A stretch of 29,122 bases of DNA, taken from positions 64,001 to 93,122 of the IMG/VR virus record IMGVR_UViG_3300035156_000175; one strand, 5' to 3'. The translations under genes were made by a program, and so were the position numbers. This document shows, one piece after another, positions 1 through 29,122 of the stretch; position 1 is the stretch's first letter, and every line of letters begins with the position of its first letter. This DNA comes from a virus. Below the pieces are notes generated by a model. That model was not told the origin of the DNA, made no database searches, and worked only from the letters and a program-made list of their open reading frames with translations.

Positions 1-153
1 GACGGCGGTCGAGATGGCGGTCTTGCCGTACCCGACCGGCAGATCGAGCAGGCAGCGGCCCCATCCAGCAGCCTTGACGATGTCGATCTTTTGCATCTGC
101 TCCAGCTCGAACGGGAACGGATGCGCGGCCAGCGCCGCTTCCAGCGTCCTCAT
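1..153 (-). CDS. Helicase, SNF2/DEAD-like, N-terminal part only (cut by window edge)
   Basis: Only the first 51 codons are inside the window; the gene continues past base 1. The visible residues include a Walker A P-loop, PVGYGKTA, preceded by a hydrophobic strand (CLLDL). An upstream stretch, FPFELEQMQKID, resembles the Q-motif region that precedes motif I in superfamily 2 helicases. This is the usual start of a phage SNF2/DEAD helicase that would unwind or remodel DNA during replication or recombination. The ATG at 153 overlaps the stop codon of the upstream gene (ATGA), so the two are translationally coupled. Motifs II to VI lie outside the window, so another P-loop ATPase is possible. Confidence 0.7.
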   Translation of the reverse strand, partial: MRTLEAALAAHPFPFELEQMQKIDIVKAAGWGRCLLDLPVGYGKTAISTAV

Positions 154-566
154 CCGAGCCTCCGGTGCGCCAGGTAGCGCATCAGCGGATACGACTGCTC
201 GAGCCGATTGGCGCCGGGAGGCGCCTGCCCCGGCAGCAGCGCGGCGAAGGTCCGAAGCGGCAACGTGCTTGCCATATCCAGCAGCGGGGCACCGGCCAGC
301 ATACTGCCATGGCCCAGCATCATGATATTGGTGTACAGGCCGTTTGCCCCAGCATCGTACTGCAGCGGCGGTTGGCTCAGATCCATCGACAGCCACAGCA
401 GGTTGGCGCGGCCAGGGTTATTTTGCCAGTCGGGCCCGAAGCCTTGGGACATGCCATCTGGGCGCTTCCAGATCCAGCTGCGCGGGCGATCCATCCACAT
501 GGGATTGCCCAGCTGCGCGCACAGCGTGCGCACGTCGAACAACGCCTTGTCGAAAAGATTACTCAT
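150..566 (-). CDS. Hypothetical phage protein, 138 aa
   Basis: I do not recognise this protein. It is soluble-looking, rich in Pro, Met and Trp, with no membrane segment and no clear motif. The chosen start is the ATG at 566, which overlaps the upstream stop as TGATG; a GTG one codon earlier (569) is the alternative. Its stop overlaps the helicase start, so it sits in the same operon between the methyltransferase and the helicase. Its role may therefore relate to DNA metabolism, but that is only guilt by association. Confidence 0.6.
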   Translation of the reverse strand: MSNLFDKALFDVRTLCAQLGNPMWMDRPRSWIWKRPDGMSQGFGPDWQNNPGRANLLWLSMDLSQPPLQYDAGANGLYTNIMMLGHGSMLAGAPLLDMASTLPLRTFAALLPGQAPPGANRLEQSYPLMRYLAHRRLG

Positions 567-772
567 CACATGTACCCCATTTTGCGCTCAAGGTCCTGGT
601 CGCGATCAGGCAAGCCGGTCCAGGCCTTGTAGGTCTTGTTCTGGCCCAGCGGCTCCCCTTTCCAAGGGCCGAAGACCGGCTTGTTGTCTTTCGTCAAGAG
701 GATCAGCATCATGTTCAGCGGAGGCTGCTTGACGTACTCAAAAACAAAATCTTTATTTACGTGACGACGCAT
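566..772 (-). CDS. Small hypothetical protein, 68 aa
   Basis: A short basic protein with one hydrophobic stretch (LNMMLILL) in its first third and no recognised domain. The ATG directly follows the methyltransferase TAA, and an AAAGGAA ribosome site lies just before it, so it is very likely translated. The second reading frame of the methyltransferase locus (757-1947) runs 16 bases into this gene. Function unknown. Confidence 0.6.
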   Translation of the reverse strand: MRRHVNKDFVFEYVKQPPLNMMLILLTKDNKPVFGPWKGEPLGQNKTYKAWTGLPDRDQDLERKMGYM

Positions 773-1947
773 TTAGTTCCTTTCGTTGATTGCTTTGATG
801 GACGACTCGATGAAGCCTTGCGCGACGCGCGCATTGATTGCATTGCCGTAACAGCGCAGAAGGACCACTCGATCGGAATACCCATCAGCCAGCGGGAATG
901 TTCCGGACTCAACTGGCCGCCACTTGAGGTCCCGGCAGAAAAGCCAATCAGCATCTCGCCAGAAACCGTTAGTCGGGCCGGGCTGTCCCGCTCGATATAG
1001 TGGATGGCCGAAGTCAGATCCACCGTCCGGCCTTGGTCCTTGCGCTTGAACGGATCCTGCCCCTTCCCGCGCAAGCTCTGCGGCGTCTGGCAAGTTGGCG
1101 TCGGCCAGCCGCCCAGAAAGAAGTTCTGATTCGCGTCCTGATAGCTGGTCCGCGCTGATCTGTTCCCCGCCGACATCGCCTGCACCACATCGCCCATCGT
1201 CTGCATACTTGCGGTTGGCGTCGGCCAGCCCGCCAGGGAGGTAATTGCTCCCAAGTCCTGGCCCTTCAATTTGTTGCGCGCGATGATCGCTTCCGGATCC
1301 GGATTCACACCCTTCACGCCCAGGCTGGCGGTTGGCGTCGGCCAGCCCGCCAGTACGGCCGCATGGTTGAGCGTCATGTTCGGCGTCGGCGCGAAGTTCA
1401 CCGCCGGATGGCGATTCGAGTCGCAGGCTGTGGCCGTCGGCCAGCCCGCCAAATACGCCTGGCGCGCCAGCTGATCCGTCCGGCCCGATGTCTCGCGGTC
1501 GGAACGGACCCGAGCGAGGCTCATGCCAGGAGTGTCTTTCCAGTCGCGCGCCGCGGGTGTGACCCACGAGGTACAGCCGTTGTCGGATGTGCGGCGCACC
1601 CCAGCCCGCAGAGCATGTATCTGTCGCCCCTGCGGCGTAACCTTCACCTTCCAGGTCAGTGAGTACAAGGTCGAGCCAAGCAAGGCCTGCTGGGCTTGCA
1701 GACTGCTCACCAAAGAAGACATCAGGGCGGCCGAAGCGGATGAGCCAATGGAGATAAGGCCACAGGTGCCGCTCGTCAGCAAACCCTCCTCCTGCGCCTG
1801 ACGAGCTGAAAGGCTGGCATGGGCAGGATCCAGTCCAGACCCGGGCGGAATCGGGTACGCCGGCGCGTCGCAGGGCGAGCGACCAAATGCCGACTCCCGC
1901 AAAGAAATGGCATTGAGTAAATCCAAGGAGATCTTGGGGTCGGACAT
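757..1947 (-). CDS. Overlapping-frame WPTPT-repeat protein inside dcm, 396 aa
   Basis: This open frame lies almost wholly within the methyltransferase gene, same strand, offset by one base. It has a strong translation signal: AAGGAG at 1956-1961, eight bases before the ATG at 1947. It encodes four GWPTPT/GWPTAT repeats where the methyltransferase frame encodes LADAN. It also contains segments such as GSTLYSLTWK, RRTSDNGCTSW and HSRWLMGIPIEW. From memory, these same segments occur in separately annotated phage and prophage proteins, often labelled methyltransferase or hypothetical. No catalytic motif is visible in it. It may be a true overlapping gene, or a frame kept open by constraint on the methyltransferase. 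Function unknown. Confidence 0.55.
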   Translation of the reverse strand: MSDPKISLDLLNAISLRESAFGRSPCDAPAYPIPPGSGLDPAHASLSARQAQEEGLLTSGTCGLISIGSSASAALMSSLVSSLQAQQALLGSTLYSLTWKVKVTPQGRQIHALRAGVRRTSDNGCTSWVTPAARDWKDTPGMSLARVRSDRETSGRTDQLARQAYLAGWPTATACDSNRHPAVNFAPTPNMTLNHAAVLAGWPTPTASLGVKGVNPDPEAIIARNKLKGQDLGAITSLAGWPTPTASMQTMGDVVQAMSAGNRSARTSYQDANQNFFLGGWPTPTCQTPQSLRGKGQDPFKRKDQGRTVDLTSAIHYIERDSPARLTVSGEMLIGFSAGTSSGGQLSPEHSRWLMGIPIEWSFCAVTAMQSMRASRKASSSRPSKQSTKGTKCVVT

Positions 1948-2062
1948 CGAGGATGCTCCTTTCGTCCACCACGCCTGGCGCGATGAGACCTTGTTTAATC
2001 AGCTCCCGGAGAATGGCTGCCGCCTCCGGGTCGTGCTCGTTGTAGTAGGCCAGCGGCTGCAT
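773..2062 (-). CDS. dcm: DNA cytosine-5 methyltransferase (phage Dcm type)
   Basis: Transfers a methyl group from S-adenosylmethionine to C5 of cytosine in DNA, most likely to protect phage DNA from host restriction. The ordered motifs are visible: motif I FFAGVG at residues 53-58, motif IV PCQPFS at 81-86 with catalytic Cys82, a motif VI-like FGEQ at 117-120 (GEQ rather than the usual ENV), and motif VIII RQRLYLVG at 160-167. A motif X-like YGNAINARVA lies near the C-terminus. The N-terminal AYYNEHDP segment is typical of phage members. The variable target-recognition region carries four LADAN repeats. The ATG overlaps the rdgC stop (TAATG). A second frame with its own Shine-Dalgarno lies inside it. 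Target sequence cannot be predicted. Confidence 0.9.
   Translation of the reverse strand: MQPLAYYNEHDPEAAAILRELIKQGLIAPGVVDERSILDVRPQDLLGFTQCHFFAGVGIWSLALRRAGVPDSARVWTGSCPCQPFSSSGAGGGFADERHLWPYLHWLIRFGRPDVFFGEQSASPAGLAWLDLVLTDLEGEGYAAGATDTCSAGWGAPHIRQRLYLVGHTRGARLERHSWHEPRSGPFRPRDIGPDGSAGAPGVFGGLADGHSLRLESPSGGELRADAEHDAQPCGRTGGLADANRQPGREGCESGSGSDHRAQQIEGPGLGSNYLPGGLADANRKYADDGRCGAGDVGGEQISADQLSGRESELLSGRLADANLPDAAELAREGAGSVQAQGPRPDGGSDFGHPLYRAGQPGPTNGFWRDADWLFCRDLKWRPVESGTFPLADGYSDRVVLLRCYGNAINARVAQGFIESSIKAINERN
1095..1450 (-). repeat. Four-copy repeat in the dcm variable region
   Basis: The core GTCGGCCAGCC (plus strand) recurs at about 1100, 1220, 1337 and 1436, at spacings of about 120, 117 and 99 bases, all multiples of three. 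Two copies are identical over 26 bases (1211-1236 and 1328-1353). Each copy encodes LADAN in the methyltransferase frame and GWPTPT or GWPTAT in the overlapping frame. Confidence 0.85.
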
Positions 2063-2910
2063 TACGCAGCCGCCTGCAGCGCCTTGAGCAGACCCTGCAT
2101 CTCGAGCGTCATCAGGGCGAAGTCGGACTGGAAGGCGTCGGCATTTTTGGCGCTGGAGAGGCTTTCCTTCAGCACGTCAAGCGCCTTGATGCGCCGCAGA
2201 TGGCCGCTGCTCGACAGCACAAACGACAGGCGGCCGGCATACGTCATGGCCATCGATTCGACGCTGGCGTTGGCCATCTGCACGTGGCGCTGGACGTCGT
2301 CTTCGCTCAGATTGGCCTTGGTGTACTTGACGAGCTTGCCGCTGGCGCCCGGATACTGCAGCGTCACTTCGTCGTCCAGCGTAAAGTCGGCCGGCTCTTC
2401 GATCAGCCAGCTGGTAACGACCTTGGCGCCGGGCAGGTCGAAGTCTCCCAGGCCTAGGTGCTCGAACTGCCGGACCAAGGTTTTCGTAATTTCGTCAATC
2501 ACCGGCTGCGACGTTGAGTCGATCACCACCATGCCGTTCTGCATATCCAACCAGACGCGAGTCTGGCGACGCGTGGCCAGAGCGCGCGGCAGCAGCTCGT
2601 CCACGACGCGCTCACGCAGCTCTTTCATCGCCTTCTTGCCCGGCGCAAAGCCCTGCGACTCCTCCAGAGCTGCCACCTTTTCGGCGAGCACCACCTCGAC
2701 GGCCGACTTGGGAATGTGTTTCTTTTCTTGCATGAAGTGCAGCAGTACCTGCATGCCGTGCTGATAGTGCGGCACGCCTTCAAAGACAGGCGCCCAGCCG
2801 GAGGAGGCCAAGTCTGCGGTACCGCAAGGGGAGAAGGTGTTGCTGGAGATGAGCGAGAGGTTGAGCTGCTTGGCGCGGATGCCAAACACGGTTGCATTTT
2901 TATGCCACAT
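2062..2910 (-). CDS. rdgC: RdgC, recombination-associated DNA-binding protein
   Basis: RdgC is a ring-shaped DNA-binding protein that limits RecA-driven strand exchange; phages and bacteria both carry it. The family N-terminus is recognisable (MWHKN, compare MWFKN), followed by FSPCG, SSGWAPVFEG and the LPRALATRRQTRVWLD region. At 282 residues it is close to the usual length of about 300. I chose the ATG at 2910 because the family starts at MW; the frame extends upstream to a TTG at 2973. That TTG doubles as a possible promoter -35 element. The ribosome site is weak (GAAAG about nine bases upstream). The stop overlaps the methyltransferase ATG, so the two are coupled. Confidence 0.88.
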   Translation of the reverse strand: MWHKNATVFGIRAKQLNLSLISSNTFSPCGTADLASSGWAPVFEGVPHYQHGMQVLLHFMQEKKHIPKSAVEVVLAEKVAALEESQGFAPGKKAMKELRERVVDELLPRALATRRQTRVWLDMQNGMVVIDSTSQPVIDEITKTLVRQFEHLGLGDFDLPGAKVVTSWLIEEPADFTLDDEVTLQYPGASGKLVKYTKANLSEDDVQRHVQMANASVESMAMTYAGRLSFVLSSSGHLRRIKALDVLKESLSSAKNADAFQSDFALMTLEMQGLLKALQAAA

Positions 2911-2944
2911 TTTGAGGAACTTTCGAGGTGAGATGGTGTCGCTT

Positions 2945-2973
2945 AGGGTAGTCAAACTTTTGAGATTTGTCAA
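2945..2973 (-). promoter_or_regulatory. Possible promoter for rdgC and dcm
   Basis: A perfect TTGACA (2973 to 2968) is followed by 17 bases and a weak TACCCT (3 of 6 match to TATAAT) at 2950 to 2945. It lies about 35 bases upstream of the preferred rdgC ATG, in the gap between divergent gene blocks. The -10 is poor, so this is a tentative call. Confidence 0.35.
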
Positions 2974-3046
2974 TTCATTCGAGGTCAGCTGTCTCCTTTT
3001 CGGCGTTACAGACTACATTTGTCCTTTCCATGGGTCAAGTTCTTCG

Positions 3047-3075
3047 TTGACTGAAGGCAAGAAGCATGCCAGAAT
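3047..3075 (+). promoter_or_regulatory. Promoter for the plus-strand virion operon
   Basis: TTGACT (5 of 6) at 3047-3052, an exact 17-base spacer, and CAGAAT (4 of 6) at 3070-3075 form a sigma-70-like promoter. It sits about 50 bases upstream of the first gene of the plus-strand block. A 6-bp inverted repeat, GAATCT/AGATTC at 3072-3087, spans the predicted start point and could be an operator, though such short repeats occur by chance. Confidence 0.5.
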
Positions 3076-3133
3076 CTTCCCAGATTCCGCGCAGCAATTC
3101 TGCGGCGCTTAACTCATCAGATAGAGGCATGAC

Positions 3134-3523
3134 ATGGCTTACAGCACCGAACTGCGCAACGCAAAACTTGACGCGAATACCACCATTGTTGGCAATGCCG
3201 GCAAGCTTGAGATCTACTCCGGCACCGACTCGGCCGGCACGAACAACGCCGAAGGCACGCTGCTCGCCAGCTTCACGCTGGGCTCGCCTTTCGCCCCTGC
3301 CGCTTCCGGTGGCGTGCAGTCGCCAACACTGCCAGCTGACACCACTGGCGTTGCCACTGGCACTGCCGGCTGGGCACGCGTGACCAAGGCTGACGGCTCG
3401 ACCGCGGTGATGGACTTGACCGTCGGCACGTCCGGCGCCCAGGTGAATCTGAACACGCTGTCGATCTCGACCGGCGTCGCCGTGAGCATCACCAGCTGGA
3501 CCATCACCGCCGCTGACGCGTAA
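3134..3523 (+). CDS. Small phage structural protein, 129 aa
   Basis: A Thr/Ala/Gly-rich, beta-strand-rich protein without signal peptide or membrane segment. It starts MAYSTELRNAKLDA and contains FAPAASGGV and ITSWTITAAD, a pattern I recall from small virion-associated proteins of siphophages. The role may be a minor tail, fibre-base or decoration protein. The start has AGAGG eight bases upstream. The next gene begins one base after its stop, indicating translational coupling with the esterase. This is the first gene of the plus-strand operon. Exact virion position cannot be told from sequence. Confidence 0.7.
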   Translation: MAYSTELRNAKLDANTTIVGNAGKLEIYSGTDSAGTNNAEGTLLASFTLGSPFAPAASGGVQSPTLPADTTGVATGTAGWARVTKADGSTAVMDLTVGTSGAQVNLNTLSISTGVAVSITSWTITAADA

Positions 3524-3524
3524 T

Positions 3525-4730
3525 ATGGCCTCGCCCGTCGGTATCGGCTACAGCGTTGATAGCGGCGGGAGTGTGAACGCCGGGCGGCGCTACGAGCCTA
3601 CGTTCAACTCCGTCGCCATGGTGTCGGAGGATGCTGGCATTCCTTACACGACTGCCAATCAGACGCTGCTGATCAGCATGCACGGCAGCAGCGGTGGCGG
3701 CAACTTGATGGGCTCGGGGCGGCAGTTCCGCGCCCAGTGCTCTGGCGCGCTGGCTTACGGCCCACACACGGAATTCATCTTCTCCACCGCGCGCATCACC
3801 ACCACCACGATGTCTATTCGCCCAGTCGATTACCAGCTGGTCAGCGGCGTGAACCGGGAAGCGATGTGGCTGGGCTTCAGTAACGTGCCGGCTGTGACCG
3901 GTATTCCTGGTGCCAAGGCGCGTTTCTTCAAATTGCGGCGCCTGGAGGCGATGTACCTGTGGGCAAGCTCGAGCACCAACGGCGTGCCGAACGTGCCCAA
4001 CGTGAACTGGAAAAAGACTTGCGTCACCGGCGGCTCGATGGGCGGCTGGGGCACGATGACCTTGGGCGTTCGCCGCCCAGAGTGGTTCGCCGCGCTTTAT
4101 CCGGACCGCCCGCGCTGGAAGCACGGCAGCGTAACCGGCAAGATCTGGGTCGCCCCCTACACCGGCAGCTTTATCAGCGTCGACCTGGCGGCCGCGCCGA
4201 CCTTGTCGAGTGACGATGGCGGCGGGCTGTCGTCGACCTTCATGAACCTGGTCGATTATGTGGCCAACACAGCCAACAAGATCCCTTGGATCGGCTGGAA
4301 CTGCGGACGCAACGATGGCTTTGCGCTGTGGCAGGATCAGTTGGACGGTGTAGCGGCAATGCGCGCGGCGAAGCGCGGCTTTGCCTTCGCCTGGAACAAT
4401 GGCGATCACACCGTCGGGTCGATCCCTTCGCAGATCACGGCCAGCTATCCACTCGGCACCTTCGAGATCGGCAAGGGTTACCCACTCTTCACGGAGCACT
4501 CGCTTGACAACGATCCAACAGTCGATCTGGTCGGCGGCATCAACCTGAATTTGAGTTTTCGTAACGTGGTCGAGACGGCAAGCAGCTGGTCCTGTGAGGT
4601 GACCAGTATCGCGGCAGCTTGCACGGTCAAGGTTGAGCCCATCAGCGACGTATTTAAGACGGCCGTGACGGCGAAGCTGGTGACGATCCCAGCCGCCAAC
4701 ACCTGGGTTGCCGTTTCATTCCCAGTATAA
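3525..4730 (+). CDS. Alpha/beta-hydrolase esterase in the virion operon, 401 aa
   Basis: Predicted serine hydrolase. The nucleophile elbow GGSMGG gives Ser171, GRNDG gives a candidate acid Asp264, and NNGDH gives a candidate base His295, in the correct order and spacing for the fold. SMHGSSGGG at 51-59 fits the oxyanion-hole loop. The arrangement resembles feruloyl-esterase or PHB-depolymerase-like enzymes. There is no signal peptide. About 90 residues after the His form a beta-rich tail that may attach it to the virion. Lying between structural genes, it probably acts outside the host cell, for example removing acyl groups from capsule, LPS or exopolysaccharide during adsorption. Substrate is unknown. 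No clear ribosome site precedes it, so it likely depends on coupling. Confidence 0.75.
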   Translation: MASPVGIGYSVDSGGSVNAGRRYEPTFNSVAMVSEDAGIPYTTANQTLLISMHGSSGGGNLMGSGRQFRAQCSGALAYGPHTEFIFSTARITTTTMSIRPVDYQLVSGVNREAMWLGFSNVPAVTGIPGAKARFFKLRRLEAMYLWASSSTNGVPNVPNVNWKKTCVTGGSMGGWGTMTLGVRRPEWFAALYPDRPRWKHGSVTGKIWVAPYTGSFISVDLAAAPTLSSDDGGGLSSTFMNLVDYVANTANKIPWIGWNCGRNDGFALWQDQLDGVAAMRAAKRGFAFAWNNGDHTVGSIPSQITASYPLGTFEIGKGYPLFTEHSLDNDPTVDLVGGINLNLSFRNVVETASSWSCEVTSIAAACTVKVEPISDVFKTAVTAKLVTIPAANTWVAVSFPV

Positions 4731-4739
4731 GAGGACAGC

Positions 4740-6089
4740 ATGGCCACATTAATTGAACGCACTATCGGTACGGGTGGGGATTACTCCACCATTGCGCTGT
4801 GGTATGCCTCTATTCCTGCCAACCTGGTGACACCCGACGAGATTCATCGTGGCTTGCTGCTGAACCAGGAACATACGGTCGCAGCTGCCCTGAACATCAC
4901 CGGCAAGACGACGAGTGCCAGCTGCTACATTGAGCTGACTACGGCGGCGGGTTGCAGCTTCCTGGACCACGCCAACAAGGCGACGAATCCGTTGCGCTAC
5001 AACTCCAGCGTCGGCGCCTGCATCACGGCGTCGGGTACAGCCATTACGATTCAGTCGCAGCAAGCGCATACGCGGTTCAGCAAGTTTATGATCCGCAACA
5101 CCAACACGACGGTCAATGCGCCGCCAGCACTGGTATGCAATGCCACGGTTGGCAATCCGCAATATATCGACAAGTGCATCATCGAGTCGAACGCCATTTC
5201 GACATCGCTGAAAGGCTCGCTCCGGGTGGCCAACGCCGGCAGCGTCGTGAGCAACTGCGTCGTTATCAACCACAAGGCTGACGCGGCGGCTGTTCTGGCG
5301 CTGTTCCAGTACAACGTGAACGTGCACAATTGCACGTTCCTGGCGCTGGGCGGCGTGACGCTGACCACCGGCATCCTGACGCAATATGTGGCAGCGGTAT
5401 TCAAAAATATCTATGTCGGCGGTGTGACCGCGGTCGAAGACGGCACCGTTGTTGCGACAAAGACGAACTGCTATTCCAGCGCCACCGCGACCAACTACAC
5501 GACGGTGCCAATGTCGACAGCGACGTTCGAGAACGTCACTTCCGGCACGCACGACGCACGCTTGAAGTCGACCTCGGCGCTGATCAACGCCGGCGTGACC
5601 GACGCAACATACGCTTCGACCGACATCCTGGGCACGGCCCGTCCGGCCGGCGGGTCTTATGACGTCGGCGCGCACGAGTACAACGCGGTGGTACCACCAG
5701 TCGGCACGCTTGGCTGGACCGAAGGCAGCTCGCAGGTGTCTGTTACCGGCAACATCACAATCACCTCAATCACAGGCAGCGCCGGCTGGACCGAAGGCAC
5801 CTCGCCGGTAGCAGTGAACGGTAACGTCACGATCCCGCTGCCCACCTTGACGGTGTTGGGCGTCTCCCTGAACAACGGGTACCGCCGCGTGGGCGAGTCT
5901 TTTACTGCGATCATCTCGCAAGTGGCGACCGGCGCCTTGGTGGTGCGTCTCACTGGCAAGGTGGTCAACGGCGCCGGTAACCTGATTCTGCAGAGCGACC
6001 AGATGACGCCAGGCACCGAGTACCGCCTGGTGCTGGAAGACAGCAACGGTAATGGTGGTGTAGGTCGTTTGACGGCGGTGAACCTATGA
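4740..6089 (+). CDS. Beta-helix tail/fibre-like protein with two WTEG repeats, 449 aa
   Basis: The central part (about residues 90-310) has short repeating beta turns with stacked Asn/Cys/Val positions. It ends in SALINAG, DILGTARP and YDVGAHEY, a signature commonly found at the end of right-handed parallel beta-helix (pectate-lyase-like) domains. Two W-T-E-G repeats follow, with Trp326 and Trp350, then a roughly 85-residue Ig-like C-terminal domain. The next protein contains ten more of the same repeats. An AGAGGA ribosome site lies just before the ATG, and the stop overlaps the next start (ATGA). Likely a receptor-binding or surface-degrading virion component; enzymatic activity is not evident. 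Confidence 0.7.
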   Translation: MATLIERTIGTGGDYSTIALWYASIPANLVTPDEIHRGLLLNQEHTVAAALNITGKTTSASCYIELTTAAGCSFLDHANKATNPLRYNSSVGACITASGTAITIQSQQAHTRFSKFMIRNTNTTVNAPPALVCNATVGNPQYIDKCIIESNAISTSLKGSLRVANAGSVVSNCVVINHKADAAAVLALFQYNVNVHNCTFLALGGVTLTTGILTQYVAAVFKNIYVGGVTAVEDGTVVATKTNCYSSATATNYTTVPMSTATFENVTSGTHDARLKSTSALINAGVTDATYASTDILGTARPAGGSYDVGAHEYNAVVPPVGTLGWTEGSSQVSVTGNITITSITGSAGWTEGTSPVAVNGNVTIPLPTLTVLGVSLNNGYRRVGESFTAIISQVATGALVVRLTGKVVNGAGNLILQSDQMTPGTEYRLVLEDSNGNGGVGRLTAVNL

Positions 6090-7156
6090 GCTTTCGCGTA
6101 GACGTCCCTCTCGTTTCGGGGGCTTTCGTTGTAGGCGTCCCAGGTCTGGGCGTCCGCGGGGCCGACTTGGCCAACTCGGGCACCAACGGCCAGGGATTTT
6201 TGCGTGCGTCGGTATCGCTGCCGGCGGACAATAACAAGGAATATCGAGGCTACTTCACGTCGGTGCCGGCCTCGGGTAACTTCCATCCGTATGAGGATGG
6301 CAGCCTGACCTTCACCGGCGCGGCCGACGGCACTTACACGGCGGTCTACCAGCTGTGGGAGGACGGCGTCAACCTGGGTAGCGCTACCATCAGCATGACG
6401 GTGGGCACAAGCTCTGTGGTGGTGACGACAGCCTGGACTGAGGGCAGCGAGACGTCCGCCGCTGCGGTGAAGCTGAAGGCCGCCTTGGCCAGCGCCTGGG
6501 CAGAAGGCAGTGAGACATTCGCCTTGGCCACGAACGTCGGCACATTGAAGACGGCAAATCTGAACTGGACCGAAGGCAGTGAGAGCCACGCCTTAGTGAC
6601 ACGCTTGAATGCGCGCGCCAGCTCGTCCTGGACGGAAGGCAGCGAAGTCCAGGCAGCGGTAACGCGCCTGAATGCGCGCGCCGCTGCAGCTTGGACCGAA
6701 GGCAGCGAATCGCCGGCAGCCGTCCTGAAGGTCAAGTTGCCAGTCTCCGCGTACTGGGAAGAAGGCAGCGAGACCCATGGCGCCATCGTACGCGCCTCGG
6801 CGCGCAGTTCGGCCGCCTGGACAGAAGGCAGCGAAGCGCAGCTCGTCACAGCTCAAGCTGTAAATGGCACTGCGATCAGTGTGTCTGCAGGTTGGGTTGA
6901 AGGCAGCGAGTCCCAGACCAGCGCGCTCAAGTTGCGCATCCGCTTGGTCTCCTCGTGGATCGAGGGCAGCGAGGGGCATAGCCTTTCGATCGGCTCGCCG
7001 ACGCTGCGTCTGGTGTCTCTCGGCTGGACCGAAGGGTCCGAAACAGTAGTCATCGCCGGGTCGAGTGCAGCTGTGCTGCCTCGCCCGACGATCACTGCTG
7101 GCGGCTCGCTCCCGTTGAGGAACAAACCGCGGATCTACATCAAGAGCCGGCGCTAG
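6086..7156 (+). CDS. WTEGSE tandem-repeat virion protein, 356 aa
   Basis: Residues 1-105 look like an Ig-like beta-sandwich (DGTYTAVYQLWEDG). Ten repeats with core W-x-E-G-S-E follow, their Trp codons starting at 6434, 6497, 6566, 6629, 6692, 6755, 6818, 6893, 6956 and 7025. The period is 21 residues in six of the nine intervals and 23 to 25 in the other three. The short C-terminus is basic (NKPRIYIKSRR). Each repeat resembles one or two beta strands, so a beta-solenoid or fibre shaft is plausible. It is coupled to the preceding gene by ATGA and shares the repeat with it. The stop overlaps the convergent gene by four bases. Probably a tail appendage; partner and receptor unknown. Confidence 0.7.
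   Translation: MSFRVDVPLVSGAFVVGVPGLGVRGADLANSGTNGQGFLRASVSLPADNNKEYRGYFTSVPASGNFHPYEDGSLTFTGAADGTYTAVYQLWEDGVNLGSATISMTVGTSSVVVTTAWTEGSETSAAAVKLKAALASAWAEGSETFALATNVGTLKTANLNWTEGSESHALVTRLNARASSSWTEGSEVQAAVTRLNARAAAAWTEGSESPAAVLKVKLPVSAYWEEGSETHGAIVRASARSSAAWTEGSEAQLVTAQAVNGTAISVSAGWVEGSESQTSALKLRIRLVSSWIEGSEGHSLSIGSPTLRLVSLGWTEGSETVVIAGSSAAVLPRPTITAGGSLPLRNKPRIYIKSRR
6434..7042 (+). repeat. Ten-copy WTEGSE coding repeat
   Basis: Ten divergent copies with a basic period of 63 bases (three intervals are 69, 75 and 69). The best conserved core is TGG-ACN-GAA-GGC-AGC-GA. Two further copies occur upstream at 5715 and 5787 in the previous gene, 72 bases apart. Copies differ at many third positions, so the expansion is old. 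Confidence 0.85.
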
Positions 7157-7506
7157 TCGCAGCTGCTGCTCGAGCTTCCGGAATCACAGGAGCTCGAGCT
7201 GCTGCCGGAGTCACAGGAGCTCGAGCTGCTATAGCTCGAACTTGAGTCCGACGCCGAAGAGCTGCTGCTTGAGCAGGAATCCCAGGACTGAGTCGGCGGC
7301 TCCCACGTCGAGGAGGAACCCTGCATCAGGCCCATCGTCGACGCCGTGTTGAGCTCTTCGGAGTTGGCCGGACGTGGCGCGAAGTAGGGCTCACGGCGCT
7401 GGCGCTCCGTATCAGCCTTCAGCCGGCGCCGCAGCTTCTCGGCCTTCTCATCCTGCTCGCGCTGCTCCGAGACACTCGGACCAAAAATACGGCTCCACCA
7501 TCCCAT
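7153..7506 (-). CDS. Ser/Cys-rich tail protein of unknown function, 117 aa
   Basis: The N-terminus MGWWSRIFG is amphipathic and could touch a membrane. A charged helical stretch follows (about residues 14-40). The last 45 or so residues are almost only Ser with regularly placed Cys, Asp and Gly, ending in a nine-residue unit SSSSSCDSG. The DNA shows this as a 27-base near-perfect direct repeat at about 7175-7230. It has a strong AAGGAG site five bases before the ATG. It overlaps the end of the convergent virion operon by four bases. Similar Ser/Cys tails are known in uncharacterised bacterial and phage proteins. No function can be assigned. Confidence 0.65.
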   Translation of the reverse strand: MGWWSRIFGPSVSEQREQDEKAEKLRRRLKADTERQRREPYFAPRPANSEELNTASTMGLMQGSSSTWEPPTQSWDSCSSSSSSASDSSSSYSSSSSCDSGSSSSSCDSGSSSSSCD

Positions 7507-7515
7507 ACGATCTCC

Positions 7516-7821
7516 TTAAATTGGTGTGAAGTCACTGCCGCGGCATGCCGGGCAGTGACAGTTCTCGCCGGCGGCGCCGTCGAGACGTTGCTCATGCGGC
7601 CCAGCCCAGTCGCAACCTGGACTGGTACAGCGTACCAACAGACAATCAACCGCATCAGACATAAAGCCGGACAAGCCGGCCATCTTGATGGCGTTGGAGA
7701 CCGAGATGAAAGTCCGCACCTCCTTGCGGAAGTGCTCCATCTGGGCTTGGGTGCATTCTGTCGCACCAAGGCGGGCAGCCGCCAGAAACGCGGCGGCGCG
7801 GTCGATTGCCTGGTCAGTCAT
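7516..7821 (-). CDS. Putative zinc-binding protein, 101 aa
   Basis: A helical N-terminal two thirds is followed by a compact Cys cluster, VRCTSPGCDWAG and NCHCPACRG, which fits a zinc ribbon. Such modules usually bind nucleic acid or protein; nothing more specific is visible. The start at 7821 has only a GAAAG-type ribosome site. The Ser/Cys-rich gene follows after nine bases, so they are probably cotranscribed. Confidence 0.6.
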   Translation of the reverse strand: MTDQAIDRAAAFLAAARLGATECTQAQMEHFRKEVRTFISVSNAIKMAGLSGFMSDAVDCLLVRCTSPGCDWAGPHEQRLDGAAGENCHCPACRGSDFTPI

Positions 7822-7856
7822 TTTACGCTTTCGTTAAGATTTGCATTATTGCGCCT

Positions 7857-7885
7857 TTGATGAAATACGTTTAAAGTGTACGCAC
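7857..7885 (+). promoter_or_regulatory. Weak candidate promoter for the HNH endonuclease
   Basis: TTGCGC (3 of 6) and TAAAGT (4 of 6, at about 7873-7878) are separated by 17 bases just upstream of the plus-strand endonuclease gene. The gene faces away from its neighbours and needs its own promoter, but the match is weak. Confidence 0.25.
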
Positions 7886-7902
7886 CAACTTCAAGGAATG
7901 CT

Positions 7903-8436
7903 ATGGAAATCGATGAAATCTGGGTACCTATTAAGGCTTATGAAGGCCTGTATTCCGTCAGCTCCTGGGGCCGAGTGCGCAGCCATGACCGTACGGGAAT
8001 TCACAGTCGGGGTGGTCCCCGATTTGTAAAGGGCGTTCTGATGCACCCGCAGCCCAGCCGTCGTGGTTATCTGTTTGTCGTTTTATGGGGGCCGCAAGGC
8101 CGGCAAACTCTGAAAGTTCACCGCCTAGTTGCCCAGCACTTCCTGCCTCTGCCAGAGATGCCGGAAGTGAACCACAAGGACTTTAAAGTAGACAATAACC
8201 ATTATCTGAATCTCGAATGGGCTACCCGTCAACAAAATATGGATCACGCTATGCTGGGTGGTCGTTGTGAAGCTCGCACCAACCCGGCCAAACGTCGTAA
8301 ATTAACACCAGAAGACGTAGAGCAAATCTGTCAGATGCGCAAAAGCGGCATCACCTGTCAAAACATTTCCGAGCAATTCGGAATCTCTCACCAGACTGTG
8401 TCTAAGATTGCAAGAAATTTGTCGTGGCGGCAGTAA
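7903..8436 (+). CDS. NUMOD4-HNH homing endonuclease with C-terminal HTH, 177 aa
   Basis: Free-standing homing endonuclease that would cut a DNA target and spread by recombination. Residues 1-35 are a NUMOD4 motif (EIWVPI, YEGLYSVSSWGRVRS). The HNH core follows: VHRLVAQHFL, then EVNHKD and NNHYLNLEWATRQQNM. The last 50 residues form a helix-turn-helix (TCQNISEQFGISHQTVSKIA) expected to read the target. The start is the ATG at 7903 with AAGGA five bases upstream; a GTG at 7876 is less likely. It is the only plus-strand gene between 7157 and the right edge and interrupts a minus-strand series, as expected of a mobile insertion. Confidence 0.9.
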   Translation: MEIDEIWVPIKAYEGLYSVSSWGRVRSHDRTGIHSRGGPRFVKGVLMHPQPSRRGYLFVVLWGPQGRQTLKVHRLVAQHFLPLPEMPEVNHKDFKVDNNHYLNLEWATRQQNMDHAMLGGRCEARTNPAKRRKLTPEDVEQICQMRKSGITCQNISEQFGISHQTVSKIARNLSWRQ

Positions 8437-8588
8437 CAGGTGTCGCTGCACAAAAACTACAAATTCGCTTGGTCTTAGGCCAGACTGTTGTCTGCATTGT
8501 GTCAAAGTATTCGGATTTGGCACAGATTCTACGCATACAGAGTGCTTGTTGGCAAGTGAAATCTTTTCTGGCTTTGCGCCAGCCGCCG

Positions 8589-8618
8589 CCGTGCTGTCTG
8601 GCGTACCAGGCGGCACGG
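8589..8618 (+). other. Strand-specific hairpin between convergent genes
   Basis: In plus-strand RNA these bases form a 13-bp stem (two G-U pairs) closing a four-base CGTA loop. On the minus strand the G-U pairs become A-C mismatches, so the full stem exists only in the transcript of the endonuclease gene. There is no U tract, so it is not a classical terminator; it may be a 3' stabiliser or a factor-assisted stop. The rest of 8437-8619 shows nothing recognisable. Confidence 0.4.
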
Positions 8619-8619
8619 G

Positions 8620-9138
8620 TTACAGGCCCAGGTATTTCTTGTACTGCACTTTCTTGCCGTCGACCAGAAACCCCCACGTGCCCTGGTACTTCCAGGTGAT
8701 GAACAGCGTCCATACGCCTCCAGGAGAAATGGTTTCGATTGAATGGTACTCGCCAAACTTCAGCGTCGCGGTTTCGCCCGCGCCGCGAGTAACACGCCCA
8801 TAGTATTCCGTGTACTCGTCATGAATTTGGCTAAAGCCAAGCAGGCGTCGCTCCGTGTAGGCACCTTCCAGGATGATCGTCCTGGCGTCCCACGGATGAT
8901 CGTGTGGCGCTCTGTCCGTGTCTGGCATTCGGATCCAGTGCAGGCGCGCCGACGGCAGCCACTGGCGCCGCCAGGTCTTCTTCTCCGACGACAGCTGGTA
9001 GGGATTGAAGAGCCAGTAGCGTTCCATGTAGACGTCGTCGTCTTTCATGATGTGCAGGTACGGCGTTTTCAGCGCGCGGCGTTTGAGCCAGCGCACCACT
9101 GCCGGCCGGGCGGCCAGCTTAGCGATCAGGTTCCACAT
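8620..9138 (-). CDS. Cupin-like phage protein, 172 aa
   Basis: Contains HDHPW followed by a hydrophobic strand (RTIILEGAYTE) and a later FGEYHSIETISPGGVWTLF segment. This is the two-motif layout of an RmlC-like cupin barrel with metal-binding His and Glu. The arrangement matches a family I remember in phages and prophages of Proteobacteria, usually without assigned function. The N-terminal MWNLIAKLAARPAVVRWLKRR is a basic amphipathic helix. The start overlaps the upstream gene by 20 bases. Whether it is an enzyme or a binding protein is unclear. Confidence 0.75.
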   Translation of the reverse strand: MWNLIAKLAARPAVVRWLKRRALKTPYLHIMKDDDVYMERYWLFNPYQLSSEKKTWRRQWLPSARLHWIRMPDTDRAPHDHPWDARTIILEGAYTERRLLGFSQIHDEYTEYYGRVTRGAGETATLKFGEYHSIETISPGGVWTLFITWKYQGTWGFLVDGKKVQYKKYLGL

Positions 9139-9313
9139 CGAGGGCCTCCACGGTTACGGTAATGCGGATCTTGCGACGTCCCTTGGCTGCGCGATTCTCC
9201 AAGCAGGGCAGGCCAACCGCCTCATGCATTGCATCCTCCAGCACCTGTCGCACCGTGGCGAAAGGGCGGCCGTTCCAGTCTTTGTCGATGTACACGACTT
9301 TACTCTTCTGCAT
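9119..9313 (-). CDS. Small hypothetical protein, 64 aa
   Basis: A short mixed alpha/beta protein with a basic KGRRKIRITVTVE strand near the C-terminus. It overlaps both neighbours, by 14 bases upstream and 20 downstream, which argues for a real coupled gene. Function unknown. Confidence 0.5.
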   Translation of the reverse strand: MQKSKVVYIDKDWNGRPFATVRQVLEDAMHEAVGLPCLENRAAKGRRKIRITVTVEALDVEPDR

Positions 9314-9683
9314 CAGGGTACTCCATCAGTTGGCGGCGCAAGCGCCACAGCGCCAGCTCCTTGTCGTCCATCGCGGAAAGATCAAACACCTTGTTGTCCC
9401 AGGCGCCGTGGCCACGAGCCTCAAACAGGCGCGCAAAAGCCCGCAGACCGAAGCGGCTGTTGAGTGCCTCGTAGTTAAAGAGCCTCTCGTCCACAAGCAC
9501 TGTGCCGCGGTCCAGCCGGATGTTCTGCTCTTCAAAGTTCGGGTCTGAGGCAATCAGTCCAAGGGTGCAGTGCAGCGTGCCGCAGGTCGTTTCTCGTTCA
9601 AAGTCGAAGAGCGAAAAAAGCCGGTCGGGCTCACCCTCGACCAGCTCGATCGCCCGCAACAGGTTGTCGCGGATCGTGTACAT
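9300..9683 (-). CDS. Hypothetical protein with CGTxxC motif, 127 aa
   Basis: The N-terminal helix (RDNLLRAIELVEGEP) is followed by CGTLHCTLGL, which fits a CGTxxCxxG pattern I recall in many small phage and bacterial proteins of unknown function. The C-terminal half is helical and charged. The chosen ATG at 9683 is separated from the upstream TGA by one base; longer starts would extend into the preceding gene. Confidence 0.6.
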   Translation of the reverse strand: MYTIRDNLLRAIELVEGEPDRLFSLFDFERETTCGTLHCTLGLIASDPNFEEQNIRLDRGTVLVDERLFNYEALNSRFGLRAFARLFEARGHGAWDNKVFDLSAMDDKELALWRLRRQLMEYPDAEE

Positions 9684-9684
9684 A

Positions 9685-10794
9685 TCAGTCGTCCTTGCCA
9701 GTGCGGCCGTTGGCGCCAGACTTTTCACTGTCGTCGTCCTGCAACTTCGACAGCGCGCGCTTGATCTCATTCGAGTCGAGCAGGTTGTCCAGCATGCCTT
9801 CGATGTCGAAGTTCTGGATCACTTCCTGGTAGGCCGCGGTCGTCATGGCCATTGTCAGCTTGGCCAAGGTCGGATCGTTCGGGCGCATCTGCGCCGCTGC
9901 CATCTGGGCGATGTTGGCCAGCACCAGTCGGCCGGCCGGCGTGTCAGCATAGCCGCGCGCCATCATCGGCAGCGCCTTGCCGGCGACCTTGGACAGCTTG
10001 TTGTTGGCGATGCGGCCGGCTTCGAGATAGCCTGCAGCCTTGGCGGCGGCCTTGTTGTTGTTGACGGTGGTGGAGACGGTGTTGGTGATGTTCATGGTAT
10101 TTTCCTTTTTAGGTGGGAAGTATTGAATTTCAGGTTTTGATGGTGCACGCCCAGTTACTGTGGGCAGGTCATACACTTTAGCGTCCGGCCGCCCGGAGAT
10201 AAAGTCGAATCCGGAGTGGTCCGTGCCGCGGATCGCATAGATCTTCTCGCCTGCATCGATACGGGCGGTCAACCAGTCCGGCGTGTCAACCTTGCGCAGA
10301 TAGCCGACTTGCTCGTGAAGGGCATGCAACGATATGCTGGTGCGCCCTTGCCGGCTATCACAGAGAAAGGCCGAGCCAGGCGGAGCGTTACAGGCGGCGA
10401 TGCGCAATTGGCCCGCGTCACCCGACCCTGTCTTCAGTACCGTGGCGGGAGCTCTCCAGAGCAGTGTTTCCCTTGGAGGATCATTCGAATACACACCGAT
10501 AACCAGAACGCTGTCTGCCGGGATATGCTGAATCACCTTTGACAGCAGTACCTCGCCACGGCCTAGACGCGCGGCTATATCTGCGTTTTCGTCCCGAGGC
10601 ACCCAACCAATTTGAAAGCCGCCCCAACCAACTTTGACAGCGTTCCGATCATGAAGGTTGCTTGGCTCGGCCATCAATTTGATGGCGTCGCCAACAGCAA
10701 TCGCACCTTGACAGGCCTTGTAGTGGTTGTAGGTCAAGCCGTTGACGCGCACGGTCTGTATCAAGTTCCCCGGTTCGGGCTTAGGTAATGCCAT
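9685..10794 (-). CDS. HIRAN-domain protein fused to a helical domain, 369 aa
   Basis: Residues about 12-105 match the HIRAN domain (NLHDRNAVKV, QIGWVPRDENADIAARL), which binds single-stranded or 3'-end DNA in Rad5/HLTF-type repair proteins. In bacteria and phages it often occurs near helicases and nucleases. A linker of unknown fold follows. From Met234 (ATG at 10095) there is an Ala/Asn-rich helical module of 136 residues. That ATG has its own AAGGAA seven bases upstream, so the C-terminal part may also be made separately. The main start at 10794 has a strong AAGGAG. Likely role: DNA binding in replication or repair. Confidence 0.75.
   Translation of the reverse strand: MALPKPEPGNLIQTVRVNGLTYNHYKACQGAIAVGDAIKLMAEPSNLHDRNAVKVGWGGFQIGWVPRDENADIAARLGRGEVLLSKVIQHIPADSVLVIGVYSNDPPRETLLWRAPATVLKTGSGDAGQLRIAACNAPPGSAFLCDSRQGRTSISLHALHEQVGYLRKVDTPDWLTARIDAGEKIYAIRGTDHSGFDFISGRPDAKVYDLPTVTGRAPSKPEIQYFPPKKENTMNITNTVSTTVNNNKAAAKAAGYLEAGRIANNKLSKVAGKALPMMARGYADTPAGRLVLANIAQMAAAQMRPNDPTLAKLTMAMTTAAYQEVIQNFDIEGMLDNLLDSNEIKRALSKLQDDDSEKSGANGRTGKDD
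10095..10108 (-). promoter_or_regulatory. Internal ribosome site and ATG within the HIRAN gene
   Basis: AAGGAA followed by seven bases and an in-frame ATG at 10095. It would yield a 136-residue product equal to the C-terminal helical module, without the DNA-binding HIRAN part. Confidence 0.45.
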
Positions 10795-10797
10795 AAT

Positions 10798-11064
10798 TTA
10801 CTCCTTTCGATTGTCTTTCAGGGTACGCCAATAAAACTGCTCCGGTGTGCTCGGCTCCTCATACCAGGGAAGTTCCTGCAGACTGGCCCAGCGTTGGTAA
10901 AGCAGCCCGACTTCCTCCTTACTCATGTCGATATTGGCGTTGAACTTGGCCAAGGTTGCGTGGATGATCTGGTAGACACGGGCAAGATTCACACCGCGCT
11001 TCTGCGCCAGTTCCTTCGCTGGCACGCCGGCGAAGTAGTCCATCGTGATGCTCAGGTTATTCAT
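10798..11064 (-). CDS. Small helix-turn-helix protein, 88 aa
   Basis: Contains AKELAQKRGVNLARVYQIIH, which has the spacing of a helix-turn-helix similar to sigma-region-4 or resolvase-type DNA binders. The rest is acidic and aromatic (LPWYEEP, QFYWRTL). The ATG at 11064 overlaps the upstream stop by a few bases; an ATG seven codons later is possible. It lies directly upstream of the HIRAN gene with a three-base gap. It may be a regulator, but no operator is visible. Confidence 0.55.
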   Translation of the reverse strand: MNNLSITMDYFAGVPAKELAQKRGVNLARVYQIIHATLAKFNANIDMSKEEVGLLYQRWASLQELPWYEEPSTPEQFYWRTLKDNRKE

Positions 11065-11260
11065 CGTCGCGGGACGTAGAGCGCACAATCAGCGCGGCGT
11101 CCTTGACCGCCTCGACGGAGAAGTGCAGCAGCTGCTTGCGTTCCGGCTTGACCTGCACGGCATTCAGATGGTCAGTCGGCCGGCGAATCACAGCTTCGAG
11201 CGCAAGGTCCGCGCTCTCCGCGATGACGACGTGGGTCATTGTGACGATGTGTTTTTTCAT
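11057..11260 (-). CDS. Small hypothetical protein, 67 aa
   Basis: A small alpha/beta protein with two hydrophobic strands (HVVIAES, AALIVRS). It is coupled to the PP-loop gene by ATGA and overlaps the HTH gene downstream. Function unknown. Confidence 0.5.
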   Translation of the reverse strand: MKKHIVTMTHVVIAESADLALEAVIRRPTDHLNAVQVKPERKQLLHFSVEAVKDAALIVRSTSRDDE

Positions 11261-12057
11261 GCAGCTTCCTCAATAAAAATTCCTGTGATGTCTTCCAGCG
11301 TCTGACGGCCGTGCTTCTTCGACGGCATCATCATGACCTGGCCTGTACTGCGCTCGAGCTCCACATAGCGCCGGTACAGCGCCGGGTTCAGGCGCGCCGC
11401 CGTCGTCAGATCCGCCTTGTTACTCATGATGCAGAAGCAGCAGGAGAAGCGCGACATGCCGGCAGCGTAGACAGGGTGCGGCTCCTGGCCGGCGGCCGCG
11501 ATGGTGGCGAAGACCTTCTCGGCCGTCCAGTCGTGGATCGGCAGCCAGTCGTACCACTCGCGATGATTTTTGCTGTTGCCCTTGTTCAGCTTGAACGGCT
11601 GCAGCTTGCTTCGGCCGGGAGATTCCTCGGCCCGCATGCCCATGCAGTTCACCACCAGACGCGCGCCGGCCTCGATCGCCGTACGCACTCCGGGATACTG
11701 TGCGGTGCGATCCTCGACCAGGCGGCGAATCGTTCGCTCGATCGGGCCTCGCTTCAAGTCGCTGGTGCACTGGCGCTGCGACGGCGAAGGGAACATGCCA
11801 CGCTCTTCAATCATCTGCAGCAGGCCGCGGCGGGAGCGGCACACATGCAAGGGTTCGCCGTCCGTCGTGGCGGTGATGTGCTCCTTGGCGCCTTCCCACT
11901 CCACATCGCCCAGGTCAGCGTGCACCAGGACCAGCTGCGCCTGGGGTACGATAGTCTTCACATGCAGATAAGTCGCTTGCGAATCCTTGCCTCCGCTGTG
12001 ATTAATAACAAACAGCGCTCCACGCTGAATCAGGTCATGAATTTCCTTGAGGTACAC
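11257..12057 (-). CDS. PAPS-reductase/DndC-like PP-loop protein, 266 aa
   Basis: The PP-loop SGGKDS at residues 21-26 binds ATP or a nucleotide sulfate. CTSDLKRGP (Cys97) matches the CTxxxK motif of the PAPS reductase family, and NCMGMRAEESPGR resembles the GxRAEES motif shared with DndC. A further cluster, SRFSCCFC (Cys206, 207 and 209), together with Cys97 and Cys138 could hold an iron-sulfur centre. Family members reduce PAPS or activate substrates in sulfur transfer, including DNA phosphorothioation. No other dnd genes are seen here, so the substrate is unknown. It overlaps the endonuclease VII gene by 23 bases. Confidence 0.8.
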   Translation of the reverse strand: MYLKEIHDLIQRGALFVINHSGGKDSQATYLHVKTIVPQAQLVLVHADLGDVEWEGAKEHITATTDGEPLHVCRSRRGLLQMIEERGMFPSPSQRQCTSDLKRGPIERTIRRLVEDRTAQYPGVRTAIEAGARLVVNCMGMRAEESPGRSKLQPFKLNKGNSKNHREWYDWLPIHDWTAEKVFATIAAAGQEPHPVYAAGMSRFSCCFCIMSNKADLTTAARLNPALYRRYVELERSTGQVMMMPSKKHGRQTLEDITGIFIEEAA

Positions 12058-12598
12058 GGGCTGCTCCTTTTGGTTGGTAGGGATGCTCAGCTTTGCGTCG
12101 ATCGGACTGACACGGTCCCGACATTTGGCGGAAGTGTTCTATGTATTGCGCGGCTTTGCGTAAAAGTTCTGGACTCTCTTGGAGATTGCCCAGGGCCCTG
12201 TTGCACTTGTGGCAGAGCAGCATTCGATTTCGTCCGGTGGTGTGGTCATGATCCACAGAGAGGCGGTAAAGAATTCCCTTGCTCACTTTGGTTTCAGGTT
12301 GATCACAAATACCGCATCGATGCTGCTGCGCCGTGAGCATTTTTTCATAGTCCGACTCAGTCAGACCATATCGAACTTCTCGCCGATATCGACTAATACG
12401 CTTCGCGCGGGCCGCACGGACGTCAGGGCAGAGGCGATAGGTTTCAGTGGTCTCGTAATAACACAATTTGCAACGAGACTGCCGAAGGTCGCCTTTCTTT
12501 ACGTAGAAAGCCGCCAAGGCAAAACAGCGGCCGCAGCGTGTGCAAGTCTTTTCCCCCGGGCCTAGGGCCTGGACCGCTTCTAAGGTTAATTTTTTCAA
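12035..12598 (-). CDS. Endonuclease VII-type HNH homing endonuclease, 187 aa
   Basis: Carries a zinc pair (CTRCG and CKLC) at the N-terminus. The recombination endonuclease VII core follows: YGLTESDYEKML, CGIC, LSVDHDHTTGRNRMLLC and CNRALGNL. This zinc-bound His-Me-finger nuclease cuts DNA; stand-alone copies behave as homing endonucleases. The preferred start is the TTG at 12598 (protein start KKLTLEAV). The frame remains open upstream, and an ATG at 12682 lies inside the loop of a large hairpin. It has its own promoter (12753-12781), and its ribosome site is buried in the hairpin. The 3' end overlaps the PP-loop gene. Confidence 0.85.
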   Translation of the reverse strand: MKKLTLEAVQALGPGEKTCTRCGRCFALAAFYVKKGDLRQSRCKLCYYETTETYRLCPDVRAARAKRISRYRREVRYGLTESDYEKMLTAQQHRCGICDQPETKVSKGILYRLSVDHDHTTGRNRMLLCHKCNRALGNLQESPELLRKAAQYIEHFRQMSGPCQSDRRKAEHPYQPKGAARVPQGNS

Positions 12599-12601
12599 GA
12601 T

Positions 12602-12711
12602 AGTTCTTTCTGGCTTCCGGCCTGTCGTCGGGTAGTAAGGCCGACAGGATTCGTACCCGGAAAATGAGCGAGACGTAGCCATAAAACACAGGCCGGAAGC
12701 CAGAAAGAACT
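12602..12711 (-). promoter_or_regulatory. 24-bp perfect stem-loop over the endonuclease start
   Basis: The arms at 12602-12625 and 12688-12711 are perfect 24-base inverted copies with a 62-base loop. In minus-strand mRNA the 3' arm ends three bases before the TTG start and contains the only purine-rich ribosome-site candidate (AGAAAGAA). A smaller inverted repeat (CCTGTCG at 12621-12627 with CGACAGG at 12642-12648) could form an alternative fold. RNA structures that hide the ribosome site are known for phage homing endonucleases such as I-TevI. Inference: translation is held low or timed. Confidence 0.65.
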
Positions 12712-12752
12712 GCAGAACATTTTCAGGTATCGGGTTACTAGGCCGATAGCGG

Positions 12753-12781
12753 ACTCTAATGCAGTAACTGCCTGATGTCAA
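12753..12781 (-). promoter_or_regulatory. Sigma-70 promoter of the endonuclease VII gene
   Basis: A perfect TTGACA (12781 to 12776), exactly 17 bases, then TAGAGT (4 of 6) at 12758 to 12753. The predicted start near 12746 gives a leader of about 150 bases that includes the whole hairpin. It lies right after the terminator of the preceding gene. Confidence 0.6.
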
Positions 12782-12783
12782 CT

Positions 12784-12815
12784 GCCGCAAAGAAACAAGG
12801 CCCGAAGGCCTTGTT
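12784..12815 (-). terminator. Rho-independent terminator with UUCG loop
   Basis: A 9-bp perfect stem (12794-12802 with 12807-12815) is closed by a TTCG tetraloop when read on the minus strand and followed by TTTCTTT. It begins two bases after the stop of the 858-residue protein gene and so ends that transcript. Confidence 0.75.
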
Positions 12816-12817
12816 GA

Positions 12818-15394
12818 TTACTCTGCTACCACGACGTCAATCCAGATCGGCATGCCGCCTGGCGGCGCCGCGAAGATCCCGTAGCGTGCTCCGGGAATCA
12901 GGAACTGACTGGTGAGCGTGACAGTGCCGCCAGTGCGAGGCGGAACCGGCGGAACCGGCGGCGGCGTGACGACCGGCGGCGGATCTACAACCACCGGAGG
13001 AGGTGGTGGCGGAGGCTCGACCGGAGGCGGCTCCACAACCACTGGCGGAGGCGGCGGAGGCGGTGGCTCTACCGGTGGAGGAGGCGGAGGCGGCTCGACC
13101 GGCGGAGGCGGAGGCGGAGGCTCGACCGGAGGCGGCGGTGGAGGTGGAGGTGGCTCCACGACAACCGGAGGCGGCTCGACCGGAGGCGGCGGTGGCGGAG
13201 GCTCGACCGGTGGTGGAGGCTCGACCAGCATTTCCGGACGCGGCGCCAGGGCGAACTGTGGACCATTGCCGTAAAACTGCTTCTTGTTCCGGCTCTGATA
13301 TACCTTCCAGGAATCCAGCGCGCCAGGGTAGCCGATAGAGACGGCCGCGGCCAGCGCACCCTGCATCTGCGCAGCATAGCCGGTCGTTTCCGTCGGGTAG
13401 TTATACATCTCGCTCAAGCCGAGCAAAGCATACGACTGCCGACCGATATTGATACGAGCCAAGCGTTCAGGGCTGTTGCAGGGCAGGTCGAAAGTCTCCT
13501 GTCCGACCGTCTTGCGCAGGCATTCAGCATAGTCGGCGTACAGTGGCGAGGTCGCACTGTCGCGCACGCGCAGAACCGAGACACAGGCGTCAATCCAGCA
13601 GGCGCCTGGCCCAGCCATGCGCAGCATGACGAAGCGAGATAGCCACTCGAGGAAGCGGCGCGCGCCAGGGTGCCCAGTGAGCTCATAGCCATGCCACCAC
13701 GCAACCGCCGTGAAGTCATTTTGCCAAGGTGCCATGCCTACCGTTGCGTCGGTGCCAGCAGGGAAGCCGGGAAGGCTCGGCATCGCGTAGTTGCACGCAT
13801 AGCCATCGCTCAGGTAGCCCAAGTCGTTGACCTTGTCGAGGCGGGTCTGCTTGTCCGGCGCCGGCAGCGGCAGACCTTCATAGGTGATCGTCTTGTCGAC
13901 GTAGCGCGCCAGATAATACTGAACGTTCTGGTCGAACTGGTAGCTCAGCGCCGCCTTGAGGTGGTGGTTGTCCGGGGTGAGGGCTGCGGTCTGCGCCAAG
14001 CTGCGGAAGGCCCAAGCCTGGCCGCGAACCTGATTGCGGTGTACCAGCGCCTTGTGCATGCCGCGGTAAGCCGGGTTGTTGCTGAACGAGTTGTAGTTAT
14101 TCCAGAAGTGCATCTCGTCCAGATAATACTGGTCGGCGGAGAGCAGCCACGGCAGGTAAGCAAATGCTGCTTGGTGCGCGACGTCCGGCTGGCCGATGTT
14201 GGCGCTCTTGTACGTGCTAGGCCGCTCCGAGATTTTCTCCAGCATACCGGTGAGCGGGTTCTTCACACTGGTGTTGCCGATCATCGTGAGCGCGGGCCAG
14301 TGGAAGACGTCGATCGGATGACCGCCAGCGGGGCCGTTGCTCGGATCGCGGAAGTGGATCGGCCAGGAGCCAGAGCTGTCGGCCGACTTCATCATCACGC
14401 GGTGTGGGCGCTTGTCCATCGTCACCAGCGCGGTGGCATACGAGTCCGGCATGACAGCGATCTCGCTGCGGCCGCCAGCTGTCGGCATGGACGGGTTGAA
14501 ACGCCCAAAGCCGCCCGGGCCAAAGTTCTTGGTGGTCAGGTCCTTGGCAAGGCTTGCCAGATACGCCTCATTGATCGTGACGCTCTGGTCGGCCGACTGT
14601 ACCTGCAGCGTGCTGATCAGGTACGGAATGTTGTGCTTGATGTGCACCTGCGGTGTCGTGCCGGTCCAGAACAGTTCATGGTGGCGCTCGCCGCGCGCCC
14701 AGATTTGCGCTGGCCAGTTCAACAGCACCTGGTCAAGCAGGTCACGGACTTCCATGTCAAACGCCACATCGAGGTAATCTGCGAACGGATCGCAATGCTC
14801 CAGCACGACGTCAGAGCGGATCTGCCCGTTGCTGTAGCGGCGCAAGGAGAGCTGCGCTTTGAGCTTGGGGTGAGCTACCCCTTCAGCGGTCCGGAGCGTC
14901 TGCAGGTCGCGCCACTCCGTCATGATTTGGCCGTGATGGCTGAGTCGGGGTGTCGGTGTCGCTTCAGGGTAGTACCAGGTGCCACCAAGGTTCACCCGGA
15001 TCTTCACAGGCGCCTCAATACGCTGTGCCGGCTCCAGATCGCGCTGCTTGCGAATTGCCCGCACCAGCTGCATTGACGTGTCGCCGGCGGCCAGTGTCGG
15101 CAAGGTGCCGGAGATCGCGCTGTGGCGCACAGAGCCGTCCCGGTGCGTCGACAGGTGCTCGACCTGCAGCGGGATCTCCAGCATGCCGATACGGCCGACC
15201 AGGTCGCAGTTCGGAGTCATCTGGCCTTCCACGAAGGGCTGGCCGAAGGTGAAGTTCACGTTGGTCTGTGTCTCAGGAATCAGACCTTCAAACACTACGT
15301 CGGTGACGACAGTGCCTGGGGCCCGAGGGATGGAGGTGCAGGGCCGAGGCACGAATGCGTCGAGCTGTATTGCGGGTGATCCGGGAGGTAACAT
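12818..15394 (-). CDS. Large virion or polysaccharide-active protein with polyproline linker, 858 aa
   Basis: Residues about 1-710 form a large region with aromatic-rich helical segments (LPWLLSADQYYLDEMHFWNN, AVAWWHGYELTGH) resembling alpha-toroid sugar-active proteins. It is preceded by a beta-rich part (NFTFGQPFVEGQ, RHSAISGTLP) similar to tail-associated proteins I recall from Burkholderia-type phages. Residues about 722-819 are nearly all Pro with Glu and Val (VEPPPPPPP units), a stiff spacer. The final 38 residues make a small beta domain (SQFLIPGARYGIF, MPIWIDVVV). There is no signal peptide. Likely an adsorption or surface-degrading protein; catalytic residues were not identified. It is monocistronic, with a candidate promoter upstream and a terminator after the stop. 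Confidence 0.6.
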   Translation of the reverse strand: MLPPGSPAIQLDAFVPRPCTSIPRAPGTVVTDVVFEGLIPETQTNVNFTFGQPFVEGQMTPNCDLVGRIGMLEIPLQVEHLSTHRDGSVRHSAISGTLPTLAAGDTSMQLVRAIRKQRDLEPAQRIEAPVKIRVNLGGTWYYPEATPTPRLSHHGQIMTEWRDLQTLRTAEGVAHPKLKAQLSLRRYSNGQIRSDVVLEHCDPFADYLDVAFDMEVRDLLDQVLLNWPAQIWARGERHHELFWTGTTPQVHIKHNIPYLISTLQVQSADQSVTINEAYLASLAKDLTTKNFGPGGFGRFNPSMPTAGGRSEIAVMPDSYATALVTMDKRPHRVMMKSADSSGSWPIHFRDPSNGPAGGHPIDVFHWPALTMIGNTSVKNPLTGMLEKISERPSTYKSANIGQPDVAHQAAFAYLPWLLSADQYYLDEMHFWNNYNSFSNNPAYRGMHKALVHRNQVRGQAWAFRSLAQTAALTPDNHHLKAALSYQFDQNVQYYLARYVDKTITYEGLPLPAPDKQTRLDKVNDLGYLSDGYACNYAMPSLPGFPAGTDATVGMAPWQNDFTAVAWWHGYELTGHPGARRFLEWLSRFVMLRMAGPGACWIDACVSVLRVRDSATSPLYADYAECLRKTVGQETFDLPCNSPERLARINIGRQSYALLGLSEMYNYPTETTGYAAQMQGALAAAVSIGYPGALDSWKVYQSRNKKQFYGNGPQFALAPRPEMLVEPPPPVEPPPPPPPVEPPPVVVEPPPPPPPPPVEPPPPPPPVEPPPPPPPVEPPPPPPPPVVVEPPPVEPPPPPPPVVVDPPPVVTPPPVPPVPPRTGGTVTLTSQFLIPGARYGIFAAPPGGMPIWIDVVVAE
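12937..13228 (-). repeat. Polyproline coding repeat (VEPPPPPPP units)
   Basis: About 290 bases of low-complexity CCN codons with Glu-Val interruptions, giving runs of up to nine prolines. The plus strand is correspondingly a run of GGN units. Polyproline of this length normally needs EF-P for efficient translation. Confidence 0.85.
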
Positions 15395-15436
15395 TTTTGA
15401 ACTTTCATGCGGTTGGGATACACGATTTAGCCAGCT

Positions 15437-15467
15437 ATTCTAGTGGCGGTCAAGCATTCTTTGTCAT
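15437..15467 (-). promoter_or_regulatory. Candidate promoter of the 858-residue protein gene
   Basis: TAGAAT (5 of 6) at 15442 to 15437, with ATGACA (5 of 6) at 15467 to 15462, spaced 19 bases. A TTGACC at 15453 with a poorer -10 is the alternative. It sits 43 bases upstream of the gene. Confidence 0.35.
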
Positions 15468-15482
15468 TCGTAGAAAGTTTGA

Positions 15483-16010
15483 CTACTCAAAGCGGCTCAG
15501 GTAGTCGGCGAAGTCGCGCGGCGCGCCTGGTTCGCGGGCCATCCAGTTCGGGTACACGTCATAGCCCATGTGCCCGTCAACGAGGCTGGTGCGCTGGTCG
15601 CCGTTGCAGGCGCCGGGAGCGCAGGGGCTGCACAGGGCGAAGTGCCCGACGATCGGGCTGCGGAAGATCCAGATGTGCAGCGCGCCGCCGAGCCAGGTCG
15701 TGCGGTAGTGGATGTTTTGATAATCCCCTTCGTGGATCGGCTGCTCAATCTGCGGATCGAAGCTGTCGAGACACAGCTCGAAGTCGTCCAGCACCAGGTC
15801 GGTACCGGCTTCCTGCGCGGCGACCGCCTTGCTCTCGCACTCGTCTTCCCAGGCAGAACGCTGCTCTGCGATTTCCTGCTCGAGCGCCTCGGCGTACGAC
15901 AGGTCCTTGCCGTGCATGTAGAGCAAGTCGTCCAGCAGCTCTGGGTCGAAGGCGTCGGCGCGGTACAGTGTGTACCGGACGCCGGTGTCGGGGTCTTGAT
16001 TGGTGATCAT
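15483..16010 (-). CDS. Hypothetical phage protein, 175 aa
   Basis: An acidic protein with a helical middle (about residues 40-75) and a Cys-containing segment (ALCSPCAPGAC) near residue 125, followed by HMGYDVYPNWM. I do not recognise the family. The start at 16010 is supported by AGGAG and by the ATGA overlap with the upstream zinc-ribbon gene. It is the last gene of the long minus-strand accessory cassette, followed by the upstream region of the 858-residue gene. Confidence 0.65.
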   Translation of the reverse strand: MITNQDPDTGVRYTLYRADAFDPELLDDLLYMHGKDLSYAEALEQEIAEQRSAWEDECESKAVAAQEAGTDLVLDDFELCLDSFDPQIEQPIHEGDYQNIHYRTTWLGGALHIWIFRSPIVGHFALCSPCAPGACNGDQRTSLVDGHMGYDVYPNWMAREPGAPRDFADYLSRFE

Positions 16011-16210
16011 GGTCTCTCCTGGTAACCAGAAAGCTGGTAGGTGTCGGTCCACTCCTTGCCGCAGTCATCGCAGTTCGCTTCCTGCGTGGCTTGCTGCGCG
16101 TCGATCTCGACAAAGCCTTGCGACAGGTTCTCGCTATCACAGAAAGGGCAGCGGCAGCCGCCTTCCTTGCGGTAGCGGCGCTGCGACATGGGAAGGGTGC
16201 GGGTGGTCAT
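16007..16210 (-). CDS. Zinc-ribbon protein, 67 aa
   Basis: Two Cys pairs, CRCPFC and CDDC, about 30 residues apart, make a classical zinc ribbon. A basic N-terminus (SQRRYRKEGG) could contact nucleic acid. Coupled by ATGA to both neighbours. The upstream gene encodes a second zinc ribbon. Confidence 0.65.
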   Translation of the reverse strand: MTTRTLPMSQRRYRKEGGCRCPFCDSENLSQGFVEIDAQQATQEANCDDCGKEWTDTYQLSGYQERP

Positions 16211-16407
16211 TCCATCGCTCCCAGTGGCGCGCGGTAGCCGCAGCCACAGCAAGTGGCATCCGAGTCGCCGTCCCATTCGAGATCGCCTTCCGACGAGTCA
16301 GTCTGGTGGTCGCCATCTGACAGAAAAAGGACGGTGGCGATCTGCTTGACTTCAACGTCGAAGCGATGGCCGCCGCACTGCGGGCAGGTGTAGTCAGGTG
16401 TGCTCAT
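16207..16407 (-). CDS. Zinc-ribbon protein, 66 aa
   Basis: CPQCG near the N-terminus and CCGCG near the C-terminus bracket a short acidic insert (DSSEGDLEWDGDSD). This is a zinc ribbon, probably a small protein- or nucleic-acid-binding factor. Coupled by ATGA to the DUF7227-like gene upstream. Confidence 0.65.
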   Translation of the reverse strand: MSTPDYTCPQCGGHRFDVEVKQIATVLFLSDGDHQTDSSEGDLEWDGDSDATCCGCGYRAPLGAME

Positions 16408-17072
16408 GATTTTTCCTGGTTGATTTTGATGATGGTTTTGCGGCGCCCGCCATGCGCCTCGAAGGCGACGATGGCGCGGCGGCCGCTACGTTGGCAAAGC
16501 TGACAGGTGTCGCAGCTCATGTCGGGCATGAGCTGTGCCGGGCACACTGTCACCGGATGGCCGGCGGGCGAGCGCAGACCGCGCCAGCCCGGAGGCACGA
16601 TCGTCACCAGCGGCACGCCCTGACCGTACAGCGCGTCGGCTTCGGTCAGGCTGTCGGTGCTGAGGTTGATCGTGAAGCCGTTGTCGTTGGCGTGGCGCAG
16701 AGCCTTGAGATTGCGCGGCGTGGCAGGGTAGTGGGTATAGGTGAACCCCCGCTTGCCCTTGTTCGCCTTGACCAGCTGCTTGAGCGCCGGCGCGTCGATG
16801 ACGTTACCCAAGCCGGCTAGGTCGCCTGCCTGGTTGTGCCGCCAGAGCTGACCCTTGCGGAACCGACCGACCTCGTCCAGGAACTCTGCCCAGGCGACGC
16901 CCCGCTCGCCGGCGGTGACCGCGCGCCAGTGCATCGACATGGGGAAGTTTTCGGCGTAGCAGCCGTTGCCCTTGAATGCGCAGTTGGGAGGGCAGGTTGT
17001 TTGAGAAGACGTCGAGACCGGGATCGGCCCGGTCTTGGCGTTACCTGAAACACGTGACAGGTGCACGTTCAT
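16404..17072 (-). CDS. DUF7227-like phage protein, 222 aa
   Basis: Begins SGNAKTGPIPVSTSS and contains CPPNCAFKGNGCYAENFP, LWRHNQAGD, GFTYTHYP, FTINLSTD and CDTCQLCQRS. These are the hallmark blocks of a family very common in phages and prophages (I recall it as DUF7227). The many paired Cys residues suggest metal or iron-sulfur binding. Biochemical function is not known to me. The start is the ATG at 17072, six bases after GGAG, rather than the in-frame ATGs just upstream. It overlaps the next gene by ATGA. Confidence 0.8.
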   Translation of the reverse strand: MNVHLSRVSGNAKTGPIPVSTSSQTTCPPNCAFKGNGCYAENFPMSMHWRAVTAGERGVAWAEFLDEVGRFRKGQLWRHNQAGDLAGLGNVIDAPALKQLVKANKGKRGFTYTHYPATPRNLKALRHANDNGFTINLSTDSLTEADALYGQGVPLVTIVPPGWRGLRSPAGHPVTVCPAQLMPDMSCDTCQLCQRSGRRAIVAFEAHGGRRKTIIKINQEKS

Positions 17073-17073
17073 A

Positions 17074-17325
17074 CTATTCTCCATCAAGTGGCGGCACCCA
17101 TTCCGCGCCGCTGTCGACTACCTTGCAGCCTGGCAGGCTACCCGGGTCGATCAGCATGCGCAGGCAGGCGCCGATGTCGACGTTGCCGTCAACATCCTTC
17201 AGTTCGGCCGCATCACAGCAGTCAGGATGACCTGCCGCGGCCTCGTACAGCTCTTCAGGGTCCTGCACCTTGACCCAGACGGTGACGTCCCAGTTTTCGG
17301 TGACGAAAGGTGTTGTTGTTGTCAT
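17074..17325 (-). CDS. Small hypothetical protein, 83 aa
   Basis: An N-terminal beta strand (WDVTVWVKVQDPEELYEAA) is followed by an acidic, Cys-containing region. The pattern is that of a small ferredoxin-fold-like phage protein, but I cannot name it. It ends one base before the start of the DUF7227-like gene and follows the 524-residue gene by one base. Confidence 0.55.
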   Translation of the reverse strand: MTTTTPFVTENWDVTVWVKVQDPEELYEAAAGHPDCCDAAELKDVDGNVDIGACLRMLIDPGSLPGCKVVDSGAEWVPPLDGE

Positions 17326-17326
17326 G

Positions 17327-18901
17327 TCAGTCCATCCGATCGATGTGATAGGTCAGGCGCTGGCCGCCAGTCGTCACAATCACATCGACTGGCGTTGACT
17401 GAAACAAGATGCCGCAGGCGCTGGCATCTGCCTGGCCTTGCAGGACCGCCGACTTGCTGTATGCCTCGATCACAGAGCGCATGCCGTGCAAGTCCGACTT
17501 GAGCGTGGAAGGGAACAGAGCGTTGCCCTGGCCCTTGCGGGTGTCGCGAGCGCCTTTCAGGATGAACAGCACACCGTTGGACTGATGGGAGAACGCCTCT
17601 TCATCTGCCCACTTGTGAGGCGCCAGCGTCACCGCCGTCACGTCCACCAGGTCACCAGGCGTCAGGTTCCATTGCGACGGAACCGAGCCGCCGTGATAGA
17701 GGTACCAGGCGACTGTATTGCGCGCTTTCTCGTCGTCCCACTGCAGGATCGCCGGCGCCGAAGGATCTACCGCCGCCGTCAGCGCCGTGTAATTTGCCCG
17801 CAGATTCGACACGCGGTACTGGATACGCTCAGCAGTCGGCAGTACAGTGCGACGGAACTTCTCGAACGTAATGGTCTTGGCTGGCGCGGCCAGCGGCGCG
17901 ATGTCGGCCGCCCCCTTCGCTTTCAAGTGACCGAAGACGCTCCCACCTTCCAGGATCGGCGCTGGCTGCGGCTCCCACAGCTTGACCTGGACGTCGTCGA
18001 TCGTGGCAAAGCGGCGCTGCAGTGCCGGCGCCAGGCCGGAAGCGGCAAACTGCTTCTCCGCTTGAGCGATTGCACCGGCGGTCGGCGCCGCCTGTGGCCG
18101 CTGATACTGCAGCGGATGCGTCATGGCCTTGAATTTGCGCTCGATGGTGGCGAACGATTCGCCGGCAGCCAGGCCTTCGAGCATCGGGCCGATCAGGCTT
18201 GATCGCGGGTGGCAGAAGCCGTCCGGCGCCTGGGCGATGGCGCGCCACAGCAAGCCGTGGCTGCGGGCGGAGGGCTGGCGCAGATCGTGCAATTGCGCAA
18301 GGAGCTGCAGTTGGCCCACAACCTTCTCGCTGCCTGAAAAGACTTCCGCTTGCGCCAGCGTCAGCAGTGCGTTGACATGCACCGAATTGAATTCGTTCAG
18401 AGCCACCATCAGGTTCTTGAAGTCTTCGCGCTTAGACGCCATCGCCTGGTATGGCGTCAGGCCGCGCTGGCCGAACACGTTGCGGTTCAGGATGGCGAAG
18501 TGATGCCAACCGCCTGCTTCAGGGTGGCCCAGAATCTTTTCGGCCGAGAGGAACGGTTGAATAATTTTAGCCTTGCGGACCAGACGCTGCAGGGCACCGG
18601 CGGCATACTTATAGCGCATCGGCGCTTCCTGCTCGTCCCAGGCCAGCGAGATCAGCTGGCCGCTATCGTTCACCGTGGCCAGGCCGCCGAAGCGCTTGAT
18701 GAAGTCGCGGCAGCAGCTGCAGTTGTGGAACTGGCGATCGTCCGGTGGGAAGCTGTCGAGATACAGACGCCACATCTCGCCCGGATCGGCGTCGGTGAGG
18801 AAGATCGGGCCCGGCGTCGCCGCGATGCGGGCGTTAATGGCGTTGATGTATTGGTCGTATTCGACGTCTTGGTGCTGGTGGGCGGTGTTGGTGATTGTCA
18901 T
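17327..18901 (-). CDS. Large conserved phage protein of unknown function, 524 aa
   Basis: The largest gene of the accessory cassette. The N-terminal 100 residues contain HNCSCCRDFIKRFGGLATV, a Cys/His cluster likely to bind metal. The rest is mainly alpha-helical with conserved-looking blocks (LGHPEAGGWHHF, LWRAIAQAPDGFCHPRSS, TVAWYLYHGGSVPSQW). I recall proteins of this layout in many large phages without assigned function. There is no membrane segment and no recognised catalytic motif. The upstream ribosome site is GAAAG-like and a 52-base gap separates it from the preceding gene, the longest break in this cassette apart from the 54-base gap holding the hairpin near 25.1 kb. Confidence 0.75.
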   Translation of the reverse strand: MTITNTAHQHQDVEYDQYINAINARIAATPGPIFLTDADPGEMWRLYLDSFPPDDRQFHNCSCCRDFIKRFGGLATVNDSGQLISLAWDEQEAPMRYKYAAGALQRLVRKAKIIQPFLSAEKILGHPEAGGWHHFAILNRNVFGQRGLTPYQAMASKREDFKNLMVALNEFNSVHVNALLTLAQAEVFSGSEKVVGQLQLLAQLHDLRQPSARSHGLLWRAIAQAPDGFCHPRSSLIGPMLEGLAAGESFATIERKFKAMTHPLQYQRPQAAPTAGAIAQAEKQFAASGLAPALQRRFATIDDVQVKLWEPQPAPILEGGSVFGHLKAKGAADIAPLAAPAKTITFEKFRRTVLPTAERIQYRVSNLRANYTALTAAVDPSAPAILQWDDEKARNTVAWYLYHGGSVPSQWNLTPGDLVDVTAVTLAPHKWADEEAFSHQSNGVLFILKGARDTRKGQGNALFPSTLKSDLHGMRSVIEAYSKSAVLQGQADASACGILFQSTPVDVIVTTGGQRLTYHIDRMD

Positions 18902-18953
18902 GATTTTCTTTCGTGGTGGGTTATTTTTGGTTCAGGACTTTACGTTCTTGCAG

Positions 18954-19301
18954 TCATGATTTCGCCTTTATCAGAAATTCGGCCGCTTCGGTTGCGGTGT
19001 CGAAGTCGCCGCTGTCTTCTTCCCAGTAGGTCGCTGAAAAGATGAAACAGTCATCGCTCTCTTTCGAGCCGGCGATGACGTAGCCCAGGGCTGTGACCTG
19101 CTCAGCAAGTTCTGGCTGAACTTGATACGACGGTGGCTCGCGGCGCACTTCCAGCACTGCGCTGTCTGGCGCGCGCTCTGCGCGGAGCACCAGAGATCGC
19201 GCGGCAGCCGCGCTCATCGAAAACGTGTAGATCGTGATCTCGCCGTCGTCGTGGCGCATCTTCACGGCGTAGTAGCCGGGCGCGTTTGAGTAGTCAGTCA
19301 T
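18954..19301 (-). CDS. Hypothetical protein, 115 aa
   Basis: An alternating strand/helix pattern (YYAVKMRHDDGEITIYTFSM, then Ala-rich helix, then DDCFIFSATYWEED). No recognised family. The ATG overlaps the stop of the HNH-like gene upstream (ATGA). Confidence 0.6.
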   Translation of the reverse strand: MTDYSNAPGYYAVKMRHDDGEITIYTFSMSAAAARSLVLRAERAPDSAVLEVRREPPSYQVQPELAEQVTALGYVIAGSKESDDCFIFSATYWEEDSGDFDTATEAAEFLIKAKS

Positions 19302-19936
19302 TTTTTGACTCCAGAGGTAAGTGCGCGCTCCACTGACCAGCCCTTACGATAAAGGCGAGTATGTAGAGTCGAATAATTGATGCCAGTTTCAATGGCCCAG
19401 GCAGGCAGTCCCATGGTTAGGCCGCCATAAGTGATGATGCGATTAGCTCGCGTATTGTTCGACTGCGTCTCTTGCGTCGCCCATCGGATATTGCCGGGCG
19501 CATAACCCTTGTCGTTCTCCTGGCGATCCAGCGACCAGCCCGGCCCAGGCCGCTCGCCAAGATTCGCTCGGACATAAGCCGCAAATGCGGCGTAATCATT
19601 ACGCCATTCCTGGGCCACCTGGATGCCGCGGCCGCCCCAGGCCGGGTAATCGGGGTGCCTCGTGTTATAACACCTGGTATTAAGCCGCTTCCACAGCTGG
19701 TGGAGCTCGGAGCCTGCCTCGCCGTGCTTGGTGAGCCGCGCTTTCGTCTCCAGATTGCGCCGACAGCCGCACCCTGCGGTCTTTCCATTCAACAGCATGC
19801 GCTTCAATACCCGGCGCTCGATGCCGCAAACACAGCGACACAAGCCATACCGCTGTTGGTTGGTAGAGCCGGCCTCTTCGAGGTACGTCCAGTCGGTGAA
19901 CACTGTGCCGGGTTTAATAACTGCGCTAAGAGTCAT
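19298..19936 (-). CDS. HNH-like endonuclease with zinc N-terminus and C-terminal HTH, 212 aa
   Basis: The N-terminal CRCVCG and CGCRR form a zinc module. The middle, LWKRLNTRCYN, WGGRGIQVAQEW, WSLDRQENDKGYAPGNIRWAT and QSNN, is the signature of a widespread family annotated as HNH-like or AP2-linked homing endonucleases. The C-terminus (LPAWAIETGINYSTLHTRLYRKGWSVERAL) is a NUMOD1-type helix-turn-helix. The ATG at 19936 has AAGGAG seven bases upstream, which decides it over the ATG at 19972. It is embedded in the accessory operon in the same direction and is coupled to the gene behind it. Confidence 0.85.
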   Translation of the reverse strand: MTLSAVIKPGTVFTDWTYLEEAGSTNQQRYGLCRCVCGIERRVLKRMLLNGKTAGCGCRRNLETKARLTKHGEAGSELHQLWKRLNTRCYNTRHPDYPAWGGRGIQVAQEWRNDYAAFAAYVRANLGERPGPGWSLDRQENDKGYAPGNIRWATQETQSNNTRANRIITYGGLTMGLPAWAIETGINYSTLHTRLYRKGWSVERALTSGVKK

Positions 19937-19981
19937 ATAGGTCTCCTTAAAGCTCCCAGTGTACCATGGCAATATCGCGTC

Positions 19982-20401
19982 TTACATGCTATAGATCTTG
20001 CCGTCGTCTCCCACGTAAAAGCACAGTTCACGAAAAATCTGCGCGGTGGCCGAGAGCTGCCGGCCCAGGTCTTTGGCCATGCCGCGATCACTAAATCCAA
20101 CCCCATGCCGATTACGATCGAGCCAGAAGTCGTGGCCAGCGCAGGCGTCAGCGCTGCCGGCGTCAGGGTGGAAGCTGTTGCCGTTGTTGTCATAAAACTG
20201 GAATGCTTGATGCAGCATCGCGCCGGCCGCAGCCCGGAAGCGCTGGCAGTCAATGTAGGCTTCCTGCACTGTCTCGGGCGCGATGTCTTCCAGGCCGTGG
20301 TTCTGGTCCAGCGGCTCATCGCCGTCCTCGCCGGTGGTGCTGGACCAGAGCGCGGCGATCAGGTAGTGCCGCGTGAAGTCGTCGATGTCTTCGATTTTCA
20401 T
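19982..20401 (-). CDS. Conserved phage protein (GHDFWLxRNxHGxGF family), 139 aa
   Basis: Contains CAGHDFWLDRNRHGVGFSDR and an N-terminal GLEDIAPE block, both of which I recall as invariant in a common phage family of unknown function. The C-terminus is CFYVGDDGKIYSM. The His/Asp-rich centre could bind metal, but no reaction is known. The start overlaps the upstream stop (ATGA). Confidence 0.75.
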   Translation of the reverse strand: MKIEDIDDFTRHYLIAALWSSTTGEDGDEPLDQNHGLEDIAPETVQEAYIDCQRFRAAAGAMLHQAFQFYDNNGNSFHPDAGSADACAGHDFWLDRNRHGVGFSDRGMAKDLGRQLSATAQIFRELCFYVGDDGKIYSM

Positions 20402-20667
20402 TTCAGGTCCCTCACTTCTTCCCAGGCGTTGATGACAGGCGCGATGATCTGCGAGTACGAGTTCTTCTCGTCGACCTGGGCGCGCAGAAAATCTGTCACC
20501 GCATTGCGCAGCGAGAGCAGCTCGTCGTAGTGATTGCAGACCTTGACGATAAACTTGGCATCCTTCTCTCGGACGCAGGTTGCGATCAGCGCCGGGCCGT
20601 TCTCGTGGCAGTCGTAGATCTCGTAGGGCTTGCGGTGCCCTTGTTGATACGGTGGTGGGAAATTCAT
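20398..20667 (-). CDS. Small hypothetical protein, 89 aa
   Basis: An N-terminal beta-rich segment (YEIYDCHENGPALIATCV) followed by helices. It resembles small accessory proteins of large phages without known role. Coupled to both neighbours by ATGA overlaps. Confidence 0.6.
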   Translation of the reverse strand: MNFPPPYQQGHRKPYEIYDCHENGPALIATCVREKDAKFIVKVCNHYDELLSLRNAVTDFLRAQVDEKNSYSQIIAPVINAWEEVRDLK

Positions 20668-20852
20668 TGCAGGTTCCTCACAGCGTTGAGGGCGAGATAC
20701 TCGTCCATGGTGATGTCGTTGCCGCTGGCGATCTGCTCTAACCGGATTGGCGAGATCCCGCTGATGGTCGCCAGCCGCTGCAGGTTGCCGATCTTCACGG
20801 AAGCCGTGACATCGCGCTGCATGGTGGCGTATAGCCGGTCAATCGGTATCAT
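20664..20852 (-). CDS. Small XRE/Cro-like regulator, 62 aa
   Basis: LATISGISPIRLEQIASGND is a helix-turn-helix of the Cro/C1 type, with the usual recognition helix and a following DITMDEYLAL segment. At 62 residues it is the size of a minimal Cro-like DNA-binding protein. The start at 20852 is preceded by AGGAGG; the longer start at 20879 lies further into the preceding gene. It may regulate phage or host promoters; no operator is visible. Confidence 0.6.
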   Translation of the reverse strand: MIPIDRLYATMQRDVTASVKIGNLQRLATISGISPIRLEQIASGNDITMDEYLALNAVRNLQ

Positions 20853-21051
20853 CGGTACGTGCCTCCTGCTCCAGGTCATCCATGACCTTGTCGATCAGGG
20901 CCTCGGCCGCCTTGATCTGGCAGACCGCAAATTGCAGCTCTGGTGTCTTCTTCACCAGGTTTGGATACTGCTCTTCGAGCGCAAATATCCGCGAGTAGTA
21001 TTTGTCGCGATAGTATGCCCACGAGTCATTGACCAGCGAGGCGTCAGCCAT
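20839..21051 (-). CDS. Small helical protein, 70 aa
   Basis: Predominantly charged helices (YYRDKYYSRIFALEEQYP, CQIKAAEALIDKVMDDLEQEA), likely a coiled coil. GAGGAGG six bases before the ATG at 21051 decides the start. It overlaps neighbours on both sides. Function unknown. Confidence 0.6.
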   Translation of the reverse strand: MADASLVNDSWAYYRDKYYSRIFALEEQYPNLVKKTPELQFAVCQIKAAEALIDKVMDDLEQEARTDDTD

Positions 21052-21259
21052 TTTCGTCCTCCTCATAAGCGCTGGCCGGCACCCACAGACGCGCCGCAAC
21101 CCAGGCGCCGTCAGGCGTGACGTCGCGCACCGGGTCGTCCTCCAGCTCAATATCGTCATTGCTGCCATCGCAATAGACTGCCTGGGCATAGGCTGCAATC
21201 TTTTGGAACTGCTCACGACGCTTTTCACGACGCAGCTCGTCGTTGTCGAGGTTTTCCAT
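21044..21259 (-). CDS. Small acidic hypothetical protein, 71 aa
   Basis: A basic helix at the N-terminus (LRREKRREQFQKIAAYAQ) is followed by an acidic stretch and VAARLWVPASAY. The start at 21259 has GGGAGC upstream and follows the previous TGA by one base. Function unknown. Confidence 0.6.
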   Translation of the reverse strand: MENLDNDELRREKRREQFQKIAAYAQAVYCDGSNDDIELEDDPVRDVTPDGAWVAARLWVPASAYEEDENG

Positions 21260-21260
21260 A

Positions 21261-21464
21261 TCAGCTCCCCGCGTAGATGCTGATGTACTCGGCGCCGTCA
21301 GGCAGGTCGAACGGGCCGGTGTCACTCGACACTTCGTCGGTGACGCGTGGGTAGCCGAGTGGGCCGCAGTCGCCGCTGCCGCCGTGGCGGTAGAAGACTT
21401 CCTTGTTGCCGTGCCCTTGGGCTTGCAGGTTGCGCAGACTGGCGATGAAGTTGTCAAGTTTCAT
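21261..21464 (-). CDS. Small conserved phage protein, 67 aa
   Basis: Pattern FIASLRNLQAQGHG, VFYRHGGSGDCGPLG, GPFDLPDGAEYISIYAG. I recall this block order in small phage and prophage proteins of unknown function. The ribosome site is GAGGAA. Probably a compact beta protein. Confidence 0.65.
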   Translation of the reverse strand: MKLDNFIASLRNLQAQGHGNKEVFYRHGGSGDCGPLGYPRVTDEVSSDTGPFDLPDGAEYISIYAGS

Positions 21465-21473
21465 GTCAGTTCC

Positions 21474-21749
21474 TCAGCAAGAGCAGATGGCGCCAGCATA
21501 AAATGCGCCGTTAAATTCGGTGATGACCATCGGGCCCCATTTTTCAGCGGTCTCGTCCAGCCATTCTTGAATGTCGTTGACGCCAGCCGGACAAGTCACA
21601 AAGCTGACCCCGGTACACTCAGCCCAACTGCCGGTGTAGCCGCCGTGGCCACGTTCCCAGGCCGCTTGGTCGATCATCTTCGCGCCTTCGACGAGCGCCG
21701 CTTCCTTGGTCGTGGCTTTCAGCTTCTCAAAATTGTATTCAGCACCCAT
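21474..21749 (-). CDS. Small hypothetical protein, 91 aa
   Basis: Helical N-terminus, then GGYTGSWAECTGVSFVTCPAG and a C-terminus ending in AICSC. Several Cys residues suggest disulfides or metal binding. AAGGAG lies before the ATG. Family not recognised with certainty. Confidence 0.6.
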   Translation of the reverse strand: MGAEYNFEKLKATTKEAALVEGAKMIDQAAWERGHGGYTGSWAECTGVSFVTCPAGVNDIQEWLDETAEKWGPMVITEFNGAFYAGAICSC

Positions 21750-21758
21750 GTCGGCTCC

Positions 21759-22343
21759 TTAGTTGTCGAAGAAAAATACGATGCGATGGTCGTCGCCGTC
21801 GATGCCGGCGAACGAGTCGATGATGTGCTGCAGGCCGTCGCCGAAGGCGAACGTCGCTGGCACTTGCACTTCGAACTCGACATACTTGTCAGCGCCCGCA
21901 CCATATACCCCTTGAGAATACGGATACAGCAGGTCCCAGTCCGGCTCGCCGGTGGCGATCGAGGCCTGCAGCTTGTCCCACTGTTCGCGCTCCATCATGC
22001 CGCTGATGGGCGTCGTCTGCGTCTTCAGGTTTTCGTTGGCTTCGATCAGCTCCGCCAGGCCAAGCCAGCTGTGGCTGTGCCCGTCACCGTTCCAACGATC
22101 AACGAGCTCTGCCACTTCAGGTGAGGCGTCGTCCGGCGTGCCGCGCTGCTCAAACGCGCCAGGGATGTCGCGGCGCACGCCTTCGGCCAGGAAGCCGAAA
22201 AGCTCGTAATTGCGGCCGCTGTAGGCGGACTTTTCGTACGGCACGGTCATGACGCCTTCGTCGTACTCGTCCGCCCACTCGTCCGCTGATACCCAGACGC
22301 CATTGATCAGTTTCTCGCGGTAGATGTGAATATCGCAGCCCAT
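21759..22343 (-). CDS. MGCDIH-family phage protein, 194 aa
   Basis: Starts MGCDIHIY and contains YSGRNYELFGFLAEGVR, RGTPDDASPEV, GDGHSHSWLGLAELIE and the terminal HRIVFFFDN. These landmarks define a family common in phages of many Gram-negative hosts. Conserved Cys3, His6 and the later HSH hint at metal binding, but no function is known. AAGGAG six bases before the ATG at 22343 sets the start. Confidence 0.78.
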   Translation of the reverse strand: MGCDIHIYREKLINGVWVSADEWADEYDEGVMTVPYEKSAYSGRNYELFGFLAEGVRRDIPGAFEQRGTPDDASPEVAELVDRWNGDGHSHSWLGLAELIEANENLKTQTTPISGMMEREQWDKLQASIATGEPDWDLLYPYSQGVYGAGADKYVEFEVQVPATFAFGDGLQHIIDSFAGIDGDDHRIVFFFDN

Positions 22344-22353
22344 GTGTTGCTCC

Positions 22354-22629
22354 TTAATAGATAGATAAATCAGGTTGAACGTCGCCGTCGACAGCGAGTA
22401 AGATCCAGCCAAACTTGGCATGTTTGTCGGCCCAGGCCAGCACCGCGGCAAGGTCTCGAGAGGCGTCGTCCCGGTCGGCCAGCGCGCGCACAAAAATATG
22501 CTCCGCGTCGTCTTCCGAGACATAGGCCACTGCCGAGTCATACACCTGGCCGGCGAGCGCAGTGCGCGTCCAGTGGGACAGGTGCCGTATGGAGATGCAA
22601 GGTACCTCGACTGTCACGAAGTTGGTCAT
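22354..22629 (-). CDS. Small hypothetical protein, 91 aa
   Basis: A beta-strand start (FVTVEVPCISIRHL) and an acidic helical middle, ending ILLAVDGDVQPDLSIY. It resembles other small cassette proteins in size and acidity. The ATG at 22629 overlaps the upstream stop (ATGA) and has GGAGG upstream. Confidence 0.6.
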   Translation of the reverse strand: MTNFVTVEVPCISIRHLSHWTRTALAGQVYDSAVAYVSEDDAEHIFVRALADRDDASRDLAAVLAWADKHAKFGWILLAVDGDVQPDLSIY

Positions 22630-22835
22630 AACGCCTCCACGGCCCAGGTAAAAGTTGATTTCTTCGTCGCGTAGCGCAAGCTGTAGACGCCTTCGTCGTT
22701 CGTGCACAGTTGCCAGTCCTCATTACGATTGGCGCGGACGCCCTGCCGGTGAAGCTGCTTGACCTCGTCGCGCGAGAGAAACCGCTCGCAGCCGCGGCCC
22801 ATCTTGCGCTGCAGCTTTAATGTGATCTCGCTCAT
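22626..22835 (-). CDS. Small hypothetical protein, 69 aa
   Basis: A basic N-terminal half (KLQRKMGRGCERFLSRDEVKQLHRQGVRA) and a beta-rich C-terminus (VYSLRYATKKSTFTWAVEAL). Coupled to its neighbours by TAATG and ATGA overlaps. Function unknown. Confidence 0.55.
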   Translation of the reverse strand: MSEITLKLQRKMGRGCERFLSRDEVKQLHRQGVRANRNEDWQLCTNDEGVYSLRYATKKSTFTWAVEAL

Positions 22836-23044
22836 TAACCGCCCCTCCGGTGATCACGTTGAACATCGTCCACACAAAATTTCGGGTGCTGGCCCTCAAA
22901 CCAGTGCCACACTGTTCCAAGCGGCGTACCGATTGGAAAATGCTCGAAAGACTCATCCAAAACCAAGGTGTAGTCCGCCTGTATGAGCACTGGCACGTCG
23001 CTCAGGACGTCCCATAGGTTGTACAGCTCGGCTAGGTGGCGCAT
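22835..23044 (-). CDS. Small hypothetical protein, 69 aa
   Basis: Sequence pattern AELYNLWDVLSDVPV then LDESFEHFPIGTPLGTVWHWFE. The second half resembles small phage proteins that start with a similar FPxGTPx(4)HWFE block. GAGGAAACG precedes the ATG at 23044. Stop and start overlaps (TAATG) tie it to both neighbours. Confidence 0.6.
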   Translation of the reverse strand: MRHLAELYNLWDVLSDVPVLIQADYTLVLDESFEHFPIGTPLGTVWHWFEGQHPKFCVDDVQRDHRRGG

Positions 23045-23322
23045 TAGCGTTTCCTCCGCTCGATGACAGGCTTGGGCCAGGCCGGACCGCGGAAGGGCGT
23101 GTCGATGACATAGTCGGCGGCGAGCAGGATCTCGACGACTTCGGCCGGCACAGCGTCGCCTGCCGTCATCTCGCCGGCGCGCGGCGCCGCTGGCGCAAAC
23201 CAGATCTGGCCACCTTGCCCTGTCTCTTTGTGCTCCCAGTAGCCGTAGTTGGCCAGGCCGTCGACCTTGATCTCCCACTCGGTGGTGGAGTAGTCGTGGT
23301 TGAATTTGTCGGATGCTCGCAT
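23044..23322 (-). CDS. Small hypothetical protein, 92 aa
   Basis: Contains WEIKVDGLANYGYWEHKETGQGG and a basic C-terminus (PKPVIERRKR). The N-terminal strands with several Tyr/Trp suggest a small beta protein. Function unknown. It follows the upstream gene by one base. Confidence 0.6.
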   Translation of the reverse strand: MRASDKFNHDYSTTEWEIKVDGLANYGYWEHKETGQGGQIWFAPAAPRAGEMTAGDAVPAEVVEILLAADYVIDTPFRGPAWPKPVIERRKR

Positions 23323-23323
23323 G

Positions 23324-23638
23324 TCATGTCCAGTCTAAAAGTTTGGTCTCAACAGAGACGCTGATGTTGCCGATCGAGGGCAGGCTGCCGGCGTAACCGT
23401 CCAACTGGAAGGCGCCCTCATAATACTGCCGCACCATGCGGCCGAGCAGCCGGTCAATGTCCTTGCTGCCGTAGTAAAGCTCCGACACTGCAGTAATGGC
23501 TTCGGCCAAGGTGCAGTGCTTGGCGAGGTACTCGGCTCGCATGTCAGTGCCTTCGTCATGGACGGGAGACACTACGGTGTGATCGCTGCCGTTGCGCACC
23601 ACCAGCGCGGTGATCGCGACTTTTGGATAGTCGTTCAT
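23324..23638 (-). CDS. Hypothetical protein, 104 aa
   Basis: Alternating beta and helical segments (VAITALVVRNG, LAEAITAVSELYYGSKDIDRLLG, GNISVSVETKLLDW). No recognised domain. The start at 23638 overlaps the upstream stop as ATGA; starts further upstream would run through that gene. Confidence 0.6.
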   Translation of the reverse strand: MNDYPKVAITALVVRNGSDHTVVSPVHDEGTDMRAEYLAKHCTLAEAITAVSELYYGSKDIDRLLGRMVRQYYEGAFQLDGYAGSLPSIGNISVSVETKLLDWT

Positions 23639-23871
23639 TTCCGCTTGCCTCGGTAAATTGCATTCGATTTGCGGTACGTGGCCCGCACGATGTAGTTGCC
23701 CATGGCCAGGGGAGGCACAGGAACCGTCTCCAGGGTCACAATGACGCCCAGGCTGAGCAGATTGCACAGTGCCGCACTGAACGCCTCCTGGGCCTCGGCA
23801 AAGCCCGGCATCATCGCGTTGTTGACGTATGCCTGGCGCAGGCTTGGTGGTGCGAAGTCTTCATGTACCAT
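23635..23871 (-). CDS. Small hypothetical protein, 78 aa
   Basis: The N-terminus LRQAYVNNAMMPGFAEAQEAF is followed by a hydrophobic strand region (LLSLGVIVTLETVPVPPLAMGNYIV) and a basic tail (YRGKRK). Coupled by TAATG to the upstream gene. Function unknown. Confidence 0.55.
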   Translation of the reverse strand: MVHEDFAPPSLRQAYVNNAMMPGFAEAQEAFSAALCNLLSLGVIVTLETVPVPPLAMGNYIVRATYRKSNAIYRGKRK

Positions 23872-24524
23872 TATTCCTCCGAGGGAAAGTAGTCAGATTT
23901 GAGGGAGTTGTAGGCGTAGTCGGCGCCAATAAAGCCCCAGCAGTCGTCTTGACTCTGCAGATCTCCGTCCAGATCGTAGATCGCTGTCACGACGCCGTAG
24001 CACTCGCCGTTGCGCCAGTTTGTGTACGTCTCAGCCGCCTGCTTGGCATACTCGCGCGCCTTGGTCTGGGCTTCATCCGCCGGCAGATCCACCAGATCAT
24101 CGCGCAAGCATTCGCTCGGCACCCAGCAGACGTTGCCCTTGACAGTATCGAACCGGCACTGCATGCCTTCTCCTGCCAGGCTGTATTGGCACTGGCCGTG
24201 CTCGTGATAGTCGAGCATGACGACGAACGGGTCGGGATCTTGGCCCTCATAGTCACCACGCGCCGCGGCATGATTGAATTCGTCCAGCGTCGGGCCGTTG
24301 CGTCGCGCTTCGTAGATGTGGCCCAGGTAGCCGTCATCTTCCAGCGGGTTACCGCAGTCCTCATCATCGGCCAAATAGCCAATGATGATTTGGGTGTCGG
24401 TCTCTTTAACCAGCACTGCCTTATACTCCATGATTGGGCTCATGGCGAATGGCAGCTCCAGCGCCAGACCTCCGTTCTTGGTGTCGAGGTCGTGATAGTG
24501 TTTGGTGATAGTGACGGTGCGCAT
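23871..24524 (-). CDS. Conserved phage protein, 217 aa
   Basis: An acidic protein. The blocks DDEDCGNPLEDDGYLGHIYEARR, DPDPFVVMLDYHEHGQCQYSLAGEGMQCRFDT and NVCWVPSECLRDDL match a family I recall as widespread in phages with unknown function. The C-terminus (CYGVVTAIYDLDGDLQSQDDCWGFIG) is also conserved-looking. Cys and Asp richness would allow metal binding. It is separated from the upstream gene by two bases. Confidence 0.72.
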   Translation of the reverse strand: MRTVTITKHYHDLDTKNGGLALELPFAMSPIMEYKAVLVKETDTQIIIGYLADDEDCGNPLEDDGYLGHIYEARRNGPTLDEFNHAAARGDYEGQDPDPFVVMLDYHEHGQCQYSLAGEGMQCRFDTVKGNVCWVPSECLRDDLVDLPADEAQTKAREYAKQAAETYTNWRNGECYGVVTAIYDLDGDLQSQDDCWGFIGADYAYNSLKSDYFPSEE

Positions 24525-24526
24525 GC

Positions 24527-25087
24527 TCAGCCTCCGATCGTCTTGAGCAGCGTCTGCAGCTGGCGCAGCTGCGCCAGACCGGTGTCTTTGGCTTCGAGAT
24601 CGCCCTGCACATCAATGGCAAGGTCGCTCAACTCGCTGGCCAGCTCTTGGAATTCCATTTGGTGGCGCAGGGCCATGGCGTTGAGGCGCTGGGCCAGCGC
24701 GCCGAGCGCGTCAACGACATTGCCGGCCTTGGCCGGGGCGATCGTCGGCATCGGCGGCGCCGGACGGGTAGGTGTAGGCAGGCTCATAGGGATCTCTTCG
24801 GGGGTGATTACAATATCTTTCAGCTCTGACATCGAGCGGGCGGTCGGCGGCTTGATAGGCACGCGGCAGAAGGTACCGCGCTTTTCTTTGACCAGTCCGG
24901 AGTGAACGAGCGAGTCAAGGCAGCCGGCCAAGGCGTCTGGCGCCACGTTGATGTTGGCCCGGATGGTCTCGCGCTGCAGCTGCGCCTTGTCCCAGTATTC
25001 CATCTTGGGCACAAGTTCATAAATTTTGGCGGCGGCGGTCGTAATGCCGCTCATCACCGACCTATACCTGGCATCTGACATTGCCAT
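24527..25087 (-). CDS. Winged-helix plus coiled-coil protein, 186 aa
   Basis: Residues about 15-80 look like a winged helix: helices around YWDKAQLQRETIRANINVAP and ALAGCLDSLVHSGLVKEK, then a basic wing. A Pro-rich linker (LPTPTRPAPPMP) leads to a long helical region (about 125-186) likely to dimerise as a coiled coil. It could be a DNA-binding regulator or host-takeover factor. AAGGGAG five bases before the ATG at 25087 sets the start. It is the first gene after an intergenic hairpin (25112-25131). Confidence 0.6.
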   Translation of the reverse strand: MAMSDARYRSVMSGITTAAAKIYELVPKMEYWDKAQLQRETIRANINVAPDALAGCLDSLVHSGLVKEKRGTFCRVPIKPPTARSMSELKDIVITPEEIPMSLPTPTRPAPPMPTIAPAKAGNVVDALGALAQRLNAMALRHQMEFQELASELSDLAIDVQGDLEAKDTGLAQLRQLQTLLKTIGG

Positions 25088-25111
25088 GGTTTCTCCCTTC
25101 ATGTTGTAAAG

Positions 25112-25131
25112 CCGGCGCTCTGTGGCGCCGG
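25112..25131 (-). other. Intergenic GC-rich hairpin in the accessory cassette
   Basis: A 7-bp perfect stem (CCGGCGC/GCGCCGG) with a six-base loop, followed on the minus strand by CTTTAC. It is too weak in U for a confident terminator, but it marks one of the few gaps in the cassette and may attenuate or process the long transcript. Confidence 0.35.
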
Positions 25132-25141
25132 TGAGTGCTGC

Positions 25142-25321
25142 TTAACGTACTGGCGAGGAGCGGCGATTCCTGGCGAAGACTTCACGATTCCACTGACGGC
25201 GCTCGGCCGCCGATGCCGCATTGCGCTCATGCGCCGCTGCTTCGTGTGGATAGTCTTTCTTCGTAGGCCCCTTCGCAAAGCGTGGGAGAGGGATGCCGAG
25301 ACTGTTGAAGATTTTGCGCAT
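25142..25321 (-). CDS. Small basic protein, 59 aa
   Basis: Starts MRKIFNSLGIPLPRF and is rich in Arg, Lys and Ala with His, consistent with a nucleic-acid-binding or host-interaction peptide. AAAGG precedes the ATG at 25321. It overlaps no neighbour and ends just before the intergenic hairpin. Function unknown. Confidence 0.5.
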   Translation of the reverse strand: MRKIFNSLGIPLPRFAKGPTKKDYPHEAAAHERNAASAAERRQWNREVFARNRRSSPVR

Positions 25322-25347
25322 GATGTTGCCTTTCAGTGGTGAGAAAA

Positions 25348-25536
25348 TTAATCGATCCATTTTTGGGACAGGGAGTCCCAGATGACAGGCGTCATGTCCG
25401 CCAGAATGTGGCCTTCGATGACGTCATCGTTCATGGGGTAGCCCAGCTTGTAGAACTGCCCGCTATCGGGCTTGAGCATCAGCTCTTCGCCTGGCCGGAT
25501 CTCGACGGTGACGCGGCGCGCGCCGGACTTGAGCAC
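25348..25536 (-). CDS. Small hypothetical protein, 62 aa
   Basis: A beta-rich protein (RRVTVEIRPGEELML, FYKLGYPMNDDVIEGHILADM). The start is a GTG at 25536 with no good ribosome site; an internal ATG at residue 20 is possible. The frame is open further upstream but lacks start codons. Confidence 0.45.
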   Translation of the reverse strand: MLKSGARRVTVEIRPGEELMLKPDSGQFYKLGYPMNDDVIEGHILADMTPVIWDSLSQKWID

Positions 25537-25552
25537 TTTTCGGAGATGGTTT

Positions 25553-25849
25553 TCACGTGCGCTCCTTCAGTGGGCGCAGCTGCATCGCCTCGGCGATCGC
25601 TTGGCGCGATGTCTTGTGCACGCCGCCCAGGGCGACTAGGCCGTTGCTCAGATCCCAGAAGAACCAACCTTGCTGATCGTTGCCAGCAAGTTGGAGATAA
25701 TGCTCGCTGCTGTGGATCAGCCAGTCGAGCATGAGGGTGTCAGGGTGTGCTGGTTGGAAGTCGCTAAGTGGCGTCGGAGCAGGCATCACCATCATCGGCT
25801 GTGGCCCAAGCGCCTGCGGTCCGGTGGGCATCTTCTTGTCGGCGCTCAT
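25553..25849 (-). CDS. Small hypothetical protein, 98 aa
   Basis: A Pro/Met-rich N-terminus is followed by a helical segment (LDWLIHSSEHYLQLAG), WFFWDLSNGLVALGG and a basic tail. The layout resembles short phage accessory proteins; family not recognised. Coupled by ATGA to the upstream gene. Confidence 0.55.
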   Translation of the reverse strand: MSADKKMPTGPQALGPQPMMVMPAPTPLSDFQPAHPDTLMLDWLIHSSEHYLQLAGNDQQGWFFWDLSNGLVALGGVHKTSRQAIAEAMQLRPLKERT

Positions 25850-26238
25850 TGGATGTGATGGAGCAGGGCTCGCCGTAACAGCACTGCTTGCTCCCCCGCC
25901 TCAGCAAGGGCGTCCTTGAAGAAGGAAAAGGCCAGCTGCGCCAACTCAGCCTGCGCCGCTTCCTTCGTCGGCAGCGCGTTCGTGCCGACGATCTCCTGGG
26001 CATACCATGCGCCGAAGGGTTCAGATACTTCGTAGACAAAAACGCCCGGGAAGTCGTCAACGATCGCGTAACCTACGACGGCCAGGTTCTCGCACAACTC
26101 GGCGTATTTGACCAGCTCTGCCGTGACGCCGTCAGCGCCGTACCCCAGCGCGCTCGCGACGCCCATCGCAGGGTGGCTGGCGGCGCTGCAGTGGAATCCG
26201 ATGGCCATGAAGGCGGCGGCCAGATGAGTATTTCGCAT
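25846..26238 (-). CDS. Hypothetical protein, 130 aa
   Basis: The N-terminus (HLAAAFMAIGFHCSAASHPAMGVASALG) is hydrophobic but without a charged cap or clean cleavage site, so secretion is uncertain. The rest is helical with YAIVDDFPGVFVYEVSEPFG in the middle. AAAGGAG six bases before the ATG at 26238 sets the start. Function unknown. Confidence 0.6.
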   Translation of the reverse strand: MRNTHLAAAFMAIGFHCSAASHPAMGVASALGYGADGVTAELVKYAELCENLAVVGYAIVDDFPGVFVYEVSEPFGAWYAQEIVGTNALPTKEAAQAELAQLAFSFFKDALAEAGEQAVLLRRALLHHIQ

Positions 26239-26249
26239 GTAACGCTCCT

Positions 26250-26549
26250 TTAAAGTGTGGTGCCGATGAGGCATTTGCCCCACGTCTTGTGGTGAATGTC
26301 GATGAGCTGGCCGATGCGGAAGATCGCCTCAGCGGCGCGGCTGCGGCGCGGAATCTCATACCACCACAGGTCGTCGCCGACGAACAGCTCAGCACCGCCA
26401 GCCATGGCGCGCACTTCCAGCTTGTGGTTGTGCAGCTTGAACGCTGCCAGCTCATGGCGAAATCCTTGCAGCATCTTGTCGGCGGCGTGCTCATACGCGG
26501 CGTGAACCGCGCTGTTCATTTCGTCGACGATGCGGTCATAGGGTGTCAT
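26250..26549 (-). CDS. Hypothetical protein, 99 aa
   Basis: The N-terminal helices (VDEMNSAVHAAYEHAADKML) are followed by beta strands (ELFVGDDLWWYEIPRR) and a final helix. The ATG at 26549 overlaps the upstream TGA (TGATG) with AAGGAG before it; a GTG one codon earlier also exists. Function unknown. Confidence 0.6.
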   Translation of the reverse strand: MTPYDRIVDEMNSAVHAAYEHAADKMLQGFRHELAAFKLHNHKLEVRAMAGGAELFVGDDLWWYEIPRRSRAAEAIFRIGQLIDIHHKTWGKCLIGTTL

Positions 26550-27310
26550 CACGTCTCCTTCTGGCCGGCGTGCATTGCCAGTGCCATATCTTCTAGCGGC
26601 TTATGCAGCCGCTCGTCCAGCACCGCCCAGCGTTGGTAGACGCCCTTGCCCTGCACGTGACAGATGCGAAATGTGCTGCCCTTGCCCTTGGTCTGAATCT
26701 CCCAGCCGCCTGGCAGTGGAATGTACGTGCGGCCTTCTTCAATTTCGATCGGCCCGACGCTGCGGATCGCTTCGGCATCAGGTGCTGCAACGGGCGGGCG
26801 AGCGGCAAGGGCGGCGCGGAGGTCGGCAATCTCTTCCTGCATATATTGAAACTCAACAGCGCTTTTACCATCGCTGGTTCGCCATGTCATAGTGGTTGCT
26901 TTCATGCGCTCGCGCCAAGTCGCAATCTCGCTCGCCTCGGTCTTGCCTTCTGGCGCGGCAGTGAGGCATGACGGGGCATGCGCGCCCGCTTCGGTGCACA
27001 GGTAGTAGCAAGCGCTGTCGCACTTCGGGTGCGGGTACTGTCCGGCTTTATCGTCCTGCTGGGCGGCGTGCGTTTCGAGCGCATGCTTTGCCCGACCTGC
27101 TGGCCACACAGCCGTGCGGTCCCGGATCGACTCAAGTGCGTCAACCAGCACGGCCTCGCACGCTGGCTGGATAGCTGCGCGCTCGGTGGCGTCGGCCATA
27201 TCACGCAATGCTTCGGTCAAGTCGCCGCGCCAGTTCCGCTCCACAAGCAGATCGGCAACTTCGCGCAGGATCGCCACCTGGTCGGCGGCTGGTGTAGGGG
27301 TGTGGCTCAT
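26549..27310 (-). CDS. Hypothetical protein, 253 aa
   Basis: The N-terminus is helical (ADQVAILREVADLLVERNW, TEALRDMADATERAA). The middle has a Cys/His cluster (CDSACYYLC, HAPSC), and a predicted coiled coil follows around residues 145-180. The C-terminal part is beta-rich (RTYIPLPGGWEIQTKG). It may be a multi-domain adaptor. AAAGGC precedes the ATG at 27310, which also overlaps the upstream stop. I do not recognise a family. Confidence 0.6.
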   Translation of the reverse strand: MSHTPTPAADQVAILREVADLLVERNWRGDLTEALRDMADATERAAIQPACEAVLVDALESIRDRTAVWPAGRAKHALETHAAQQDDKAGQYPHPKCDSACYYLCTEAGAHAPSCLTAAPEGKTEASEIATWRERMKATTMTWRTSDGKSAVEFQYMQEEIADLRAALAARPPVAAPDAEAIRSVGPIEIEEGRTYIPLPGGWEIQTKGKGSTFRICHVQGKGVYQRWAVLDERLHKPLEDMALAMHAGQKET

Positions 27311-27546
27311 GTCGTGCCTTTCAGGCGGTAAATAGCGAAGGCGCCCGGCTCGCCGGCATGGCAAACGATCAGCGCGCCGCCAATCCAGATGCAGTGCTCG
27401 ACCAGCTCCAAGCTGTTCTCGAGGATGGTCACCACCAGCCCGGTGGCATTGTCAGCCGTCGCGTCGTCATTGAACGCGATGAAGGCGTCATCAACGAGCG
27501 GCAGGTCGGAGATGCGCGCGCATTCTTGCCAGTCGAAGGTAGCCAT
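27307..27546 (-). CDS. Small acidic hypothetical protein, 79 aa
   Basis: An acidic protein with strands such as GLVVTILENSLELVEHCIWIGGALIVCHAG. It could be a small beta barrel. Coupled to both neighbours. Function unknown. Confidence 0.55.
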   Translation of the reverse strand: MATFDWQECARISDLPLVDDAFIAFNDDATADNATGLVVTILENSLELVEHCIWIGGALIVCHAGEPGAFAIYRLKGTT

Positions 27547-27839
27547 CAGAAAAAGTCTCCCTCGTCGATGCCGTTCATTTCATCGAGCATGCGGTCGTCT
27601 TCGCGCGCCAGCTCTCGATGGAGTTCTGCTGCGGCGTTGTCGTCTTCCCAGTACACCTGCGGGCTGCAGACATAAGGTGACGCACGGTACTTGTCCCAGT
27701 CGCGCAGGTTGTAGATCACGCCGTAGTTATCGGGGTCGCCTTCGGGCGTCGTGTACTGCACGATGCGCAGCGCCTGTGGGTCATCGCTGTACATGCCGGC
27801 GATGATGTCGTCGGCGATTTTCTTCGATACGGTAGCCAT
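27546..27839 (-). CDS. Hypothetical protein, 97 aa
   Basis: Contains a helical start (SKKIADDIIAGMY) and the segment VQYTTPEGDPDNYGVIYNL; the C-terminal half is very acidic (about 20 Asp/Glu). The ATG at 27839 lies two bases after the upstream stop. An acidic DNA-mimic or inhibitor role is conceivable but unsupported. Confidence 0.55.
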   Translation of the reverse strand: MATVSKKIADDIIAGMYSDDPQALRIVQYTTPEGDPDNYGVIYNLRDWDKYRASPYVCSPQVYWEDDNAAAELHRELAREDDRMLDEMNGIDEGDFF

Positions 27840-27841
27840 TT

Positions 27842-28111
27842 TCAGCCTTTCAAAAATTTCAGCAGCGGAAGCACACCTCGGCCAGTCGGGCCGCCGGCGC
27901 GCACGATCCATTTGCCGGTGCCTGGCCAGAAGTCGACGACGCACTCAGGCCCGTCGACAATCAGGTGGGCGCCCAGGTTGTGCACGGTGTAGGTGACGCC
28001 GGCTTCGTCGAGCAGCTTGGGTGAGTCTTCTCGGTTGCTGGCACGCTTGATCTTGCTGCGCGCACGGAAGAGGTATCCCATGGCGGCGAGGTCGTTGTCG
28101 TCATCAGCCAT
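27842..28111 (-). CDS. Small conserved-looking phage protein, 89 aa
   Basis: The pattern LLDEAGVTYTVHNLGAHLIV followed by VDFWPGTGKWIVRAGG resembles a small phage family I recall, of unknown function. It overlaps the upstream gene by eight bases. Confidence 0.6.
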   Translation of the reverse strand: MADDDNDLAAMGYLFRARSKIKRASNREDSPKLLDEAGVTYTVHNLGAHLIVDGPECVVDFWPGTGKWIVRAGGPTGRGVLPLLKFLKG

Positions 28112-28310
28112 CGCTGTTCTCCTCTTCGGGCTGAGTCTCCTCGATCATGTGCAGGTCTGAGGTCAGCACTTCGCACCAGACGGTGCCCGGCGCTTCGACC
28201 TTCTCGAACTGGTGCCAGCGACCGTTTCCGCTCCAGTTGTGCCCGACGTAGACCAGACGCTCGGCCTGGCCGATCCAGTTGTATTTGCCGCCAATGCGCA
28301 TCGTTGTCAT
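28104..28310 (-). CDS. Small hypothetical protein, 68 aa
   Basis: A beta-rich start (GKYNWIGQAERLVYVGHNWSG) and an acidic tail. This is a typical small phage accessory protein, coupled by ATGA to the upstream gene. Function unknown. Confidence 0.6.
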   Translation of the reverse strand: MTTMRIGGKYNWIGQAERLVYVGHNWSGNGRWHQFEKVEAPGTVWCEVLTSDLHMIEETQPEEENSDG

Positions 28311-28627
28311 GCTATTTCTCCTGTGTCTACAAAATGCTGCAGAATCGGCAGCAGGGCGGCGACGTCCGAGCGCGAGAGGTGCATGCGCGTCGTCAGCAGT
28401 ACCGCTGAGGGAATTGGGTAGGGCACCCAGCCGACCGTCTCATCGGTCTGGACGCCGTGCGCAGCGGCGTCGCGCGCCAGGATCACCGGATCAGCGTCAT
28501 CAACGCCAAGCCAGATGGCGTCGGCAGTTGCCAAGCTGCTCTTCTGCAGGCTGCACGGCTTGCCATAGCCGTCTGGGAAGTGGAAGATGGGCCAGCCAGA
28601 TGGCGTCAGGTTGAAGATCGGTTTCAT
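28307..28627 (-). CDS. Conserved phage protein, 106 aa
   Basis: The N-terminal NLTPSGWPIFHFPDGYGKPCSLQKSSLA and C-terminal TRMHLSRSDVAALLPILQHFVDTG blocks match a very common small phage family (FxDxYGxxCSLQxSSLA) of unknown function. Coupled to neighbours by ATGA overlaps. Confidence 0.72.
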   Translation of the reverse strand: MKPIFNLTPSGWPIFHFPDGYGKPCSLQKSSLATADAIWLGVDDADPVILARDAAAHGVQTDETVGWVPYPIPSAVLLTTRMHLSRSDVAALLPILQHFVDTGEIA

Positions 28628-28947
28628 GACTTGAAGCCGAGCGTCTGGAACAGGCCGGGGCGCTTCTCGGCCGGCGCCGGCACGGGCATGTCCTGCAGCC
28701 CGAACTGGAAGGCCGGCTCAACGCCCAGGCACTGCTTGATCAGGTCCGGGATGGAGTCGCGCAGCTCCGTCGGCATCTTCGACCAGGAGATGCAGTGCAG
28801 CGTCCGGAGCAAGTCGTACGTTTCGCCCGCAGGCGACGTGCCGTTCAGCATCCGGCCAACCGATTCGACAGCGCAGATATTGAAACTCGAACTGGCCATC
28901 ATGTGGTTCAGGGCGGTCATGGCCGCCATCTGTTTGAGATCGTTCAC
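28624..28947 (-). CDS. Hypothetical protein, 107 aa
   Basis: A helical protein beginning with a Met/Ala-rich helix (LKQMAAMTALNHMM). The start is a GTG at 28947 that overlaps the upstream stop (GTGA), with GAGGAGG eight bases ahead. Function unknown. Confidence 0.6.
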   Translation of the reverse strand: MNDLKQMAAMTALNHMMASSSFNICAVESVGRMLNGTSPAGETYDLLRTLHCISWSKMPTELRDSIPDLIKQCLGVEPAFQFGLQDMPVPAPAEKRPGLFQTLGFKS

Positions 28948-29122
28948 TTCGATGCCTCCTCGATGCGGGCCTGCAGTTCGCCCAAGCTGTCCCGGCTTTC
29001 CAGCTTGTGGCCATCGACCAGTGTGATGACGGTGAAGTCGCGCTGCTGGCTGATGGCCATGATTTTGTCGAGCATCACGATGCCAGTGCGGCCGCTGTAT
29101 TCGGTGTAGGTGAGGGTCTTCA
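28944..29122 (-). CDS. Small hypothetical protein, 5' end cut by window edge
   Basis: All but one base of the gene is probably present: the window ends at TG-AAG, so the missing base should make an ATG or GTG. The reading is KTLTYTEYSGRTGIVMLDKI then TVITLVDGHKLES and a C-terminal helix. This is a small beta-sheet protein about 59-60 residues long, of unknown function. Confidence 0.5.
   Translation of the reverse strand, partial: KTLTYTEYSGRTGIVMLDKIMAISQQRDFTVITLVDGHKLESRDSLGELQARIEEASK

Follow-up and report, generated by a model that had tools for sequence, protein, structure and literature searches.

A gene overlapping phage dcm in the +1 frame probably encodes the target-recognition and motif IX subunit of a two-chain C5 cytosine methyltransferase

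The orphan C5 cytosine methyltransferases (C5-MTases) of the Bacillus phages SPbeta and phi3T reportedly have several interchangeable modules for target recognition, placed between motifs VIII and IX, in work attributed to Trautner and co-workers (1996) and to Gunthert and co-workers (1986). The small subunit of M.EcoHK31I is said, after Lee and co-workers in 1995, to be encoded inside the large one in another frame. M.EcoHK31I (YGGCCR) is a two-polypeptide C5-MTase in which the alpha chain holds motifs I-VIII and X and the beta chain motif IX, with the TRD assigned to the large subunit (PMC3404938). In the split C5-MTase M.AquI (CYCGRG), one chain bears the catalytic motifs and the second bears motif IX together with the distal variable region; motif X is on the small subunit and the variable region is shared (PMC3404938).

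Here we describe a locus in a 29,122-nucleotide stretch of viral DNA (the window; positions 64,001 to 93,122 of IMG/VR record IMGVR_UViG_3300035156_000175). The initial annotation had described a 396-codon frame on the same strand inside dcm, preceded by AAGGAG, eight bases and ATG, and the positions in the sequence match that description exactly (Table 1). This frame (frame B) is shifted by +1 relative to dcm (frame A), starts 115 nt downstream of the A start and ends 16 nt beyond the A stop. The stop of the RdgC-like neighbour gene shares 1 nt with the dcm start. We propose that the locus probably encodes a two-subunit orphan C5-MTase, in which A would be catalytic and B, translated from its own internal ribosome-binding site, would contribute target-recognition modules and motif IX. 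Within B, a helix (residues 70-90) and a beta hairpin (95-117) are predicted in the N-domain core; the structure model of B alone has a pLDDT of 55 and is confident only at this core and at motif IX. Elsewhere in the window, the long ORFs at 3525-6089 (plus strand) and 12818-15394 (minus strand) gave no PHROGs match at E<=0.01; the former has a GGSMGGWG motif like that of alpha/beta-hydrolases.

Table 1. Features of the overlapping locus and its upstream neighbour, in window coordinates
Feature	Position	Strand	Remark
RdgC-like recombination-associated exonuclease (upstream neighbour)	2062-2973	minus	phrog_724, E=1e-53
Frame A (dcm), 429 aa	773-2062	minus	annotated frame
Frame B, overlapping +1 gene, 396 codons	757-1947	minus	proposed specificity/motif IX subunit
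Shine-Dalgarno AAGGAG of frame B	1956-1961	minus	followed by 8 nt, then ATG at 1947-1945
Frame A motif I-like	1883-1912	minus	
Frame A motif IV (PCQPFS)	1796-1831	minus	
Frame A motif VI (GEQ)	1694-1720	minus	
Frame B N-domain core TLYSLTWKVKVTPQGRQIHALRAGVRRTS	1585-1671	minus	conserved in alignment; opposite A motif VIII
Frame A motif VIII (RQR)	1562-1600	minus	
Cassette region of frame B, five WxTPxxxD-type modules (W128, W169, W202, W241, W281)	1081-1566	minus	
Frame B motif IX QLSPEHSRWLMGIPIEW	865-915	minus	profile alignment to single-chain MTase
Frame A motif X (YGNAI)	809-850	minus	

The motifs of a C5-MTase are divided between the two frames. Across 270 loci, frame A has motif IV in 256, motif VIII in 263 and motif X in 255, as well as motif VI, and has motif IX in none; frame B has motif IX in 223, motif X in two and motif IV in none. 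The sets are complementary, and A and B would therefore be parts of one enzyme. Frame A matches PF00145 (E=2.7e-10), phrog_363 (E=6e-70) and a HhaI profile (E=5e-16); as a PF00145 protein it has motifs IV (PCQ), VI, VIII and X along with the profile match, and lacks motif IX and a TRD on the same chain. Frame B matches phrog_1008 (E=9e-34) and phrog_31772 (E=1.4e-32) over most of the protein; it has no match in Pfam or NCBIfam, nor in a profile search against PDB sequences. The earlier suggestion for its product was a partner, inhibitor or specificity factor of the methyltransferase. Of these, partner or specificity subunit is the best fit, since the C5-MTase motif IX absent from A is found on B; the inhibitor falls under the modulator reading discussed below.

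Relatives of the locus carry the same parts in other arrangements. In L351-type actinophages, A ends past motif VIII (~175 aa) and B, which overlaps A by ~60 codons in the +1 frame, holds cassettes, motif IX and motif X. L330 and Mycobacterium phage Rita have these parts on a single chain, read in one frame. The L330 protein matches phrog_363 over residues 2-372 and phrog_1008 over 185-378 (E=4e-58), and its AF2 model aligns with M.HhaI (model 1-381, HhaI 12-326; Z 22, 235 residues, rmsd 3.8). An hhalign comparison of the B family with the single-chain family (96%, E=2.4e-9) extends through motif IX. The catalytic halves of L346 and L331 are 95% identical and are accompanied by the same kind of cassettes, motif IX and motif X, in the +1 frame in L346 and in frame in L331. 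At the level of sequence, the B family corresponds to the C-terminal half of single-chain C5-MTases in other phages. The phrog_1008/phrog_31772 family also takes in proteins from the +1 frame of actinophage L351 (1.2e-85) and of a Paenibacillus phage (1.6e-74); Paenibacillus phages have the nested form too, so the overlap spans several bacterial phyla. In six single-chain actinophages (L330, L331, L333, L335, L340 and L343) the B N-domain and one or two cassettes can still be read in the +1 frame, which stops at a TAG near the frame 0 start of the next cassette; this may represent either a site of frameshifting or a frozen switch of frame.

These arrangements bear on two other readings of B. 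Programmed ribosomal frameshifting could join motifs I-VIII of A to the cassettes and motif IX of B, with no separate B start. The order of parts in the single-chain enzymes, where cassettes and motif IX come after motif VIII, would suit such a product, as would the actinophages in which the cassette array is divided between +1 and frame 0. We nevertheless consider frameshifting improbable, since B has a selected internal start with a Shine-Dalgarno sequence, since a shift past motif VIII would bypass the constrained B N-domain opposite A motifs IV-VIII, and since motif X, which a single shift would drop, stays in A. The evidence for the start comes from codon choice at homologous sites, which shows selection for GAT over GAC, preserving the ATG, and for AGG in the Shine-Dalgarno: at the B start, A uses GAT for Asp in 187 of 233 cases (background 77 of 271), and within the Shine-Dalgarno it uses AGG for Arg in 70 of 248 (background 16 of 294). 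Equally unlikely is that B is a separate modulator (an inhibitor, anti-restriction decoy or regulator) rather than a structural part of the enzyme. Overlapping genes do often code for accessory proteins, as a matter of general knowledge, but motif IX is missing from A throughout the 270 loci and supplied by B in most, the B of the split actinophages also holds motif X, part of the enzyme core, and fused single-chain versions exist.

The 5' part of B varies in some loci. In L329 (EBPR siphovirus 2 gp44, 1995-4490), an apparent intein interrupts the catalytic PCQ motif of frame A (CFPAGALVL...VHNCQPF); frame B has many stops within the insert and resumes directly past it, which suggests that the first ~40 residues of B are dispensable. 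In L323 (phage N15 gene 58, 2359-3354), frame B runs without a stop from a point upstream of the LTWK region, but its N-terminal part has stops, so the B start would be later there.

Taken by itself, the window sequence makes an open frame B only moderately surprising: given protein A, the chance is 0.0076 when the gene's own codons are shuffled and 0.0005 with the codon usage of the window, and comparison with relatives was therefore needed. Within the overlap, A has a third-position GC of 0.58; the other long ORFs of the window have 0.70-0.80. The tblastn searches recovered 199 phage records with B and 321 with A. Viral and bacterial contigs were scanned using A, B or an alignment of B as the query, giving 321 loci including the window; all 321 have both frames, with B at +1 in every one. 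No stand-alone WPTPT gene occurs in the 321 loci, where all overlap A; fused single-chain forms are seen instead. Expected stops were obtained for 125 non-redundant loci by shuffling A codons among synonyms. Counting stops in homologues had been set beforehand as one test of the second frame, and frame B came through it with 10 stops observed against 399 expected, with the +2 control frame near expectation (1471 observed, 1373 expected). Frame B is stop-free in 121 of the 125 loci, where 5.8 would be expected, in keeping with the earlier argument that such recurrence would be unexpected for a chance frame; in loci of 49% GC it is open in four of four against 0.03 expected. Searches started from B favour loci that have B, and the loci found from A give the same answer. 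The four loci with stops (L052, L063, L067 and L081, with seven in L063) could be lineages losing B or could reflect sequencing errors.

For selection in each frame, every possible change was scored for whether it is synonymous in each of the two frames, differences were counted between related pairs, and loci were bootstrapped. The resulting dN/dS values are simple counts, uncorrected for multiple hits, with few SS sites and with bootstrap intervals that treat loci as independent, and on this scale the first 25 codons of A, ahead of the B start, gave 0.13 in A and 1.02 in B, as expected of an internal control. Both frames are constrained from residue 75 to motif VIII (A 0.14, B 0.27) and in the C-terminal part (A 0.18, B 0.19). 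In the cassette region, A is at 0.90 [0.71-1.26] and B at 0.22 [0.17-0.29]. Over most of its length B lies at 0.19-0.30, and loci found by the A query alone gave similar values. In the L351-type overlap both frames are constrained (0.05 in A, 0.15 in B), and past the A end the A frame is neutral (1.06), a second control. Sites synonymous in A are suppressed about fourfold within the overlap; the stretch of A running up to its motif X, opposite motif IX of B (865-915), has the lowest A fourfold-site divergence, 0.06.

Over ~180 codons, it is the dcm frame and not the second frame that is the passenger. Read in frame A, the cassette-region DNA gives GGLAD/GLADAN repeats, and from the contrast of 0.90 in A with 0.22 in B these repeats are a by-product of the WPTPT modules of B. 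A TRD in frame A was rejected, the GLADAN repeats being neutral in A. With motif IX in 0/270 loci and neutral evolution at the TRD position, A alone is an incomplete C5-MTase. The substitution pattern places B under protein-level selection, with the cassettes coded by B only; conservation explained wholly by dcm had been named as an objection, and the check gave B at 0.2-0.3 where A is also constrained, in addition to the B-only cassettes. That B is a chance open frame, kept open and similar by a conserved dcm protein and GC-rich codon usage, draws on the moderate P of the window alone and on the scarcity of stops in GC-rich genomes, but we discount it almost entirely, together with conservation through dcm alone, on the stop counts set against a control frame at expectation, the same outcome at 49% GC, the suppression of A-synonymous sites, the constraint on B where A is neutral, and the in-frame recurrence of B-family sequence as the C-terminal half of other MTases. 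Frame B is real and very probably has a protein product.

The cassettes of B number one to six per locus, are about 25-45 residues long and each begin with WxTP. Families of four or more members were defined by strict clustering, as single-linkage over-merged them. Of the 42 families, 41 are represented at more than one ordinal position, and the order of 31 cassette pairs is inverted between loci; cassettes of one family share an identity of 0.76 when read in frame B and of 0.47 in frame A. Several exchangeable modules thus lie between motifs VIII and IX, as in multispecific phage C5-MTases. From their position, modularity and shuffling, the cassettes probably set which sites become methylated. 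The annotated frame would give the catalytic part, and the second frame most likely the part that reads the DNA sequence. We lean towards a widespread class of phage enzymes whose specificity would reside in shuffling, B-only WPTPTxxD cassettes of about 35 residues, with several targets per enzyme that change by cassette exchange.

In the two-subunit enzyme that we propose, both subunits would be translated from one message with two overlapping frames. Frame A would provide the catalytic subunit, with motifs I-VIII, a long unconstrained stretch and motif X. Frame B, starting from its own Shine-Dalgarno inside A, would provide motif IX, an N-domain (LTWK...RRTS) and a series of exchangeable WPTPT cassettes for target recognition. 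The two subunits would come together, presumably as a heterodimer, in a single enzyme similar to a split M.HhaI. The cassettes would direct the choice of methylated sites, and methylation may shield the phage DNA from host restriction, an anti-restriction role.

Existing annotations record the two frames unevenly. The WPTPT, LTWK, RRTS and HSRWLMG blocks had been noted as parts of independently annotated proteins in other phages, and they do have PHROGs families of their own, occur in the 199 phage records and are annotated in GenBank, where at least three records list the second frame as a separate gene. In K1ind1 it is called 'Mte8-like', PhiXhv-28 has two annotated methyltransferases, and Honeybear carries the remark 'Not called by any programs'; the annotations of N15 and epsilon15 leave the second frame out. 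In Komagataeibacter phage phiKX1 (L325, ~1300-2520), just a portion of frame B carries a gene annotation and frame A is unannotated; the C-terminus of this frame A seemingly lacks motif X. PHROGs labels phrog_363 (A) and phrog_1008 and phrog_31772 (B) all as DNA methyltransferase, with no hint that the A and B families share one DNA in different frames or form one enzyme. PADLOC recognises only the catalytic part of frame A. No close copy of the N15 dcm gene was found in the E. coli genome set, and our literature search found no paper on dual coding of phage methyltransferases.

Many 'dcm' annotations in phages and prophages thus probably record half an enzyme, and the annotated dcm protein contains ~180 residues on which selection does not act. 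If such a gene were recoded for expression, the second subunit would be lost unnoticed. As a same-strand overlapping gene pair in bacterial viruses, A and B are unusually long and broadly conserved, and the natural split, nested and fused forms make the origin of the overprinting testable. If the cassettes are recognition modules, they would give phages a quick change of methylation targets against host restriction.

Among described enzymes, M.EcoHK31I offers the precedent for carrying motif IX on a separate chain, a likeness set by its published description (PMC3404938). Like M.EcoHK31I, the locus has motifs I-VIII and X on the large chain (A) and motif IX only on the small chain (B). Unlike M.EcoHK31I, where the TRD is on the large chain, the matching stretch of A is neutral and B is constrained, with its one to six shuffled cassettes; M.EcoHK31I is also a bacterial restriction-modification enzyme, whereas the A/B loci encode phage orphan enzymes. 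Because of the difference in the TRD, we file the locus as a variant that would work like M.EcoHK31I, not as a member. It resembles M.AquI in having motif IX and the distal variable region on a chain other than that of the catalytic motifs, but the window locus keeps motif X on A and is nested, and B has motif X in only 2 of 270 nested loci; the L351-type actinophages, which alone have the distal TRD and motifs IX and X together on the small chain, are closer to M.AquI, yet overlap by ~60 codons in +1. The proposed class with shuffling cassettes may be likened to a separate specificity subunit, of which it would be the C5 counterpart, written inside the catalytic gene. Like the multispecific C5-MTases of SPbeta and phi3T, these are phage orphan enzymes with several exchangeable modules between motifs VIII and IX; unlike those single-chain enzymes, they have the modules and motif IX on a second polypeptide, in the +1 frame, with a WPTPxxD signature. 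What is new here is the phage-wide occurrence across phyla, the shuffled WPTPT cassettes in B and the neutral evolution of the presumed TRD region of A.
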